In this document: one piece after another, positions 1-64,000 of the stretch | Layout of the letters: the number at the start of each line of letters is the position of its first letter | How positions within the stretch are numbered: the stretch's first letter is position 1 | DNA from: Natranaerobius thermophilus JW/NM-WN-LF | GTDB lineage: Bacteria; Bacillota; Natranaerobiia; Natranaerobiales; Natranaerobiaceae | Direction of reading: 5' to 3' | Assembly: GCF_000020005.1 (NCBI RefSeq) | Contig: NC_010718.1 | Location: 1,183,001-1,247,000 of the forward strand | DNA: 64,000 bases | Notes under the pieces: model-generated | The model's database searches: none | Told to the model about the DNA's origin: nothing | The model's input: only the letters and a program-made list of their open reading frames with translations | Translations under genes and position numbers: made by a program

Positions 1-734
1 TCCCCATTGATAAGTTGAGTAGTGAGATTCTTAATGAAATTTTGCGGGGTGGACATGACAAGATCCAAGAGTCAGGTGCAGCCCTGGTAGGTGGACACTC
101 CCTTGAAGATAATGAGCCTAAATACGGTCTGTCAGTTACAGGCACAGTAAGCCCCGATAAAGTTTGGACAAATAGTGGTGCTCGGTCAGGAGATGTCTTG
201 ATTTTGACAAAACCTTTAGGTACAGGTATTGTGACAACAGCTATCAAAGGAGAACTTGCAGAGCCCCACCATGAACATTCAGTTGTTGAGGCTATGGTGA
301 CCTTAAATAAAACTGCTAAGAGAGTCCTGGAAGATTTTAATGTAACTGCCTGTACCGATGTCACGGGTTTTGGACTCTTAGGGCATGCCCTTGAAGTAGC
401 CAAAGCTAGTAGTGTTGATATAGAGCTGTGGGAAGAAAATATACCTTTACTACCCGGTACTCAGGAATATGCTGAGCAAGGTTTGATTCCGGGCGGTACT
501 TACAAAAATCTATCATTCTTTAATGAGGTATGTTCTTTTAATGAAAGGATTTCCGAAACAAAGAGGTTGATTTTGGCTGATGCTATCACTTCTGGAGGTT
601 TACTTGCTTGTGTTCCGAAAGAACAGATCAACCAAGTGGAAAATGTTCTAAAAGAAGCAGGTTGCCTGGCTTATCATCAAGTGGGTCAGGTTAAGGATAA
701 ACAAGAAAAAGAAAGTAAAATTTTACTGCCTTAA
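1..734 (+). CDS. selD: Selenide, water dikinase, 3' part (5' end outside window)
   Basis: Makes selenophosphate from selenide and ATP, the selenium donor for Sec-tRNA synthesis. The frame is open to the left edge (codons from base 3 read PIDKLSSEILNEIL), so about 100 N-terminal residues with the catalytic Cys/Sec and Lys are missing. What is visible is typical of SelD: GAALVGGHSLED, then the AIRS C-terminal domain with VTACTDVTGFGLLGHALE. Length is about 243 of the usual 345 residues. Its terminator lies inside the convergent gdpD gene, and selC and selA are in the same window, so the selenocysteine trait is credible. Whether residue 17 is Cys or Sec cannot be seen. Confidence 0.95.
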   Translation, partial: PIDKLSSEILNEILRGGHDKIQESGAALVGGHSLEDNEPKYGLSVTGTVSPDKVWTNSGARSGDVLILTKPLGTGIVTTAIKGELAEPHHEHSVVEAMVTLNKTAKRVLEDFNVTACTDVTGFGLLGHALEVAKASSVDIELWEENIPLLPGTQEYAEQGLIPGGTYKNLSFFNEVCSFNERISETKRLILADAITSGGLLACVPKEQINQVENVLKEAGCLAYHQVGQVKDKQEKESKILLP

Positions 735-1426
735 CAAAACAGTTCGGGAAAATCTGTAATTATCCCGAATATTTCGTGGCTTTTAGCCAGTTTGATTGCC
801 TCTTCTCTGTTATTAACAGGCCAGGGTAATACCCTGGCCTGTTTTTTATGGGGTTTTTTATAATCTAAGGAATTATGAGGATGAATAGTATAAAAATCCA
901 CCTTATTCTCTAACTTGTTTGTATTTGGTCTAGATTGGTCATACAATAATCCTAATTTTACTCTAGAGTCGAGGCGACTAACTTTAAACAAACTATTATG
1001 ATTAAAAGAAGAGACAATTACTCGTTCAAATAAATTAAAATAATCAATCAAAGAAATGACTTTTTCTTCTAAACCAGGATATTGTATATTGTCATTTTTC
1101 AATTCCACATTAATTATGAGTTCATTAGATTTAAAAGTTCGAAAAACTTCTTTTAGAGTAGGAATGGATTCATTTAAATAAGAAGTTGAAAACCAGCTAC
1201 CAGCGTCAAGCTTTTGTAGCTCCGTATGATTGAAGTCCCTCACAGCACCCATTCCGTTGGTTGTTCTATCCAAGTACTCATCATGTATTATTACGGGTTC
1301 GCCATCTCTAGATAGTTGTACGTCCATTTCAATTCCATCTGCACCTAATTGTAATGCTTTGTTAAAAGAAGATAGTGTGTTTTCAGGTGCTAGATTATTA
1401 GCACCTCTATGTGCGATGATCAGCAC
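731..1426 (-). CDS. Glycerophosphodiester phosphodiesterase family protein
   Basis: Likely hydrolyses glycerophosphodiesters to glycerol-3-phosphate and an alcohol. At 231 aa it is a compact GDPD TIM barrel of the UgpQ type. It has the N-terminal signature HRGANNLAPENT (about residues 6-17), then GIEMDVQLSRDGEPVIIHD and LDRTTNG, which supply the catalytic His pair and the metal-binding Glu/Asp. No signal peptide is seen, so it should be cytoplasmic. The ATG follows a GGAGG-type site (ggaggcaat on the minus strand). Its 3' end overlaps the convergent selD stop by 4 nt and its coding region contains the selD terminator hairpin. The substrate is inferred from family only. Confidence 0.9.
   Translation of the reverse strand: MLIIAHRGANNLAPENTLSSFNKALQLGADGIEMDVQLSRDGEPVIIHDEYLDRTTNGMGAVRDFNHTELQKLDAGSWFSTSYLNESIPTLKEVFRTFKSNELIINVELKNDNIQYPGLEEKVISLIDYFNLFERVIVSSFNHNSLFKVSRLDSRVKLGLLYDQSRPNTNKLENKVDFYTIHPHNSLDYKKPHKKQARVLPWPVNNREEAIKLAKSHEIFGIITDFPELFC
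815..848 (+). terminator. selD terminator lying inside the convergent gdpD coding region
   Basis: A perfect 13-bp stem (AACAGGCCAGGGT, 815-827, with ACCCTGGCCTGTT, 831-843) and a 3-nt loop is followed by a run of six T on the + strand. It is in the right place to end selD transcription, but it sits fully within the 3' third of gdpD, which runs the other way. Confidence 0.8.
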
Positions 1427-1586
1427 TGTATTGCCTCCTTTTGCGAGTTTTGCATTGTATTACTATGTTAACAAGTGGCCGCAGATTTCAAGGAAATTAG
1501 TAATTACAATTCCTGTGAATGCTACGCCAGTTCCCTATCATGCCTACGGATATAATTGGGAAGAACCTCGTTTACAATAAACATTT

Positions 1587-2756
1587 TCAATTTTCAAAAT
1601 CGGCTTTAATCCGGTCAATTAGCTCCGGTTGAACTAACAAATCGGCACCAGTCATTGCTAGAGCTTTGGCTCCCAATAACATGCCTTGTTTACCTTCCTT
1701 AGAGCCAGCTGCTTCTTTAAAGGCATCTGTATGTGCTGCAATATCTCGAGAACTTATTGAAATGAAAGGGTGGATTGAGGGTGTGACGTGGCTGACATTA
1801 CCCATATCTGTTGATCCAAAATTACCCCCTGGGGCGTGGATTACTGCACCCAGTTCTTTTAAATTTTGTTGAAATGAATCTGCCAGGGTTTTGTTAGTTA
1901 TCATGTTATCGAAGGATAATTCAAAATAATCATATTCATATTGACAGCCTGTAGCTTGGGCAGCACCACTGGCACAATTAATCACCTTTGAAACCACTTG
2001 ATTTAAGTAATCTCTTTCAGATGCTCTAACATAGAATCGGGCTACTCCTTTTTCAGGAATGATATTAGGGGCAGATCCCCCTTCTGTGATGATTCCGTGA
2101 ATACGTACATCTGTTGTTAATTGTTGGCGTAAGGAGTTAATATTATTAAAGAGTGAAATTACCGCATCTAGTGCATTGATTCCTTCATGAGGAGCCGCAG
2201 CTGCATGAGCTGCTTTTCCATAAAATTTAAATTCTATAGCGTCCATAGCTAATGAACTATCTAGGACCATATTTTTGCTACCAGGATGACAGATTAAGGC
2301 GGCATCTAAATGGTTAAAAATTCCTTGTTCCACCATAGTGACCTTGGCACCATCAGTTTCCTCGGCAGGTGTACCGTATATCTCAATGGTTCCACCTTGA
2401 AATTTATCTAGCAATCGTTTTAGAGCTACACCAGCCCCGTAACTCATGGCAGCAATTAAATTATGCCCACATGAATGTCCTTCAGGTAAAGCATCGTACT
2501 CCGCTAAAAATCCGATCTTAGGATACGGGGAGTGTTGTGATTGATAGGAGGCCTTAAAAGCAGTTTCAAGTCCGGCGATTGGTTGTTGTACTTCAAAACC
2601 TTCCTGGGATAATTTATTAGTTAAGAGTTTCACTGCCTGAAATTCTTCAAGTCCAGGTTCGGGATTTTGATGGATAAAATCGGCAATTGAGCCAAGTTCT
2701 TTTTCTAAGTTCTTTATTTCTTTAATAACCTCAGTTTTTATTTCTGAACTCAACAA
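1587..2756 (-). CDS. M20 family metal-dependent amidohydrolase
   Basis: Predicted zinc-dependent amidohydrolase/peptidase that cleaves an amide bond of a small N-acyl or dipeptide-like substrate. The 389-aa protein has the M20 metal-site motif EYDALPEGHSCGHN (about residues 86-99), AEETDGAKV and a dimerisation-domain stretch HAAAAPHEGINALDA. The combination with GHSCGHNLIAAM resembles the AbgB / ACY1L2-like subgroup rather than classic aminoacylase. No signal peptide. It is a single-gene unit with a good site (aggagag) before ATG at 2756, and about 160 bases separate it from gdpD. True substrate unknown. Confidence 0.88.
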   Translation of the reverse strand: MLSSEIKTEVIKEIKNLEKELGSIADFIHQNPEPGLEEFQAVKLLTNKLSQEGFEVQQPIAGLETAFKASYQSQHSPYPKIGFLAEYDALPEGHSCGHNLIAAMSYGAGVALKRLLDKFQGGTIEIYGTPAEETDGAKVTMVEQGIFNHLDAALICHPGSKNMVLDSSLAMDAIEFKFYGKAAHAAAAPHEGINALDAVISLFNNINSLRQQLTTDVRIHGIITEGGSAPNIIPEKGVARFYVRASERDYLNQVVSKVINCASGAAQATGCQYEYDYFELSFDNMITNKTLADSFQQNLKELGAVIHAPGGNFGSTDMGNVSHVTPSIHPFISISSRDIAAHTDAFKEAAGSKEGKQGMLLGAKALAMTGADLLVQPELIDRIKADFEN

Positions 2757-3035
2757 AAACTCTCCTTTCTCTTATTTGGGACTATATGAACAATGGGATT
2801 GAGGAAAATATATAATTTTTCATGGTATTTGTCAACTTACTTTCGCCCTAGTTTTTACTGGCCGATGCTGAACCGAAGGAAATTTAAAGAAACATAAAGA
2901 TAGTTTTAAAATTTGCAAGTAGTTTAAATACCTTCTAAATGGTACTTGACTTCGTTTATGTTTAGTGAGAATATGATAATAAGTATATTTATTATTATAA
3001 TAAATATAACAATTGATCATGTAGGGGGTGGCAAC

Positions 3036-4409
3036 ATGGCAGACCAGGAGAAATCCAAACAGAATGAAAAAGATGAGTCTCAAGAACAGTTTATTAAAAA
3101 AATATTTAATTTTTTAAGTTCTATGAAAGCAGGGATCCTTTTATTAATCTTGGTAGCAGTAATATCTAGTATAGGAACCTTTATTCCACAAGAACACCCC
3201 CCTGAACAATATCATGAACAATATAGTGAGTTAGTATCAAGTATTATTTTAGCTTTGGGATTAGATAATATTTTTGAAGTCTGGTGGTTTGTCGGCCTAA
3301 TTGCTCTTTTATGTGCTAACTTATTTCTCTGTAGTTTAAAAAGACTTCCCGGAATTTATCGTAGAGCTTTTTATCCTAAAAAAATATTGGATGAAAACCA
3401 ATTGCAAAATTATAACAATTCAGCCACTATAAAAGTTGAGGATTCCCAAGAAGAAGTAGTTTCTAAAGTATCGGAATGTTTTAGGGTAAAGAAATACAAT
3501 ACTGAAGTATTAGAAGACGAAAGTTCGGGAGAAAAAGTGTTATTTGCGGAACGAGGGAAATTAGGATATTTTGGTTCATTTCTTACTCATTTAAGTATTG
3601 TCATATTAGTTCTTGGTTTTGCTTATGGAAATAGGGTCGGCTTTGAAAATTTTGTCAGTGGACAACCTGGGGACATAATGGAAATAGAAGAAAGAAATTT
3701 TGAAGTTAGAGTAGATGACTTTGAAATTGATTATAGGGATGATTATTCTGTTGATCAGTACTATAGCACTTTAACTGTTATGGAAGAAAATGAAGAAATA
3801 AAACAGGAAGAAATATATGTCAATAATCCTTTAAGATACGATGGGATAAATTTTTACCAATCAACTCACGGCTGGATGGGTGATGTACAAATAAAAAACA
3901 AAGAAACTGATATTACAGATGATGTTAGCCTATACGAAGAATCTCATTATCATATCACAGACAATACTACTTTGATGTTTCATTCCTTCTATCCAGATTA
4001 CCATTTAGGTCCAGATGGTCCAACCAATAAATCACCAATTCCCAATAATCCTCGTTTTATTTGGATGATTTATGAAGGTGGAGAAATTGCTGATATGTTC
4101 GTGACTGAACCAGAAGAAGCCGTAGAATACCAAGATAAAGAAATTCAGTTTACTGATTATAACCAATATACTGGATTGCGTGTAGTTCATGACCCTGGAA
4201 TTCCCGTTTTTTTCTTTGGAAGCTTTGTTATGGTAGTAGGTTTGATAATGTCATTTTACATGTTTCCTAAAAGAATATGGGTAAGGGTGAAAACTAAAGA
4301 CGGTTCATCTCAGCTAATTATTGGTGGACAAGGACTTAAAGATAGACAGAGTTTTACACAGGAATTTAATGAATTAGTGGAGGATTTATCAAAAGAGGAG
4401 AATTTATAA
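3036..4409 (+). CDS. resB: Cytochrome c biogenesis protein ResB
   Basis: Membrane subunit of the system II (Ccs) haem-handling complex, which with CcsA moves haem across the membrane and attaches it to apocytochrome c. I place the start at ATG 3036, preceded by gtaggggg; the frame is open further upstream but lacks a site there. The protein (457 aa) has the ResB pattern: an N-terminal membrane pair (KAGILLLILVAVISSIGTF and a segment near WWFVGLIALLCANLFLCS), a third helix GSFLTHLSIVILVLGFAYG, a large extracytoplasmic domain, and a C-terminal helix FFFGSFVMVVGLIMSFYMFP. It is first in a block with ccsA and the haem genes, which fits its job. Confidence 0.93.
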   Translation: MADQEKSKQNEKDESQEQFIKKIFNFLSSMKAGILLLILVAVISSIGTFIPQEHPPEQYHEQYSELVSSIILALGLDNIFEVWWFVGLIALLCANLFLCSLKRLPGIYRRAFYPKKILDENQLQNYNNSATIKVEDSQEEVVSKVSECFRVKKYNTEVLEDESSGEKVLFAERGKLGYFGSFLTHLSIVILVLGFAYGNRVGFENFVSGQPGDIMEIEERNFEVRVDDFEIDYRDDYSVDQYYSTLTVMEENEEIKQEEIYVNNPLRYDGINFYQSTHGWMGDVQIKNKETDITDDVSLYEESHYHITDNTTLMFHSFYPDYHLGPDGPTNKSPIPNNPRFIWMIYEGGEIADMFVTEPEEAVEYQDKEIQFTDYNQYTGLRVVHDPGIPVFFFGSFVMVVGLIMSFYMFPKRIWVRVKTKDGSSQLIIGGQGLKDRQSFTQEFNELVEDLSKEENL

Positions 4410-4475
4410 AAGCATGTTATTTAAAATAGATTGCTATCAAAATGTATAACAGTGTAAAAAAGGATGGTGAAAACC

Positions 4476-5327
4476 GTGACTGAGGAACAATTAGTGTCCT
4501 TAGAAAATACTTTGTTTGATATTACTTTTGTATTTTATTTAGTGGCTGCCTTACTGTATATTGTAACTTATTTAATTTTTAAAAAAGAACAGAAACTTGG
4601 TAAATACGCCACTTTTATTGCGACTATGGGGTTGATAGTTCATACTGCTTCAATTTTTGTTAGAATGGTCAATGCAGCAAGATTAACTATGCATAATCAA
4701 TTTGAGTTTGCTACCTGGTTTGCTTGGGGAATCATGTTTTGCTATCTCTTTATTGAGAGAAAGTTTGCATACAAATATAGAGGGATTGGTTCTTTTGTGG
4801 TTCCAATTGCTTTTTTAATGATCTTATATGCATCTACACTGCCTAGTGAAATCAGACCTCCTATGCCTGCATTACAAAGTGCTTGGCTATCAGTTCATGT
4901 AATAACAGCTATCCTGGGGTATGGAGCTTTTGCAGTAGCCTGTGGAATATCTATTATGTACTTGTTAAAGAGAAGAAAAGCAGAAGATGACAATAGTATA
5001 TTTAATAGAAGCTTTTTTCCATCCTTTGAGCTTTTGGATAATATTAATTACAGAGCAGTGGCCTTTGGCTTTATGGGACTAACCTTGTGTATTTTAACAG
5101 GAGCGATTTGGGCAGAACAAGCTTGGGGAAGATATTGGGGTTGGGATCCTAAAGAAACCTGGTCATTAATAACTTGGATTGTTTATTCTATTTATTTACA
5201 TGCACGGTTGACTCGTGGTTGGAAAGGAACAAAAACTGCTTGGTTTTCTATTATAGGATTTTTATGTGTGCTTTTCACTTATGTGGGAGTTAATATGTTG
5301 CTTCCGAGTGAACACAGTTATTTGTAA
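4476..5327 (+). CDS. ccsA: Cytochrome c biogenesis protein CcsA/ResC
   Basis: Partner of ResB in system II cytochrome c assembly; binds haem at the outer membrane face. About eight membrane segments and the tryptophan-rich WWD motif WGRYWGWDPKETWSLITWI (about residues 210-230) with conserved external His residues identify it. I prefer GTG 4476 because AAGGATGGTGA lies 5 nt upstream; an ATG at 4464 overlaps that site. 283 aa with this start. It follows resB by 66 nt and precedes hemA by 48 nt, so haem synthesis and haem export are probably co-transcribed. Confidence 0.93.
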   Translation: MTEEQLVSLENTLFDITFVFYLVAALLYIVTYLIFKKEQKLGKYATFIATMGLIVHTASIFVRMVNAARLTMHNQFEFATWFAWGIMFCYLFIERKFAYKYRGIGSFVVPIAFLMILYASTLPSEIRPPMPALQSAWLSVHVITAILGYGAFAVACGISIMYLLKRRKAEDDNSIFNRSFFPSFELLDNINYRAVAFGFMGLTLCILTGAIWAEQAWGRYWGWDPKETWSLITWIVYSIYLHARLTRGWKGTKTAWFSIIGFLCVLFTYVGVNMLLPSEHSYL

Positions 5328-5375
5328 ATCAGTATTTGTCAGTATTGACTCCTATGGTGATTTGGAGGTGTTTTA

Positions 5376-6752
5376 GTGATTCTAGCAGTTATCGGAATAA
5401 ATCATGAAACCGCATCAGTAGAAACCAGAGAACAATTAGCTTTCTCTTCTAAACAGGTAAAAGAACTTGTTCAAAAACTTATTGAAGGTCAACCGATAAA
5501 GGAAGCTTCGGTTTTATCAACTTGTAATCGAACAGAGGTTCACTTTACAGTGAACACAGGGCAAATTGAGGCGGGCAAAAATCATATCATGACATACCTG
5601 TCAGATTTTAGTGATCTAGACCCCCGGGAGTATGTAGATCATTTATACTTCATTACAGATCAGGAGGCCGTTAGTCATATATTTAAAGTTACTGCTGGAC
5701 TGAATTCTTTGGTAACTGGTGAAACAGAAATACTAGGTCAAGTAAAGAAAGCTTATCAGTTGTCTGATGAAGCTGGTGGAGTTGATTCTATTTTCCATGG
5801 GCTATACCAACAAGCCTTAAGGACAGGTAAACGGGTACACAGAGAAACTGGAATTAACGATAATGCAGCATCTGTCAGTTATGCCAGTGTGGAGCTGGCA
5901 ACTAAAATATTCGGGAGTTTACAGAACCGGCGTGCCTTGATTATTGGTGCCGGGAAAATGAGTGAACTGGCTGCAAGGCATTTGTATAGTAACGGTGTCA
6001 AAGATGTAATTGTGATTAACCGGACTATAGAAAGAGCTAAAAATTTAGCTGATAAATTTGGAGGCCTTTACGCATCTTATGATCAGTTGAGTGAATGGCT
6101 TAATGAAATTGATATTGTGATCACCAGTACGGGAGCACCACATTTTGTAATTAAAGAAGAACAAATCAAAAGAGCTATGAAATCAAGAAAATATAGTCCT
6201 ATGTTTTTAATTGATATCGCTGTACCTAGAGACGTAGAGCCATCTGTCAATAATCAAGATAATGCTTATTTGTATACCATTGATGATTTAGAAGCAGTTG
6301 TGGAATCTAATATGCAAGAAAGACAGGAAGAAGCACGAAACGCAGAACTAATAATTAGTGAAGAGGTGGCTGAATTTATGGTTTGGTATAAAACTAGAGA
6401 TGTAGTGCCTCTGATATCAGCTTTACGAGAAAAAGCTGAAGATGTTAGGAAAATGGAACTTGAAAAGTATCATAAAAAACTTAAAAATCTTAGTCCAAAG
6501 GAGCAAGAAGCCGTAGATAAATTGACTAAGAGTATAGTTAATAAGATATTAAAGGAACCTGTGCTTAGAATAAAAGAATTTGCTGTTGAAGATAAAAGTG
6601 AATTGTATATGGCCACTCTGGCTCAATTATTTGATTTAGAAGATGAAGTTATCCCCAAGGATGGAGAAGAGCATTCATCTTCAAAGGAAGTTGAGTCCGT
6701 TACTCAATCTTCTACAGAGAGGGGTCACCATGAATCCGATTTCCATAATTAA
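5376..6752 (+). CDS. hemA: Glutamyl-tRNA reductase
   Basis: Reduces Glu-tRNA(Glu) to glutamate-1-semialdehyde with NADPH, the committed step of the C5 route to tetrapyrroles. The catalytic Cys50 is in VLSTCNRTEVH, the substrate-binding GLNSLVTGETEILGQVK follows, and a Rossmann NADPH site LIIGAGKMSELAARHL begins near residue 188; the C-terminal dimerisation helix bundle is present. GTG 5376 follows ttggaggtg. The 458-aa length is slightly long because of a Ser/Glu-rich tail of about 25 residues that overlaps the next gene by 23 nt. All downstream haem genes are in the same block. Confidence 0.97.
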   Translation: MILAVIGINHETASVETREQLAFSSKQVKELVQKLIEGQPIKEASVLSTCNRTEVHFTVNTGQIEAGKNHIMTYLSDFSDLDPREYVDHLYFITDQEAVSHIFKVTAGLNSLVTGETEILGQVKKAYQLSDEAGGVDSIFHGLYQQALRTGKRVHRETGINDNAASVSYASVELATKIFGSLQNRRALIIGAGKMSELAARHLYSNGVKDVIVINRTIERAKNLADKFGGLYASYDQLSEWLNEIDIVITSTGAPHFVIKEEQIKRAMKSRKYSPMFLIDIAVPRDVEPSVNNQDNAYLYTIDDLEAVVESNMQERQEEARNAELIISEEVAEFMVWYKTRDVVPLISALREKAEDVRKMELEKYHKKLKNLSPKEQEAVDKLTKSIVNKILKEPVLRIKEFAVEDKSELYMATLAQLFDLEDEVIPKDGEEHSSSKEVESVTQSSTERGHHESDFHN

Positions 6753-7563
6753 TCTTATAATAGCTATCAGTTTGCTTGCATCGACAGCCTTATTTATTCT
6801 TTCAGTAAAATATTTAGATCAGCCTGGAAATAACTATCAAAAAGCTATTTCTCAATTTCTGGGTGATTTTGGCTATCTATTGCTGTTGTCTAAATTTATA
6901 GGTAGGAGCTATGCTTTAGGGTATTTGTCATTATTTTCATTTTATGAGACGCTGATTTTAGCTGCAATTGTCTTGGTAACCGTGGCCAAAGCTGCAGAAA
7001 AAATATATGATGTTGAGCTATTAAAATTTTTCAGTTATCCTTTGTCAGCTTTATTTATGATAGTCTCTTTATTTGCTCCCCAAAATCCTCCGCAACTTAC
7101 TTCCGAAATGATGGGAGGATGGCTTGGCTATCATATAGCCTTTGTGATTATTGCATATGGTTGTTTTAGTGCGTCTTTTTTAACTGAAGGAATGTATTTG
7201 TTTCTGGATCGTTGTATAAAAAACAAACAAATTACTATTATTGTCAAATTGATTCCTTCTCTAGATCAGCTGAACAAGTTAAATTATCGGATAATATTTA
7301 CCGGGTTCATATTTTTAACAGTAGGTATTGGATTTGGCGGTATATGGAGTGATGAAATTTGGGGTGCTTACTGGTTTTGGGAGCCCAAATTTATAGTTAC
7401 CCTTTTCATTTGGTTGGTGTATGGAATATATCTGTATAATAAATTAATATGGGGATTTCAAGGTAAGGTGATTTCTTATTTGAATTTAATTGGTTTTATT
7501 GCAATTATGATAAATTATTTTGTGGTAAGATTGCTGGATGGTGGACTACATCACTTTTATTAA
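6730..7563 (+). CDS. HemX-like CcsA-family membrane protein
   Basis: Polytopic membrane protein (277 aa, about eight helices) of the CcsA/CcmC haem-handling superfamily. In Bacillus the gene in this place, hemX, lowers HemA level; that role here is inference from position. The start ATG 6730 follows agaggggtc and lies inside the end of hemA (23-nt overlap, suggesting translational coupling). A WWD-like motif is present but altered: WGAYWFWEPKFIVTLFIW, with Glu where CcsA has Asp in WGWDPKE. It also has paired His residues near both sides. It could instead be a second haem exporter subunit. Confidence 0.82.
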   Translation: MNPISIINLIIAISLLASTALFILSVKYLDQPGNNYQKAISQFLGDFGYLLLLSKFIGRSYALGYLSLFSFYETLILAAIVLVTVAKAAEKIYDVELLKFFSYPLSALFMIVSLFAPQNPPQLTSEMMGGWLGYHIAFVIIAYGCFSASFLTEGMYLFLDRCIKNKQITIIVKLIPSLDQLNKLNYRIIFTGFIFLTVGIGFGGIWSDEIWGAYWFWEPKFIVTLFIWLVYGIYLYNKLIWGFQGKVISYLNLIGFIAIMINYFVVRLLDGGLHHFY

Positions 7564-7587
7564 TTATTCTTTTGGGAGGCTGCAAAA

Positions 7588-8280
7588 GTGATCAGCTACG
7601 AAAGTTACCCTATAATGTTGAACCTATCGGAAATTGAAGCAAATTGTGTTGTTGTTGGTGGAGGAAAAGTAGCTTCAAGGAAAATTTCTTCTTTAGTAAA
7701 AGCTACATCTCAAGTAGTTATTATTTCTCCTGAAATCAATCCTAAGATTGAAAAACTTTTGGAAAGCCATAATCTTAAATGGATTAAAAGGCCTTATCAG
7801 TACGGGGATTTGCAGGGTGCTGTTTTGGCTTTCGCTTGTACTTTTGATCCCGAAATTAATAGTGAAATTGCTAAAGAGGGTAAAGAAAAAGGTGTTCCCG
7901 TTAATGTAGTCACTTCAGCTGAAGAATCTACTTTTTATGTGCCTGCTACAATTTCTAGAGGTGATTTAAATATTTCCATATCAACCCAAGGGGCTAGTCC
8001 AGCCCTGGCTGCTAAATTGCGCCGAAACTTTGAACAGGAATTTGGACAAGAATGGGAGAAATATGTTGAGTTTTTAAAAATAGCTAGAATAAAAGTGAAA
8101 AATCAGATTCCTGATTCAGATACGAGATCTTATATTTTTAATAAACTGGTGGAAGATGATGCAATATTTGACCAGGTCAAAGATACTAATAGAAAAGACC
8201 TGGAATATTTTTGTGATAAATTACTAAAACAGTTAATAGAGAATGGGAGGCAACAAGATGAAACTAAGAATAGGGACTAG
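7588..8280 (+). CDS. Precorrin-2 dehydrogenase / sirohydrochlorin ferrochelatase family protein
   Basis: Oxidises precorrin-2 to sirohydrochlorin with NAD+, and may also insert iron to give siroheme (Met8/SirC/CysG-N family). The 230-aa protein has the Rossmann signature VVVGGGKVASRK near residues 19-30, an internal STFYVPATISRGDLNISIST segment with the conserved Asp of the family, and the sirohaem synthase dimerisation motif ASPALAAKLRRNFEQEF. GTG 7588 follows gggaggctgc. It lies between hemX-like and hemC (23-nt overlap). As no separate chelatase is seen in the block, this protein probably provides both activities, or a chelatase lies elsewhere. Confidence 0.92.
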   Translation: MISYESYPIMLNLSEIEANCVVVGGGKVASRKISSLVKATSQVVIISPEINPKIEKLLESHNLKWIKRPYQYGDLQGAVLAFACTFDPEINSEIAKEGKEKGVPVNVVTSAEESTFYVPATISRGDLNISISTQGASPALAAKLRRNFEQEFGQEWEKYVEFLKIARIKVKNQIPDSDTRSYIFNKLVEDDAIFDQVKDTNRKDLEYFCDKLLKQLIENGRQQDETKNRD

Positions 8281-9193
8281 AAGGAGCCAACTTGCCCTTG
8301 ACCAAACTAATTGGGTAGTAGAACAATTAAAAACGCATTATCCAGACATAGAAATTGAAATTAAAAAAATTGAAACAAAGGGTGATCAGTTACTAAATGT
8401 TTCTCTATCCAAAGTTGGTGGCAAGGGTTTATTTTTAAAAGAGATCCAAAATGCCTTACTTCAAGGAGAAATCGATTTGGCTGTTCATAGTATGAAAGAT
8501 ATACCTACGGAAACTACTGAAGATCTTGAAATTTGTGCCATCACTAAGAGAGTCGATCCTCTTGATGCCCTGATTTCCAATAATGATATTACAATAGACG
8601 AACTGCCTGAAAATGCTAAGATAGGAACTAGCAGTTTAAGGCGTGGTTCACAGTTAAAAGCTTACAGAAATGACTTACAAATAATTCCTATTAGAGGAAA
8701 TATTAATACCAGAATGAATAAGCTCCAAGAACTTCCAGAGTTAGATGCCGTGGTCCTAGCAAAAGCAGGGCTTGTTAGATCAGGGATGACAGACAGTATT
8801 AGCCAGAATATATCTCCAGAAATAATAGTTCCCTGTCCCGGTCAAGGTGCTTTAGGATTAGAGATTCGCCATGATAACGAGAATCTCAAAGAAAAACTAG
8901 CAGTATTAGATGATTCGGAAAGCAGAAAGGCAATTGGGGCAGAAAGAGCTTTTCTTAATAGATTAGGTGGTAGCTGCCATGTGCCTGTAGGAGCTTATGC
9001 TGAAATTATTTCAAATGAACTACATTTGACAGGAGTAGTTGCAAGTGAGGATGGGCAAGATGTAATAAAAAGAAGTGTTCAAACTCATCTTAGTGATAAT
9101 AACAAAATACCATCTACATTGGGAAATGACCTGGCTGAAGAGCTGATAGAGTTAGGAGCAAATAAAATATTGTCAGAACTTAAGGAGGGGTAG
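8258..9193 (+). CDS. hemC: Hydroxymethylbilane synthase (porphobilinogen deaminase)
   Basis: Joins four porphobilinogen units into hydroxymethylbilane using a dipyrromethane cofactor held by a Cys. Family motifs: KLRIGTRRSQLALDQTNWV at the N terminus, AVHSMKDIPTE near residue 80, IGTSSLRRGSQL, and the cofactor-binding Cys in GGSCHVPVGAYA near residue 240. ATG 8258 follows gggaggcaac; the overlap of 23 nt with the previous gene suggests coupling. 311 aa, normal length. The next gene begins 2 nt after its stop. Confidence 0.97.
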   Translation: MKLRIGTRRSQLALDQTNWVVEQLKTHYPDIEIEIKKIETKGDQLLNVSLSKVGGKGLFLKEIQNALLQGEIDLAVHSMKDIPTETTEDLEICAITKRVDPLDALISNNDITIDELPENAKIGTSSLRRGSQLKAYRNDLQIIPIRGNINTRMNKLQELPELDAVVLAKAGLVRSGMTDSISQNISPEIIVPCPGQGALGLEIRHDNENLKEKLAVLDDSESRKAIGAERAFLNRLGGSCHVPVGAYAEIISNELHLTGVVASEDGQDVIKRSVQTHLSDNNKIPSTLGNDLAEELIELGANKILSELKEG

Positions 9194-9195
9194 AT

Positions 9196-10746
9196 GTGTC
9201 AGGGAGAGTATATTTAATAGGTGCGGGCCCAGGAGATGAAGGCCTAATTACTGTCAAAGGCCTAAACTGTGTCAAAGAAGCTAATGTAATTGTTTATGAC
9301 CGGCTTATTCCCCAAGCTTTATTGCGATATGCACCTTCTACTGCCGAGTTTATATTTGTGGGCAAAAGCCCTGAAAAACATACTTTAACACAAGAAGAAA
9401 TAAATGATTTATTAATTGAACAAGCTGAGCAAGGTAAAATTATTGCAAGATTAAAGGGCGGTGATCCCTTTGTATTTGGCAGGGGAGGTGAGGAGGTCAT
9501 AGCTTTAAAAGAACATAATATACCTTTTGAAGTGGTACCTGGTATAACTTCAGCAGTAGCAGCTCCTATGTATGCAGGAATACCAGTTACTCACCGAGGA
9601 CTAAGTTCAAGTTTTGCGGTCATAACCGGTCATGAGGATCCGGACAAAGCTGAAAGTTCTATCTCATGGCAAGACTTAGCCTTAGAAAGTGGAACTTTGT
9701 GTTTCTTGATGGGAGTGGGTAACCTCTCCAGAATAGTTGATAACTTGCTGGCCCATGGAAAAGATTCTGAAACCCCTATAGCTTTAGTTAGATGGGGGAC
9801 TCGCCCCTATCAGAAAACCCTGACCGGTACCCTATCGAATATAGTAGAAAAAGCAAAGAGCGAAAACTTTAAATCACCGGCGGTAATCATAATTGGTGAA
9901 GTGGTAAATTTACGAGAACAACTGGCTTGGTTTGAAAAGAAGCCCTTTTTTAATAAAAATATTCTAGTTACTAGGGCGAGAAGTCAGGCTAGTGAACTTT
10001 CATATAAAATTTCCCAACTGGGTGGTCAACCTGTGGAGTTCCCCACAATTAAAATAGAAAAACCTGATACATACCAACCCCTGGATGAAGCTATTAAAAA
10101 ATTGGCTGAATATAACTGGCTGGTTTTTACTAGTGTTAACGGGGTGAAACACTTTTTTAATAGATTAGAAAATTTAGATTATGATTGTAGACAACTCGCC
10201 GGCTTAAAAACTTGTGCTATTGGTTCTAAAACTAAAGAATCTTTAGAAGAGAAGGGTATAAAGGCTGATGTAGTGCCCCAAGAATATAGAGCTGAAGCAT
10301 TGATCGACTTAATGAAAGAGCAAGTTAAATCAGGTGATCGTGTCCTAATTCCCCGTGCAAAAGAAGCTAGAGAAGTACTGCCGGAAGCTTTAAGGGAGCA
10401 GGGCTTAAAAGTGGATGTAATTACTGCTTATGAAACAGTAAAAGACACTAAAGACACAGAAAAAGTCCGGAAAATGTTAAAACAAAATGAGTTAGACGCC
10501 ATCACATTCACTAGTTCTTCTACGGTAAAAAATTTTGTGGAAGTGTTAGAATTAAATGTAGGGTTAAATGAACCAGGCGCCGTACTAGCTAACACTCATA
10601 TTGCATGTATCGGCCCTATCACTGCTAGTACTTGCCAACAGTATGGTATAGAAGTTAATTCAATTGCCAATGAATATACAATTCCAGGTCTGGTAGAATC
10701 CTTGATAGATAATCTGGATGAGAACGTGGAGGAGGAGTTTAAATGA
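9196..10746 (+). CDS. cobA-hemD: Uroporphyrinogen-III methyltransferase / uroporphyrinogen-III synthase fusion
   Basis: Bifunctional protein. Residues 1-245 are the SAM-dependent methyltransferase that makes precorrin-2 (motifs VYLIGAGPGDEGLITVKG, VVYDRL-like IVYDRLI, GGDPFVFGRGGEE, VVPGITSAVAAP, PVTHRG). Residues about 255-516 are HemD, which cyclises hydroxymethylbilane (starting NILVTRARSQASELS; TFTSSSTVKNF near residue 435). GTG 9196 lies just after hemC's aaggagggg. The fusion couples ring closure to methylation and so channels material toward siroheme, as expected for the siroheme-dependent haem route encoded around it. The stop overlaps ahbC by 4 nt (ATGA). Confidence 0.96.
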   Translation: MSGRVYLIGAGPGDEGLITVKGLNCVKEANVIVYDRLIPQALLRYAPSTAEFIFVGKSPEKHTLTQEEINDLLIEQAEQGKIIARLKGGDPFVFGRGGEEVIALKEHNIPFEVVPGITSAVAAPMYAGIPVTHRGLSSSFAVITGHEDPDKAESSISWQDLALESGTLCFLMGVGNLSRIVDNLLAHGKDSETPIALVRWGTRPYQKTLTGTLSNIVEKAKSENFKSPAVIIIGEVVNLREQLAWFEKKPFFNKNILVTRARSQASELSYKISQLGGQPVEFPTIKIEKPDTYQPLDEAIKKLAEYNWLVFTSVNGVKHFFNRLENLDYDCRQLAGLKTCAIGSKTKESLEEKGIKADVVPQEYRAEALIDLMKEQVKSGDRVLIPRAKEAREVLPEALREQGLKVDVITAYETVKDTKDTEKVRKMLKQNELDAITFTSSSTVKNFVEVLELNVGLNEPGAVLANTHIACIGPITASTCQQYGIEVNSIANEYTIPGLVESLIDNLDENVEEEFK

Positions 10747-11924
10747 TTAGTGTAACTAAATTATTAATGCAGGACAGTGATCATTATGGAGATGGTCTTA
10801 GATATCACAAGGATTCAGGAAAAACAGTTCATGGAACTCGTAAAGGCCATGGACCAGTAGTAGTTTGGAATTGTACTAGAACGTGCAATTTAAATTGTAT
10901 TCACTGTTATTCCGATTCCGATAGTAATTCTTATTCTGGAGAATTGTCTACTAAAGAAGCTAAGACTTTTATAGATGATTTACAAGCTTTCAATGTACCT
11001 GTATTGTTATTTTCAGGTGGAGAACCTTTGTTGAGAAATGATTTCTTTGAACTGGCAGAATATGCTGCCCAAAAAGGTATAAGATCGACTATTTCTACCA
11101 ATGGAACTTTGATCGATAAACAGATGGCAAAGGATTTTAAAAAAATTGGGATCAGTTATGTAGGTATCAGCCTTGATGGAATTGGAGAGAATAATGACAA
11201 TTTTAGAGGACAAAGTGGAGCTTTTCAAGATGCTCTGGCAGGAATACGAAACTGTCTTGAAGAAGGTCAAAAAGTGGGGCTAAGGTTTACTATAAACCGT
11301 CATAATTATAAAGAGTTACCTGATATTTTTAAATTAATAAAAGAAGAAAATATTCCGCGGGTATGCTTTTATCACCTGGTTTATTCTGGCCGGGGAAGTG
11401 AAATGAAAGATCAGGACATTTCACCTGAAGAAACAAGAGAAGTACTTGACTTGATCATGGAAAAAACTCTCGAGTTTGCCAGGATTAATGATCCCAAGGA
11501 GATCTTAATGGTAGCAAATCATGCCGATGGTATCTATATTTATCAAAAAATGCTTCAAGAAGATCCAGCTAAAGCCCAGGAAATATTGAAACTTTTAGGA
11601 AAAAATGGGGGAAATCGTAGTGGCATAGCTATTAGCAGTGTAGATAGTCAGGGATGGGTCCATCCAGATCAATTTACTCAAAATCATACTTTTGGTAATG
11701 TCAAGGAACGCCCCTTTGGTGAAATTTGGACTGATACTGATTCGAATGAAATATTACGGGGATTAAAAGATAGGAAACCTTTATTAAAAGGGCGCTGTAG
11801 TCAATGTCGTTGGCTTGACTATTGCAACGGTAATTTCAGGGCTAGGGCTGAGTCTGTTTATCACGATTTTTGGGCTTCTGATCCAGCTTGCTATTTGACT
11901 GATAAAGAGATCGGTTTAAAATAA
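10743..11924 (+). CDS. ahbC: AhbC-type radical SAM protein, 12,18-didecarboxysiroheme deacetylase
   Basis: Predicted to remove the acetate side chains of 12,18-didecarboxysiroheme, giving iron-coproporphyrin III. The N terminus ISVTKLLMQDSDHYGDGLRY followed by PVVVWNCTRTCNLNCIHCY is characteristic of the AhbC/NirJ1 group; Cys48, Cys52 and Cys55 hold the radical SAM cluster. A C-terminal Cys group (GRCSQCRWLDYCNGN and DPACYL) should hold an auxiliary cluster. 393 aa. It overlaps cobA-hemD by 4 nt. The assignment of AhbC against AhbD or NirJ rests on length, N-terminal motif and the presence of the other Ahb genes. Confidence 0.87.
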   Translation: MISVTKLLMQDSDHYGDGLRYHKDSGKTVHGTRKGHGPVVVWNCTRTCNLNCIHCYSDSDSNSYSGELSTKEAKTFIDDLQAFNVPVLLFSGGEPLLRNDFFELAEYAAQKGIRSTISTNGTLIDKQMAKDFKKIGISYVGISLDGIGENNDNFRGQSGAFQDALAGIRNCLEEGQKVGLRFTINRHNYKELPDIFKLIKEENIPRVCFYHLVYSGRGSEMKDQDISPEETREVLDLIMEKTLEFARINDPKEILMVANHADGIYIYQKMLQEDPAKAQEILKLLGKNGGNRSGIAISSVDSQGWVHPDQFTQNHTFGNVKERPFGEIWTDTDSNEILRGLKDRKPLLKGRCSQCRWLDYCNGNFRARAESVYHDFWASDPACYLTDKEIGLK

Positions 11925-11997
11925 TTTTTTATACAACGTGATATAACAACTTTTGAAGGGAAAAGTTTTAATAAATAGCTACTAGGGGGTGGCAGTA

Positions 11998-12978
11998 ATG
12001 AAATATCCTGAGTATCGAATGAGGCGATTAAGAGCGACTAAACAAATGAGACAGATGGTTCGAGAGCATAAATTGGATGTAAGTGATTTGATTTACCCTG
12101 TTTTTGTAAATAGTGCCATCCAGGAGCCCAAACCAGTGCCCTCAATGCCTGGTGTTTATCAATGGCCTGTAGATAAAATTGTACAACATCTAAAAGAAAT
12201 TTATGAATTAGGCATACCAGCGATAATGTTATTTGGTATACCTAATTATAAAGACTCAACAGGTAGTTCGGGAAAAGATTCAGAAGAAGCTGTTCAAAGA
12301 GCTTGCCGTGAAATCAAAAGTAGTTTACCAGAACTGACTGTAATTACTGATGTTTGCCTGTGTGGCTATACTACCCATGGGCATTGTGGTTTAATAAAAG
12401 AGGGAACCGTTGATAATGATTCTACTATAGAAGAACTAGCTGAAATTGCTATTTCTCATGGACAAGCAGGGGCCGATATGGTGGCTCCTTCCAATATGAT
12501 GGATGGTTTTGTAAAAGTGATTCGGGACAAACTAGATGAGGCAGGCTTTTCACAGTTACCTATCATGGCTTATTCAGCGAAATTTTCATCTAGCTTTTAT
12601 GGACCTTTTAGAGACGCTGCTGAATCAGCTCCTTCAGAAGGTGATCGCAGATCCTATCAAATGGACCCTGCCAATGGTAAAGAAGCACTCAGAGAAGTTG
12701 AGCTTGATATTAACGAAGGTGCCGATATAGTTATGATTAAACCCGGTTTAAGTTATCTGGATGTGATAAAAGAAGTGAAACAAAAGTTCAACCATCCAAT
12801 AGCAGCTTACAATGTCAGTGGTGAGTATTCCATGATAAAAGCAGCTGCTGACAAGGGCTGGCTAAATGAGCGGGAAGTAGTTCTGGAAAAGTTGATTAGT
12901 TTCAAGCGAGCTGGAGCTGATATGATCCTGACTTACTTTGCCGATGATGCAGCCCGCTGGCTTCAAGGAATTGAGTAA
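11998..12978 (+). CDS. hemB: Delta-aminolevulinic acid dehydratase (porphobilinogen synthase)
   Basis: Condenses two 5-aminolevulinate molecules to porphobilinogen. The zinc-site cysteines are in DVCLCGYTTHGHCG (about residues 117-130), so this is the zinc-dependent type; the two Schiff-base lysines are in MAYSAKFSSSFYGPFR and VMIKPGLSYLD. I choose ATG 11998, 5 nt after agggggtgg, over the GTG 9 nt upstream that lies within that site; 326 aa. It is inserted between the two radical SAM genes, which is common in siroheme-route haem clusters. Confidence 0.97.
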   Translation: MKYPEYRMRRLRATKQMRQMVREHKLDVSDLIYPVFVNSAIQEPKPVPSMPGVYQWPVDKIVQHLKEIYELGIPAIMLFGIPNYKDSTGSSGKDSEEAVQRACREIKSSLPELTVITDVCLCGYTTHGHCGLIKEGTVDNDSTIEELAEIAISHGQAGADMVAPSNMMDGFVKVIRDKLDEAGFSQLPIMAYSAKFSSSFYGPFRDAAESAPSEGDRRSYQMDPANGKEALREVELDINEGADIVMIKPGLSYLDVIKEVKQKFNHPIAAYNVSGEYSMIKAAADKGWLNEREVVLEKLISFKRAGADMILTYFADDAARWLQGIE

Positions 12979-13001
12979 TAGCTATAGGAGGCGATTAGCA
13001 G

Positions 13002-13985
13002 ATGCTAGTGTCGTGGAATACAACCAAAAGTTGTCACTTAAATTGTAAGCACTGTTATCGTGATGCCGGGGAAGCTGATAGTCGCGAATTAACAACAGAA
13101 GAGGGTAAGAAATTACTAGATGAAATTAAAACAGCGGGTTTTAAGTTGATTATTTTTAGTGGTGGAGAACCGTTGGAACGCCAAGACATTTATAAATTAG
13201 TCAGTTATGCCAAGAAGATAGGTTTAAGGCCAGTCTTGGGAACTTCAGGTACCACAATTACCAGGAAAGTGGCTAGAAAATTAAAGGAAGCCGGAGCTGT
13301 TCGGCTGGGTATTAGTTTAGATAGTGTACATCCGGAAGTACATGATGATTTTAGACAAACCCCAGGCAGCTTTGATGATGCCCTTACTGGAATAAAAAAT
13401 TGTCTTGCTGAAGGGCTGGATTTTCAAATCCATACTACTATAGTAGAACAAAATTATCATGAATTTGAAGAATTAACAGAATTTGCAGTTGAATTGGGAG
13501 CTAAAGCTCATCACATTTTTTTCTTAGTACCAACAGGTAGAGCCAAGGATATTGAGACAGAAGGTGTAAGACAAAAGAGATATGAACAATTGCTGCATAG
13601 GATAATTGATAAGCAATCAGAGGTGGATATTGAATTAAAACCAACCTGTGCACCTCAATTCATGAGAATAGCTCACATGAAAGGGATAGATATGAGGTTT
13701 ACTAGAGGTTGTTTAGCAGGAACCTCATATTGTTGTATTACACCTAATGGCGATGTAAATCCATGCCCTTATCTTCCTCATAAAGTCGGAAATGTTCTCG
13801 AAACTCCTTTTGATGAAATTTGGAAAAACAGTGAGCTTCTGAATGAACTGCGGACAATGGACTTAGAAGGTAAGTGCGGAAACTGCAATTACTTAGAGTA
13901 CTGTAGTGGATGCCGAGCTCGGGCATATTATTATAATGGTAATTATATGGCAGAAGACCCCTGGTGTTTATACAAGAATAACTAG
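13002..13985 (+). CDS. ahbD: AhbD-type radical SAM haem synthase
   Basis: Predicted to decarboxylate the two propionates of iron-coproporphyrin III to vinyl groups, forming haem b. The radical SAM triad is Cys11, Cys15 and Cys18 in WNTTKSCHLNCKHCYRD. HIFFLVPTGRAKDI in the middle and the Cys-rich tail (RGCLAGTSYCCITPNGDVNP, GKCGNCNYLEYCSGCRARA) match the AhbD/NirJ2 group and a SPASM-like auxiliary cluster. 327 aa; ATG follows ataggaggcg. Lacks the N-terminal extension seen in ahbC. It lies directly between hemB and the decarboxylase genes. Confidence 0.88.
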   Translation: MLVSWNTTKSCHLNCKHCYRDAGEADSRELTTEEGKKLLDEIKTAGFKLIIFSGGEPLERQDIYKLVSYAKKIGLRPVLGTSGTTITRKVARKLKEAGAVRLGISLDSVHPEVHDDFRQTPGSFDDALTGIKNCLAEGLDFQIHTTIVEQNYHEFEELTEFAVELGAKAHHIFFLVPTGRAKDIETEGVRQKRYEQLLHRIIDKQSEVDIELKPTCAPQFMRIAHMKGIDMRFTRGCLAGTSYCCITPNGDVNPCPYLPHKVGNVLETPFDEIWKNSELLNELRTMDLEGKCGNCNYLEYCSGCRARAYYYNGNYMAEDPWCLYKNN

Positions 13986-14058
13986 CTAGAAATTGTCAGG
14001 AATAATTGTAAAAATAACTGTCAGGAATAACTTTATTAAATATCTTGGGAGGAATATT

Positions 14059-14529
14059 ATGACCAAGAATCAAGAACAGCTAGATGAACTTGATAAAAAG
14101 ATACTAAACACTATCCAAAGAGGTTTTCCTATAGAAAAACGCCCATATAAAAAACTAGCCCAAGAAGTAAATAGCAATGAAGAGGAAGTGTTTCAGCGCG
14201 TCCAGGATATGCGAGAAAGTGGATTTATCCGAAGACTTGGTGGTGTTTTTGATACAAAGAAATTAGGCTTTAAAACAACTCTGATCGCTTTGAAAGTTGA
14301 CCAGGCCAATATAGATGAAGTAGCAGGAAGGATCAATGAATATCAAGGTGTAACCCACAATTACAAGCGTGAGCACGATTTCAACTTGTGGTTTACTTTG
14401 GCTGCCTCAGGAGAAGATGAATTAGACAGACAATTAAAGGAGATTTCCCAGTTGCCTGGTGTGAAAAGAATGTTAAAATTGCCTGCCCTTAAATTGTTTA
14501 AAATAGGGGTTAATTTCAAGATGGATTAA
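14059..14529 (+). CDS. ahbA: Siroheme decarboxylase subunit, AsnC/Lrp-like (AhbA)
   Basis: One half of the heterodimeric enzyme that decarboxylates siroheme to 12,18-didecarboxysiroheme. The 156-aa protein has an Lrp/AsnC layout: an N-terminal winged-helix region with ESGFIRRLGGVFDTKKLGFK and a C-terminal ligand domain with GVTHNYKREHDFNLWFTLAA. This last motif is typical of AhbA/NirDLGH proteins, not of transcription regulators. ATG 14059 follows cttgggagg. The next gene is its paralogue, and both follow ahbD. Which of the two is called A or B is based on sequence resemblance and gene order and could be swapped. Confidence 0.85.
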   Translation: MTKNQEQLDELDKKILNTIQRGFPIEKRPYKKLAQEVNSNEEEVFQRVQDMRESGFIRRLGGVFDTKKLGFKTTLIALKVDQANIDEVAGRINEYQGVTHNYKREHDFNLWFTLAASGEDELDRQLKEISQLPGVKRMLKLPALKLFKIGVNFKMD

Positions 14530-14567
14530 AATATTATTCCATTGCTAAACTAGTAGAGGTGAATGTT

Positions 14568-15098
14568 ATGAAAAAGACTCCAAACCTGAGTGATAATGAT
14601 CAAATCAATTCCCAAGATCAAAACCCTAACAAACTTACTAATTTACAAAAACAAATTGTCACACAGCTTCAGGGAGACTTACCCTCAAGCAAACAGCCCT
14701 ATCGAGACATTGCTAATCAATTAGGGATTTCCGAAGAAAAATTACTAGCTGAAATCAAAAATATGAAGGAGCAAGGCTTACTAAGACGTATAGGGGGGAT
14801 CATTAAACACAGACAAGCAGGGTTTAAAGCAAATGCCATGGTAGCTTGGGAAGTTCCCAATAATCAGGTGGAACAAGTCGGAAACCAAATGGCTCGATTT
14901 CAAGAAGCAAGCCATGTCTATTTAAGGCCGACTTATCCGGATTGGCCTTATAATTTGTTTACTATGATTCATGCTGAAACCAGAGATGAGTGTGAAAAAA
15001 TTGCCCGGGAAATGTCTCGTATAACAGGAATTGAAAATTATGAACTGTTATACAGTACAAAGGAGTATAAGAAAACTAGCATGACTTATTTTAATTAA
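14568..15098 (+). CDS. ahbB: Siroheme decarboxylase subunit, AsnC/Lrp-like (AhbB)
   Basis: Second subunit of siroheme decarboxylase. It has the same two-domain AsnC/Lrp layout as the previous gene ([20 protein letters not shown]) but the pocket motif is [20 protein letters not shown] and the tail [16 protein letters not shown], which mark the AhbB side. A hydrophilic N-terminal extension of about 25 residues rich in Asn/Asp/Gln precedes the helix-turn-helix. I choose ATG 14568, preceded by agaggtg; 176 aa. A regulatory DNA-binding role is less likely, since both subunits sit in a full ahb cluster. Confidence 0.85.
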
Positions 15099-15148
15099 TT
15101 GTCAAATTTGAATTGTCAAATCTGATAAGGAATAAGGAGGGATTGATT

Positions 15149-16441
15149 TTGCGTTATGCTAATTCGCAAAAGTATTTTAAAACAGCTTGTGATTTGATGC
15201 CCGGAGGAGTTAACAGTCCAGCCCGTGCTTTTAGCTCGGTAGAGAGTGACCCATTATTTATTAAAGATGGATCAGGTTCTAAGGTTTACGATGTTGATGA
15301 TAATGAATACATTGACTATGTAGCGTCCTATGGGCCATTAATTTTAGGCCATTGTCATCCCCAAATAAGAGATGCTTTAAAAGAACAAATCGATTACGGT
15401 ACTGGTTATGGATCACCTACAGAACTGGAAAATGAAATGGCAGAACTAGTGATTGAGGCAGTACCTTCTATAGAAATGGTTAGAATGGTGAATTCCGGGA
15501 CAGAAGCTACTATGAGTGCATTGAGACTTGCTCGCGGATATACCGGAAAAAACAAAATAGTCAAACTGACTGGCTGTTATCACGGACATTCTGATAGTTT
15601 ATTGATAAAAGCAGGATCGGGTGTGACAACTCTTGGATTGCCAGATAGTCCCGGGGTACCAGCCAGTATTGCCGAGAATACAATTACAGTACCTTACAAT
15701 AACTTAGAAGTTATGGAACAAGTGTTTAATAAATATGGAGATGATATTGCAGGTGTGATATTGGAACCTGTTGCTGGTAATATGGGTGTGGTTCCGCCTA
15801 ATGAAGGATATCTGGAAGGGTTGCGAGAACTTACTAGCAAATACGGTTCTTTACTAATTTTTGATGAAGTGATGACTGGTTTTAGAGTTTCTTATGGTGG
15901 TGCACAAGCTTATTACGGAGTTACACCAGATCTAACTTGTCTTGGTAAGGTTATTGGTGGCGGATTACCTGTTGGTGCTTATGGCGGCAAAGAGGAGATT
16001 ATGGAGTACATAGCACCAGCTGGATCAATTTATCAAGCTGGAACTTTATCAGGTAATCCCATAGCTATGAGGGCAGGAATTGAAACCTTGAAAGTCTTAA
16101 GACAAGAGGGTAGCTACGACCAATTAGAATCAAAAAGTAAACATCTAGCAGAAGGATTGGCAAAAGTGGCAGATAAAAATGGAGTATCAGTGACTATTAA
16201 CCGAGTAGGTACAATGGTAGGGATGTATTTCACAGAAGGACCAGTAACTGATTTTGAAAGTGCAACCAGTTCAGATAACGATAAGTTTGTAAAATATTTT
16301 GAGACTATGTTATCTGAAGGTGTGTATTTGGCACCTAGTCAATTTGAAGCTATGTTTATGTCTTTAGTACACACCCAGGAGGATATTGAAAAAACCATAC
16401 AAATTGCCGATAAAGCTTTGTCGAAAGCAGCTCAGGTATAA
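15149..16441 (+). CDS. hemL: Glutamate-1-semialdehyde 2,1-aminomutase
   Basis: PLP enzyme that turns glutamate-1-semialdehyde into 5-aminolevulinate, the step after HemA. Motifs: [65 protein letters not shown], and the PLP-lysine region [18 protein letters not shown]. The start is TTG 15149, directly after taaggaggga; the frame extends 12 codons upstream but has no site. 430 aa, usual length. It is the last gene of the haem block, closed by the terminator at 16532. Confidence 0.96.
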
Positions 16442-16531
16442 TTTGAAAAGTCGTCACGCACTCTCGTGACTTTAGTCATAAGAGGTACACAGTATAGTTA
16501 TACACTGGAATTACTCTAAATAAGTAATATC

Positions 16532-16568
16532 AAACCGGCGAACTATAGAGTCGCCGGTTTATTTTTTT
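16532..16568 (+). terminator. Terminator of the cytochrome c / haem operon
   Basis: Perfect 10-bp stem AAACCGGCGA (16532-16541) and TCGCCGGTTT (16551-16560), 9-nt loop, then a T-rich run (ATTTTTTT). No comparable hairpin was noticed between resB and hemL. Confidence 0.9.
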
Positions 16569-16623
16569 GCTAAAGTGTTAGACTAATAAAGTGGAAAGAA
16601 TTTATGCGAAAATAAGTTTCAAA

Positions 16624-16653
16624 TTGTAGTTTATGGTAAAATTTTGTTATACT
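16624..16653 (+). promoter_or_regulatory. Candidate sigma-A promoter for the phosphohexomutase
   Basis: TTGTAG and TATACT separated by 18 nt, about 80 bases upstream of the start codon and just after the hemL terminator. Four and five matches to the -35 and -10 consensus, respectively. Confidence 0.45.
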
Positions 16654-16732
16654 GTATTGTAACTGAATATGAATTAAATAACCATTTCGACAAAGAGGGA
16701 TACATTGACCTGATATGAAAGGAGTGAGGTTT

Positions 16733-18145
16733 ATGGGTATAAAATTTGGAACAGATGGATGGCGAGCTGTAATGGCCGAGGACTTTACTTTTTCTAATGT
16801 AGAAATAGTAACTCAAGGTATTGCCGATTATGTTAAAAATTTAAAGGGAGATGATCATCAAATCTTTATTGGATACGATAATAGATTCTTATCTCCTGAA
16901 TTTGCCCAGCGCGCTGCAGAGGTTTTGGCAGGGAACGGAATTAAAGTCTTAATAAGCAATAAAGCAGTACCAACTCCGACCACAGCTTTCAGTGTGGTCA
17001 AAAGGGAAACTATAGGTGCTTTAATGTTTACAGCTAGCCATAACCCTCCTGAATACAATGGTTTAAAATTTATACCTGATTATGCTGGCCCAGCTTTACC
17101 CGAAATAACAGCAGAAATTGAGAAAAAAGTGAAGCAAGTTCAGGATCAGGGTAATATTAAACGAATGCCTTATAGAAAAGGGAAACAAGAAGAAATGATC
17201 AGATTAGCTAATGATCGAGATGCATATTTAGAACAACTGAAGAGTTTAGTTGATCAAGAAGCGATTAAAAATGCTGGTTTAAAAATACTTGTTGATCCCA
17301 TGTACGGAGCGGGGGCAGGCTACTTAGATAAATTATTATCGGAACTCGGGTGTGAGGTAGAAGCGATTTGTAATTACAGAGACCCTTTATTTGGTGGAAA
17401 GATGCCGGAACCGGCTCCCTCGGTTCTCAAGGAACTTTCATCTATGGTTAAGGACAATAACTATCATTTAGGTTTAGCATTGGACGGTGATGCCGATAGA
17501 TTTGGTATAATCGATTATCGAGGAGAGTTTATCAATGCTAATCAAGTGCTTTCCATGTTATATCACCACCTTTTAAATAAAGGAATTCAGGGTCCAGTAA
17601 CCAAAACTGTTTCAACAACACATATGTTAAATAGAATTGCAAATGAGCACAACCAAGAAGTTTTTGAAACACCTGTTGGCTTCAAATTTATTGGTAAAAA
17701 TTTAAGAGATGAAGATTGTGTCCTTGGTGGAGAAGAAAGTGGAGGATTAAGCATAAGAGGACATATTCCTGAAAAGGATGGAATATTGGCATGTTTATTA
17801 ATAGTAGAAATTATTGCTAAAAAAGGCGATTTGAAGGGATATTTAGATCAAATCTACGAAGAATATGGTACTTTAGTAAATGAAAGATTGGATATTCATG
17901 TTTCTGAAGATGATAAAAGCCGAGTATTAGAAATTTTAGAAACATGGCGTCCCAAAAAATTAGCTAACCATAGGGTTATTGATTTTAATACTGTGGACGG
18001 TTTGAAAATTGAGTGTGAAGATGATAGTTGGATATTGATTAGGCCATCGGGTACTGAACCTTTATTTAGGATTTATGGAGAAACTAATTCATGGAGAGAA
18101 TTAGAAGTTTTACAAAAAGAGATTAGAAACAGACTGGAGATATAG
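16733..18145 (+). CDS. Phosphoglucomutase/phosphomannomutase family protein
   Basis: Phosphohexomutase that moves a phosphate between C1 and C6 of a hexose phosphate, feeding cell-envelope or glycogen sugars. All four alpha-D-phosphohexomutase signatures are present: active-site Ser in TASHNPPEYNG (about residue 103), metal loop LDGDADRFG, sugar loop GGEESGG and phosphate loop RPSGTEPLFRIYGE. 470 aa from ATG 16733, placed after aaaggagtgagg. Sugar preference cannot be read from the motifs; it is not the GlmM type by length (usually about 450) but this is not decisive. Its neighbours give no hint. Confidence 0.9.
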   Translation: MGIKFGTDGWRAVMAEDFTFSNVEIVTQGIADYVKNLKGDDHQIFIGYDNRFLSPEFAQRAAEVLAGNGIKVLISNKAVPTPTTAFSVVKRETIGALMFTASHNPPEYNGLKFIPDYAGPALPEITAEIEKKVKQVQDQGNIKRMPYRKGKQEEMIRLANDRDAYLEQLKSLVDQEAIKNAGLKILVDPMYGAGAGYLDKLLSELGCEVEAICNYRDPLFGGKMPEPAPSVLKELSSMVKDNNYHLGLALDGDADRFGIIDYRGEFINANQVLSMLYHHLLNKGIQGPVTKTVSTTHMLNRIANEHNQEVFETPVGFKFIGKNLRDEDCVLGGEESGGLSIRGHIPEKDGILACLLIVEIIAKKGDLKGYLDQIYEEYGTLVNERLDIHVSEDDKSRVLEILETWRPKKLANHRVIDFNTVDGLKIECEDDSWILIRPSGTEPLFRIYGETNSWRELEVLQKEIRNRLEI

Positions 18146-18195
18146 GATTTGTGGTTCTATTTACAGAAGTTTTTCTAACCTAAAGGAGTGATATT

Positions 18196-18846
18196 ATTAA
18201 TAAGTCACTTAACCGTAAGAATATTCTTATGGTGATAACAGTGTTGGTTATGCCCATTGTCATTGGAATCTTGACAGCCTGTGCCGAAATTGAGGAAGCT
18301 TCTAAACAGGAAGTTCGTTCAGGGGAACAAGAAGAAATAGATGTTTTTGCCAGACAAGTTAGAACAACCTTAACTAGATTAGAAGAAGTGATGTTTCATT
18401 GTGGTGATGAAGAGGAAGTAGATAAAAATGCTAAACGTCAATTAGAAAATATTCATGAAGATTTTGATGAATTAAATGACCATTATAACAGTTTATGTGA
18501 ACATGAGTTAGAACTAACCTATTTCCAGGCCTACCAAGAATCATTTTTTAAAGAACAATTAGAAAATCCAAAACTGGATAAACAAGCAGAAGAACAAATA
18601 ATTATCATTATGAGTGACTTACGAGACGTTTTATCCCAAATATATCCTATCAAAACTGATGCTTCGATTTTCTATAGCTTAGAGGACTGGGAATTGGAAA
18701 ATATGAAGATACCTAACAAGGCAAAGTTTTGTAGTATTGCCAAAGAAAGATTGGGTGGCGAATTACCTAACAAGATAATTCAAGGCGAGAGGCGAGTTGA
18801 TGAAGCAGAACTAGAATTTGATATAGGTGATTTTTCTCCTGCATGA
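18196..18846 (+). CDS. Predicted lipoprotein of unknown function, probable ATT start
   Basis: I do not recognise the family. The first ATG (18229) has no ribosome site and would give a signal peptide without positive charges. Eleven codons upstream, ATT 18196 lies about 6 nt after aaaggagtg and adds the charged stretch NKSLNRKN, giving a standard lipoprotein signal: charged n-region, hydrophobic VITVLVMPIVIGI and lipobox LTAC with Cys29. The mature part is acidic, helical and rich in Glu/Lys/Gln, as in extracytoplasmic helical lipoproteins. 216 aa. Terminated by the hairpin at 18860. Use of ATT is inferred and needs experimental support. Confidence 0.75.
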   Translation: MNKSLNRKNILMVITVLVMPIVIGILTACAEIEEASKQEVRSGEQEEIDVFARQVRTTLTRLEEVMFHCGDEEEVDKNAKRQLENIHEDFDELNDHYNSLCEHELELTYFQAYQESFFKEQLENPKLDKQAEEQIIIIMSDLRDVLSQIYPIKTDASIFYSLEDWELENMKIPNKAKFCSIAKERLGGELPNKIIQGERRVDEAELEFDIGDFSPA

Positions 18847-18859
18847 GCACCATAAAAAA

Positions 18860-18883
18860 CCCCCGCGTTGCGGGGGCATTTTT
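18860..18883 (+). terminator. Terminator of the lipoprotein gene
   Basis: GC-rich 7-bp stem CCCCCGC (18860-18866) and GCGGGGG (18870-18876), 3-nt loop, preceded by six A and followed by a T run. Confidence 0.88.
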
Positions 18884-18942
18884 ATGCTCTAAATATTATT
18901 TATTAGGCTCACATCTCGTGTGATGTTGTGAGGTGTTTTATC

Positions 18943-19195
18943 TTATTTCGTCTCCTGTAATTGTTTTGCAAATTGCTTTCCAAAGTCTTCGGCTCTTTCT
19001 AAAGCGCCCTGATGAGGATCCCATTCCGCTCGGTATCAATCAGGACATTTTTTTTCGTCTCTGACAAGATAAGAGTTGTAACTAGTTCCCCGATGAGTAG
19101 AGTATTCCTGACCGTAATTCCTGACCGTGAAAGGTATTTAAATCCCAATCAATTTTCCCTACCCAGGTTATTGATTCAGTAATTTTTCTGTTCAT
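18943..19195 (-). pseudogene. Remnant of a flavodiiron protein (FprA type) gene
   Basis: The 18.9-19.2 kb stretch has no intact gene but carries both ends of a flavodiiron (A-type flavoprotein, O2/NO reductase) gene. From ATG 19195, after aggagga, it reads MNRKITESITWVGKIDWDLN then TFHGQE, the family N terminus. A 13-bp tandem duplication (19104-19116 and 19117-19129) then breaks the frame; skipping one copy restores YSTHRGTSYNSYLVRDEK. An extra A in an eight-base run (19048-19055) breaks it again before NVLIDT. Most of the gene is deleted near 19030, and the end reads EWDPHQGALERAEDFGKQFA to the stop at 18943. Full-length relatives are about 400 aa. Confidence 0.8.
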
Positions 19196-19245
19196 TTATA
19201 AAGTCCTCCTTACCTTAAATAACAATAAAATAAAACAGAACAAAC

Positions 19246-20421
19246 TTACTCCTCTATGCAATCACAATTTTTTAAAGCTAGTTTAACCAATACGGGACCA
19301 ACTAGTTCAAAAAAGATGACTGTTGACAAAATAAGAGTTATTATTAATCCATCTTCGATCGGGAGTTTATTTTCAGCTAAAATGGCTAGACCGATTGCTA
19401 CGCCCGCCTGAGGTGTCAGGGCTAAACCAATATTTTGACGAGATTTGCGAGGCAAATCTTTACTAAACATAGCTCCTAATCGTGCACCACCAATTTTTCC
19501 CGCAAGTCGTGCTAGGATATAACCAATTGCTAGTACTCCTATTTCAGAAATGATACCTAGGTTTAATTTAATACCAGCTAGGGTTAAAAAGGCAACCAAG
19601 ATGGGAAATTCAATTCTATTTAGAACCCGAAATACAGCTTTAGAATTTTTGGAATAATTGGCTATAATAGCTCCCATTATCATTGCTATTAACAAAGAAG
19701 GGAGTCCTAAACTTTCAGCAGCTCCAACGGCAAATAATAACATACCCAAATTTATTACTAGAAGCTTGTCATCATTATAAGAAAACCGATTTAACATTAG
19801 CAGTACAAACCCTAAAAATAAAGCCAAAGCTAGAGCTATGACTAACTCTTCAAAAACAGCCCAGATAATGCCATTTTCAGGTTCTATGGATTGATAAAAT
19901 AAAATCCTTAGTAATGAGGTGATTATCCCAAATCCAACTATACAGAACAAATTATCCAGGGCTATTAAAGACTTTAGCAATCGAGGAAAGTCACCTCGGG
20001 CTCGATATTCTTTCAATATAGAAATTATGGCTGCTGGAGCGGTAGCCAGGGAAAGGATACCTAATACTAGAGATAGGGGCCAATCATTAGATATTAAATA
20101 ACAGACTCCAGTTACTGTTATGAAAGTTAAAGCGGTTTCTGAGAAGAAAATGGGAGGGAGTTGTTGTTTAACTAACTTCAGTTTACTTGATGTCAACTCT
20201 CCGCCAATAGATATGGCTATAATACCCAAAGCTAATTCATTAATGGGTTCAAGATTCGTTAGTGTTTCATCAGGTATCAGATTTAGTAGTGATGGTCCCA
20301 CTATTAATCCGGCTATAAGATAGCCGGTAACTGATGGCAATTTTATATAATTTGCTAGCTTTCCTCCAAGTAATCCAATTAACAAAATAGCTCCTGCTGC
20401 TAAGGTGGTCGATTCCAACAT
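19246..20421 (-). CDS. CPA2-type cation:proton antiporter
   Basis: Membrane antiporter of the Kef/Nap (CPA2) type, 391 aa with about 12-13 hydrophobic segments from GAILLIGLLGGKLANYI onward. Motifs include the N-terminal LPSVTGYLIAGLIVGPSLL, the central LALGIIAISIGGEL and the C-terminal KIGGARLGAMF and GLALTPQAGVAIGLAILAE segments usual for the fold. It lacks a C-terminal TrkA-N/RCK domain, so control may come from another protein. The gene before it (about 107 nt upstream) encodes a PII-like protein, so the two are likely an operon. ATG 20421 follows gagggga. Ion (Na+ or K+) cannot be told. Confidence 0.9.
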   Translation of the reverse strand: MLESTTLAAGAILLIGLLGGKLANYIKLPSVTGYLIAGLIVGPSLLNLIPDETLTNLEPINELALGIIAISIGGELTSSKLKLVKQQLPPIFFSETALTFITVTGVCYLISNDWPLSLVLGILSLATAPAAIISILKEYRARGDFPRLLKSLIALDNLFCIVGFGIITSLLRILFYQSIEPENGIIWAVFEELVIALALALFLGFVLLMLNRFSYNDDKLLVINLGMLLFAVGAAESLGLPSLLIAMIMGAIIANYSKNSKAVFRVLNRIEFPILVAFLTLAGIKLNLGIISEIGVLAIGYILARLAGKIGGARLGAMFSKDLPRKSRQNIGLALTPQAGVAIGLAILAENKLPIEDGLIITLILSTVIFFELVGPVLVKLALKNCDCIEE

Positions 20422-20528
20422 TAGTTAAATCCCCTCAATTTTACATGTGTATTAATTTAAATTTTTTGTAAATATTCCAATTTTAATTATAACACTTTTG
20501 TCAAATTATCACAGATATTATTAAGAAT

Positions 20529-20867
20529 TTAATCTTGTTTAGGAAAGCCTTTTACGTAATCTATGGGCAAGACAAAGGCTAAACCAGAATTCTCTTCTTC
20601 TAAATCACCTACTTCTTCTTCGATAGTTTTAATAGCTCTGTCTACTAGTCCTTCATCTTTAATCACTGAAAAAATTGTATAGTTTAAATCACTTTGTGGA
20701 TCTCCAATTTCAGCAAATCTTGAAAAGAAAGGAAAATGATCGGCAATCAAATGTCCCATACCATGACTGTCAATCACTGTAGCGCCTTTAATACCTCGTT
20801 CATAAAACTTATCTAAGATAGGGGTTAATTTTGTTCTGTCACTGATGGTCACGACTAATAGTTTCAT
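20529..20867 (-). CDS. PII-like (GlnB-fold) small protein
   Basis: A 112-aa protein with the ferredoxin-like PII plan: MKLLVVTISDRTKLTPIL first strand and helix, GIKGATVIDSHGMGHL in the place of the PII T-loop entry, and IFSVIKDEGLVDRAIKTI for the second repeat. It lacks the conserved Tyr uridylylation T-loop sequence of GlnB, so nitrogen sensing is not implied. PII-like proteins beside transporters often bind nucleotides and gate the transporter; here the partner would be the antiporter downstream. ATG 20867 follows gcaggaggatc; a longer frame has no better start. Confidence 0.78.
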   Translation of the reverse strand: MKLLVVTISDRTKLTPILDKFYERGIKGATVIDSHGMGHLIADHFPFFSRFAEIGDPQSDLNYTIFSVIKDEGLVDRAIKTIEEEVGDLEEENSGLAFVLPIDYVKGFPKQD

Positions 20868-20991
20868 TTTTGATCCTCCTGCCAAAAGATTTAGTTATGT
20901 TTTCTCTATCATAACAAATGTGATAAAATAAAAACAAGAAATAACTGCATTTGAAACAGAACTGATTAATTTAAGAGATACTTATTAAAAT

Positions 20992-21031
20992 TGCGAGACC
21001 TTTTTATTTTAACTTTGAGGTCTCGCATTTT
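20992..21031 (+). promoter_or_regulatory. Hairpin in the leader of the Gdt1-like gene
   Basis: Perfect 10-bp inverted repeat TGCGAGACCT (20992-21001) and AGGTCTCGCA (21018-21027) followed by TTTTAG. No + strand gene lies upstream, so it is more likely a leader attenuator than a gene terminator. I could not match it to the manganese (yybP-ykoY) riboswitch consensus, although that class often precedes such genes. Confidence 0.5.
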
Positions 21032-21058
21032 AGTGTTTTCATAGGAAGGATGATATTA

Positions 21059-21718
21059 ATGTCTATTTTTATTGGCGCTTTTTTCATGATATTTTTTGCC
21101 GAAATGGGTGACAAATCTCAGTTAATGGCATTTAGTTTGACAAGCTGTTATAAAGTGAAAACTATTTTAATGGGTATTGTTATTAGTACCATCATAAACA
21201 ATGGGGCAGCCGTATTTTTTGGTGCCTATATTAGTAATATTATAAACCTAGAACTTATAACTATCATTTCTGCTATGGCTTTTCTAGGATTCGGTTTATG
21301 GACTTTGTGGGAAAAAGAAGAAGGTATTGATACTTTAGAACACTCACAAAAATGTGGATTTGGCTCTTTAGTTTCCGTAGCAACATTATTTACACTGGCA
21401 GAGCTAGGTGACAAAACACAATTGGCTACAGCAGTTTATGCTGCCAACCATGGGTCGCCTTTGTTAATTTTTGGTGGGGTTATGCTAGGTATGTTAACTG
21501 CCGATGCCATAGGAATTTTTCTAGGGTATAAATTAAAAGATAAGTTTTCCTATAGAAAAATGAAGCTTTTTTCTAGCTTCATTTTCTTTGGTTTGGGTTT
21601 CATATCTTTAATTTCTTCCTCATTACTATTGTGGGTAAAACTATTGATAATAGCTTTAGTGCTAATTGTGATATTATGGAAATATCGGACTGGGACTAGC
21701 ACTAGCACCTCCCATTAA
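21059..21718 (+). CDS. Gdt1/UPF0016 (TMEM165) family cation transporter
   Basis: Six-helix membrane protein, 219 aa, probably exporting Mn2+ or Ca2+. Two inverted repeats each carry the family motif E-x-G-D-K-[ST]: FFAEMGDKSQLMAFSL near residue 15 and LFTLAELGDKTQLATAV near residue 120. I choose ATG 21059, after aggaagga, rather than the ATG at 21050 that lies in the site. The leader contains a strong hairpin. A Fur-family regulator follows by 60 nt with its own promoter, so the neighbourhood deals with metal balance. Confidence 0.88.
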   Translation: MSIFIGAFFMIFFAEMGDKSQLMAFSLTSCYKVKTILMGIVISTIINNGAAVFFGAYISNIINLELITIISAMAFLGFGLWTLWEKEEGIDTLEHSQKCGFGSLVSVATLFTLAELGDKTQLATAVYAANHGSPLLIFGGVMLGMLTADAIGIFLGYKLKDKFSYRKMKLFSSFIFFGLGFISLISSSLLLWVKLLIIALVLIVILWKYRTGTSTSTSH

Positions 21719-21722
21719 GTTA

Positions 21723-21751
21723 TTGACATATGTTAATAAATAAACTAGAAT
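21723..21751 (+). promoter_or_regulatory. Sigma-A promoter of the Fur-family gene
   Basis: TTGACA (21723-21728), 17-nt spacer, TAGAAT (21746-21751), about 28 bases before the start codon. Perfect -35 and 5/6 -10 box. Confidence 0.7.
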
Positions 21752-21778
21752 TGACATTAGGAAAGGCAGGGATCTTTA

Positions 21779-22210
21779 ATGGATTACGAGTTAGATTTAG
21801 CAGAAATAGAAAAAAAGTTTTATAATTATAAATTCACACCTCAAAGAAAAACTATTCTCAAGGTTTTATTTGAAAATAAAGGACATCACTTAAGTGCAGA
21901 AGAAATTTTACAGCTATCCAAAGAAAAAAATTCAGACATTGGATTTGCTACAGTTTATAGAACTTTGGATTTATTTGAGGAACTTGAAATTGTACATAAG
22001 TTACATTTTGGTGATGGATGTAGTAGATACGAATTAACTCGTACCGGATCTAGCCATCACCATCATTTGATTTGCCTAAATTGTAATCAAATTTTTGAAG
22101 TTAAAGATGACTTACTAAAAAAATTAGAAAATAATATTGAGACTCAGCATAATTTTAAAATTTCAGACCATAGATTACACTTTTATGGTTATTGTAAAAA
22201 TTGTAAATAA
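21779..22210 (+). CDS. Fur-family metal-responsive repressor
   Basis: 143-aa winged-helix regulator. The DNA-binding helix region reads HLSAEEILQLSKEKN with IGFATVYRTLDLFEELEIV, the classic Fur signature. Metal-site residues include the HHHH run in SSHHHHLICLNCNQIFEV and two CxxC pairs (CLNC near residue 97, CKNC at the C terminus) for structural zinc. Sub-type (Fur, PerR, Zur) cannot be fixed by eye; PerR-type Asp/His residues cannot be told reliably. ATG follows a weak aggaaaggcaggg site. Flanked by a Gdt1-like exporter and, convergent, an iron-export-type ABC system. Confidence 0.93.
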   Translation: MDYELDLAEIEKKFYNYKFTPQRKTILKVLFENKGHHLSAEEILQLSKEKNSDIGFATVYRTLDLFEELEIVHKLHFGDGCSRYELTRTGSSHHHHLICLNCNQIFEVKDDLLKKLENNIETQHNFKISDHRLHFYGYCKNCK

Positions 22211-22243
22211 ATTAAATAACACTTATCAGGGTGAATTAACCAA

Positions 22244-23041
22244 TTAATAATCACCAGTGTCGTTTATTAATTGATTTTTTTCGTTGAAAAAGGTTTTGTA
22301 ACCCAGTTGGACAAAGGTAATTACTGTTAGAGAAACTCCTCCTAGTATACCTAACATAATTGCAATTTGATATGAAATTGCTGTCAAAGGTGAAATTCCG
22401 GATAAAATTTGACCGGTCATCATACCTGGTAAAAAGATAATTCCCATACCCATCATATTATTAATAGTCGGTATAATTGCAGATTCAAAAGAATTATTAA
22501 TGATTCTTTTTGCTGCAACATTTGGTCTTGCACCTAGCATTAGATACCCTTCGACAGTTTCTTTTTCTGTTTCCATTCCGTCAGACATACGTTCTACGCC
22601 AAGGGTAATACCAGTCATAGAATTACCAATTAACATGCCAGCAATAGTAACAAAGTATCTTGGATCATACCAAGGGGTGACATTGATAACTATAAAGATA
22701 AAATAGAATAAGGTGATTAAAGTGCCAAAAACCATTGAAAAAGCTATAATTTTCTTAAAGTATAAGCTCAATTTTTTCTTAGCTCTGCTAAAGATGTTTA
22801 TAACAGCAAAGGTTTCCATAACTAAAATCACAAATAGTGTCAGTAACGGATGTTGATTATCAAAAATAAAAATTAATACATAGCCCATAAGCATTAATTG
22901 GATTGTCATTCTGATAGTAGATAAGATGATTTCTTTTTCTCTAGGGATTTGCTTGACTTTGACAATTAATAACAGAATTATTACAAAAATATAAGCTGAT
23001 AACATCTGATAAAAACCTAATTCAACTACTCCAGCCTCCAT
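22244..23041 (-). CDS. FetB-type ABC permease (UPF0014)
   Basis: Membrane subunit, 265 aa and about seven helices, of the FetAB/YbbLM iron-export family. Family-typical stretches are MTGITLGVERMSDGMETEKE, EGYLMLGARPNVAAKRII and FLPGMMTGQILSGISPLTAI. The gene starts within the end of the ATPase gene (16-nt overlap), so the two are translationally coupled. In Escherichia coli the pair lowers iron load and oxidative stress; transport of iron here is inference from family and from the nearby Fur gene. Confidence 0.88.
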   Translation of the reverse strand: MEAGVVELGFYQMLSAYIFVIILLLIVKVKQIPREKEIILSTIRMTIQLMLMGYVLIFIFDNQHPLLTLFVILVMETFAVINIFSRAKKKLSLYFKKIIAFSMVFGTLITLFYFIFIVINVTPWYDPRYFVTIAGMLIGNSMTGITLGVERMSDGMETEKETVEGYLMLGARPNVAAKRIINNSFESAIIPTINNMMGMGIIFLPGMMTGQILSGISPLTAISYQIAIMLGILGGVSLTVITFVQLGYKTFFNEKNQLINDTGDY

Positions 23042-23685
23042 TCTTGATTACCCCCCTTTTTAATGACAGCTTTGCCATTATCTATGTTTATCAAAACATC
23101 GGATTGTTTCTGACCAATTTTTTTAGAATGAGTCACCATGATAACTGTTTTATTTTTATTAACTGCGTAATCAATGAATTTTGAAATAATTAAGTCCTCG
23201 AGGTCCTCGTCCAAAGCCGAAGATGGTTCATCTAGTAAAAAGACAGATGGATCCATTAACATCACTCTAGCCAATGATAACCTTTGTTTTTCTCCACTCG
23301 AAAGATTATCTGCATTTTGGTTTAAGTTCTTATCTAATTTCATAAATTCAAGGACATTTTTCAGTTCTTCATCGTCTTTGGGAGACTGATCTGACATAGT
23401 CGCTCCTAAATTGAGATTTTCTCTAATGCTTTCCGAAGTTATTACAGGGGTTTGAGGTACCATAACGACATTTCTTCTTAATGTGATGGGATCCCATTTT
23501 TCAATAAGATGATTTTGAAACCAAATTTCTCCGCCATCGTGACTAATCAATTGATTTAATAGTTTTAATAATGTTGTTTTTCCACTCCCACTTTCACCTA
23601 TAATACAGCTAACTTTCTTTTCGGGGAGTGTAAGTTCATTAATACTTAAAATATCTTTATAATGTACTTTTTTTAAGACAAACAT
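23026..23685 (-). CDS. FetA-type ABC transporter ATP-binding protein
   Basis: ATPase partner of the UPF0014 permease downstream. Walker A GESGSGKTTLLKLL (about residues 33-46), Q-loop VVMVPQTPVITSESIREN, signature LSSGEKQRLSLARVML, Walker B VFLLDEPSSALD and H-loop MVTHSKK are all present. 219 aa, the short size usual for FetA. ATG 23685 follows ggagaggtt. The permease overlaps its last codons. A PadR repressor gene lies 86 nt upstream on the same strand and may control the pair. Confidence 0.92.
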   Translation of the reverse strand: MFVLKKVHYKDILSINELTLPEKKVSCIIGESGSGKTTLLKLLNQLISHDGGEIWFQNHLIEKWDPITLRRNVVMVPQTPVITSESIRENLNLGATMSDQSPKDDEELKNVLEFMKLDKNLNQNADNLSSGEKQRLSLARVMLMDPSVFLLDEPSSALDEDLEDLIISKFIDYAVNKNKTVIMVTHSKKIGQKQSDVLINIDNGKAVIKKGGNQEWRLE

Positions 23686-23771
23686 ATAACCTCTCCCTTT
23701 TTTTAATATTGGCTGTTGAATGTTGATAACTGTAGAAGTTTAATTTCACTTCATGAATTTGATAGAGAGTG

Positions 23772-24080
23772 TCAATCGATAATTTCATTAAATAATTCTT
23801 TTGCTTTTTGTTTGCCTTCTTCTAAAATTTCCTCACCTAATTGAGTAATTTTATAGTATTTTCTCACTTTCCCGGATACTAGCGACTCTTCTTTGATTAT
23901 TAAGCCATCTTTTTCCATATTGTGGAGGATAGGATATAAAGTACCAGGGCTAATGTCATAGCCATGATATTTTAATTCTTCTATCATCCATGCTCCGAAA
24001 AATGGCTCTTTCTTAGCGTGATGCAAAATATGCAACTGCATAAAACCTAAAAATAATTTTCTATGTACCTTACATGACAT
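23772..24080 (-). CDS. PadR-family transcriptional regulator
   Basis: Small winged-helix repressor, 102 aa: FLGFMQLHILHHAKKEPFFG, then GYDISPGTLYPILHNMEKDG, the PadR recognition region, and a short C-terminal dimerisation helix. It is of the short YtrA/PadR-s1 class. The start ATG 24080 follows tggaggg; the frame runs 20 codons further upstream but through the operator. The palindrome at 24097-24117 just before it is a likely autoregulation site. It precedes fetAB-like genes on the same strand. Signal unknown. Confidence 0.9.
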   Translation of the reverse strand: MSCKVHRKLFLGFMQLHILHHAKKEPFFGAWMIEELKYHGYDISPGTLYPILHNMEKDGLIIKEESLVSGKVRKYYKITQLGEEILEEGKQKAKELFNEIID

Positions 24081-24096
24081 GGTTGGTTCCCTCCAT

Positions 24097-24117
24097 ATAT
24101 CGAATTTCGATATCGAA
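24097..24117 (-). promoter_or_regulatory. Candidate PadR operator
   Basis: Two overlapping palindromes, ATATCGAATTTCGATAT (24097-24113; ATATCG-N5-CGATAT) and TTCGATATCGAA (24106-24117), directly upstream of the padR-like ribosome site. Position fits autoregulation. Confidence 0.6.
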
Positions 24118-24300
24118 TTAAATAATAACAAAACACACATCTAATCGCAATAGCTAAATTATATATAACATAACAAAAAAGGAAATTAGGTAGTCAATGT
24201 CGAATAAATATTTCAAGGATTTATGAGTTTAATTAATTAATTTATTGAAATTAGCGTTAAATCACAAATTTAGGAATATTTAAAATATTGGGGTGAAGAT

Positions 24301-25086
24301 ATGACCTGGAAACAAAATGAAACAGAGATTAGACAGAGGATTAAAGAAGGGCAATATGATGGTCCCACAACGGGGTTGATGAATGGGTTTACCCAGGCCA
24401 ATTTGGTCATTCTACCCCAAAATTTGGCATACGACTTTTTACTTTTTTGCCAAAGAAATCCAAAACCATGCCCTCTCCTGGAAGTTATTGACACAGGGAA
24501 GTATGAACCAAAGGAAACTGCACCTGGAAAGGACTTACGTACTGACCTTCCTAGATACTATATTTACAGGGATGGTGTCAAAAGTGCAGAAGTTACAGAT
24601 ATAAATAAGTACTGGACTCAGGACTTGGTGTCTTTTCTGCTTGGTTGCAGTTTTACTTTTGAATCCTTTTTTTTACAACGAGGAGTACCGGTACGCCATA
24701 TTGAAGAGGGCGTAAATGTCCCCATGTATAGAACGAATATAAAATGCAAAGATGCCGGTGTATTTCATGGTAATATGGTTGTCAGCATGCGTCCTATTCC
24801 TGAAAATAAGTTAACAGAAGCTATTCAAATTACTTCTAGGTTTCCAGCAGTTCATGGCGCTCCGATACACATAGGGTCTCCAGAAAAGATTGGAATTAAA
24901 GATTTGGATTCTCCTGATTTTGGAAACAGGGTGAATGTTGAAAGTGGAGAAATACCAGTGTTCTGGGCATGTGGTGTTACACCTCAAGCAGTAATTATGA
25001 ATTACCGCCCGGAATTTGTAATCACCCATGCTCCTGGACATATGTTTATAACTGATAAAAAGGATATGGATTATTTCCAGTTATAA
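24301..25086 (+). CDS. DUF1445 family putative hydro-lyase (YcsI-like)
   Basis: 261-aa cytoplasmic protein of the DUF1445/D-glutamate cyclase-like family, called putative hydro-lyase. Recognisable stretches: GPTTGLMNGFTQANLVILP, FLLFCQRNPKPCPLLEV, FLLGCSFTFESFFL, and the C-terminal VFWACGVTPQAVIM and ITHAPGHMFITD. In Bacillus ycsI lies in the same cluster as the 5-oxoprolinase genes, and here it is the first gene of such a cluster, 81 nt before pxpA. The reaction is not known with certainty; cyclisation/hydrolysis in D-glutamate or pyroglutamate metabolism is the natural guess. Confidence 0.88.
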   Translation: MTWKQNETEIRQRIKEGQYDGPTTGLMNGFTQANLVILPQNLAYDFLLFCQRNPKPCPLLEVIDTGKYEPKETAPGKDLRTDLPRYYIYRDGVKSAEVTDINKYWTQDLVSFLLGCSFTFESFFLQRGVPVRHIEEGVNVPMYRTNIKCKDAGVFHGNMVVSMRPIPENKLTEAIQITSRFPAVHGAPIHIGSPEKIGIKDLDSPDFGNRVNVESGEIPVFWACGVTPQAVIMNYRPEFVITHAPGHMFITDKKDMDYFQL

Positions 25087-25167
25087 TATAATTGATATTA
25101 AAAATTAGATTATTTTAATATCTAATAATAGACTTAGCTAAATTTGTTGCTTAAGGAGGTATGGATT

Positions 25168-25941
25168 ATGAAGGTGATTGATTTAAATTGTGATATGGGA
25201 GAAAGTTTTGGTCATTACAAAATTGGATGTGATGAAGAGGTGATTAACTACATTAGCTCTGCAAATATAGCATGTGGCTTTCATGCAGGGGACCCACAAG
25301 TAATGGACTATACTGTTAAATTAGCTAGGGACAATAAGGTGGGGGTCGGAGCTCATCCTGGTTTTAATGACCTTCAGGGATTTGGAAGAAGGAAGATTCA
25401 CATGACAGGTGAAGAGATAGTAAACGAATTGATCTATCAAATTGGAGCCATTAGGAGTTTTTGTGAAGCTAATGGTGTGGGGTTGAGTCATGTTAAACCT
25501 CATGGTGCTCTAAATAATATGGCAAGTGTAGATGAAAATTTAGCCCGGGCTGTTGCTAAGGCAATTAAACTGACTGATCCAAATTTGATTTATATTGCAT
25601 TGGCTGGCTCTAAAATGGAGCAAATCGGAAGAGAAGAAGGGTTGAAAGTGGCTAAAGAAGCTTTTGCTGACCGACAGTATAATCCTGATGGTACCCTAGT
25701 ATCGAGACAAGAAGCAGGTGCTGTATTACATGATAAAGAGACAATAATTGAAAGGGTTGTACAAATGGCTTCTGAGGGTGTTGTAACTGCCAAAGACGGC
25801 ACAAAATTAAACATTAATCCTGATACTATTTGTGTTCACGGTGATAACCCTGAAGCTGTAGAATTAGCAGCAAGTATTAGACATATGTTACAAGAACATG
25901 GTATCACAGTTAAAAGTCTTGGGACCTGGTTTACAGGCTAG
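25168..25941 (+). CDS. pxpA: 5-oxoprolinase subunit A (LamB/YcsF family)
   Basis: Subunit of the ATP-dependent prokaryotic 5-oxoprolinase, which opens pyroglutamate to glutamate. The family start MKVIDLNCDMGESFGHYKIG is present, followed by SANIACGFHAGDPQVM, HPGFNDLQGFGRR and HVKPHGALNNM; these supply the conserved Asp/His residues. 257 aa from ATG 25168, after ttaaggaggt; an in-frame TTG 8 codons earlier has no site. It is separated from pxpB and pxpC by the NRAMP gene. Confidence 0.95.
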   Translation: MKVIDLNCDMGESFGHYKIGCDEEVINYISSANIACGFHAGDPQVMDYTVKLARDNKVGVGAHPGFNDLQGFGRRKIHMTGEEIVNELIYQIGAIRSFCEANGVGLSHVKPHGALNNMASVDENLARAVAKAIKLTDPNLIYIALAGSKMEQIGREEGLKVAKEAFADRQYNPDGTLVSRQEAGAVLHDKETIIERVVQMASEGVVTAKDGTKLNINPDTICVHGDNPEAVELAASIRHMLQEHGITVKSLGTWFTG

Positions 25942-25982
25942 TTCGGTATATTACCGAGCTAAACAAGAAGGGAGGACACAAT

Positions 25983-27203
25983 ATGAATTTTGTTAAACGA
26001 TTAAAAAATATTGGCCCTGGTGCTTTAGTAGCAGCAGCTTTTATTGGACCCGGAACAGTAACTACGGCTACTGTAACAGGAGCAGAATATGGGTACACAT
26101 TATTATGGGCATTGGTATTTTCTATATTTGCAACTATAGTTTTACAGGAAATGTCGATGAGAGTTGGAATTGTATCAAAAATGGAATTAGGAGAAGCACT
26201 TCGAAATGAATTTGAAAACCCTATAATTAAATGGTTCAGTATTATTCTTGTAGTTGTGGCCATAGGGGTTGGGGCAGCTGCCTTTGAAACCGGAAATATT
26301 TTGGGTGGAGCCCTTGGAGTGGAAACTTTAACAGGTATACATGTTAACATAGTAGGACCTGTAATAGGTATAATAGCTGCATTTATACTTTGGTCAGGCA
26401 GTTATAAAATAGTTGAGAAATTTTTAATTGGTCTTGTAATTGTTATGAGTATGGCTTTTATAATCACAGCTTTAGTGGTGAGCCCAAATATGGGTGAAGT
26501 ACTTTCTGGTATGTTTGTACCCGAAATACCTGAAGGAGGATTGGCTTTTGCCATTGGTTTGATTGGAACTACAGTTGTTCCTTATAATTTATTTCTTCAT
26601 GCTTCTGCTGTCCAAGAACGTTGGACTGATCCCAAAGATTTACCCCAAGCCAGGTTTGACACTTTCTTTTCCATTATCTTAGGTGGAATAATAACCCTGG
26701 CAATTATTGTGACAGCTTCAGCTACATTTTATGGGACGGGTGTAGTTCCGGAAGATGGGGCAGCCATGGCAGAACAGTTATCACCGTTGTTAGGCGCTTG
26801 GGCCAAATGGTTTTTTGCCATAGGATTATTTGGTGCCGGACTATCATCGGCTGTAACAGCACCACTTGCGGGTGCTTATGCTACTGCTGGTGCCCTGGGT
26901 TGGAGAAGGGATTTGAAAGGTAGAAACTTTAGAATTGTACTAATGATTATACTTGCAATAGGTGTGGTAGGTTCTGGGATGGGTTACGATCCTGTTACCG
27001 TCATCTTAATTGCACAGATTGCAAATGGAATCATGTTACCTATTGCTGCCTTTTTCTTAATCTGGATTAGTAATAACAAGAAACGTCTAGGAGCATGGAC
27101 AAATGGCCCTATTCATAATGTTTTAGGTATAATTGTATTAATAGTTGCTGTTATCCTTGGTTTAAAATCCTTATACGATGCTCTTACAGGGGTACTTCTG
27201 TAA
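25983..27203 (+). CDS. NRAMP-family divalent metal transporter (YcsG-like)
   Basis: About 11 membrane helices in 406 aa. The first helix has GPGALVAAAFIGPGTVTTAT, an altered form of the NRAMP metal-binding DPGN motif (here GPGT), and helix 6 has TTVVPYNLFLHASAVQERW where classic NRAMP has MPHNLYLHS. These changes suggest that the substrate is not a simple transition metal ion. The same gene (ycsG) lies in the Bacillus 5-oxoprolinase cluster, so transport linked to pyroglutamate use is possible. ATG follows agaagggaggac. Confidence 0.88.
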   Translation: MNFVKRLKNIGPGALVAAAFIGPGTVTTATVTGAEYGYTLLWALVFSIFATIVLQEMSMRVGIVSKMELGEALRNEFENPIIKWFSIILVVVAIGVGAAAFETGNILGGALGVETLTGIHVNIVGPVIGIIAAFILWSGSYKIVEKFLIGLVIVMSMAFIITALVVSPNMGEVLSGMFVPEIPEGGLAFAIGLIGTTVVPYNLFLHASAVQERWTDPKDLPQARFDTFFSIILGGIITLAIIVTASATFYGTGVVPEDGAAMAEQLSPLLGAWAKWFFAIGLFGAGLSSAVTAPLAGAYATAGALGWRRDLKGRNFRIVLMIILAIGVVGSGMGYDPVTVILIAQIANGIMLPIAAFFLIWISNNKKRLGAWTNGPIHNVLGIIVLIVAVILGLKSLYDALTGVLL

Positions 27204-27229
27204 GCTACTATTATTATAACTTGAGAATT

Positions 27230-27260
27230 CAAAGGGCCCCTGACAAGTTTAGGGGCCTTA
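27230..27260 (+). terminator. Intercistronic hairpin between NRAMP and pxpB genes
   Basis: Stem AAGGGCCCCT / AGGGGCCTT with one bulged G, around a 9-nt loop, followed by only a weak T run (ATTAATG). It may reduce or process the transcript rather than end it, because pxpB starts right after. Confidence 0.45.
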
Positions 27261-27278
27261 TTAATGTGGAGGGATAGC

Positions 27279-27968
27279 ATGTCAAAATTACAGATATTAC
27301 CTGCCGGGGATAAAGCTGTTGTTATGGAGTTCGAAAATGAGATTTCACCAGAAGTCAATGCTAAAATAAGAGCAACGGATCATTTGTTGAGAGAGGAGTT
27401 TCAATTAAAAGGCATTACAGAAATAATACCAACTTATAGATCATTACTAATATACTACGATGAAAAATACTGGGATTTTGAAACCCTGTCAAAAAAATTA
27501 GTTGAAATACCTCATTATCTGGAAGAAAAGGAGATTCCTGAGCCAAAAACTCTAAATATACCTGTTGTTTATGGTGGTGAATACGGGCCAGATTTAGAAT
27601 ATGTAGCGGAGTACAACAATCTAACTTCAGATCAGGTGATAGAAATACATCATACAACAACTTATTTAATTTATATGCTAGGTTTTGTTCCTGGGTTCAC
27701 CTATTTAGGTGGAATGTCGGAGAAAATAGCTACACCCCGATTAAAAGACCCCAGGGCTAAAATTCCTGAAGGTTCAGTAGGCATTGCTGGTAGTCAGACT
27801 GGTGTATATCCCTTAGAAAGTCCAGGAGGATGGCAACTAATAGGACGCACACCATTAAAGTTTTATGATCCTAACAAAGAAGATCCTTTCCTGCCGAAAC
27901 CAGGATATCACTTAAAGTTTTATCCTATTACTGAAGATGAATATCGAGAATTTAAAAATAAGTATTAG
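27279..27968 (+). CDS. pxpB: 5-oxoprolinase subunit B (KipI-like)
   Basis: Works with PxpA and PxpC in 5-oxoproline hydrolysis; homologous to the N-terminal half of allophanate-hydrolase-type carboxyltransferase domains (AHS1). Motifs: LPAGDKAVVMEFENEI, HTTTYLIYMLGFVPGFTYLGG, IPEGSVGIAGSQTGVYPLES, PGGWQLIGRTPL. In Bacillus KipI also inhibits the sporulation kinase KinA, a role I cannot infer here. I choose ATG 27279 after gtggaggg over ATG 27264; 229 aa. Confidence 0.94.
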   Translation: MSKLQILPAGDKAVVMEFENEISPEVNAKIRATDHLLREEFQLKGITEIIPTYRSLLIYYDEKYWDFETLSKKLVEIPHYLEEKEIPEPKTLNIPVVYGGEYGPDLEYVAEYNNLTSDQVIEIHHTTTYLIYMLGFVPGFTYLGGMSEKIATPRLKDPRAKIPEGSVGIAGSQTGVYPLESPGGWQLIGRTPLKFYDPNKEDPFLPKPGYHLKFYPITEDEYREFKNKY

Positions 27969-28092
27969 CCGGATTCAACTAATCTCGGATAGCTTTATAA
28001 AATATTTTTTATAAGTGCTGTATTAAAGTTGAAAATTTTACAGTATCAGCAACTAAATAAACAGTGCCTTTAAAAGGTGATGGGGGGTTCTA

Positions 28093-29124
28093 ATGAGTAC
28101 AATTAAAATAACAGACCCGGGGCCATTTACCACAATACAGGATTTAGGTAGATTTGGGTTTCAAAGGTATGGCATGGCCCCATCGGGAGCCATGGATGAA
28201 GTTTCCTTTCAATTAGGAAATTATCTTCTAGGAAATGAGCCCAATGCCGCAGCAATAGAATTCACTTTAAAAGGTCCCGAATTAGAAATAAAAAAAGAGA
28301 CATTGGTGGCTGTTACCGGGGGGCGTTGCCAAGTAAAAGTGAATGGTGAACTAAGTCCCATGTATGCTCCATTACATCTGTGTCCAGGGGATCAAATCAG
28401 TTTTTCTGGGATCCAAGAGGGTTTAAGAGGATACCTGTGTGTTTTAGGTGGAGTTGATGTGCCTTTAGTCATGCAAAGTCGTTCCACTTACCTCAAAGGC
28501 CAAATTGGAGGGATAGAAGGAAGGCAGGTAAAAAAAGGGGACACCTTAGATGCCTGTTCCTATTCTTCACTGGACTTTTCACATATAGATCAAAGGTCTC
28601 CCTTGCCAACTAAGTATTGGCCTACATTCATATCACCTTATGAAATAGATGTTATTTTGGGTCCACAAGTTGATTATTTTTCTGAACAAGGAGTCAATAC
28701 CTTTCTTTCACAAGAATATCAGATAAGCGATGCTGCAGATAGAATGGGTTATCGCTTGAATGGTCCGGAAATTGAACATCAGGGAGCAGCAGATATAATT
28801 TCAGATGGTATTCCCTTAGGAGGGATCCAAGTCCCCGGGCACGGACAGCCAATTATCATGATGAAAGATCGGCAAACAACAGGAGGTTATCCCAAAATTG
28901 CTACGGTAGCTTCTTATGAGATATATAAGCTAGGACAGGCTAAACCTGGAGACCGAATTAAATTTAATAAAATTTCGTTGGAAGAAGCAAGACAAAAGAA
29001 ACATAAACATGATCTTTGGTTTGATAATTTGGTAGATTTAATTAAACAGCCTGTAAAAAATAAGCAGATCATAAATCTTCATTTTAAAAGTTCATCTTAC
29101 AAGGTGACAATTCAGGAGTTATAA
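28093..29124 (+). CDS. pxpC: 5-oxoprolinase subunit C (KipA-like, AHS2 domain)
   Basis: Third subunit of the 5-oxoprolinase complex, biotin-dependent carboxylase-like AHS2 domain without biotin carrier. Family motifs: DPGPFTTIQDLGRFGFQRYG, APSGAMDEVSFQLGN, VTGGRCQVKVNG, and SDGIPLGGIQVPGHGQPIIM. 343 aa, normal. ATG 28093 follows aaggtgatgggggg. A 124-nt gap separates it from pxpB with no hairpin. It ends at the bidirectional terminator at 29125 shared with the convergent purF. Confidence 0.95.
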   Translation: MSTIKITDPGPFTTIQDLGRFGFQRYGMAPSGAMDEVSFQLGNYLLGNEPNAAAIEFTLKGPELEIKKETLVAVTGGRCQVKVNGELSPMYAPLHLCPGDQISFSGIQEGLRGYLCVLGGVDVPLVMQSRSTYLKGQIGGIEGRQVKKGDTLDACSYSSLDFSHIDQRSPLPTKYWPTFISPYEIDVILGPQVDYFSEQGVNTFLSQEYQISDAADRMGYRLNGPEIEHQGAADIISDGIPLGGIQVPGHGQPIIMMKDRQTTGGYPKIATVASYEIYKLGQAKPGDRIKFNKISLEEARQKKHKHDLWFDNLVDLIKQPVKNKQIINLHFKSSSYKVTIQEL

Positions 29125-29169
29125 AAAAACCAGGCGCCTAAGTTCTGTGGCTACCGGCGCCTGGTTTTT
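29125..29169 (+). terminator. Strong bidirectional terminator between pxpC and purF
   Basis: 14-bp perfect stem AAAAACCAGGCGCC (29125-29138) and GGCGCCTGGTTTTT (29156-29169). A-rich on the left and T-rich on the right, so it can end both convergent genes. Confidence 0.92.
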
Positions 29170-29198
29170 GTTCTTTCCACTAATATAATTTGAAATGT

Positions 29199-30572
29199 TT
29201 ACAAGCTCGGGTTTTCACCGTTAAAACAAGCTAAACAGAAACCTTCATTATTTTGAATCTTACTGACATTGTTAACCGCTCGAAGCATACCTTCAACACT
29301 CAAATATTGAAGACTATCAGCTTGAATATGATCTTTTATATTAGAAACGGATTGATTACTGGCAATCAGTTCACTACTGGTGGAAGTATCTATACCGAAA
29401 CAACAAGGATATTTAACTGGAGGAGAACTGACCAAGACATGAATTTGACTTGTGCCGGATTTTTTAAGTGTTTTTATTATGTTGGAAATGGTAGTACCAC
29501 GGACAATAGAATCATCAACTAAAATTAAATTTTTATTTGCTACTGTTCTCTCAACAGGGTTTAATTTAATTTTTACGCTGATTTCTCGATTAGTTTGATT
29601 AGGTTTGATAAAAGTTCTTCCTACATAGCGATTTTTTATCAGAGCCATTTCGTAAGGTGCTGGCAATTCTTCGGAAACTCCTGATGCTGCTGAAAGACTT
29701 GAATCAGGAACACCAGAAACCAGATCTGCTTTAGCTGGGATTTCCTCTGGTAATTCCTTAGCTAATTCGCGCCCTAGCTCTTTTCGGACTAGGTGAACAT
29801 TGCGATTATTTATGTTGCTATCAGGTCTTGCAAAATAAATATATTCAAACATGCACAGTGAAGGTTTTGTTTTCTCAAAAACCTGATAAGAATTTAAACC
29901 ATTGTGATCAATACAGACCATTTCACCTGGTTCTATATCGCGGAGAAATTCTGCTCCAATAGTATCAAAGGCACAAGTTTCCGAAGCCACTACGTAGTTT
30001 CCCGCGACCTTTCCCAGAGATAGAGGTCTAAATCCCCAGGGATCACGTACTGCTAATATTTTGTCTGGGGTTAACATTAAAAAGTTATAAGCTCCTTGAA
30101 TGGATTTTATAACTTCTTGAAAAGCTGCTAATAAATCATTTTCTTGAGATTTCGCCAAAAGATGTGCCAGGATTTCACTGTCACTATTGGTATGGAAAAT
30201 AGTACCTTCTTTTTCTAGTCGATTTCTAAGTTCTTCGGAATTTATTAAATTGCCATTATGAGCCACAGATAGCTCACCTAATTTGCATTTTACAGTTAAG
30301 GGTTGAGCATTAACAACCGAACTGTCTCCCTCTGTTGTATAGCGAACATGACCTATGGCGCTGATGCCAGTTAGTTCAGATAAATTGTGCTCATCGAAAA
30401 CCTCATTAACTAATCCCATATTTTTATTAGTTACTAACTTATTTGAATTGGAAACAGAAATTCCGGTACTTTCTTGACCACGATGTTGTAGAGCATATAA
30501 CCCGTAATAAGTTAATTGGGCTACGTCTTGATCTGGGGCATATATTCCAAAAATTCCGCATTCCTCTTCCAC
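29199..30572 (-). CDS. purF: Amidophosphoribosyltransferase
   Basis: First committed step of purine synthesis: PRPP plus glutamine to phosphoribosylamine. Start is GTG 30572 after ggaggaattgaa, giving 457 aa; the open frame goes 59 codons further but that part is not PurF-like. The short propeptide MEEE precedes the catalytic Cys5 of CGIFGIY, and the PRTase loop LILVDDSIVRGTTI is present. Cysteines in PSLCMFEYIYFARPDS, KYPCCFGID and GFCLACFNG fit the 4Fe-4S, oxygen-sensitive Bacillus type. It stands alone, away from other pur genes. Confidence 0.95.
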   Translation of the reverse strand: MEEECGIFGIYAPDQDVAQLTYYGLYALQHRGQESTGISVSNSNKLVTNKNMGLVNEVFDEHNLSELTGISAIGHVRYTTEGDSSVVNAQPLTVKCKLGELSVAHNGNLINSEELRNRLEKEGTIFHTNSDSEILAHLLAKSQENDLLAAFQEVIKSIQGAYNFLMLTPDKILAVRDPWGFRPLSLGKVAGNYVVASETCAFDTIGAEFLRDIEPGEMVCIDHNGLNSYQVFEKTKPSLCMFEYIYFARPDSNINNRNVHLVRKELGRELAKELPEEIPAKADLVSGVPDSSLSAASGVSEELPAPYEMALIKNRYVGRTFIKPNQTNREISVKIKLNPVERTVANKNLILVDDSIVRGTTISNIIKTLKKSGTSQIHVLVSSPPVKYPCCFGIDTSTSSELIASNQSVSNIKDHIQADSLQYLSVEGMLRAVNNVSKIQNNEGFCLACFNGENPSL

Positions 30573-30862
30573 TTCAATTCCTCCCTTCGTTAATATATAT
30601 ATAAATTGTTGATTAAAGGACTCATAAATTAGCATTTCCTGAGTTGTTTCAACACAATTAAAATAAACAATAATACAAAATAAGAAATAAAATTCGGAGA
30701 TAATACGAAAATATACCAGGAAAACGATTTTTAGTTCGATTACAATCATCTTATCAGTTGACCCTATCTTTGTAAAGAGATATCATCATTTAGGACTGAG
30801 TTGAATAAAATAGTATTATTTGGTATGTTGATTACATATATAAAGCAAGGGAGCGTGTATTT

Positions 30863-32200
30863 ATGACCACAACTTTAATACAAAATGGCTTGTTAGTTAC
30901 GATGAATAAAGATAGAGAGATATATACAGGAGATATTCTAATAAAAGACAATAAAATATCAAAAATAAGCAGTGAAAGCATTTCAACCAATGTGGACCAA
31001 GTGATTGATGCTACAGACAAAGTTATTATTCCTGGTATGATACAACCCCATGTACATCTTACTCAAACACTTTTTAGAGGCCAAGCCGATGATTTAGAAC
31101 TTCTTGATTGGTTAAAAAATAGAATATGGCCTTTAGAGGGGGCTCATACGGATCAATCTAATTATATTTCCGCATATCTGGGAATTGCAGAACTGATAAA
31201 AGGTGGAACAACTTCAATTATCGATATGGAAACAGTCCATCATACTGAAGCTGCCTTAAAAGCCATTTATGACACAGGTTATCGAGCTGTTACCGGTAAA
31301 TGTATAATGGACGATGGTGGGGATATCCCTGAAACATTAAGAGAAACAACTAAAGAATCTATACAAGAAAGTGTTAGATTATTGGAAAAGTGGCACAATC
31401 AGGGTAATGGAAGAATTAAGTACGGATTCGCACCTAGATTTGCCATATCAAGTAGCCAAAAAGCCCTTTCCCAAGTGAGGGATTTAGCTCGGGAATACGG
31501 AGTATTAATTCATACTCATGCTTCTGAAAATCAATATGAAACCAGCTTAGTTGAAGAAAAAACAGGTTTACGAAATGTTAAATTATTTGAAAAACTAGGT
31601 TTAACTGGTGAAGATTTAATACTGGCTCATTGTATCTGGCTGAATGAAGAAGAAATGGAGATCTTAACAAGTACTGGTACTAAAATTGTACACTGTCCTA
31701 GTTCTAATTTAAAACTTGCTTCAGGAATTGCTAAAATACCTGATTTGTTAAAAATGGGGGCGAATGTCTCTTTAGCTTCAGATGGTGCACCTTGTAACAA
31801 TAATATGGATATGTTTGTTGAAATGCGAAATGCCGCATTGATACATAAAGCATTTAACTTAGATCCAACAGTTATAAATGCAGAAAAAGTTTTTGAAATG
31901 GCTACTCTAGGTGGTGCCAAGGCCATGGGTATGGAGGAACAGTTAGGTAGTATTGAAGAAGGAAAATTAGCTGATTTGGCAATTGTAGATTTGAATGGGG
32001 TACATGTGGCTCCACGAACAGGTGAGGACGTGATTGCCAAGTTAGTATATTGTGCTAGGGCAACGGATGTAACTACTACGATTATTGACGGAAAAATTGT
32101 AATGGAGGAACAACAACTTACCACTATAGATGAAGAAGCGGTAAAAAAAGAGGCCAATAAACTTTTAGATAATCAAATCAAAAGAGCAGGCTTGGATTAG
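30863..32200 (+). CDS. mtaD: S-adenosylhomocysteine / 5'-methylthioadenosine deaminase-type amidohydrolase
   Basis: Metal-dependent amidohydrolase of the MtaD/SsnA/TrzN group, probably deaminating S-adenosylhomocysteine or methylthioadenosine to the inosine form. Metal-site motifs: GMIQPHVHLTQTLFRG (HxH, about residues 62-66), VLIHTHASENQYE, LAHCIWL and the Asp of LASDGAPCNNNMDMF; C-terminal GGAKAMGME. 445 aa. The TTTATG start follows caagggagc. Single-gene unit. Substrate is by family resemblance; chlorohydrolase or guanine deaminase cannot be strictly excluded. Confidence 0.85.
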   Translation: MTTTLIQNGLLVTMNKDREIYTGDILIKDNKISKISSESISTNVDQVIDATDKVIIPGMIQPHVHLTQTLFRGQADDLELLDWLKNRIWPLEGAHTDQSNYISAYLGIAELIKGGTTSIIDMETVHHTEAALKAIYDTGYRAVTGKCIMDDGGDIPETLRETTKESIQESVRLLEKWHNQGNGRIKYGFAPRFAISSSQKALSQVRDLAREYGVLIHTHASENQYETSLVEEKTGLRNVKLFEKLGLTGEDLILAHCIWLNEEEMEILTSTGTKIVHCPSSNLKLASGIAKIPDLLKMGANVSLASDGAPCNNNMDMFVEMRNAALIHKAFNLDPTVINAEKVFEMATLGGAKAMGMEEQLGSIEEGKLADLAIVDLNGVHVAPRTGEDVIAKLVYCARATDVTTTIIDGKIVMEEQQLTTIDEEAVKKEANKLLDNQIKRAGLD

Positions 32201-32294
32201 ATTTATTAATGTAGTTTTAGATGAAGGAAGTTTGAAATAATATTTTTTAAAACCCAGGGCCAAAATAAAACTACACTTTTAATGGGGGTAAATT

Positions 32295-32723
32295 ATGAGG
32301 GACTATATTCAAGTATCTGTTTACGCGGGAACTTTAGCGGCTTTAGGAGCTTTTGCTTTTTTGTTAATACTAAGCATAGTTATACCATTTTTGGGAATAG
32401 ATATGTTTTTACCCGCTTTTGATGAAAATTTTTCAGATTTAATTCTGACCCTGATATGGAGTATCGTAGTGGGGATATTTTACGCTTTTATTTACTTATT
32501 GACCCTAATTTATACGGGGTGGGAAAACTCGTTAACTAAAGCTTTAGCAGTGATAATTATTATATGGTTAATCGCCTCTGGTCCAATCATGTTGATCTTG
32601 AATATCTTACCTCCTACTGGAGAGGAGCTACTTCCCATTATTGCATTCTTTTGGGCACATATATTATTTGCAATATTATTGAGATTTTGGGTTGAAAGGC
32701 TAAGAGATAGATTTCAGGTATAA
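32295..32723 (+). CDS. Small integral membrane protein, unknown function
   Basis: I do not recognise it. 142 aa with four predicted membrane helices: about residues 10-35 (TLAALGAFAFLLILSIVIPF), 50-72 (ILTLIWSIVVGIFYAFIYLL), 80-105 and 112-135, ending in a charged tail (RFWVERLRDRFQV). No metal or catalytic motif is evident. The ATG follows aatgggggtaaatt. The next 390 bases downstream have no gene but carry an IS-end-like hairpin with a T run that could end its transcript. Confidence 0.7.
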   Translation: MRDYIQVSVYAGTLAALGAFAFLLILSIVIPFLGIDMFLPAFDENFSDLILTLIWSIVVGIFYAFIYLLTLIYTGWENSLTKALAVIIIIWLIASGPIMLILNILPPTGEELLPIIAFFWAHILFAILLRFWVERLRDRFQV

Positions 32724-32776
32724 TAGCGAAACTTAAGTTCAGCTATTATCGTGTACTAAAAGTTAAACTATATTAG

Positions 32777-32832
32777 GAAAGGGGCTGTCCTTAAAAACTG
32801 TTAATTTTAAGGTTAAGCCCCTATCTTTTTTA
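32777..32832 (+). repeat. IS-end-like hairpin, possible terminator, in a 390-base gene-free stretch
   Basis: In the gap 32724-33116 the sequence AGGGGCTGTCC..., ending ...AAGCCCCT then ATCTTTTTT, forms a long imperfect hairpin. It resembles the terminal repeats of the IS1182-type element at 37.4 kb and the remnants at 42.8 kb. It probably acts as terminator for the gene before it. The rest of the gap is AT-rich and should hold the rocD promoter, which I cannot place with confidence. Confidence 0.6.
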
Positions 32833-33116
32833 ATGAAGACTGTAAAGTTCTATGCAATAATTTTGAATTTTAAGAAAACAGAAGAAATAAAATTTTTATC
32901 ACAATATATTCAAGATTATCCACAAATTTGAAGGAAAAACATAACTTTTTCGCGAAATTAAAAAATTAGCAATTTTAATAATAGAGTTTAAATTGGCATG
33001 TGTTATCTATGTCATTTTTTAATTTTTGATAATTAAAAATGTAGGGGGGTTTTTTAAAAAGTATAATAATTCTTTAATCAAAAAAATTGAAAAAGATGAA
33101 AAAGGAGGTTGTGTTT

Positions 33117-34313
33117 ATGAAAGACGAAAATCAAATTGTTGAATTAACCGAGAAGTATAGTGCCCACAATTATAAGCCACTTCCTGTCGTGTTATCTGAA
33201 GGGGAAGGGGTATGGGTAAAGGATGTCAATGGTAATTACTATCTCGATATGCTGGCTAGTTATTCTGCATTAAATCAGGGCCATAGGCATCCCAAAATAA
33301 TTAATGCCTTATTTGAACAGGCAAAAAAATTAACTATAACTTCACGTGCCTTCCACAATGATATTTTAGGAGAATTTTGTCAAAAAGTCGCAGAGACAAC
33401 ATCTAAAGATAAGGCCCTACCTATGAATACTGGAGCAGAAGCTGTTGAAACAGCCCTGAAAGCTGCAAGAAGATGGGGCTATCGCAAGAAAAAAGTGGAC
33501 ACCGATAAAGCTGAAATAATAGCCTGTGAAAGTAATTTTCACGGCAGAACAATGTTTCCGGTATCTCTATCCACCAGTGAATCAGCCACACAAGATTATG
33601 GACCTATGATACCTGAAATCAAAAAGATTCCTTTTGGTGACCTCGAAGCATTAAAAGGTGCTATTGGACCTAATACTGTCGGATTTTTATTTGAACCGAT
33701 CCAAGGCGAGGGTGGAGTTGTAATACCACCGGAAGGATATCTTAAAAAAGCTTTTGATATATGTAAAGAAAATAATGTCTTATTTATTGCCGATGAAATT
33801 CAAACCGGGTTAGGAAGAACGGGAAAACTGTTTGCTTGTGATTGGGAAGGAGTCCAGCCCGACATTTATATTTTAGGAAAGGCACTGGGTGGAGGAGTAT
33901 ACCCTGTTTCATGTATAGCAGCTGATGACGAGGTTATGGACGTCTTTGAGCCTGGTTCTCACGGATCAACCTTTGGAGGTAATCCACTTGCTTGTGTTGT
34001 GGGTAAGGCATCTTTAGATGTGATAATGGACGAGGACTTGCCTGCTAGATCTAAGGAATTAGGAGAATACTTTTATAATAAGTTAGCGGAAATTAATAGT
34101 CCAGTTATTAAAGAAGTTAGAGGAAAAGGCTTGTTTATTGGTATGGAACTAACAGAACCAGCAAGACCGTATTGTTTATCCTTGAAAGAACAAGGAATTT
34201 TATGTAAGGAAACGAGAGATTATGTAATAAGATTTGCACCTCCTCTAGTCATTGAAAAAGAAACCTTGGATGAAGCTATCCAAACCATTAAAGAAATTTT
34301 TGAAAAACAGTAA
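33117..34313 (+). CDS. rocD: Ornithine aminotransferase
   Basis: PLP enzyme that moves the delta-amino group of ornithine to 2-oxoglutarate, giving glutamate semialdehyde (pyrroline-5-carboxylate). Class III aminotransferase motifs: [79 protein letters not shown]-lysine region [13 protein letters not shown] and [14 protein letters not shown]. These match RocD rather than acetylornithine aminotransferase (YKIK/ GRTM pattern with QTGLGRTG). ATG 33117 after aaaggaggttg; 398 aa. It gives the cell a second ornithine route besides the D-ornithine operon at 52-58.7 kb. Confidence 0.93.
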
Positions 34314-34362
34314 TAATCATTTTTAAAAGTCAAGATAGTAGTAGCGAGAAGTAAAATAAATT

Positions 34363-34404
34363 AAATGGCCGAAGCTTGACAAGTTTATCAGGCTTCGGCC
34401 ATTT
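34363..34404 (+). terminator. Terminator between convergent rocD and the radical SAM gene
   Basis: 13-bp perfect stem AAATGGCCGAAGC (34363-34375) and GCTTCGGCCATTT (34392-34404). A/T ends are short on both sides, so it is a plausible bidirectional but not ideal terminator. Confidence 0.7.
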
Positions 34405-34435
34405 ATATCTACATAAAGATTTAAAAGATTTAATT

Positions 34436-35311
34436 TTACAATCGCCTGAATCCTTCTTCTTTAATGAAGTTATCTCCTTCATCTTCAAGGGCGCTTTCAA
34501 TGGTGTTTAATAGTTTGTCTTGTTCCTGAGATAATGTACCGGCTAGTGTCACGTAATTAGAGGCATGGTTACTTCTGAAGACACAATTGTCTAAATCCAG
34601 ATTTTCAATAAAGACTTTAGTTTCTTTTAATACTTCTTTTGGTGTTAGTAGCTGGAATTTTCCGCTATTCACATCCTCATATAGTTTTGTTCCCGGTTGG
34701 ACTAATAAAGTAAGTAAAGCTAGATAGTCGGGGTTAATTTCACTAGCAACTTTTGCTGAAGCTAAAGCGTGTTCTTCCCAGTTTTCTTTGCTTCCTAGGC
34801 CAGAAATTATAGTGGCTGAGAGTTTTATGCCAGAAGCCATTATTTTTTTACCGGCTTCTGTGATTTCTTGAGCAGTAACCCCTTTGTTTATTTTAGTTAA
34901 TATATTATCACTGCCAGACTCTATACCTAGATATGCTATTGATAGACCTAACTCATTCAAAGTTTTGAGCTCATCTAGACTTTTTCTTAAGATGTCCTTT
35001 GGACCGCTATAAATGCTTACTCGTTGACATTCGGGAAATAATTCCTTGATTTTTAATAAAATTTCTTTTAATTTTTCCGTCTTTAATGCTAAAGCATTGC
35101 CATCAGCTAAAAATATCCTTTCTACTTTTGGAAACTGTTTTTTGGCTGTTTCTAGATCTTCCATGATTTCTTCAAGACTTCTTATACGAAATTGTTTATC
35201 TTTGTACATACTGCAAAAAGTACATTGATTATGAGAACAACCAATAGTAGCTTGAATAATAAGGCTTCTTGCTTCACTTGGAGGCCTGTACAAATTTCCT
35301 TCATATCTCAT
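34436..35311 (-). CDS. Elp3/HemN-like radical SAM protein with CX4CX2C motif
   Basis: 291-aa radical SAM enzyme of unknown reaction. The cluster motif is ATIGCSHNQCTFCSMY: three cysteines spaced CX4CX2C instead of the canonical CX3CX2C, as in a known group of small radical SAM proteins whose motif reads CSHNxCTFC. Further barrel features are RIFLADGNALALKTEKL, VSIYSGPKDIL, LSIAYLGIESGSDNIL (SAM ribose region) and SATIISGLGSKENWEEHA. No B12 or SPASM domain. Single gene on the minus strand, convergent to rocD. Function not inferred. Confidence 0.85.
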   Translation of the reverse strand: MRYEGNLYRPPSEARSLIIQATIGCSHNQCTFCSMYKDKQFRIRSLEEIMEDLETAKKQFPKVERIFLADGNALALKTEKLKEILLKIKELFPECQRVSIYSGPKDILRKSLDELKTLNELGLSIAYLGIESGSDNILTKINKGVTAQEITEAGKKIMASGIKLSATIISGLGSKENWEEHALASAKVASEINPDYLALLTLLVQPGTKLYEDVNSGKFQLLTPKEVLKETKVFIENLDLDNCVFRSNHASNYVTLAGTLSQEQDKLLNTIESALEDEGDNFIKEEGFRRL

Positions 35312-35438
35312 AGCATCAACTCCTAAAATTATTTTGAATCTACTAACTGATTATAAGAAAAATTTTTTATGTTTTCAAACGAAGTAATACTTTTGATCGT
35401 GTCAAGCCACTGTAGGTTAAAAAGAAACCTTAATTCTC

Positions 35439-36827
35439 CTAGATAATCTGTTTCCTGTTCAACCCTTTTATAGCCGTTCTTGTTAAGTTGTACTTTCCAT
35501 TCATCAAAGGTACATTGCCATTGTTGGCTTTTCCTAGTTTCTTTTTAGTTGTAAGTTTTTTTAGTTCTTGTTTTATTTGGTTCTGTAGGTTAACTATTTC
35601 AGCTTCTTGACGACCTTTTGTGGATAAGTAAGCTTCTTTTACTGATTTTCCATTAGCTTTTGTAGCCAACATCTCGGCCATTTTAGTTGCGCCTTTTTCA
35701 CTCCAGGCCATTGGTCGACTACTCATTCTTGATGCTAAAATATGGCTTACATGGCCTTCAGCACTACAACCTACTTCAGGGTGGTTTACTGATGCCTCTA
35801 TGCCATCCCAGTTGTTTTTAATATATTTAATTGTTGCCATTATGCGTTTCTGTCTAGCTTCTGTATCTGCCTTTGTAAGTGCTTCTTGTAAATTTTCAAA
35901 TACTGCTTCTTGATCTAGGTTTTTAATGTTCTTATATATCTGTCTCCTTAGCTTTGGGGCATGACCGGTAGCTGCTATTATGTATTTGGATAGATGAAAT
36001 TTATCCAATATATATGTCGCATTTGGGATATATTCTTCACCTACTCGGATCCATTTAGCCCCATCTCCTGATATGAAAATATTTGTGTCCTTTGTGTCAT
36101 AATGTGATTCGATATAGTCACATACTGTTAACCAAAATTTATCCGGGGATTCAGTTATTGTTGTGAAATGTTGACAATTTTTAAGAGATCTACGTTTTTT
36201 ACCTTTTATTCCTTCATGGACATAAATTAGCTTTGTTTCAGATCTCTTCGAAGTTTGCATAGACAAATGATCTTCATCTGCCTCTATGTAAAGGTTTGAT
36301 ACTTTTTTCTTTTCTTCTGGTTGCTCTAGAGGTTCTAATTCAAATTCTTTCACTGTATTGGCTACTGTCTGTTTACTTAATTTTAGGTCTTGGTTAAACC
36401 TACTCACTTCTTCTGTCGCTTTCTCATACGACACCTTAGTGGCTGCATCAGCTATATCTGATTTTAAAGTAGAATCTACTCGCATATGTGAGGTTATGCC
36501 AGCTTTTTCATCAGCTAGATATTTATATTCACCTGTTTCTTTATTTTTATAATATGTTCGGTTGTATACCATATCACCAAATGGGGTTAAGATACTCTTG
36601 GGGTCAGCTTTCCTTTCTACGACCCAACCTTTACGATCTCTTCTATTTTCTTTTATTTGGGCATCCAATGCTTCTAGTACTTCTTTAAGAATATCACTAC
36701 CTAAACCGTCTAGCTCTTCTTTTAGTAGCTTTGTGAATGTATCGTACTCTATTTCTCCGTCTAAAACATTTAACACTTTTTCTGAAACTTGAAGGATTTT
36801 TTCTTCTACAAGTTGAATTATTTCCAT
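35439..36827 (-). CDS. ISLre2-family transposase
   Basis: 462-aa transposase of the ISLre2 (UPF0236) family. N-terminal coiled region EIIQLVEEKILQVSEKVLNV, then KGWVVERKADPKSILTPFGD, NLYIEADEDHLSMQ (first catalytic Asp region), FISGDGAKWIRVGEEYIPNA and YILDKFHLSKYI, all characteristic of this family. I choose ATG 36827 after aaggagtgagg; four codons upstream is a GTG inside that site. A 12-bp inverted repeat brackets the leader (see separate entry). The frame is intact, so the element may be active. Confidence 0.93.
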   Translation of the reverse strand: MEIIQLVEEKILQVSEKVLNVLDGEIEYDTFTKLLKEELDGLGSDILKEVLEALDAQIKENRRDRKGWVVERKADPKSILTPFGDMVYNRTYYKNKETGEYKYLADEKAGITSHMRVDSTLKSDIADAATKVSYEKATEEVSRFNQDLKLSKQTVANTVKEFELEPLEQPEEKKKVSNLYIEADEDHLSMQTSKRSETKLIYVHEGIKGKKRRSLKNCQHFTTITESPDKFWLTVCDYIESHYDTKDTNIFISGDGAKWIRVGEEYIPNATYILDKFHLSKYIIAATGHAPKLRRQIYKNIKNLDQEAVFENLQEALTKADTEARQKRIMATIKYIKNNWDGIEASVNHPEVGCSAEGHVSHILASRMSSRPMAWSEKGATKMAEMLATKANGKSVKEAYLSTKGRQEAEIVNLQNQIKQELKKLTTKKKLGKANNGNVPLMNGKYNLTRTAIKGLNRKQII

Positions 36828-36892
36828 GAGGAACCTCACTCCTTACTTTTTTGGGTATACTTCATTCTCGTGCGGAGAATGTGAGGTTCCTC
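36828..36892 (-). promoter_or_regulatory. Hairpin that can mask the ISLre2 transposase ribosome site
   Basis: Perfect 12-bp inverted repeat GAGGAACCTCAC (36828-36839) and GTGAGGTTCCTC (36881-36892). On the minus strand the second arm ends directly at the ATG and covers the end of the ribosome site, so a longer external transcript would fold and block translation. Confidence 0.6.
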
Positions 36893-36975
36893 TTCTTTTT
36901 TGCTTCCTTTCCTTCCTGCTTTCTCCAAAAAATCCTACAGTAATTTTACAATAACAATACTTTTCTTAATAGACC

Positions 36976-37004
36976 TTGCAAATCTTCAAAACCCCTGTTA
37001 CAAT
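36976..37004 (+). promoter_or_regulatory. Promoter of tRNA-Sec
   Basis: TTGCAA (36976-36981), 17-nt spacer, TACAAT (36999-37004), 18 bases before the first tRNA base. Both boxes match consensus at 5 of 6 positions or close to it. Confidence 0.65.
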
Positions 37005-37021
37005 AGGCGTAGCAAGATTAT

Positions 37022-37117
37022 GGGAGTAGTTGGATCTCTGGTGAGGCCCGCGGACTTCAAATCCGTTGGGAGGCGAGTTCCGTCTCCGGTGGGTTCGATT
37101 CCCACATACTCCCGCCA
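37022..37117 (+). tRNA. selC: tRNA-Sec (anticodon TCA)
   Basis: A 96-nt tRNA with encoded CCA. The acceptor starts GGGAGTAG and ends ATACTCCC-G-CCA; the T arm is GTGGG-TTCGATT-CCCAC; the anticodon loop is CTTCAAA with TCA as anticodon; the long variable arm GGGAGGCGAGTTCCGTCTCC is typical of tRNA-Sec, as is the extended D stem (TCTCTGGTGAGGCCCG). It reads UGA as selenocysteine, together with SelA and SelD in this window; selB is not seen. It lies between an ISLre2 and an IS1182-type element. Confidence 0.95.
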
Positions 37118-37431
37118 ATTTCCTTAATGACGGGGGTTGCGAAGATCACTACAACAGCGAAAATGATAAAGATATCAAAATAAAAACTTAAAATAGATGC
37201 CAAGAATGGCTAATAAAAAGATTTATACGGCGAAATGGCAGCACTATAAGAAAAACATAAGCAGAGAATAAAAGATACAATTCATCAAATGATAATAAAT
37301 AAGTAATGATCCAAAAGTCTAATTAATTTAATATCCTAGAGACACAAAATAAATTGAAATTCAACGAGGGGCTGTCCCAAAAGTGATAATTTTTGGGGTG
37401 CAGCCCCTAATTCATTTTAATTAAATATTAA

Positions 37432-37498
37432 AAAGAAGCCGCTCTTTTGATAAAATGGTAAGTGACCAAACAAACCAATAGAAAGGAGCGGCTTCTTT
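37432..37498 (+). promoter_or_regulatory. Hairpin that can mask the IS1182-type transposase ribosome site
   Basis: 13-bp inverted repeat AAAGAAGCCGCTC (37432-37444) and GAGCGGCTTCTTT (37486-37498). The right arm covers the GGAG ribosome site and ends next to ATG 37499. Confidence 0.6.
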
Positions 37499-39051
37499 AT
37501 GAACAATAATAAAATTGTCTTTAAAGATTATAACATGAATCAACTACAACTGCCAATGGATTTAAGTGAAGAATACCAGATAATCATGTTGTGAGGGTAG
37601 TAAATGACTCAATTGATGAACTAGATGATAATTTATTCTTAAAATATTATCCAGGTGGAGGGAGAAGCAGTTATCATCCAAAAATGATGACTAAAATTTT
37701 AGTATATGCTTATACACAAAAGATATATACTTCACGTCAAATAGCCAAAGCAGTTAGAGAGCAACTGCCTTTCATGTGGATAGCAGCACGACAAAAACCT
37801 GATTTTAGAACAATTAATAGGTTTAGATCAGAGCGGATGAAATACGTAATAGACGAAGTGTTTGCATCAGTGCTTGAACTTTTGATAAAAGAAGGTTACG
37901 TAAAATTTGAAAATTACTTTTTAGATGGCACTAAAGTAGAAGCTAATGCAAACCGTTACAGTTTTGTATGGAAGAAGTCCACAGACCGCTATGAAGCTAA
38001 TCTTCAAGCTAAAATAAAAGAATTATTACAAGAGATAGAAGAGGAAAATGAGCGAGAAAATGAAATATATGGTGATAAAGATTTAGATGAATTGGGAGAA
38101 GACAGTCAAATAACAAGTGAAGATCTGGAGAAAACCGTAGAAAAACTAGAATCACGTTTAAAAGAAGAACCAAAAAACAAAAAAGTGAAGAAAGCAGTAA
38201 AAACAATAAAAAAAGACTACTTACCCCGGACACGAAAGTATGAAAAATATCAGTCAACTTTTAATGGCCGAAACAGTTTTTCAAAAACAGATAAAGATGC
38301 TACTTTTATGCGCATGAAAGAAGATCACATGAAAAATGGTCAGTTAAAACCAGGATACAACATTCAGCTGGGAACAGAAAACCAATTCATTTTAGGATAT
38401 AGTATTCACCAGAAACCAACTGACACAACTTGTTTAATTCCGCATTTAGAAAAACTTGAAGAACAGCTTGGTAATGTTCCTCAAAACATAATTGCTGATG
38501 CTGGTTACGGAAGTGAAGAAAACTATAGATATTTAGAAGAAAAAGATAGGAATGCTTACGTTAAGTATAATACATATTTCCAGGAACAAAAACGTAGTTG
38601 GAGAAAGAAAATATTCCGAAGAGAAAATATGCATTATGATGCTAAAAATGATAAATTCATCTGTCCAAATGGGAAAGAGTTACACTTTCAATATGAAAAA
38701 AGTTACAAAACTGAAGCTGGTTATATTACAAAACGGCGACTGTATAGATGTTTTGATTGCCAAGAATGTGAGTTAAAAGAAAAGTGTACTAAGTCTAAAA
38801 AAGGTAGGACTGTTTGGGTCAATTGGGAATTAGAAAGTTACAAACAAAAAGCTAGAGAAAACCTTGGAACTGATCATGGAAGAGAGCTCTCTTCTCAAAG
38901 GAAAATTGATGTGGAGAGTGTAAATGGTCATTTCAAGGCTAATCGTATGTTTAGGCGATTTATGCTCCGTGGGCTAGATAAAGTTAATATCGAACTTGGA
39001 TTAATCAGTTTAGCACATAATATGATTAAGAAGGCAGCCATAGGATTCTAG
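37499..39051 (+). pseudogene. IS1182-type transposase, frameshifted near codon 25
   Basis: DDE transposase of the IS1182 type. From ATG 37499 the frame reads MNNNKIVFKDYNMNQLQLPM DLSEE and is then shifted by a missing base near 37573; it stops at 37594. The main frame resumes at about 37575 (first start-like codon GTG 37591) and runs 486 codons to 39051, with LKYYPGGGRSSYHPKMM, NYFLDGTKVEANANRYSFVW, NIIADAGYGSEENYRYL and the late DVESVNGHFKANRMFRRFM (catalytic Glu region). Without frameshifting or internal initiation the first 30 residues are lost, so I call it a pseudogene; function of the 486-aa product cannot be ruled out. Confidence 0.8.
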
Positions 39052-39389
39052 GGAAAGACTGGCTGCCTTTATTACCTTTTTAAAATAGACAAAGAAAAGG
39101 GGCTGCACCCTTAAAGTGTGTGTTAGTTAGTCACTTTTGGGACAGCCCCTTTTATTTATATAGGAAATACTGAGTTTTAAATAGCTATAATCAGCGATGA
39201 TTTTTTTCTAGTAAATATATTACAGTAAATTATTAATAAAATTAACATATTTTGGAGGGTTTTTATAAAAGAGCTAGAATATCATACTTAGTAACTAATA
39301 ATAAATTATTTAATCCTTAGTATTCCGAAATATTCGACGACCTCCAATATTGCAAAAATCCCGGGATAAACTTATTGTGAAAAGCAGTT

Positions 39390-39418
39390 TTGACAACTGT
39401 TATGATGGAAAATATAGT
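39390..39418 (+). promoter_or_regulatory. Strong sigma-A promoter of the M28 peptidase gene
   Basis: TTGACA (39390-39395), 17-nt spacer, TATAGT (39413-39418). It lies about 107 bases before the start. The rest of the 39151-39524 stretch has no gene. The open frame through this promoter is therefore leader, not protein. Confidence 0.75.
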
Positions 39419-39524
39419 CACAAAAGATTTACAAAAAGTTAGTGTGCTACACTTATTACGTGATCAAAGAGGGGTTTTTGCCTACTCTTCTAAAATAACT
39501 ATAACAGACAAGGGGGTTGTAACA

Positions 39525-40790
39525 ATGGAGATTTTTGAAAGTGATGGATTGAGAATGTATGAAGATATTGTCGATTTAGCAGCTTTAGGGGATCGATTTG
39601 CAGGTTCTACAGCAGAAAAAGAAGCTGGTGAAATTGTTAAAAAATCGTTTATACAATCTGGACTCGAAGTTTATGAAGAATCTTTTGATGTATTTTCTTT
39701 TTATGAAAAAAATTCCCAAATAAAGTTAAGAAAGCCTCTAGAACTCACATTCGATACCAGGGCAATGTATTATTCACCGGGAACTCATAAAGAAGGATTA
39801 CAAGGTGAACTAGTTTATGTAAAAAATGGTTTAGAACAAGATTATGAAGGTAAAGATGTAGAAGGAAAAATAGTAATTTTCCATAGAGATGACAAACAAA
39901 TCAAAGATCATTTCTGGCCAGAAATAAAAACAGCTTCAGAAAAAGGTGCAATTGGTGCAATTCTTATTAATTTCGATGATTGGGAATTTATAACTACTCT
40001 AGAAACTGGCTATTTTGAACCATCGAAAAGGTTTTTACCTATCGAACCAAATGAAATCCCATCTGTTATTGTTAGCAAAAATAAAGGTGACTTGATTCTT
40101 GATTTAATGAATCAAGAAAAAGTTATTGTAGACATTATTGTTGACACGCTAAACGAAAAAATGCGTTCATCCAATATAAGAGGGGTTAAAGCAGGAAGCC
40201 AAAATAATAATGAGAAAATTCTTATATATGGACATAGAGACTCTGCTGGAACGCCTGGAGCGAATGATAATGGATCAGGTACCGTAATAATGATGGAACT
40301 TGCTCGTCTTTTAAAGGATATGAAATTAAATAGAACTATAGAATTTTTATCAACTGGGGCAGAAGAACAATTAGGGGCCGCAGGTGCATTGGAGTATATA
40401 AATAGGCATAAAAGCGAACTAAATAATATAAAAGCTGCTGTTGAATTAGATATGGTTGGTAATGGAAATTCATTATGTGTTATGAAGGGAGGAGAGTGGC
40501 CAGATAAAACAGTAAATTTCCCAGACAAAGTTTGTCAGTTTTTTTACGAAAAAGCGCGGGAATATGGATATGCCGTGGAATATGGATTCAATGATTTTGG
40601 GACACCAGATAGTGGTAAGTTTGCATCAGCAGGTGTTCCTACCACTTGGATATGGGGACCTGATGATATTTATTATCATAGTCCAGAAGATACTCCTGAA
40701 AAGGTTGATCGAAATAAATTGAAAATAGTGGCTGACATGCTGTTAAAAGTAATTTTAGATTTAGATAAACAAGAAACCCTCAATTTTTAG
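39525..40790 (+). CDS. M28-family zinc aminopeptidase with PA domain
   Basis: Predicted co-catalytic zinc aminopeptidase, 421 aa. N-terminal part (about residues 1-115) precedes a protease-associated insertion (VEGKIVIFHRDDKQI, AIGAILINFDDWEF), then the M28 core: YGHRDSAGTPGANDNGSGTV (His and bridging Asp), STGAEEQLGAAGALEYI (Glu pair), AAVELDMVGNG (Asp) and YHSPEDTPEKVD (last His). No signal peptide or membrane segment is evident, so it seems cytoplasmic. ATG 39525 follows aagggggttgt. A weak hairpin overlaps the stop codon region. Confidence 0.87.
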   Translation: MEIFESDGLRMYEDIVDLAALGDRFAGSTAEKEAGEIVKKSFIQSGLEVYEESFDVFSFYEKNSQIKLRKPLELTFDTRAMYYSPGTHKEGLQGELVYVKNGLEQDYEGKDVEGKIVIFHRDDKQIKDHFWPEIKTASEKGAIGAILINFDDWEFITTLETGYFEPSKRFLPIEPNEIPSVIVSKNKGDLILDLMNQEKVIVDIIVDTLNEKMRSSNIRGVKAGSQNNNEKILIYGHRDSAGTPGANDNGSGTVIMMELARLLKDMKLNRTIEFLSTGAEEQLGAAGALEYINRHKSELNNIKAAVELDMVGNGNSLCVMKGGEWPDKTVNFPDKVCQFFYEKAREYGYAVEYGFNDFGTPDSGKFASAGVPTTWIWGPDDIYYHSPEDTPEKVDRNKLKIVADMLLKVILDLDKQETLNF

Positions 40791-41249
40791 GGTGAATAAA
40801 TCGAGCAAGTAGAAGCTACAGTAATTAGCTTGACTGCTAAGGCTGTAGACAAATAGCCTCCTAATTAGTTATTAGAAGGTCATTTCAGCTTGTCGATTGA
40901 TTATTAAATAGACTTTGTGGACAAGCTGAACTCAAGTTATCATTATAGTAGAAGGTAAAAAAATAGTACAAGGTAAAAAAATAATAAAAAAGGGGAGCAA
41001 GGCGCGCTAGATATTGCGTCTGTGCTCTCCTTTTTTTATTACCTCCTTGGCTTACATACTCGTTCTTAACTGAACGGGTAAATTTAAACAATCTTAATAT
41101 AGTCAACATTATTCAAATATGCAAATTATGAATAAAAGCATAGATCTGGTCAATACTTTAATAAAGGAATTTTTTATAGAAGATTTCTCATTAAAGTTAT
41201 TGATTCTACAACACATAAACAAGGAAAAAATTTTAATTGGGAGGGAATT
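40791..41249. other. Gene-free stretch with inverted repeat and terminator
   Basis: No credible gene. It holds a 10-bp inverted repeat TCAGCTTGTC (40885-40894) / GACAAGCTGA (40920-40929), a short direct repeat AAGGTAAAAAAATA near 40952 and 40970, and a terminator-like hairpin at about 40984-41037 (GGGGAGCA with TGCTCTCC, then seven T). The last 140 bases are AT-rich leader of the symporter gene. Confidence 0.6.
40984..41037 (+). terminator. Terminator downstream of the M28 peptidase
   Basis: A-rich left side, stem GGGGAGCA... / ...TGCTCTCC with one G-T pair and an inner GCGC part, then TTTTTTT. Confidence 0.7.
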
Positions 41250-42620
41250 ATGGACTCGTTAAGTGTTATCGAAAGTATTAATAATGTGTTATGGGGACCG
41301 GTTATGTTAGTACTGTTGTTAGGTACGGGTGTTTTATTTACTATTAAGCTTAGGTTTATTCAGTTGCGGCGGCTAAAAGATACTGTAAGAGAGACTTTTA
41401 AAAAGAATGAAGGCGTCAAAGCGGATGACGAAGGCATGAGTTCTTTTCAAGCGTTGGCAACTGCCATTGCTGCACAAGTGGGTACTGGTAACCTGGCAGG
41501 AGTGGCTACGGCAATAGCAGCGGGGGGACCTGGAGCCGTATTTTGGATGTGGATTAGTGGTTTCTTTGGTATGGGGACTATTTTTGCAGAAGCTGTGATA
41601 TCACAGGTATATACTGAAAAAGTTGGCGGACGGGTTGTAGGAGGGCCAGCTTACTATATAAAACATGGTTTGGGTAGTAAAGCTTTAGCTGGTTTTTTTG
41701 CTGTAGCAATTGTTTTGGCTTTAGGATTCATGGGAAATATGGTGCAATCTAATTCCATCGCTGATGCTGTAAATAGTGCTTTTCAAATTCCCCCCTTAGT
41801 GACTGGATTAGTTATTGCTTTTTTAGTGGGTCTGATAGTAATTGGAGGAATGAGTCGAATTGCCCACTTCACTTCAAATGTAGTTCCAATTATGGCGGTG
41901 TTTTATCTATTTGGAGCCTTTGTGATTATACTAACAAACTATCAAGAAATTATACCAGCTATCAAAATGATTGTCTACGGAGCTTTTAATCCAGCTGCTG
42001 CTACTGGAGGTATTATAGGAGTAACTATTAGAGAAGTGTTCCGTTATGGGATTGCTAGAGGGTTATTTTCTAATGAAGCAGGAATGGGTTCAACTCCTCA
42101 TGCACACGCAGTAGCTAAAGTAAAGCATCCCGCTCAACAGGGCCTTGTAGGTATCTTTGGCGTATTATTTGACACTTTGATTGTTTGTACTGTTACAGCC
42201 CTTGTTATTATCATAACAGAAGCTTATACTACTGATTTAGTTGGTATTGAATTGACACAATATGGTTTTTATGAAGGGTTTGGAGAATTGGGAAACTCAT
42301 TTATTGCAATTAGTATGTTTTTCTTTGCATTATCTACTATTATCAGTTGGTATTTCTTTGCAGAGGCTAATATTAGATATTTGTTCGGTACAAAGTTTTT
42401 GAGAGTTTTTCAAGGTTTAGTACTAATTTTTGTGGTTATCGGTACAAGTTTAGAAGTGACGGTAGTCTGGGAACTCGCCGATACTTTTAACGGTTTGATG
42501 GTAATTCCTAACTTGATTGCTTTATTGGGTATGGTATCTTTAGTAGTTAAGATATTAAATGATTATGAGAACAATTATGAAGAAGATAAATCTTCAACTT
42601 TTGAAAAAGAAATTAAGTAA
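41250..42620 (+). CDS. Alanine/glycine:cation symporter family (AGCS) protein
   Basis: Sodium-coupled amino acid importer, 456 aa and about 11 membrane helices. Family signatures: FQALATAIAAQVGTGNLAGV (the AGCS signature, about residues 66-85), GGPGAVFWMWISGFFGMGT, VGGPAYYIKHGLGSK, and FSNEAGMGSTPHAHAVAKVK. It ends in a short acidic/basic tail. ATG follows ttgggagggaatt. In an amino-acid fermenter it would supply alanine or glycine. Single-gene unit; no riboswitch was recognised upstream. Confidence 0.94.
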   Translation: MDSLSVIESINNVLWGPVMLVLLLGTGVLFTIKLRFIQLRRLKDTVRETFKKNEGVKADDEGMSSFQALATAIAAQVGTGNLAGVATAIAAGGPGAVFWMWISGFFGMGTIFAEAVISQVYTEKVGGRVVGGPAYYIKHGLGSKALAGFFAVAIVLALGFMGNMVQSNSIADAVNSAFQIPPLVTGLVIAFLVGLIVIGGMSRIAHFTSNVVPIMAVFYLFGAFVIILTNYQEIIPAIKMIVYGAFNPAAATGGIIGVTIREVFRYGIARGLFSNEAGMGSTPHAHAVAKVKHPAQQGLVGIFGVLFDTLIVCTVTALVIIITEAYTTDLVGIELTQYGFYEGFGELGNSFIAISMFFFALSTIISWYFFAEANIRYLFGTKFLRVFQGLVLIFVVIGTSLEVTVVWELADTFNGLMVIPNLIALLGMVSLVVKILNDYENNYEEDKSSTFEKEIK

Positions 42621-42753
42621 TACTTAGTCGATCCTTTTATGTTATTTGCCAATGATGTGTAGTCTCTTGTTGTGTAGTAATGTTCATGAAAATTAGTAGC
42701 TATAATGGCACGGTAAGATGACACGGTAATTATTAGTTGATATATAATAAAAA

Positions 42754-42830
42754 AGGGGTTGTCCCAAAAGTGATAACTTTTTGGGTTCAGCCCTTTTTCA
42801 TTTAGATTAAATATTAAAGCTACCTTTTTT
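42754..42830 (+). repeat. Decayed left end of an IS1182-type element
   Basis: The sequence from AGGGGTTGTCCCAAAAGTGA (one mismatch to the 20-bp end at 37367) continues for about 75 bases in parallel with the complete element, including the shared ATTAAATATTAAA. No transposase follows. Confidence 0.8.
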
Positions 42831-42851
42831 ACTTTGATTTTAAAATACATA

Positions 42852-42905
42852 GGACCGTATCCCTTAAAAAGTTATTTGTTTACTTTTTGGTTAAGTCCTT
42901 TTTTG
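42852..42905 (+). repeat. Second IS-end-like hairpin
   Basis: Imperfect inverted repeat from GGACCGTATCCCTTAAAAAG to ACTTTTTGGTTAAGTCC, then TTTTTTG. Similar in plan to the 32777 hairpin. It may be the other end of a deleted element or serve as a terminator for the convergent genes on both sides. Confidence 0.55.
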
Positions 42906-42914
42906 TTTCAAAAT

Positions 42915-43988
42915 TTAATAAGCGAGTTCCGCTTCTTGGACTAAACTTGTCATTAGATCTTTTACGCTCGTCAATTTATTAGTTCTGTAAGCATTTGTCC
43001 CTGAAAAAATTAGACCATCTGTTGTATTTCCTTGACAGGACTTGATTAAGGCCTCGGAAATACAATAAATATTAGTACTGGGATCACAGGGTTTTAGACA
43101 ATTATTGCACTTTGAAACGGGGATTCGTTTTGTTTCAATTTGTTTTGTGAAATTATTTGAAATGGCTCTTCCGGGCATCCCCACAGGGCTATCAACTAGC
43201 TGAATATCTTGTTCCCGTGAATTTATATAAGCTTTTTTGAAGTTTTCATGTACATCGCATTCTTCAGTGGTAACAAAGCGTGTTCCCATCTGTACCCCTT
43301 GAGCACCCATCTTTAGAAACTTTGCAATATCTTGTCCGTTGAATATTCCTCCGGCTGCTACTACTGGAATAGTACGTTCATATTTTTTTGCAAAAGGATG
43401 TAAGGCCTCTTGGGTCTCAGGGATGAGCTTTTCTAAAGTTGAGCAATCGGGACTGTTCAACTGTTGTTTTTTAAAACCTAAATGCCCACCGGCCAAGGGA
43501 CCTTCTACAATTACTATATCAGGTACCCGGTTATAACGTTTATCCCATAATTTACAAATCAAAGAAGCTGCCTTCCCTGAAGATACAATGGGTGCTAATT
43601 TAGTTTTAGCATCTTCTACTAGACCTGGTAAATTCTTAGGTAGCCCAGCCCCTGTTACAATCACATCTATGTTTTCTTTGACAGCTGTTTTAACCATATC
43701 TTCATAATTATTAATAGCTGCTAGTAGATTGACCCCAATGATACCTGAAGGACTTAAATCTTTGGCCTTTCTGATTTGTTTTGTCAAAGCCCTTAGATTT
43801 GCTTGATCGGGATTTGTAGAGAAATCCGGTTCAGAATAACCGATTTGGACTCCGGAAATTACTCCGATTCCCCCGTGATTAGCTACAGCTGAAGCTAATC
43901 TAGATAGGGAAACACCAACTCCCATTCCTCCTTGAATAATAGGTACTTTGGCAATTAGTTCTCCAATTTTTAAAGATGGTAAAGACAA
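42915..43988 (-). CDS. Nitronate monooxygenase / FabK-like flavin oxidoreductase
   Basis: FMN-dependent TIM-barrel enzyme, 357 aa. N terminus KIGELIAKVPIIQGGMGVGV is the family start; FMN phosphate site VAAGGIFNGQDIAKFLKMGA and QMGTRFVTTEECDVHENFK follow. A Cys-rich insertion (CNNCLKPCDPSTNIYCISEA near residues 300-320) is usual in clostridial members annotated as nitronate monooxygenase or enoyl-ACP reductase II. Actual substrate is uncertain: there are no fab genes nearby, so nitronate or another 2-enoyl-type substrate is possible. Single gene on the minus strand. Confidence 0.87.
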   Translation of the reverse strand: MSLPSLKIGELIAKVPIIQGGMGVGVSLSRLASAVANHGGIGVISGVQIGYSEPDFSTNPDQANLRALTKQIRKAKDLSPSGIIGVNLLAAINNYEDMVKTAVKENIDVIVTGAGLPKNLPGLVEDAKTKLAPIVSSGKAASLICKLWDKRYNRVPDIVIVEGPLAGGHLGFKKQQLNSPDCSTLEKLIPETQEALHPFAKKYERTIPVVAAGGIFNGQDIAKFLKMGAQGVQMGTRFVTTEECDVHENFKKAYINSREQDIQLVDSPVGMPGRAISNNFTKQIETKRIPVSKCNNCLKPCDPSTNIYCISEALIKSCQGNTTDGLIFSGTNAYRTNKLTSVKDLMTSLVQEAELAY

Positions 43989-44185
43989 TTTATAACACCT
44001 AACTTTCTAAAAATTTAACTATTAGTTAAATACGTGTTGATTATATCCATAGTGTTACAGCTTGTCAATGATTCTATACTATCTTAAAAAAATTTTTCAA
44101 AAAAACTGTTGTCTCAGCACAATAGATTATCTTTTGTGGCACAGTTGTTACATTACCTGACAGTGACGTATTATAGAATGAAGTA

Positions 44186-44410
44186 GCTTATAAATCAAAA
44201 AATGATGGTGTTATGCATGCATGTGCCCATGATGGCCATATGGCCATGTTATTGGTAGCAGCCAAAATTTTAAGTCAACAAAAAGAGAAACTTAAAGGAA
44301 ATATAAAATTTGTATTTCAGCCCAATGAAGAAAACGCTGGTGCAAGGTTAATGGTTGAAGAAGGTGTATTGGAAAATCCCAAAGTGGATGCTTGTGTTAA
44401 CTGGAACAGA
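44186..44410 (+). pseudogene. Fragment of an M20 amidohydrolase
   Basis: From about 44186 the frame reads YKSKNDGVMHACAHDGHMAM and VFQPNEENAGARLMVEEGV, the central metal-site part of an M20 (IAA-amido-hydrolase type) enzyme. N- and C-terminal thirds are absent. After VDACV at about 44400 the reading frame continues without a stop into unrelated M24 peptidase sequence. Unlike the M20 gene at 1.6 kb it is not intact. It looks like a deletion relic. Confidence 0.8.
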
Positions 44411-44971
44411 AGAGCATGGAGGGGATTATCTGCTATAGTTCCTCTTATGCCTTCAGGAGAAAATACTGGCGCATGTCACTTGACCTGGACAGATAGGAAA
44501 TATCAAGAAAACGATGCAATTATTTTGGAACTATCTGGTTGCTATCGCAGGTATCATTCACCTATGGCTAGAACTATATTCTTGGGAGATAATCCACCTC
44601 AAGAGCTTCAAAGAATGGCTGATATTGTAGCAGAAGGGGTTAACACAACTTTAGAATTTATCAAACCAGGTGTAACTTGTGAGGAAATTGAAGCAACTTG
44701 GGCTGGTGTGCTAAAAAATACGGCTTGAACAAAGAATCCCGTATTGGTTACTCTGTTGGTCTTAATTATCCACCAGATTGGGAGAGCATACAATCAGCTT
44801 GCGACCAGGAGATAAAACTGTACTTCAAGAAAATATGACTTTCCACTTAATGCCCCTGGTATGTGGTCTGATGATTTTGGCTTTGAATTGACAGAAACAG
44901 TAAGAGTTACCAAAGATGGTTGTGAAGCTTTGGCAGACTTCCCAAGGAAGCTGGCAAGTAAATCAGCCTAA
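44400..44971 (+). pseudogene. Decayed M24 peptidase, ectoine hydrolase (DoeA)-like
   Basis: From RRAWRGLSAIVPLMPSGENT the sequence follows the C-terminal half of DoeA-type M24 peptidases: ACHLTWTDRKYQENDA, ELSGCYRRYHSPMARTIFLG and EFIKPGVTCEEIEATW. A frame change near 44717 (AAAAAATACGG) gives an early stop; in other frames GLNKESRIGYSVGLNYPPDW, EHTISL, RPGDKTVLQENMTFHLMP, SDDFGFELTETVRVTKDGC and a stop at 44971 remain recognisable. At least three indels are needed (near 44717, 44780, 44855). DoeA opens ectoine in halophiles; the inactive state and substrate are inference. Confidence 0.8.
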
Positions 44972-45003
44972 ATATAAATTAAAATTAAGACGGAGGGATA
45001 TTT

Positions 45004-46203
45004 ATGGAAAAACGTAGGTTATCATTTAATGCTAAGGCTATTCATGCAGGTAGTGAACCCTGCCCTACTACAGGAGCTCATGTAGCGCCAGTTTACCGGA
45101 CTTCAACCTTTGTTATTGATAATGTCGAGAGAGCTATCAGAATAGGCTATGGAGAAGAGGAAGGATATTCTTATGGTAGATTTGGAAACCCCACGGTAGA
45201 CGCTTTACAAGAAAAAATTGCTTCTCTTGAAAATGCTGAAGCAGCTTTGGCTACGGCTTCAGGCATGGCAGCAATTTCTACTGCATTAATGGCAGAACTA
45301 CAAGCTGGTGACCATATTGTGACAGGTGATATCATCTATGGTTGTACCTATGGTTTTGTCCGCGATCTTTTACCTCAATACGGAATTGAAGTGACTATGG
45401 TTGATACAACAGATCCTAAAAACATTGAAGAAGCAATCAAACCAAATACTAAAATAGTATATATTGAAACTCCTTCAAATCCTGTATTGGGGATCACTGA
45501 TATTGAAAAATCAGCTGAACTTGCACATGCTAATGGTGCTAAACTGTTTGTTGACAATACTTGGGCAACTCCTTATCTACAAAATCCACTAAATATAGGA
45601 GCAGATGTTGTACTTCATAGTGCAACAAAATACTTGAATGGTCATGGAGACATTGTTGGTGGAGCTATAGTAGGTTCAAAAGAGTTAATGGATAAAATCA
45701 AAGCACCATATCTTGAATTCTTCGGTGGAATTATGTCTCCAATGGATGCAGCAGAAGTATCTAAAGGAATTAAAACACTAGGAGTGCGAATGGAAAAACA
45801 CTGCCAAAACGCTAAAAAGATAGCTGAATTCCTAGAAGGCCATCATATGGTAGAAAGAGTTCTATACCCTGGTGTTGAAACTCATCCGCAACACGAGCTA
45901 GCCAAAAAGCAGATGAAAGATTTTGGTGGCATGATGAGTTTTGATGTCAAAGGTGGTGCAAAGGCAGGAAAAGCCCTTATGAACAGTGTTGAACTAGTTA
46001 GTCTTGCTACTAGTCTTGGCTGTGTAGATTCTCTGATTCAGCATTCACCTTCTATGAGTCATGCCACAATGAGTAAAGAAGAACGAGAGCGTGTAGGTAT
46101 TACTGAAGGACAAGTGCGATTATCTGTAGGAATTGAAGAGCCTGAAAATGTCATTGCTGATCTAAAACAAGCCCTAGAGCAAGTTGAAAAAGTTATAGAT
46201 TAA
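45004..46203 (+). CDS. megL: Methionine gamma-lyase
   Basis: PLP enzyme of the Cys/Met metabolism family, most like methionine gamma-lyase, which splits methionine into methanethiol, ammonia and 2-oxobutyrate. Evidence: STFVIDNVERA start region, YSYGRFGNPTVDAL, Cys114 in IIYGCTYGF (the MGL-specific active-site Cys), PLP Lys209 in VLHSATKYLNGHGD, and NSVELVSLATSLGCVDSLIQ. 399 aa; ATG follows gacggaggg. Cystathionine gamma-lyase/synthase are alternatives, but the Cys and gap-free match to MGL favour the call. The IclR gene downstream may regulate amino-acid breakdown. Confidence 0.87.
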   Translation: MEKRRLSFNAKAIHAGSEPCPTTGAHVAPVYRTSTFVIDNVERAIRIGYGEEEGYSYGRFGNPTVDALQEKIASLENAEAALATASGMAAISTALMAELQAGDHIVTGDIIYGCTYGFVRDLLPQYGIEVTMVDTTDPKNIEEAIKPNTKIVYIETPSNPVLGITDIEKSAELAHANGAKLFVDNTWATPYLQNPLNIGADVVLHSATKYLNGHGDIVGGAIVGSKELMDKIKAPYLEFFGGIMSPMDAAEVSKGIKTLGVRMEKHCQNAKKIAEFLEGHHMVERVLYPGVETHPQHELAKKQMKDFGGMMSFDVKGGAKAGKALMNSVELVSLATSLGCVDSLIQHSPSMSHATMSKEERERVGITEGQVRLSVGIEEPENVIADLKQALEQVEKVID

Positions 46204-46232
46204 TCTAACTAGCTACTGAAACAGGGTATTTA

Positions 46233-46276
46233 AAAGCCTATAGATATATAGTATTATATATCTATAGGCTTTATTA
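46233..46276 (+). terminator. Terminator after methionine gamma-lyase
   Basis: Perfect 16-bp stem AAAGCCTATAGATATA (46233-46248) and its complement (46257-46272), then a short T-rich stretch. Confidence 0.8.
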
Positions 46277-46354
46277 ACATAAAAAAAACTGATAAACTGT
46301 TATTAGATCTTATTATACTTACGTCCATGTAAGTAGAACTGTGAGGTGACTAAA

Positions 46355-47158
46355 TTGAATCAATTAATTACACCTATGTATAAACCTAAATATCCTGTTC
46401 AAACGCTAGAAAAAGCTTTTGAAATTGTAGAAATATTATCATTACAAGAATCCGATGATGGTCTAGGAGTCAGCGAATTGAGTAGTAGATTAAACATTGG
46501 TAAGAGCACTATTCATAGATTGTTAGATACTCTAGTTGCCTATCAGTACGTTGAAAAACTACCTGACAACAAATATAGACTGAGCTGGAAAATTTTTCAG
46601 TTAGGAAGTGCCGTACCCAGGCAGAGATCTGTAGGTAATCTAGATCCTAAATACCTAAAAGAACTATGTGAAAAGTTTCAAGAAACTGTCAACTTAGGGG
46701 TTAAAGAAGGAAGAGACGTAGTAGTTGTTTCTAAGGTGGAGCCAGAAACCAGCTATAGATTAAAGGCTAATTTCCATGTAGGTGAAAAAGAACCCTTTTA
46801 TGCAACTGCTATGGGAAAAGTGCTGTTTTCTGAATTGAGAGAAGAAAATCTCAGACAACTACTAGAAGACTTTCAGTTAGAAAAATTGACAGAAAAAACC
46901 ATTACATCAGTGGACGAGCTTTTGAATGAGTTAAGAAATGTAAAGAAACAAGGTTATGCTATTGACGATGAAGAGTATTGTAAAGGACTATGTTGTATAG
47001 CCATGCCTGTTAAGGATTTTTCCGGAAAGACAGTTGCGGCCATTAGTGTGAGTGGTCCTTCTTTTAGATTAGATTTTAAGAAAATGATGACAATTAAAGA
47101 AGAACTAGAGAGAGTTACTACAGAGGTCAGTCGCCATTTCGGTTATGGTGTTAAATAA
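46355..47158 (+). CDS. IclR-family transcriptional regulator
   Basis: 267-aa regulator. N-terminal winged helix-turn-helix: TLEKAFEIVEILSLQ, GLGVSELSSRLNIGKSTIHR and LLDTLVAYQYVEKLPDNKYR. The C-terminal effector domain includes ETSYRLKANFHVGEKEPFYA, TAMGKVLFSEL and YCKGLCCIAMPVKDFSGK. I choose TTG 46355, five bases after gaggtga, rather than GTG 46346 that overlaps the site. It has its own promoter region after the megL terminator, so co-regulation is not certain. Effector unknown. Confidence 0.92.
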   Translation: MNQLITPMYKPKYPVQTLEKAFEIVEILSLQESDDGLGVSELSSRLNIGKSTIHRLLDTLVAYQYVEKLPDNKYRLSWKIFQLGSAVPRQRSVGNLDPKYLKELCEKFQETVNLGVKEGRDVVVVSKVEPETSYRLKANFHVGEKEPFYATAMGKVLFSELREENLRQLLEDFQLEKLTEKTITSVDELLNELRNVKKQGYAIDDEEYCKGLCCIAMPVKDFSGKTVAAISVSGPSFRLDFKKMMTIKEELERVTTEVSRHFGYGVK

Positions 47159-47263
47159 AATAGACTTGTTAATTTCAGTGTATTAAAACTTAATTATAAT
47201 TCAATTAATAAAATTTAGATAAAAATATTGAATACTCATTGAAAATATGTGGATTATTTTAAG

Positions 47264-47300
47264 CCCCCACTCCCGAGCATAAATAGGAGTGGGTTTATTT
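47264..47300 (+). terminator. Terminator after the IclR gene
   Basis: 8-bp stem CCCACTCC (47266-47273) and GGAGTGGG (47286-47293) with 12-nt loop, then TTTATTTATT. Confidence 0.75.
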
Positions 47301-47332
47301 ATTCATTAAAGATGTTATCATTAAAGAGAGTT

Positions 47333-47362
47333 TTGCAATCATCTACAAATTTAGGTTATAAT
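47333..47362 (+). promoter_or_regulatory. Promoter of selA
   Basis: TTGCAA (47333-47338), 18-nt spacer, perfect TATAAT (47357-47362), about 60 bases before the selA start. Confidence 0.7.
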
Positions 47363-47421
47363 TGAGTTCAATGAAAAACATTTGTATATTTAGCTGACCA
47401 GTTAGAATAGAGGTGATTAAG

Positions 47422-48852
47422 TTGAAGCAATTGTTACGAGCTATCCCATCTGTCAATGAATTAGTGGCAGAAACTGAAATTCAGCAATATTTAAATTTTT
47501 ATAATCGAGAAATGATTGTAGATATAGTTAGAGAAGAACAGGATAAACTTAGAAACGCAATTATTAATCATGATCAGGATTTAACTAAATTTATGGTTGA
47601 TTATCAAGATGAAACAAAGGGTATCAAAGAATATCTGATAAATAAAATCTATCAAATGATCCAATCAAGAACGGAAGCCAAATTTAAGCGGGTAATAAAT
47701 TGTACGGGAACTGTATTACACACCAATTTGGGACGTGCTCCTCTTTCATCGGGTATCATGGAGAAACTTACAGAAACTGTTTCAAACTATAGTAATTTAG
47801 AATATGATTTGGACCAAGGTTCAAGGGGTAGCAGATATGATCATATAGAAGATTTGATTACTACTCTTACAGGTGCTGAAAGTGCTATGGTGGTAAACAA
47901 CAATGCAGCCGCAGTCATGCTTGTCTTGAAAGCATTGGCACAGGACAAAGAAGTGATACTTTCGAGAGGTGAACTCGTAGAGATTGGTGGTAGCTTTAGA
48001 ATTCCTGAAGTAATGAAACAAAGTGGTGCTCATTTAGTAGAAGTTGGCACTACCAATAAGACTCATTTAAAAGATTATGAACAGGCAATTTCAGAAGAAA
48101 CAGGGTTGATTATGAAGGTACACACCTCTAATTATGAAATAATTGGCTTTACAGACAGCGTTTCTCGCAGTGAACTGGTGGAAATGTCACACAATAATGG
48201 GATCACAGTAGTGGAAGACTTAGGAAGTGGGCTTTTTCTAGACTTAACAGAGTACGGTTTAGATAATGAACCTACTATAAAAGAAGTTTTAGATACTGGT
48301 GTTGATTTGGTAACATTTAGTGGAGATAAACTACTGGGAGGACCACAAACTGGAATAATAGCTGGAAGAAGAGAGCTGATTCAACTTTTAAAACAAGACC
48401 AATTAACAAGGGCTCTTCGAGTTGATAAACTATCATTAAAAGCGCTAGAGGAAACCTTACGTTTATATTTACAGCCAGAACAAGCCAGGGAAAAGATACC
48501 AGTTCTGAATATGCTGACAATATCTCAGGATGAAATCAAAACACGTGCAAAATTACTTTACGATAAACTTTCGGAATTTATCACCAAAGAATATAAATTA
48601 GAAATTGAATCTAATATTTCTAGGGTAGGAGGAGGGGCTATGCCAACCCAGGAATTACCGACTTGGGTAGTTACTTTAACTTGTTCATCAACTGATCTTC
48701 ATAAAATTTGGGATCAATTGAGACAACAAAACCCTCCTATAGTTACAAGATTGCAAAAAGATAAATTGGTGTTTGACTTGCGAACAGTTTCAATTAAAGA
48801 AATAGACATAGTAGCTTCTAAAGTTACTAAAGTTATTATAAAGGGAGAGTGA
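47422..48852 (+). CDS. selA: L-seryl-tRNA(Sec) selenium transferase
   Basis: PLP enzyme that converts Ser-tRNA(Sec) to Sec-tRNA(Sec) with selenophosphate. Features: N-terminal helical tRNA-binding part (RAIPSVNELVAE), then INCTGTVLHTNLGRAPLS, DLDQGSRGSRYDHIEDLI, VNNNAAAVMLVLKAL, and the PLP Lys about residue 303 in TFSGDKLLGGPQTGI. 476 aa from TTG 47422, six bases after aggtgat; GTG 47413 inside the site is a less likely start. selB, normally next to selA, is missing here; an OsmC gene follows by 4 nt instead. Confidence 0.96.
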   Translation: MKQLLRAIPSVNELVAETEIQQYLNFYNREMIVDIVREEQDKLRNAIINHDQDLTKFMVDYQDETKGIKEYLINKIYQMIQSRTEAKFKRVINCTGTVLHTNLGRAPLSSGIMEKLTETVSNYSNLEYDLDQGSRGSRYDHIEDLITTLTGAESAMVVNNNAAAVMLVLKALAQDKEVILSRGELVEIGGSFRIPEVMKQSGAHLVEVGTTNKTHLKDYEQAISEETGLIMKVHTSNYEIIGFTDSVSRSELVEMSHNNGITVVEDLGSGLFLDLTEYGLDNEPTIKEVLDTGVDLVTFSGDKLLGGPQTGIIAGRRELIQLLKQDQLTRALRVDKLSLKALEETLRLYLQPEQAREKIPVLNMLTISQDEIKTRAKLLYDKLSEFITKEYKLEIESNISRVGGGAMPTQELPTWVVTLTCSSTDLHKIWDQLRQQNPPIVTRLQKDKLVFDLRTVSIKEIDIVASKVTKVIIKGE

Positions 48853-48856
48853 TAAA

Positions 48857-49288
48857 GTGAAGAGCAAAATTATTTGGAAAGACAATATGGCTTTTTATGG
48901 AGAAGGTGAAAATAGTACTAACCAAGTAGTCTTTGATGCAACATCGGGGGTTGGGGGAAATGAAGAAGGACCCTGTCCCATGGAAATGTTATTAATAAGT
49001 CTTGCTGGATGTGCCAGTATGGATATCATGACGATAATAAGAAAAAGACGAAAAGAAATTGAAGAATATTGGGTTGAAGTTTCCGGAGAGAGAAGAGATG
49101 AGCATCCCAAAATCTTTGAAAAAATTGACATGACCTTTCATGTTAAAAGTAAAGATTTGACGGAAAAAGAATTGGTTCGAGCCATTGAATTGTCAGAAAG
49201 TACTTATTGTTCCGTATGGAGTAGCTTTGACCCTGACAAAACCGAGATCACCTACGATTATGTAATCCATCCACCTGCTGAAGAATAA
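48857..49288 (+). CDS. OsmC-family protein
   Basis: 143-aa OsmC/Ohr-like protein. It carries the two conserved cysteines of the peroxidase class in SLAGCASMDIMTIIRKRR (about residue 54) and SESTYCSVWSSF (about residue 118). The family reduces organic peroxides; the YhfA/SACOL1771-like subgroup with this pattern (FDATSGVGGNEEGPCPMEML) is less well known. Start GTG 48857 lies 4 nt after selA, so the two are cotranscribed. Why a peroxide protein goes with selA is not clear. Confidence 0.88.
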   Translation: MKSKIIWKDNMAFYGEGENSTNQVVFDATSGVGGNEEGPCPMEMLLISLAGCASMDIMTIIRKRRKEIEEYWVEVSGERRDEHPKIFEKIDMTFHVKSKDLTEKELVRAIELSESTYCSVWSSFDPDKTEITYDYVIHPPAEE

Positions 49289-49336
49289 ATACAAAGAATA
49301 ATGATTTTCGCTGACAAATATTTATGGACTGACTTT

Positions 49337-49370
49337 AAAAACTGAAAGCAAATGCTTTCAGTTTTTTTTT
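49337..49370 (+). terminator. Terminator of the selA-osmC unit
   Basis: 14-bp stem AAAAACTGAAAGCA (49337-49350) and TGCTTTCAGTTTTT (49353-49366), then more T. Confidence 0.9.
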
Positions 49371-49470
49371 AGAATTAGATTTAATTTAAATAATAAAGTA
49401 AATAATATTGTAAAATATAAATTTCAACAACGAAACATAAAAGCGCTAAATTTTAAAAGGAGTTGCTACA

Positions 49471-50340
49471 ATGAAATCAACATTATATTTCAGAGCTTTA
49501 AGACCTTTTTCTTTCCCTACCTCTATTATTCCTATTACAATAGGTACTTTCTGGGAGATAGGAAGTGGTGTTAATTGGCCAATTTATTTGATAACTTTAT
49601 TATGCGGGATAGCTATACATGGTGGTACTAATTTAACTAACGATTATTATGATTTTATACGAGGAGTAGATACTGTAAATTCCTTTGGGTCAAGTAAACT
49701 TTTGCCATTACAAATTATTCCTCCCAGAAACATATTAATATTCGCAGTTATGTCTTTTAGTTTTGCATTTATTCTTAGTCTAATTCTTGGTATATTAACT
49801 TCATATAAAGTAACTGTTATTGCTGTCATAGGAATTCTAGCTGGTTATTTTTATACAGGGTTTCCGTTACAACTGAAATATCGGGCTTTAGGTCCAGTTC
49901 TAGTTTTTTTAATGATGGGCCCATTGTTAGTAAAAGCTGGGGGTTTGACACAACTGGGTTATTCAGATTGGGATTTAATTTTGATTAGTATTCCCATTGC
50001 ATGTTTAGTATCTATTATTTTACAAGCGAATGATCTGAGGGATAAAAGATGGGATAAAAGAAGTGGTGTAACTACTTTTGCTATTTTGTTTGGCTACTCA
50101 ATGGCATGTAAAATTTTTACAATAACTGGATTGGTAGCTTTTTTACTAATCCCCATATTCGTCAGTCAAGGATTACTTCCATATTTTACAATGATTACAT
50201 GGTTGTTACTGCCTAAATTTTTTGCAGTTAATCGCAAAATTTACAAGGGGACTTCCTCTCTTATGTTGAATATTGATATAGAGATGACTAAACTATATTC
50301 CCTGTTTGGTGTAATAATTATATTTTCCATATTAATATAG
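49471..50340 (+). CDS. UbiA/MenA-like prenyltransferase
   Basis: Membrane prenyltransferase, 289 aa and 8-9 helices, of the UbiA superfamily. The first Asp-rich motif is NLTNDYYDFIRGVD (about residues 57-70), the second is LQANDLRDKRWDKRSG (near residue 190), both Mg-pyrophosphate sites. The MenA-like N terminus ALRPFSFPTSIIPITIGT suggests attachment of a polyprenyl chain to a naphthoate for menaquinone, but no men genes are nearby, so acceptor is open. ATG follows aaaaggagttg. It lies 18 nt upstream of the sigma-54 activator gene. Confidence 0.85.
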   Translation: MKSTLYFRALRPFSFPTSIIPITIGTFWEIGSGVNWPIYLITLLCGIAIHGGTNLTNDYYDFIRGVDTVNSFGSSKLLPLQIIPPRNILIFAVMSFSFAFILSLILGILTSYKVTVIAVIGILAGYFYTGFPLQLKYRALGPVLVFLMMGPLLVKAGGLTQLGYSDWDLILISIPIACLVSIILQANDLRDKRWDKRSGVTTFAILFGYSMACKIFTITGLVAFLLIPIFVSQGLLPYFTMITWLLLPKFFAVNRKIYKGTSSLMLNIDIEMTKLYSLFGVIIIFSILI

Positions 50341-50358
50341 GGTACTGGAGGTGAAGAT

Positions 50359-51792
50359 TTGAAAGCACCAGATGTATTATACAAAGATGTACTTGATGCT
50401 TTAGATGAAGGTGTACACGTGGTCGATGCCAATGGTCAAACAATCTTTTATAACAGGCAAATGGGACAGTTAGAGGGAATGGAGCAAGAACAAGTAATTG
50501 GGAAGCCTTTATTAGAAGTTTTTCCTTGTTTAAACTCAGAAACCAGTACTCTCTTGAAAGTATTAGAAACTGGTCTTCCAATTAAAAACAGAGTTCAAAC
50601 TTATTTAACAATAACAGGTACTCAAGTGACTACAGTAAATAGCAGTTATCCCATTAAAATAAATGATAATATCGTTGCAGCTTGTGAAATTGCAAAGGAT
50701 ATTACAGAGCTGAAAAATATGTCGGAAGAAATTATCGAACTGAAACAAAAGATGATTTCAGAAGGAACAGAAGATTTGGATGAAGAAGATGATGAACAAA
50801 CTGCTATTGTAGGTAAAAGCCGTGTGATCAGACAAGTTCTTGATTACACTAGAAAAATAGCCAATACACCTTCCAATGTATTGATTTATGGTGAAACAGG
50901 AACAGGTAAAGAGATGTTTGCCAGAGAGATCCATCAAAAGAGCCACAGGAAATCCAATCCTTTTATTGCTCAAAATTGTGCAGCTTTACCTTCTGAATTA
51001 GTCGAAGGAATTTTATTTGGAACAGTAAAGGGAGGTTTTACTGGTGCTGTAAATAGACCAGGATTATTTCAGCAAGCTCACAAAGGGACTTTGCTTTTAG
51101 ATGAAATTCATACTTTGCCACTTCATTTGCAGGCAAAGTTGTTAAGGGTTTTGGAAGAAAAGAAAGTTCGACCAGTAGGAGGGAAAGAAGAACAGGATGT
51201 TGATGTAAGAGTTATTACAACAATGAATACTGATCCCATCAAGGCCATGGAAGAAGAGACCCTTCGACCAGATCTATATTATAGAATCAGTGTCATTAAC
51301 TTGTTTTTGCCTCCTTTGAGAGACAGAAAAGAAGATATCTTGCCATTGATAGACTATTTCCTACAAAAATTTCAAAAGGAATTTAATAAAGAAATTAAAG
51401 GGATGGACCAAAACTTACTGGAAAAATTACAAAATTATTACTGGCCAGGTAATGTCAGAGAGCTAGAACACTCTATTGAAGCAGCTATGAATGTAATTGA
51501 AAGTGGGGAACGCATGACCGTAGAACACTTGCCACCTTTAATGAAACAAAATATCTTTGAAATTGATCAGGACTGGCACGATGATACAACAATTAATGAA
51601 CAAGAACTAATTGATTTTGAAGAAGGAGAAACTCTACCCAATAAGATGGCAAGCTTTGAAAGAAAGGCCATTGAAGGACAACTAAAAAAATATAATGGTA
51701 ACATATCTCAAGCTGCTAATAGCTTGGGGATAAGTAGACAAGCGTTACAGTATAAAATTAAAAAGTACCGTTTAGCGGATATCGCAAATTAA
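50359..51792 (+). CDS. Sigma-54-dependent activator (PAS, AAA+, Fis HTH)
   Basis: 477-aa enhancer-binding protein that should open the -24/-12 promoter 67 bases downstream. PAS sensor at residues about 5-115 (ALDEGVHVVDANGQTIFYNR), AAA+ domain from residue 150 with Walker A GETGTGKEMF, GGFTGA loop (usual GAFTGA), Walker B TLLLDEIHTLP, R-finger region PDLYYRISVINLFLPPLRDR, and C-terminal Fis helix-turn-helix NGNISQAANSLGISRQALQY. TTG 50359 follows ggaggtgaaga. Its position before the ornithine operon makes ornithine or a product the likely PAS ligand, as for RocR in Bacillus (inference). Confidence 0.92.
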   Translation: MKAPDVLYKDVLDALDEGVHVVDANGQTIFYNRQMGQLEGMEQEQVIGKPLLEVFPCLNSETSTLLKVLETGLPIKNRVQTYLTITGTQVTTVNSSYPIKINDNIVAACEIAKDITELKNMSEEIIELKQKMISEGTEDLDEEDDEQTAIVGKSRVIRQVLDYTRKIANTPSNVLIYGETGTGKEMFAREIHQKSHRKSNPFIAQNCAALPSELVEGILFGTVKGGFTGAVNRPGLFQQAHKGTLLLDEIHTLPLHLQAKLLRVLEEKKVRPVGGKEEQDVDVRVITTMNTDPIKAMEEETLRPDLYYRISVINLFLPPLRDRKEDILPLIDYFLQKFQKEFNKEIKGMDQNLLEKLQNYYWPGNVRELEHSIEAAMNVIESGERMTVEHLPPLMKQNIFEIDQDWHDDTTINEQELIDFEEGETLPNKMASFERKAIEGQLKKYNGNISQAANSLGISRQALQYKIKKYRLADIAN

Positions 51793-51859
51793 TTTGCACC
51801 AAACAGTAAAAATTTGCGTTAAAATCCTGTGATAACAAGGTTATATCCCTATTTATAAA

Positions 51860-51877
51860 TTGGCATGAATTTTGCAT
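51860..51877 (+). promoter_or_regulatory. Sigma-54 (-24/-12) promoter of the ornithine operon
   Basis: TTGGCATGAATTTTGCAT: GG at 51862-51863 and GC at 51874-51875 are exactly 10 bases apart, as needed for RpoN/SigL. It lies about 70 bases before the first gene of the ornithine operon and just after its candidate activator gene. Confidence 0.88.
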
Positions 51878-51945
51878 ATAATTTAACATGAATTTTGGAA
51901 ACTTAAAAATAGGGAATTAAAATAATTTAGGAGGTGTCAAGTAAT

Positions 51946-52986
51946 ATGGAAAATATTAGAGTTTTAGTAAGGGGCCTAGGTAATATGGGTTCCGGTATGG
52001 CAAAAATGGTGATTGACAAGGAAGGTTTGGATTTAGTTGGTGGGGTAGCCGGTCGACCAAACAAAGTTGGAAAAGATGTTGGAGAAGTGGTCGGTCGTGA
52101 AGCTATTGGTGTTAATGTGAATAACGATTTAGTAGCTGAAATTAAAGACAAGAAACCTGATGTAGTACTACAAGCTAACACTTCTTTTACCAAGGATGCT
52201 TTTCCTGAAATTAAGGAAATACTTGAACAAGGTGTTAATGTAATTTCTATTGCAGAAGAAATGGCATATCCTTCGGTACAGGAAAAAGAACTTGCTCAGC
52301 AAATGGATGAAATAGCTAAGAAAAATGGTGTTAGTGTTTTAGGTACAGGAGTAAATCCAGGTTTTGTCTTGGATACATTGATTATAGCTTTGAGCGGTGG
52401 AGCAATTAGTGTAGACAGTATCAAGGCTTCAAGAGTAAATGATCTATCACCATTTGGTGCAACTGTGATGAAAACCCAGGGAGTAGGAACTACGGTAGAA
52501 GAATTTAATAAAGGTGTAGAAGAAGGTACAATAGTAGGACACGTAGGCTTTCCAGAGAGTATATACATGATTGCAGATGCTCTTGGAATAACTTTAGATA
52601 AAATTGAAGAGACTAGAGAGCCTATTGTTTCTGAAACTTATCGCGAAACTGAACATGTTAAAGTTGAACCTGGCATGGTTGCTGGTTGTAGGCATGTGGG
52701 TAAAGGTTTTAAAGATGGCGAGGAGCTAATTGTTTTAGAACATCCTCAACAGATCCATCCTGACAAAGAAGGTGTAGATACAGGAGACTATATCTACATT
52801 AAAGGTAATCCAGAAATTAATATGTCAATTAATCCAGAAGTTCCTGGTGGAGTAGGAACTATTGCAACTGCAGTCAACATGATTCCACTATTGGTTGATG
52901 CTCCTGCAGGGTTGACTTCTATGAAAGATCTGCCTGTACCAAGAGCGATTGTTGGCGATGTTAAAAAAATTATGGGGAGGCGATAA
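51946..52986 (+). CDS. ord: 2,4-diaminopentanoate dehydrogenase
   Basis: Oxidatively deaminates 2,4-diaminopentanoate to 2-amino-4-oxopentanoate with NAD(P)+, third step of D-ornithine breakdown. Rossmann start IRVLVRGLGNMGSGMAKMVI, then GVAGRPNKVGKDVG and LGTGVNPGFVLDTLIIALSG, the dihydrodipicolinate-reductase-like pattern of Ord. ATG 51946 follows taggaggtg; an in-frame GTG 4 codons upstream lies in the site. 346 aa. First gene of the operon under the sigma-54 promoter. Confidence 0.93.
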   Translation: MENIRVLVRGLGNMGSGMAKMVIDKEGLDLVGGVAGRPNKVGKDVGEVVGREAIGVNVNNDLVAEIKDKKPDVVLQANTSFTKDAFPEIKEILEQGVNVISIAEEMAYPSVQEKELAQQMDEIAKKNGVSVLGTGVNPGFVLDTLIIALSGGAISVDSIKASRVNDLSPFGATVMKTQGVGTTVEEFNKGVEEGTIVGHVGFPESIYMIADALGITLDKIEETREPIVSETYRETEHVKVEPGMVAGCRHVGKGFKDGEELIVLEHPQQIHPDKEGVDTGDYIYIKGNPEINMSINPEVPGGVGTIATAVNMIPLLVDAPAGLTSMKDLPVPRAIVGDVKKIMGRR

Positions 52987-52988
52987 TA

Positions 52989-53309
52989 TTGAGTACTCAA
53001 GCCAAAAAAGGTGAATGGGTACAAATCCATAATACGGTGTTATCACCTGAAGAGCGACCTGCTAATCTTCCAGAGGAAACTAAGCAAGTTCCTCTGGAAA
53101 TGTGGGTTAAAGGATTTCTTATTGATGAACAAGCGAAGGTCGGAGACCAAGTAGAAATTGAAACAGTAATTGGAAGAAAGGTACGCGGAGAGCTGGTAAG
53201 GGTATCTCCTGGATACAAACATGACTTTGGTGTACCTCCAACTGAACTTTTATCTATTGGTAAAGAGCTACGAGCTCGTATGAAGGAGGTGGGTTACGGT
53301 GACGAATAA
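52989..53309 (+). CDS. ortA: 2-amino-4-oxopentanoate thiolase subunit OrtA
   Basis: Small subunit (106 aa) of the thiolase that splits 2-amino-4-oxopentanoate with CoA into acetyl-CoA and alanine. It has the family stretches WVQIHNTVLSPEERPANLPE and VPLEMWVKGFLIDEQAKVGD, and VRVSPGYKHDFG-like C terminus (LVRVSPGYKHDFGVPPTELL). TTG 52989 follows ggggaggcgat. Its stop overlaps ortB by 11 nt, indicating coupled translation. Confidence 0.92.
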   Translation: MSTQAKKGEWVQIHNTVLSPEERPANLPEETKQVPLEMWVKGFLIDEQAKVGDQVEIETVIGRKVRGELVRVSPGYKHDFGVPPTELLSIGKELRARMKEVGYGDE

Positions 53310-54720
53310 AAGTTATCAAGCAGTAATGGATAGACGTGGAGAAATCATGAAAAAAGCAGTAGGAATAAACTATAACAAGTTTGAGCGTTCTCGTGTAGCT
53401 TTTGATTACGAATCAATGATGCAAGAAGTAGGTTACAGTGTAGATAAAGTACGAGATATTCAAGAAGAAACTGGAATTGGCAACACACCGCTTTTGGAGA
53501 TGAAAAACTTATCTCAACTAGCTAGAGAACTTGCCCCTGAAGGAAAAGGTGCTCGCATATTTATCAAGGATGAAGCCTGCAATCCTTCAGGCAGTTTTAA
53601 AGCAAGAAGAGGAAGTGTATCGGTTTATCATGCAAAAAAACATGGATACAAAGGGGTTATTTCAGCCACTAGTGGAAACTACGGTGCTGCAGTAGCTTCT
53701 CAAGCTGCCATGAGAGGGCTGGATTGTATTGTAGTTCAAGAAGTTTTTGACTCAGAATATAAAGGTCAACCAGAGATTATGGAAAAAGGTCGTAAGTGTG
53801 AATCCTACGGAGCGGAAGTTGTTCAGTTGACAGTAGGTCCAGAGCTATTTTACAAGTTCTTGATTCTATTGGAAGAGACAGGCTACTTTAATGCTTCTCT
53901 GTATACTCCTTTTGGAATAGCAGGAATAGAGACTCTAGGATATGAAATTGCAGAACAAACTAGAAATCAAGCAGGTAAAGACCCGGATGCAGTGATAGTT
54001 ACCAATGCGGGCGGTGGAAACTTAACTGGAACGGCCAGGGGATTATCAAAGGCCGGATGTAATGACACAGAAATAATTGCAGCCAGTGTTGACTTGAGTG
54101 GTCTTCATAGTGCCAGTGATGTAGATTTTAACCGTAAATCCTTTACAACTGGCCATACTGGCTTTGGTATGCCCTTTACAACATGGCCAGATAGATCTGA
54201 TGTACCAAGAAGTGCTGCACGTCCTTTAAGGCATATGGATCGCTATGTTACTGTATCTCAAGGTGAAGTGTTCTACATCACAGAAGCCTTGGCGCAACTC
54301 GATGGTTTAGAAAGAGGACCAGCTGGAAATACCAGTTTGGCTGCTGCATTCGATATAGCACAAACCATGGATGAGGACCAAGTGATTGTAGTGCAAGAAA
54401 CTGAATATACAAGTGCTGGAAAGCATCCTTATGCTCAATTAACCTTTGCTAAGGAGCAAGGAATAGAAGTGAAAAGAGGAGATCCAGCTAAAGAAGATAA
54501 GCCCGGTGAACGAATCATTATCCCTGAAACTCCAGAACAAATCAGAACACAAAATGTAGAACTAGATAAATTAAGACAATCATATCTCAAAAATGTAGTT
54601 AAAAATACAGGTGTGAAAGAACTTGATAATGATGATAAAGATTTTGTAGCAGAGGAATTAGGAATTTCTAAAGATAGGGTAGATCAGTTATTGGAAAAAG
54701 TTCTGAAAGAGGAGGGTTAA
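53299..54720 (+). CDS. ortB: 2-amino-4-oxopentanoate thiolase subunit OrtB
   Basis: PLP-dependent large subunit of the Ort thiolase, 473 aa. Fold type II features: GNTPLLEMKNLSQLAREL, PLP Lys101 in NPSGSFKARRGSVSVYHA, GVISATSGNYGAAVASQA, and the glycine-rich phosphate loop VIVTNAGGGNLTGTARGLSK. The C-terminal 80 residues after VKRGDPAKEDKPGERI are specific for OrtB. GTG start after tgaaggaggtggg. It works with OrtA and yields acetyl-CoA for energy. Confidence 0.93.
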   Translation: MTNKSYQAVMDRRGEIMKKAVGINYNKFERSRVAFDYESMMQEVGYSVDKVRDIQEETGIGNTPLLEMKNLSQLARELAPEGKGARIFIKDEACNPSGSFKARRGSVSVYHAKKHGYKGVISATSGNYGAAVASQAAMRGLDCIVVQEVFDSEYKGQPEIMEKGRKCESYGAEVVQLTVGPELFYKFLILLEETGYFNASLYTPFGIAGIETLGYEIAEQTRNQAGKDPDAVIVTNAGGGNLTGTARGLSKAGCNDTEIIAASVDLSGLHSASDVDFNRKSFTTGHTGFGMPFTTWPDRSDVPRSAARPLRHMDRYVTVSQGEVFYITEALAQLDGLERGPAGNTSLAAAFDIAQTMDEDQVIVVQETEYTSAGKHPYAQLTFAKEQGIEVKRGDPAKEDKPGERIIIPETPEQIRTQNVELDKLRQSYLKNVVKNTGVKELDNDDKDFVAEELGISKDRVDQLLEKVLKEEG

Positions 54721-54722
54721 GC

Positions 54723-55076
54723 ATGTCTGACTTTGAAAGTAGAAGACAGCATTTGAAAGAAATGTCAGAAAAAGAACTAGAACAACGATTTTGGGAACTA
54801 GCTGATAAAGCAGTAGACCCCATGGTCGATTTAGCTCAAAATCATACTTCACCATCTATAGAGCGTTCAGTGTTGCTAAGGATGGGCTTTGATAGTATGG
54901 AATCAAAAGCTATTGTAGATAAATGTGTTCAAAAAGAGCTACTCTCCAAAGGAGCCGGGCATGTTGTGCTTAAAGTAGCCCGTGATCAAGGAATTGAAAT
55001 TAAAGAAGCGGGAAGAGCCCTGGCTGATGGTAAACACTGGGATAGAGCAGTAGAGCTGTTTGGAGGTGGTAAGTAA
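54723..55076 (+). CDS. oraS: D-ornithine 4,5-aminomutase subunit OraS
   Basis: Small subunit (117 aa) of the B12- and PLP-dependent aminomutase that turns D-ornithine into 2,4-diaminopentanoate. Recognised by size, position and stretches such as ELEQRFWELADKAVDPMVDL, SIERSVLLRMGFDS and LSKGAGHVVLKVARDQGI. ATG 54723 follows gaggagggttaagc. Its stop overlaps the oraE start (TAATG type, 1-nt overlap). Confidence 0.93.
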   Translation: MSDFESRRQHLKEMSEKELEQRFWELADKAVDPMVDLAQNHTSPSIERSVLLRMGFDSMESKAIVDKCVQKELLSKGAGHVVLKVARDQGIEIKEAGRALADGKHWDRAVELFGGGK

Positions 55077-57313
55077 TGGCAGATAATAACAATCAAAACC
55101 AAAAGAAGCAAGAAAACTTATCTACTGATGAAAAACTCTTAATTGAAGATATTTTACATGATCTTGATAAGTATCGCCCTAAAAGAAAAGGTTGGGCCTG
55201 GAGAGAAGAGCAAGGCCCTAGGCAAGTGGGACCCTTTAATTATAAAGAAGTATCCAAATCACTTAAAAATAGTGTACCTCTACCAGCAGCTAGAAGTTTT
55301 CAAGAGATTGATCCTCAACCGGATTGTGTCATAACATCTGAAATTGCTTCTGGTAGATTTGAAGATGATATTCGTCGGATGAGAATGGCTGCCTGGCATG
55401 GTGCAGATCATATGATGGTGATTAGGACAGCCGGTCAGAGTCACTTCGATGGTTTGATTGAGGGAACACCTGAAGGAGTGGGTGGTATCCCTATCTCAAG
55501 AAAACAATTGAGAGCTACTCGCAAAGGGCTGGATTTGATTGAAGAGGAAGTGGGGCGTCCCCTCAATCTTCACTCATATGTTAGTGGAGTATCTGGACCA
55601 GAAATAGCTCTGCTATTTGCAGAAGAAGGTGTAAACGGTGCTCATCAGGACCCCCAATACAATGTTCTTTACAGAAATGTTAATATGGTTCGTTCCTTTG
55701 TCGATGCGGCAGTTGCTAAAAACTTGATGAAATCAGTGGATATGCTACAGATAGACGGTGCTCACAATGCCAACGCTACAGCCCGAGAAGCATGGAAAGT
55801 TATGCCTGAACTAATGGTACAACATGCTATTAACACAGCATATTCCAGGCGAATCGGAATGCCTGATGAATTGATTTCACTAAGTAGTGTGCCGCCTACT
55901 GCACCGCCAGCACCTGCGTTAACTTACGATTTACCCTATGCGGTAGCTTTGAGAGAGTTGTTCCCTAAGAATAATATTAGGGCTCAAATGAACACTAAAT
56001 ATATTGAATCAGACACTAGAGAAGCAACAGTCACTCATGTTCTGAACCTGCTTATCAGTCGATTGACTAGGGCAGAAATTCAGAGTACTATTACGCCAGA
56101 TGAAGGTAGGAATGTGCCATGGCATCATTTCAGTGTGCAAGCTGTTGACACTGCAAAACAAGCCCTGTTGGGAATGGATGGCTTAAAAGACTTGGTAGAA
56201 ATTAAGCGCGATGGCATTGTAGGAGAAAGAGTACGTGAACTAAAAGAACGAGCTGTACTCTTCTTTGAAGAAATTCTGGAAACGGGTGGTTATTTCAAAG
56301 CTGTTGAAGAAGGCTATTTTGTTGACTCCGGTTTTTATCCTGAACGCAATGGTGACGGTATTCAAAGAGATATCGACGGCGGAGTGGGTGCCAATACCAT
56401 AGTAAAGAGAGACGAAGACTACATGGCACCTGTCTGTGAGCACTTTGGATACAATAACCTTCCTCAAGAATGGGATTCACCATGTGAGCCAGTTGATGGA
56501 TGTACCCTATGTGACCATGATAAAATTGCTTATATTGATGAATTAGATGATGAAGACAACGTAGAAAAGAGATTAGAGAAAACTGAAGATTACCGTAAAG
56601 CTGAGAAAAAACTGATACCAGAAGTTGAATGGGCAGCAGATAGAATTGCATGCCTAACAATGTTCCTACCTGTTTCTGAGAGAGTTGCAGAATACGCAGC
56701 ACTAGAAATGGTAGGTAAAATGGGTTGGGAAGATGCAGAAGTGATCCACAAATACAGTATGCAGCCGGCTGAAGGAACTTATGTTGAAGTCAAAGGTCGT
56801 GTACCTCATGAAATCAATCCATCTGAACTAGATATACCTGAACCGGAAGAACTGCTTCCTGAAGACGAGATTCGGGATTATGTATCAGAAAACGGCATGA
56901 AAGTAGTAGCTGCTACAGTAGGAGAAGATGAGCACTCCGTTGGTATGAGAGAAATCATTGATATCAAACACGGTGGAATCGAAGCTTTCGGTATCAAGAC
57001 AGACTATCTGGGTACCTCAGTACCTGTAGAAAAAGTAGTTGATGCTGCAGTAGAGATTGATGCTGATGCCATCTTGATCAGTACAATTATTACACATGGT
57101 GATGTTCATAGAGAAAATATGAAAAAGTTACATCAGCTTTGTGTGGAAAAAGGAATGCGAGATAAGGTGATCTTGATAGGTGGAGGAACCCAGGTGAATG
57201 ATGACATTGCAAAAGAATCCGGACTTGATGCTGGATTTGGAAGAGGTACAAAAGGAATTAATGTGGCAAGCTATCTTGTAAAACAAATGAAAGAAGATGC
57301 TGACTCCAATTAG
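55076..57313 (+). CDS. oraE: D-ornithine 4,5-aminomutase subunit OraE
   Basis: Large subunit, 745 aa: PLP-binding TIM barrel first (IRRMRMAAWHGADHMMVIRT, SYVSGVSGPEIALLFAEEGV), then a Cys-bearing segment (EWDSPCEPVDGCTLCDHDK near residue 470), and a C-terminal Rossmann B12 domain. The base-off cobalamin motif DxHxxG is DEHSVG (about residues 617-622), and Lys631 in IIDIKHGGIEAFG lies where the PLP-linked lysine sits in the known enzyme. SxL-GG part: ILISTIITHG and VILIGGGTQVND. Directly after oraS. Confidence 0.95.
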   Translation: MADNNNQNQKKQENLSTDEKLLIEDILHDLDKYRPKRKGWAWREEQGPRQVGPFNYKEVSKSLKNSVPLPAARSFQEIDPQPDCVITSEIASGRFEDDIRRMRMAAWHGADHMMVIRTAGQSHFDGLIEGTPEGVGGIPISRKQLRATRKGLDLIEEEVGRPLNLHSYVSGVSGPEIALLFAEEGVNGAHQDPQYNVLYRNVNMVRSFVDAAVAKNLMKSVDMLQIDGAHNANATAREAWKVMPELMVQHAINTAYSRRIGMPDELISLSSVPPTAPPAPALTYDLPYAVALRELFPKNNIRAQMNTKYIESDTREATVTHVLNLLISRLTRAEIQSTITPDEGRNVPWHHFSVQAVDTAKQALLGMDGLKDLVEIKRDGIVGERVRELKERAVLFFEEILETGGYFKAVEEGYFVDSGFYPERNGDGIQRDIDGGVGANTIVKRDEDYMAPVCEHFGYNNLPQEWDSPCEPVDGCTLCDHDKIAYIDELDDEDNVEKRLEKTEDYRKAEKKLIPEVEWAADRIACLTMFLPVSERVAEYAALEMVGKMGWEDAEVIHKYSMQPAEGTYVEVKGRVPHEINPSELDIPEPEELLPEDEIRDYVSENGMKVVAATVGEDEHSVGMREIIDIKHGGIEAFGIKTDYLGTSVPVEKVVDAAVEIDADAILISTIITHGDVHRENMKKLHQLCVEKGMRDKVILIGGGTQVNDDIAKESGLDAGFGRGTKGINVASYLVKQMKEDADSN

Positions 57314-57338
57314 TGGCTCTAATTAAGGAGGTATTGCG

Positions 57339-58709
57339 ATGGGACAGGAAAAACTAGTAGCAGAAGTCGGCAGTACTACTACAGTTGTTTCAATGTATAA
57401 TGAGAAGGGAAAGCTAGTAGCGCAAGGACAAAGTTCTACTACTGTTGAAGCAGGAGATGTCCTCCTGGGCTTGAATCGAGCCCAGGAGGATTTAAAACAA
57501 CAACTGGACCAAAATGGAAGCTTCTCTGGATCTTTAGATGATTTAGAAATGTATGCTACTAGCAGTGCCGCTGGTGGTTTAAAGATGACAGTTCACGGTC
57601 TGGTTTACGATATGACAGCCCGTGCTTCTAGAGAAGCTGCATTAGGGGCAGGTGCCGTTATTCACCAAGTTACCGCCGGTGAATTATCCCAAGAAGATAT
57701 AGATAACACTTTGGAGATTTCACCAAATATTATTTTACTGGCCGGTGGGGTGGACTACGGAGAAGAAAAAACTGTGGTAAATAATGCCCGTTATATAGCA
57801 GACAGTGGCATAAAAGCTCCTATAGTTTATGCTGGTAATGTAGCTTGTCAGGAAAAAGTGGTTAAAATTTTAGAATCTGCAGGCCTTTATGTGAAAGCTG
57901 TTGAAAACGTTTATCCTACCGTTGACGAGTTAAACGTGGAACCAGCCCGGAAAGCAATACAACAAATTTTCCAAAGCCATATTGTGCATGCTCCTGGAAT
58001 GGAAAAAATTAAAGAAAGAGTTAATGGAAGTATTATGCCAACTCCAGGAGCTGTAATGGAAGGAGCCAAACGGGTAGCTGATAAAATAGGTGATGCTATG
58101 GTTATTGACGTAGGTGGTGCTACTACCGATGTCCACTCAGTTACAGATGGTTCGCAAGAAATGCTCGACTTGACTGTGGCACCTGAACCCAGGGCTAAAA
58201 GAACGGTAGAAGGTGACTTGGGTGTTTATAGAAATGCTAAGAATTTGATTGATTTAATGGACGAATCATATTTTGAGTCGGGGATGAGCCAAGAAGATAT
58301 GTTAAATATCATTGCCGACTGGGAACCTTTTCCACAGAATGAATCGGAAAAACATCTATTACAATTGTTTGCAAAAATAGCTACCTTCACAGCAGTAGAT
58401 AGACATGCCGGAGCTATAAAATATCTCTATGGGCCCACAGGACGTCAAAAGATAGTTAAAGGGAAAGATTTAACTAAAATTAGATATGTGATTGGCACTG
58501 GAGGAGCCTTAGGTAGGAGTAAACCTGGAGAAAAGGTTATAAAAGAGTTATTAAAACGTTATCAACCAAGCAAATTAACACCTCCAAAAGATGCGCAATT
58601 AATACTGGATAGTAACTATAGCTTGGCAGCTATCGGTTTGCTTTCAGTTCAAGCACCAGAAATGGCGGATAGAATCATAGAGAATTTTGCCGAACATAAG
58701 GCCTTGTAA
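57339..58709 (+). CDS. MutL/GlmL-family protein, probable aminomutase-associated ATPase
   Basis: 456-aa ASKHA (actin-like) protein of the GlmL/MutL family that accompanies B12 mutase genes. The phosphate-1 loop is LVAEVGSTTTVVSMYNE, and phosphate-2 is MVIDVGGATTDVHSVTDGSQ (near residue 255); TGGALGRSKPG follows. Members are thought to protect or reactivate the cobalamin enzyme; here OraSE is the obvious partner. ATG follows ttaaggaggtattg. It is the last gene before the operon terminator. A racemase for L- to D-ornithine, often part of such operons, is not present. Confidence 0.87.
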   Translation: MGQEKLVAEVGSTTTVVSMYNEKGKLVAQGQSSTTVEAGDVLLGLNRAQEDLKQQLDQNGSFSGSLDDLEMYATSSAAGGLKMTVHGLVYDMTARASREAALGAGAVIHQVTAGELSQEDIDNTLEISPNIILLAGGVDYGEEKTVVNNARYIADSGIKAPIVYAGNVACQEKVVKILESAGLYVKAVENVYPTVDELNVEPARKAIQQIFQSHIVHAPGMEKIKERVNGSIMPTPGAVMEGAKRVADKIGDAMVIDVGGATTDVHSVTDGSQEMLDLTVAPEPRAKRTVEGDLGVYRNAKNLIDLMDESYFESGMSQEDMLNIIADWEPFPQNESEKHLLQLFAKIATFTAVDRHAGAIKYLYGPTGRQKIVKGKDLTKIRYVIGTGGALGRSKPGEKVIKELLKRYQPSKLTPPKDAQLILDSNYSLAAIGLLSVQAPEMADRIIENFAEHKAL

Positions 58710-58750
58710 AGATTTGAGTAATATTTTAAAATATTGTTTGTGTAAATTTT

Positions 58751-58790
58751 TTCTGTAACAAGTTATAATACTTGTTACAGAATTTTTTTT
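58751..58790 (+). terminator. Terminator of the ornithine operon
   Basis: 13-bp stem TTCTGTAACAAGT (58751-58763) and ACTTGTTACAGAA (58770-58782), 6-nt loop, then eight T. Confidence 0.92.
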
Positions 58791-58804
58791 AGGGAGAGAT
58801 TTAT

Positions 58805-59263
58805 ATGACTAATACAAATGAAGACAAGAAAAGAGTTACGATTTATACCGACGGAGCTTGCAGTGGCAACCCTGGTCCGGGTGGTTGGGGTGCTATTTTG
58901 CTTTTTAATGAACATAAAAAGGAATTATCAGGTTCTGCGGAGAATACTACCAATCAAAGAATGGAATTATATGCCGCAGTGCAGGCTCTGAAAGCATTGA
59001 AGTACCCGTGTAATGTGGAGCTATGTAGTGATAGCGCATATTTAGTTAATTGTTTTCAACAGGGCTGGTGGAAGAAGTGGCAGCGCAATAATTGGTTAAC
59101 TAAATCAAAGAAAAAAGTGGATAATCAGGATTTATGGAGAGAACTCATTGAATTAAATGATTATCACTCAATTCAATGGATTAAGGTTAAAGGTCACAGC
59201 GATGATGAACTTAATAATCGAGCTGATCAATTGGCAACGGAAGCAATTCCTGACAAGAGTTAA
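58805..59263 (+). CDS. rnhA: Ribonuclease HI
   Basis: Degrades the RNA strand of RNA-DNA hybrids. 152 aa with the E. coli type catalytic set: Asp in TIYTDGACSGNPGPGGWGAI (about residue 16), Glu in TTNQRMELYAAVQAL, Asp in ELCSDSAYLVNCF and a late Asp in VKGHSDDELNNRADQLA. ATG follows tagggagagattt. Located between the ornithine operon terminator and comEC. Confidence 0.96.
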   Translation: MTNTNEDKKRVTIYTDGACSGNPGPGGWGAILLFNEHKKELSGSAENTTNQRMELYAAVQALKALKYPCNVELCSDSAYLVNCFQQGWWKKWQRNNWLTKSKKKVDNQDLWRELIELNDYHSIQWIKVKGHSDDELNNRADQLATEAIPDKS

Positions 59264-59333
59264 ATCTATATATTTATTTACACGGGTGGTGTAAAAATTA
59301 AACAAAATTGAGAGTACTTTAAAACTGGTATGT

Positions 59334-61586
59334 GTGGGTCTGTTTTTAATATTTTGTATTAATTTAATTAGCATCTGGTATTGGAACCGCCAATTACTTC
59401 CCCTTTATATAGGTACAGATAGTCAAAATTCCTATGACGTAGAATTCATTGGGAAAATTTCTGGTTCTCCTAGTACAGGTGCTAATTCCATCCACTATCC
59501 TGTAACAATAACGGAATTAAGCTTTGTTGAACAAATAGACCAACTACAACAAATAGAACAAGTAGACCAAACCTTTAATTCACCTTTGAAAGTGCGTATG
59601 AGTTTACCGAAAAAGGATGTGGATGAACAAAGGGAATTACTACCAGGTAATCGGGTTCGAGGAAGGGCAAACATGGTTAAACCAGAAGGAGCTAGGAATC
59701 CTGGAGGTTTTGACTATGCCAGCTATCTAAAGAGCAGGGGTAAATTTCACATTCTATACCCTCAGAATCCACATAATCTTGAAATTATTGGTGAAAGTAT
59801 TTCACTACATAGACCGGGAACTTTGTTATCGAACAATTTAACAGAAATTTATCTTAAAAACTTAGACCTTGAGGTTTCCCCCTGGGTAATTGCTCTTACC
59901 TTGGGGGATCTTTCATATTTGAATAAACAATCTATCACAATTCTAGATGAGGCTGGAGCGCGTTATTTAACTGCTGTATCCGGCCTTCATATGAAAATTG
60001 TGGCCCTTAGCCTATACAATGCATTACTTGCTATTGGGATTAGAAAAAAGTGCTCTGTAATAGTAACTTTAATTGTGAGTTTAATTTATGCCTCTGCAGC
60101 TGGTTTTTCACCTTCAGTAATGAGAGCTATGCTAATGCTTGGGCTAGTTTTATGTTCTTCTTTAACCACTCAAAAATTATCACCCCTCTTAGCACTTAGC
60201 TTAAGTTTATTGGTAATATTGGCTTTTTCGCCTTTTTTAATTTTTAATGTTGGTTTACAATTGTCCTTTATTGCTACTTTGTTTATCATTCTAATTTACC
60301 CAGAACTCAAATCAACACGCAACTCAATAACATCTTTTCTAATAGAACCTTTTAAAATTGCACTTTGTGCCCAATTAGGTGTATTCCCCTTAATTTTACA
60401 CCACTTTGGCTGGGTGTCTTTTGGTAGTCTATTATTGGCTCCTTTTCTAGCAATGGTGTTAGCACCATTAATTTTGGCAGCTATGATTTTCGGGTTACTA
60501 GTTAATTTAGATCTAGCTTTTATACCAATCCAGTTTTTAAAAGTCTTTATTGAACTGACAGTGCGATACTTACAAACTGTAATCTACCTGGTCGCTCAGT
60601 ATAGCTTTAGTTTATGGGGTCATTGGTCGGGGGTTCAATTAGTTTGTTATTATATATCCATACTTGTTATTCTCATTTTTAAAAATTCACCATTGATTAT
60701 TCGGCCTGTTAAGTATTTACCCCTATTAGCTATTTTTTCAATGATATGTTTATTCATAAGCTTTCTAAGCCCCTTTAATAAAACCTTAGATACCTATTAT
60801 CTGGATGTAGGCCAAGGTAACTCGGCCGTTATTTTCACACCGAAAGGACAGACAATTTTAATTGACAGTGGTGGAGTACCATTGGATAGTAGATTTTCTG
60901 ATCCTGGTGAAACTGTACTATTACCATTTTTAAGATATTACGGTGAAAAGACAATTGATCTGGTTATTATAACTCATGCTCATACCGATCATTTTGCAGG
61001 TTTAATAGCTATATTAGACCATGTAAATATTTCCCAAGTGTTAATACCCGAGCTTGGGAATGATACTGAAGAATTCGAGAAATTGATGGAACAATTGAAT
61101 AATAGAAATATTCCTGTTAACTATGTACAAGATCCCGGCGTTATAGATTTAGGATCTGATGCAACTATGGAAATATTACACCCGAATTCTCCCTATTTAA
61201 CAGGGACAAATTGTGACTTAAACAATAACTCTATCGTAACCAGATTAGTATGGCAAGAAACAGCTTTATTTTTCCCAGGGGATTTGGAGGAGGAAGGAGA
61301 AAGAAGATTGTTGAATACAATTAGCGAAGATAATCTTAACAGCCAGGTACTAAAAGTCCCTCATCATGGCAGCTCAACTTCCTCATCTTTGCAATTTTTG
61401 GAGGCCATAGACCCGTCTGTTGCCATTATTTCAGTAGGTAATAACAGCTATGGCCATCCTTCACTACAATTGATAGAAGAACTTGAAAGTTCCGGGATTC
61501 GAGTGTTTCGAACTGATAAAAATGGGGCTGTGATATTAAACAGCAATGGGAGAGAATTACAGATCAAATCCTATATTGAGAATTAA
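59334..61586 (+). CDS. comEC: DNA internalisation competence protein ComEC/Rec2
   Basis: Membrane channel for uptake of single-stranded DNA. 750 aa: N-terminal helix, an OB-like part (RVRGRANMVKPEGARNPGGF, YASYLKSRGKFHILYP), the competence domain of about ten helices (YLTAVSGLHMKIVALSLYNA) and a C-terminal metallo-beta-lactamase domain (YLDVGQGNSAVIFTPKGQ, ITHAHTDHFAGL, VPHHGSSTS). GTG 59334 is the first usual start codon but has no site; the frame is open back to 59295, and a gggtggtg site at about 59284 would fit an earlier non-standard start, such as ATT 59307. The start is thus uncertain by about 10 codons. Confidence 0.92.
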   Translation: MGLFLIFCINLISIWYWNRQLLPLYIGTDSQNSYDVEFIGKISGSPSTGANSIHYPVTITELSFVEQIDQLQQIEQVDQTFNSPLKVRMSLPKKDVDEQRELLPGNRVRGRANMVKPEGARNPGGFDYASYLKSRGKFHILYPQNPHNLEIIGESISLHRPGTLLSNNLTEIYLKNLDLEVSPWVIALTLGDLSYLNKQSITILDEAGARYLTAVSGLHMKIVALSLYNALLAIGIRKKCSVIVTLIVSLIYASAAGFSPSVMRAMLMLGLVLCSSLTTQKLSPLLALSLSLLVILAFSPFLIFNVGLQLSFIATLFIILIYPELKSTRNSITSFLIEPFKIALCAQLGVFPLILHHFGWVSFGSLLLAPFLAMVLAPLILAAMIFGLLVNLDLAFIPIQFLKVFIELTVRYLQTVIYLVAQYSFSLWGHWSGVQLVCYYISILVILIFKNSPLIIRPVKYLPLLAIFSMICLFISFLSPFNKTLDTYYLDVGQGNSAVIFTPKGQTILIDSGGVPLDSRFSDPGETVLLPFLRYYGEKTIDLVIITHAHTDHFAGLIAILDHVNISQVLIPELGNDTEEFEKLMEQLNNRNIPVNYVQDPGVIDLGSDATMEILHPNSPYLTGTNCDLNNNSIVTRLVWQETALFFPGDLEEEGERRLLNTISEDNLNSQVLKVPHHGSSTSSSLQFLEAIDPSVAIISVGNNSYGHPSLQLIEELESSGIRVFRTDKNGAVILNSNGRELQIKSYIEN

Positions 61587-61682
61587 AATAATCCGTCCAA
61601 TTGAAAATTTTATAGTGTCAACAAATAAATTCATAGAGCCATTTAAAAAATTGGTTTAGGGATTAAAGGAGGATGAATTAAA

Positions 61683-62765
61683 ATGAACTCTTTATTAGCA
61701 GTTGATATTGGGAGTGGAACCCAGGATGTCCTTGTGTATCATCCAGAATCTGAAATGGAAAACAATATCAAGATGATTTTACCTTCTCAGACTCAAATCG
61801 TTGCCAAAAGAATTAGAGAATGTACCCAAATGGGATCAGATATTTTTCTAAGCGGTTATCTCATGGGGGGAGGAGCCTCTAGCAAAGCAATCAAAGAGCA
61901 TTTAAGCTATGGTTACAGAGTATATGCAACTGAAGAAGCAGCCTTGACTTTAAAAGATAATTTAAATAAAGTTAAAGAGATAGGAGTTGAAATTGTTGAA
62001 TCACCTCCACAGAATTGTGACCAAATTGAGTTGAAAGATATAGATATATCAGGATTAAAAGAGGCTTTGGCGTTATTTGAAGAAGAATTGCCAGCTGACT
62101 ATGCTCTAGCTGTTCAGGATCATGGATTTGCCCCTGATAGCAGTAATCGGTTATTTAGATTTGGACACTGGGAAAAGTTTTTAAAATCGGGCGGTTATTT
62201 AGCGGATCTGATTTATGATGAAAATTCTGTACCAGATTACTTCACCAGAATGCATGCTGTTATGGAAGCTGTGCAAACTCAATCTGTTCGGTCCGGTCAC
62301 AAAGTTTGGATAACAGATACAGGAGCAGCTGCAATTTTGGGGGCCTTAGAAGACAATAATGTAAATAGAGAAGTGACGCAAAATAATGGTATGATTGTTA
62401 ATATTGGAAATCAACATACCATAGCCTTCTTAGTTGTAGGACAGAGAGTGCTAGGAGTTTTTGAGCACCATACCAAAAAATTAACAGAGGAAAAATTACA
62501 ACATCACTTGGATAGATTTGTCCTGGGAGAGCTATCAAACGAAGAAGTGTTAGAAGATAAAGGACATGGTTGCATGCGAGTACCAGAAGCGGATGAGCAT
62601 AAATTTAATTTTATAGCAGTCACAGGACCTAGAAGGAATCTTGGTAAAAACTTAGGTTATATGGCAATACCCCATGGGGATATGATGTTATCAGGAGCTT
62701 TTGGGCTTGTAAGGGGAGTTAAAAATTACGTTTATAGAAAGGATAATTTAAATGTCAGGAAATAA
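61683..62765 (+). CDS. DUF1786-family protein, ASKHA-like fold
   Basis: 360-aa protein of the DUF1786 family, sometimes labelled putative pyruvate formate-lyase activating enzyme although no radical SAM Cys motif is present here. I see an actin/hexokinase-type ATP plan: phosphate-1 LLAVDIGSGTQDVLVY at the N terminus, ITDTGAAAILGALEDN, and phosphate-2 MIVNIGNQHTIAFLVV near residue 240. Family-specific DHGFAPDSSNRLFRF near residue 140. ATG follows aaaggaggatg; it overlaps holA by 14 nt. Function not known. Confidence 0.82.
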   Translation: MNSLLAVDIGSGTQDVLVYHPESEMENNIKMILPSQTQIVAKRIRECTQMGSDIFLSGYLMGGGASSKAIKEHLSYGYRVYATEEAALTLKDNLNKVKEIGVEIVESPPQNCDQIELKDIDISGLKEALALFEEELPADYALAVQDHGFAPDSSNRLFRFGHWEKFLKSGGYLADLIYDENSVPDYFTRMHAVMEAVQTQSVRSGHKVWITDTGAAAILGALEDNNVNREVTQNNGMIVNIGNQHTIAFLVVGQRVLGVFEHHTKKLTEEKLQHHLDRFVLGELSNEEVLEDKGHGCMRVPEADEHKFNFIAVTGPRRNLGKNLGYMAIPHGDMMLSGAFGLVRGVKNYVYRKDNLNVRK

Positions 62766-63756
62766 AATACCCCAGTTAACTGAAGAGCAATTAAAATCTG
62801 TTTATTTAATTACAGGAGAATCATATTTTCAAAAACAATTTGGACAAAAAATAAAAGATTTATTGTTAAAAACCGATTTTGACCTTAGCAGTTATGAAAA
62901 ATTAGATGGTAAAGAATATAATTTGGCTGATGTAGTTCAAAAAGCTGAATCTTTACCATTTTTTAGTGATAGGCGTTTAGTCATGGTGAGTAATGCTCCT
63001 TATTTTAGTGAACAATTATCAGAAAAAGAGAAACAAATATTTTCAGATTATCTAGACAATCCTGCTCCAACTACTGTACTAGTATTTTTTGCTGATAAGG
63101 TAGATAAACGTCAAAAATTAGTAAAGAACCTCAAAAAAAGAGGTATGCTCTATGAATTTAGCCAATTAAAACCTTGGGAAATAGATAAGTGGATTAGGGA
63201 ATGGGTTAATATGAGAGGAAAAGATATTCAAAGAAACGCCGTTTCTCTTTTAGTTCAGCGTATTGGCAATGAACTGCCTTTATTGGAACAGGAATTAGAA
63301 AAGCTAGATCTCTATACTGCTGGTATCAAAAAAATAGAAGAAAATCATGTGAGACAGGTAGTACCGGAATCTTTAGAGACGAATGTGTTTAAATTGGTCG
63401 ATAAAATTGGGGAAAAACAATCAGGGATTGCCCTTGCATTGGTTCGAAAATTGACATTAAACGAGCCACCAGTTAAGATACTGTTTTTAATAGCTCGCCA
63501 GTTCAGATTACTAATAAAAATAAAAGCTTATCTTGACGACGGTCTGGCTGTTTCAGAAGCGAGCAAGAAACTAGGCATTCCTCCTTTTATTGGAAAAAAA
63601 GTGGCCGCACAGAGTAAAAATTTCAGTTATCAAGAGCTGCAGGATGCTGTTAAAGAGGTACAGCGGATTGATTATGCCATTAAAACAGGTCAACTGGAAG
63701 GTACTTTTGCCCTGGAGCGTTTAATAATGTCATTTGTTGACAAAATTGAAGCATAA
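62752..63756 (+). CDS. holA: DNA polymerase III delta subunit
   Basis: Clamp-loader subunit that opens the beta clamp. 334 aa of the HolA family: YLITGESYFQKQFGQKIK at the N terminus, ESLPFFSDRRLVMVSNAPYF, VLVFFADKVDKRQKLVKNLK, and the C-terminal LEGTFALERLIMSFV. It starts 14 nt inside the DUF1786 gene. comEC-holA-rpsT is the common order in Firmicutes; only the DUF1786 gene is inserted here. Confidence 0.94.
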   Translation: MSGNKIPQLTEEQLKSVYLITGESYFQKQFGQKIKDLLLKTDFDLSSYEKLDGKEYNLADVVQKAESLPFFSDRRLVMVSNAPYFSEQLSEKEKQIFSDYLDNPAPTTVLVFFADKVDKRQKLVKNLKKRGMLYEFSQLKPWEIDKWIREWVNMRGKDIQRNAVSLLVQRIGNELPLLEQELEKLDLYTAGIKKIEENHVRQVVPESLETNVFKLVDKIGEKQSGIALALVRKLTLNEPPVKILFLIARQFRLLIKIKAYLDDGLAVSEASKKLGIPPFIGKKVAAQSKNFSYQELQDAVKEVQRIDYAIKTGQLEGTFALERLIMSFVDKIEA

Positions 63757-63790
63757 AAAAATCTACTCATAAAGAGTAGATTTTTTTTAA
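63755..63790 (+). terminator. Bidirectional terminator between holA and rpsT
   Basis: 14-bp perfect stem AAAAAAATCTACTC and GAGTAGATTTTTTT around ATAAA, A-rich left and T-rich right, suited to both convergent genes. Confidence 0.92.
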
Positions 63791-64000
63791 CTAGCTATGT
63801 TATTAAACTTAGCTGTAAGCCTGGATTTTTTCCTAGCCGCATTATTTTTATGGATAACTCCTTTGCTTACGGCTTTATCAATGGTTTTAGTAGCGTTTTT
63901 TAGTTCTTCTCGGGCAGTTTCAACATCTTCGTTTTGTAAAGCTAGTTCAAATTTTTTAATGGCTGTTTTAACCATTGTTTTCACATGCTTGTTGCGTAAA
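63787..64000 (-). CDS. rpsT: 30S ribosomal protein S20, 3' part (start outside window)
   Basis: Primary 16S rRNA-binding small-subunit protein. The frame runs off the right edge: the visible part reads LRNKHVKTMVKTAIKKFE, then NNAARKKSRLTAKFNNIAS and a stop, about 71 of the usual 85-90 residues. A GTG at 63984 and an ATG inside this frame are internal codons. Convergent to holA, which is the usual arrangement. Confidence 0.95.
   Translation of the reverse strand, partial: LRNKHVKTMVKTAIKKFELALQNEDVETAREELKNATKTIDKAVSKGVIHKNNAARKKSRLTAKFNNIAS

Follow-up and report, generated by a model that had tools for sequence, protein, structure and literature searches.

The stretch of DNA analysed here, a window of 64,000 nucleotides from the genome of Natranaerobius thermophilus (3,191,453 bases, three contigs), very probably contains the scar left by a catabolic cluster, of the DoeA (ectoine hydrolase) type, that has been lost. 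N. thermophilus is a haloalkaliphilic anaerobe, and the relic would record how such an organism lost a nutrient pathway. This reading draws on the homology found for each of the pieces, on the breaks in frame, on how the genes are arranged in intact relatives and on the stretch that is missing by comparison with them. The presence of an M20 amidohydrolase and DoeA relic is confirmed, far beyond chance; a PLP enzyme gene beside it is intact. All coordinates are positions in the window.

The first remnant is an M20 amidohydrolase fragment at 44177..44398 on the plus strand, which corresponds to approximately residues 89-162 of a protein of about 395 residues; the preceding part and the following half are missing. 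In tblastn searches of the whole window, residues 89-162 of the protein M20a from an intact cluster of Clostridium bovifaecis (CP046522, L004) matched 44177-44398 with 81% identity over 74 aa (E 9.9e-35), and the M20 protein of a second intact cluster (L051, genome G233) matched the fragment with 76% identity over 72 aa (E 8.4e-32). In the family search the joined frame that includes this fragment matched Pfam Peptidase_M20 (6e-20), TIGR01891 (85 bits) and the DoeB2 model NF038260 (78 bits). An interpretation of the alanine in the HACAHDGH motif of the fragment as decay was dropped, as the M20 protein of L051 has the identical alanine. Elsewhere in the window an M20-family match (1794-2726, minus strand) shares 27-28% identity with the cluster M20 proteins.

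A single open frame of 183 codons (44177-44725), terminated by TGA at 44726-44728, passes from M20 into DoeA sequence with the joint at approximately 44395-44400, in agreement with the sequence-only reading, which had placed the transition near 44400. The DoeA-like remains (44397-44968) comprise the last ~188 residues of the protein and reach the expected C-terminal end at 44968, followed by a stop. They lie on the plus strand in five pieces. The first, residues 202-212 (LTGTEEHGGDY, 44397..44429), stands in a frame unlike that of the M20 fragment and unlike that of the next piece; it agrees with L051 DoeA in ten and with L004 DoeA in nine of its 11 residues. Despite the non-significant value obtained for it alone (tblastn E 0.16 in the whole window, 0.001 in a 1.1 kb stretch), this piece was accepted as DoeA because it is collinear with the others and because of the 10/11 agreement. 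The second piece, residues 213 to ~308 (44429..44725, 78/96 residues as in L051 DoeA), continues the M20 frame and has the TGA at its end. After changes of frame follow residues 309-329 (44719..44784, 18/21 residues as in L051), residues 330-354 (44778..44855, 21/25) and the C-terminal residues 355-389 with the stop (44858..44971, 26/35). In whole-window tblastn searches, residues 213-389 of L004 DoeA matched 44429-44962 with E 7.5e-49 and L051 DoeA matched the relic with E 4.3e-62.

After the joint the open frame runs for about 10 codons outside the DoeA frame and is back in it at 44429; three later frame changes lie near 44719-44725, 44778-44784 and 44855-44858. Where at least three frame changes before the expected DoeA end had been claimed, four were found. 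The fusion had been called in frame, which is correct for the net frame but not for the first 11 DoeA residues, which stand in another frame. The segment had been delimited as 44186-44971; its end is retained, whereas the matched start is at 44177.

The DoeA part is clearly distinct from ordinary M24 peptidases. TIGR02993 (ectoine hydrolase DoeA) was the top NCBIfam model for all five DoeA-containing queries, namely the joined frame, the DoeA part of the joined frame and three C-terminal pieces. The E-values were 7.6e-25 for 44402-44725 (best non-DoeA model 7e-9), 2.7e-6 for 44713-44835, 5.2e-8 for 44772-44858 and 3.3e-8 for 44837-44968; at a limit of E 1, every match of the three C-terminal pieces was to a DoeA model. 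A piece of 108 residues scored 87.8 bits with TIGR02993 and 35.1 bits with the best Xaa-Pro model. The score of the relic, 118 bits, is below the curated TIGR02993 cut-off of 613. Among solved structures, intact L004 DoeA matched DoeA (6twk) first with 391 bits, with prolidase after it at 117. In a tree of 33 rows, in which the relic fills 48% of the columns, the relic is sister to L051 DoeA (100/98), with L004 next (100/100), apart from four ordinary M24 rows; relic and L051 DoeA share 82% identity over 187 sites. The M24 protein L002 of the host shows the motifs MDF..CSDMTRT, GHGVG and VEPGVY, at positions which we take to be those of the M24 metal ligands; at the aligned positions the relic, largely like L004 and L051, reads LEL..YHSPMART, GYSVGLN and MPGMW and is M24 sequence devoid of the usual peptidase ligands, presuming these positions. 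Family scores and the residues at the presumed ligand positions led us to reject the idea that the C-terminal part derives from an Xaa-Pro peptidase or a prolidase, and the assignment to DoeA made from the sequence alone is upheld.

The intact relatives account for the joint. In L051, which belongs to a family other than that of the host, genes for IclR, M20, DctQ, DctM, DctP, DoeA, the PLP enzyme and an aminotransferase lie on one strand, and the six from M20 to the PLP gene are contiguous. L004 has the order PLP, PucR (opposite strand), M20, DctQ, DctM, DctP, DoeA and a second M20, the PLP gene being upstream of the cluster, unlike in L051. The order in the window (M20 fragment, DoeA relic, PLP, IclR) is that of L051 with approximately 4.3 kb taken out, a stretch that begins in the middle of M20, covers the TRAP transporter genes and ends in the middle of DoeA. 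By the distance that separates the matched M20 residues from the matched DoeA residues, the missing stretch measures 4316 bp in L051 and 4367 bp in L004. The transporter proteins of L051 gave no convincing remnant in a tblastn search of the 64-kb window. A candidate DctQ remnant at 22607-22969 (tblastn 8e-5) was dropped; by eye its ORF looks like a permease gene that neighbours one for an ABC ATPase.

Because the intact L051 and L004 clusters carry M20 upstream of DctQMP-DoeA, a deletion scar is the best interpretation of the M20/DoeA chimera; M20 would be the upstream gene of the same cluster and not a foreign fusion partner. The sequence-only reading was correct in finding M20 and DoeA side by side, but its view of M20 as a fusion partner is not maintained. 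The host ancestor would have had the L051 gene order of M20 deacylase, TRAP DctQMP, DoeA-like M24 hydrolase and methionine gamma-lyase-like PLP enzyme. One deletion of about 4.3 kb, the simplest account of the joint, would have fused mid-M20 to mid-DoeA and removed the transporter genes; the first part of M20 would also have been lost, and small indels would have broken the remaining DoeA. In the trees both the DoeA relic and the PLP gene are sister to L051, with L004 in the next or the same clade. The ancestral order is drawn from distant genomes, since the one same-family genome (G001) and the one same-order genome (G002) had no DoeA at E 1e-90 and the former no PLP match at E 1e-60; the latter had two PLP matches of 42-44% identity. 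A search for more clusters near G233 yielded G233 itself only, one of five genomes in its order and one of 13 in its class. That the 183-codon frame encodes a working fusion protein is hardly credible, for although it is open over 44177-44725 it has no M20 N-terminus or second half and no DoeA N-terminal half, includes ~10 out-of-frame codons at the joint, ends in TGA ~80 residues before the DoeA end and is followed by three further frame changes.

Downstream of the PLP gene lies an IclR-family regulator gene (46346..47158, plus strand) with 58% identity over 258 aa to the IclR adjoining M20 in L051. It is possibly the former regulator of the cluster; IclR genes occur also in the DoeA loci L050, L060 and L067, and the gene is on the M20 side of the cluster in L051 and on the opposite side, after PLP, in the window. 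Upstream of the relic, a sigma-70-like promoter match (12/12, TTGACA-17-TATAAT) at 44068-44040 on the minus strand precedes a nitronate monooxygenase-like gene (42915-43988) and sits in the gap left by the absent first part of M20; the region has 13 promoter matches, compared with 8.8 in shuffles (sd 3.3). About 5 kb ahead of the relic, an ORF of 486 aa (37591-39051, plus strand) appears transposase-like by eye.

Erosion of the relic at the residue level is mild. Of 68 sites at which eight relatives do not vary, the relic keeps 64; with seven of the eight as reference, 71 sites are invariant, of which the relic keeps 66 and L051 68. Relative-rate counts gave 21 relic-specific changes versus 7 in L051 with L004 as outgroup (p 0.013), 17 versus 5 with L050 (p 0.017) and 11 versus 7 with Priestia L069 (p 0.48), while the same count for the PLP gene with four outgroups was balanced (23 v 27, 21 v 17, 24 v 26, 27 v 23). 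These values fit a PLP gene still under selection beside an unselected relic, the relic side being moderately supported. Mild erosion might also suggest that the gene is in truth intact and that sequencing errors have produced the frame changes. We regard this as very improbable, as four frame changes occur in 575 bp beside long intact frames, and errors of base calling cannot explain why the transporter genes, the greater part of M20 and the N-terminal half of DoeA are absent.

The statement that the locus is now lost agrees with the rest of the host genome, which gave no second DoeA-grade match (best other M24 47.8 bits versus 118 for the relic). For ectoine synthesis, a first search for EctC gave no match in the host, nor in the controls; repeated at E 1e-10 it matched four of 149 genomes of the phylum, the host not being among them. 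One DctM-family match (27.1 bits, Pfam cut-off 23.8) was found in the host, where some TRAP-like permease may remain elsewhere. From the window locus the host can perform none of import, ring opening and deacetylation. The locus had been said to fit a saline habitat, which is a weak argument in view of one intact cluster in Clostridium bovifaecis, a species whose name points to cattle faeces.

In Proteobacteria, EutD/DoeA converts ectoine to acetyl-diaminobutyrate, a deacetylase yields diaminobutyrate, and the ssd and atf products lead on to aspartate, as outlined in PMC13188858. The same source (2026) describes putative ectoine clusters of Bacilli and Clostridia with a EutD homologue, an amidohydrolase, a transporter (TRAP in some) and an atf-labelled gene, assigns them tentatively to ectoine, and gives EutE as absent from the Bacillaceae examined there. 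By homology, TRAP in the intact cluster would import ectoine, DoeA would open the ring, the M20 protein, which in L051 and L004 would replace EutE, would deacetylate the product, and 2,4-diaminobutyrate would be passed on.

A lost ectoine-type degradation locus, as proposed in the sequence-only reading, is the best reading and is supported by the DoeA family match, with ectoine as the inferred substrate, since the scored Bacillota relatives miss the ectoine hydrolase cut-off: TIGR02993 is the best family for the DoeA proteins of L004 (500 bits), L051 (503) and Priestia (531), and a DoeA-like gene is present at E <=1e-90 in 17 of 398 genomes of the phylum, with scores above 613 bits in none of the 398. 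The M20 proteins behave likewise, L004 and L051 reaching 265 and 269 bits with DoeB2 NF038260, far under its cut-off of 550. These observations favor a cluster of the same build in which the M24 and M20 pair breaks down some other amino-acid derivative, N-acylated or cyclic, as do the higher scores of the intact M20 relatives on the CpsA carboxypeptidase model (390-398 bits, cut-off 500; only the broad amidohydrolase cut-off is passed) and the existence of other M24 proteins, 36-45% identical to L004 DoeA and near M20 genes, that are annotated as peptidases. We nevertheless judge such a substrate improbable. TIGR02993 is by far the best family, a EutB homologue occurs in six of 19 Bacillota DoeA stretches (though in neither L051 nor L004), a DoeA-like gene on a Priestia plasmid lies two genes from an annotated eutB, and such Bacillota clusters have been tentatively assigned to ectoine in print (PMC13188858).

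The 19 stretches cover 21 listed DoeA places, some being cut by contig ends; M20 was found in 15 and DctM in 14. When L004 is added, the PLP clade described below is represented in four of the 20 loci (L004, L051, L062, L063), a Glu/Leu-type dehydrogenase gene (>400 bits) in nine and an aldehyde ferredoxin oxidoreductase gene (>1000 bits) in four, the Pfam names of the last two kinds being taken from one example each. The three kinds do not overlap, in small numbers, and L057, L059 and L064 have none of them at those levels. Mutual exclusion of the PLP clade and the glutamate-dehydrogenase-type gene is a hint only: four PLP loci without the dehydrogenase stand against nine loci with the reverse (Fisher p 0.029 over 17 loci, three of them from genome G044), and p is ~0.07 with all 20, when the omitted L057, L059 and L064 are included. 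The loci L049, L052, L053 and L061 combine the aldehyde ferredoxin oxidoreductase with a serine hydroxymethyltransferase-like gene (named by eye), and could represent a different means by which anaerobes complete ectoine degradation. In L067 (genome G115) the DoeA-like gene at 9671-10471 on the minus strand is cut to ~266 residues with a stop, with M20, DctM and other cluster genes present, and is possibly another broken copy.

In a parallel case, plasmid pBMV_1 of Priestia megaterium (L069, 4750-16225) carries, in this order, genes for PucR, eutB, pdxS, the DoeA-like protein (59.6% identity to L004 DoeA), a cyclodeaminase, a member of the cystathionine gamma-synthase family, M20, homoserine dehydrogenase and aldehyde dehydrogenase. 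Its PLP gene matches NF006097 with 764 bits (cut-off 600) and belongs to another subfamily, on a long branch far from the clade of the window gene. With two dehydrogenase genes beside the PLP gene, this plasmid could encode a route from diaminobutyrate via homoserine and aspartate semialdehyde to aspartate. By position this gene may be the atf of PMC13188858.

The surviving PLP gene (45004..46203, plus strand) encodes an intact methionine gamma-lyase-like enzyme of 399 aa and corresponds to the gene that follows DoeA in L051. A Shine-Dalgarno-like GGAGGG (44992..44997, plus strand) was read six bases before its ATG. The protein matches Cys_Met_Meta_PP (Pfam, 9.2e-147) and is 77% identical to that of the DoeA-adjacent gene of L051. 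Its best NCBIfam models are methionine gamma-lyases, with 504 and 500 bits under cut-offs of 666 and 549.7; the value for TIGR01328 is 500.3 bits, under the 549.7 cut-off. The nearest solved structures in the PDB search are likewise methionine gamma-lyases.

In the PLP tree (45 rows, 41 different; L088, L089, L090 and L091 are identical to L079, L080, L082 and L081 and do not touch the clade in question), the window gene forms a clade of five rows with the genes of four intact DoeA clusters (100/99), L051 being its sister (100/100). The three other methionine gamma-lyase-like genes of the host (L086, L092, L093) are placed outside this clade. The YGCT motif is present in 32 rows; the remaining 13 are from other subfamilies, with no YGCT and different residues there. 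The lysine of the KD motif, whose residues in methionine gamma-lyase presumably have a role in methionine specificity, is replaced by Glu or Gln in all five clade rows (Glu in the window) and is Lys in all 27 other YGCT rows; SPSMSH in the five corresponds to PASMTH in the 27. The window protein keeps the YGCT cysteine (IIYGCTYG) and the PLP lysine (HSATKY).

A search with the L051 PLP protein gave 32 places in 30 of 398 genomes at E 1e-135, and 28 of the 32 are in the tree. L116, L119 and L126, which were left out, have the KD motif and PASMTH; L124, also left out, gave no match to the motif pattern. L124 aside, the clade members in the sample are the host and G233, G226 and G367, each of these three with DoeA in the same cluster. 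For L127-L136, the 10 places with the highest scores among those not in the clade, no DoeA, M20 or TRAP match was found nearby; the L129 stretch, just 7.9 kb long, contains a cyclodeaminase-like match (150 bits).

The gene could be an ordinary methionine gamma-lyase for sulfur metabolism, unrelated to the lost pathway, and we give this a substantial chance, somewhat short of even. The top models, the nearest structures and the conserved YGCT motif and PLP lysine agree with it, and the class I/II aminotransferase gene that adjoins the PLP gene in L051 could take diaminobutyrate along the usual route, which counts against a lyase step. The scores below the model cut-offs, the position in the tree among genes from four intact DoeA clusters, away from the three other methionine gamma-lyase-like genes of the host, and the replacement of the KD lysine throughout the clade argue against it.

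As the alternative we propose, tentatively and at rather less than even confidence, that the gene represents a new enzyme clade nested among the methionine gamma-lyases, which would act on L-2,4-diaminobutyrate and eliminate its gamma-amino group to give 2-oxobutyrate and ammonia. Anaerobes could then ferment ectoine by a route other than the proteobacterial transaminase and semialdehyde dehydrogenase, and in the host the lyase would have outlasted the upstream steps, perhaps to act on diaminobutyrate from elsewhere. A literature search found no paper on ectoine with cystathionine gamma, ectoine in Clostridia, methionine gamma-lyase residue numbering or methionine gamma-lyase with diaminobutyrate, and the main text of PMC13188858 makes no mention of cystathionine, M20 or anaerob. 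From the compact M20-TRAP-DoeA-PLP cluster in Bacillota, with this PLP clade, one would expect ectoine degradation to finish in a simple fermentative way. It is the clade that merits work at the bench, for which a single purified enzyme and a single substrate would suffice.

The relic is ordinary in itself, and its cluster type is already in print (PMC13188858); the PLP clade is the new element. Compared with the DoeA/EutD ectoine hydrolase (TIGR02993; 6twk), the relic is alike in best family, C-terminal end and presumed metal-ligand changes, and differs in comprising residues 202-389 only, in five pieces, and in having Bacillota relatives under the curated cut-off. Compared with the DoeB2/M20 amidohydrolases (NF038260, TIGR01891), the fragment matches the M20 family and its intact relatives pass the broad amidohydrolase cut-off. 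The window PLP protein resembles methionine gamma-lyase (TIGR01328; 3jw9) in family, PLP lysine and YGCT motif and differs from it in the Glu/Gln for the KD lysine, in SPSMSH for PASMTH and in its score below the cut-off. The L051 and L004 clusters resemble the Bacillota ectoine clusters outlined in PMC13188858 in their DoeA homologue, transporter and amidohydrolase and differ in having no EutB or EutC homologue, while of this set the window retains only remains, with no transporter, next to a gamma-lyase-like PLP gene in a clade of its own.
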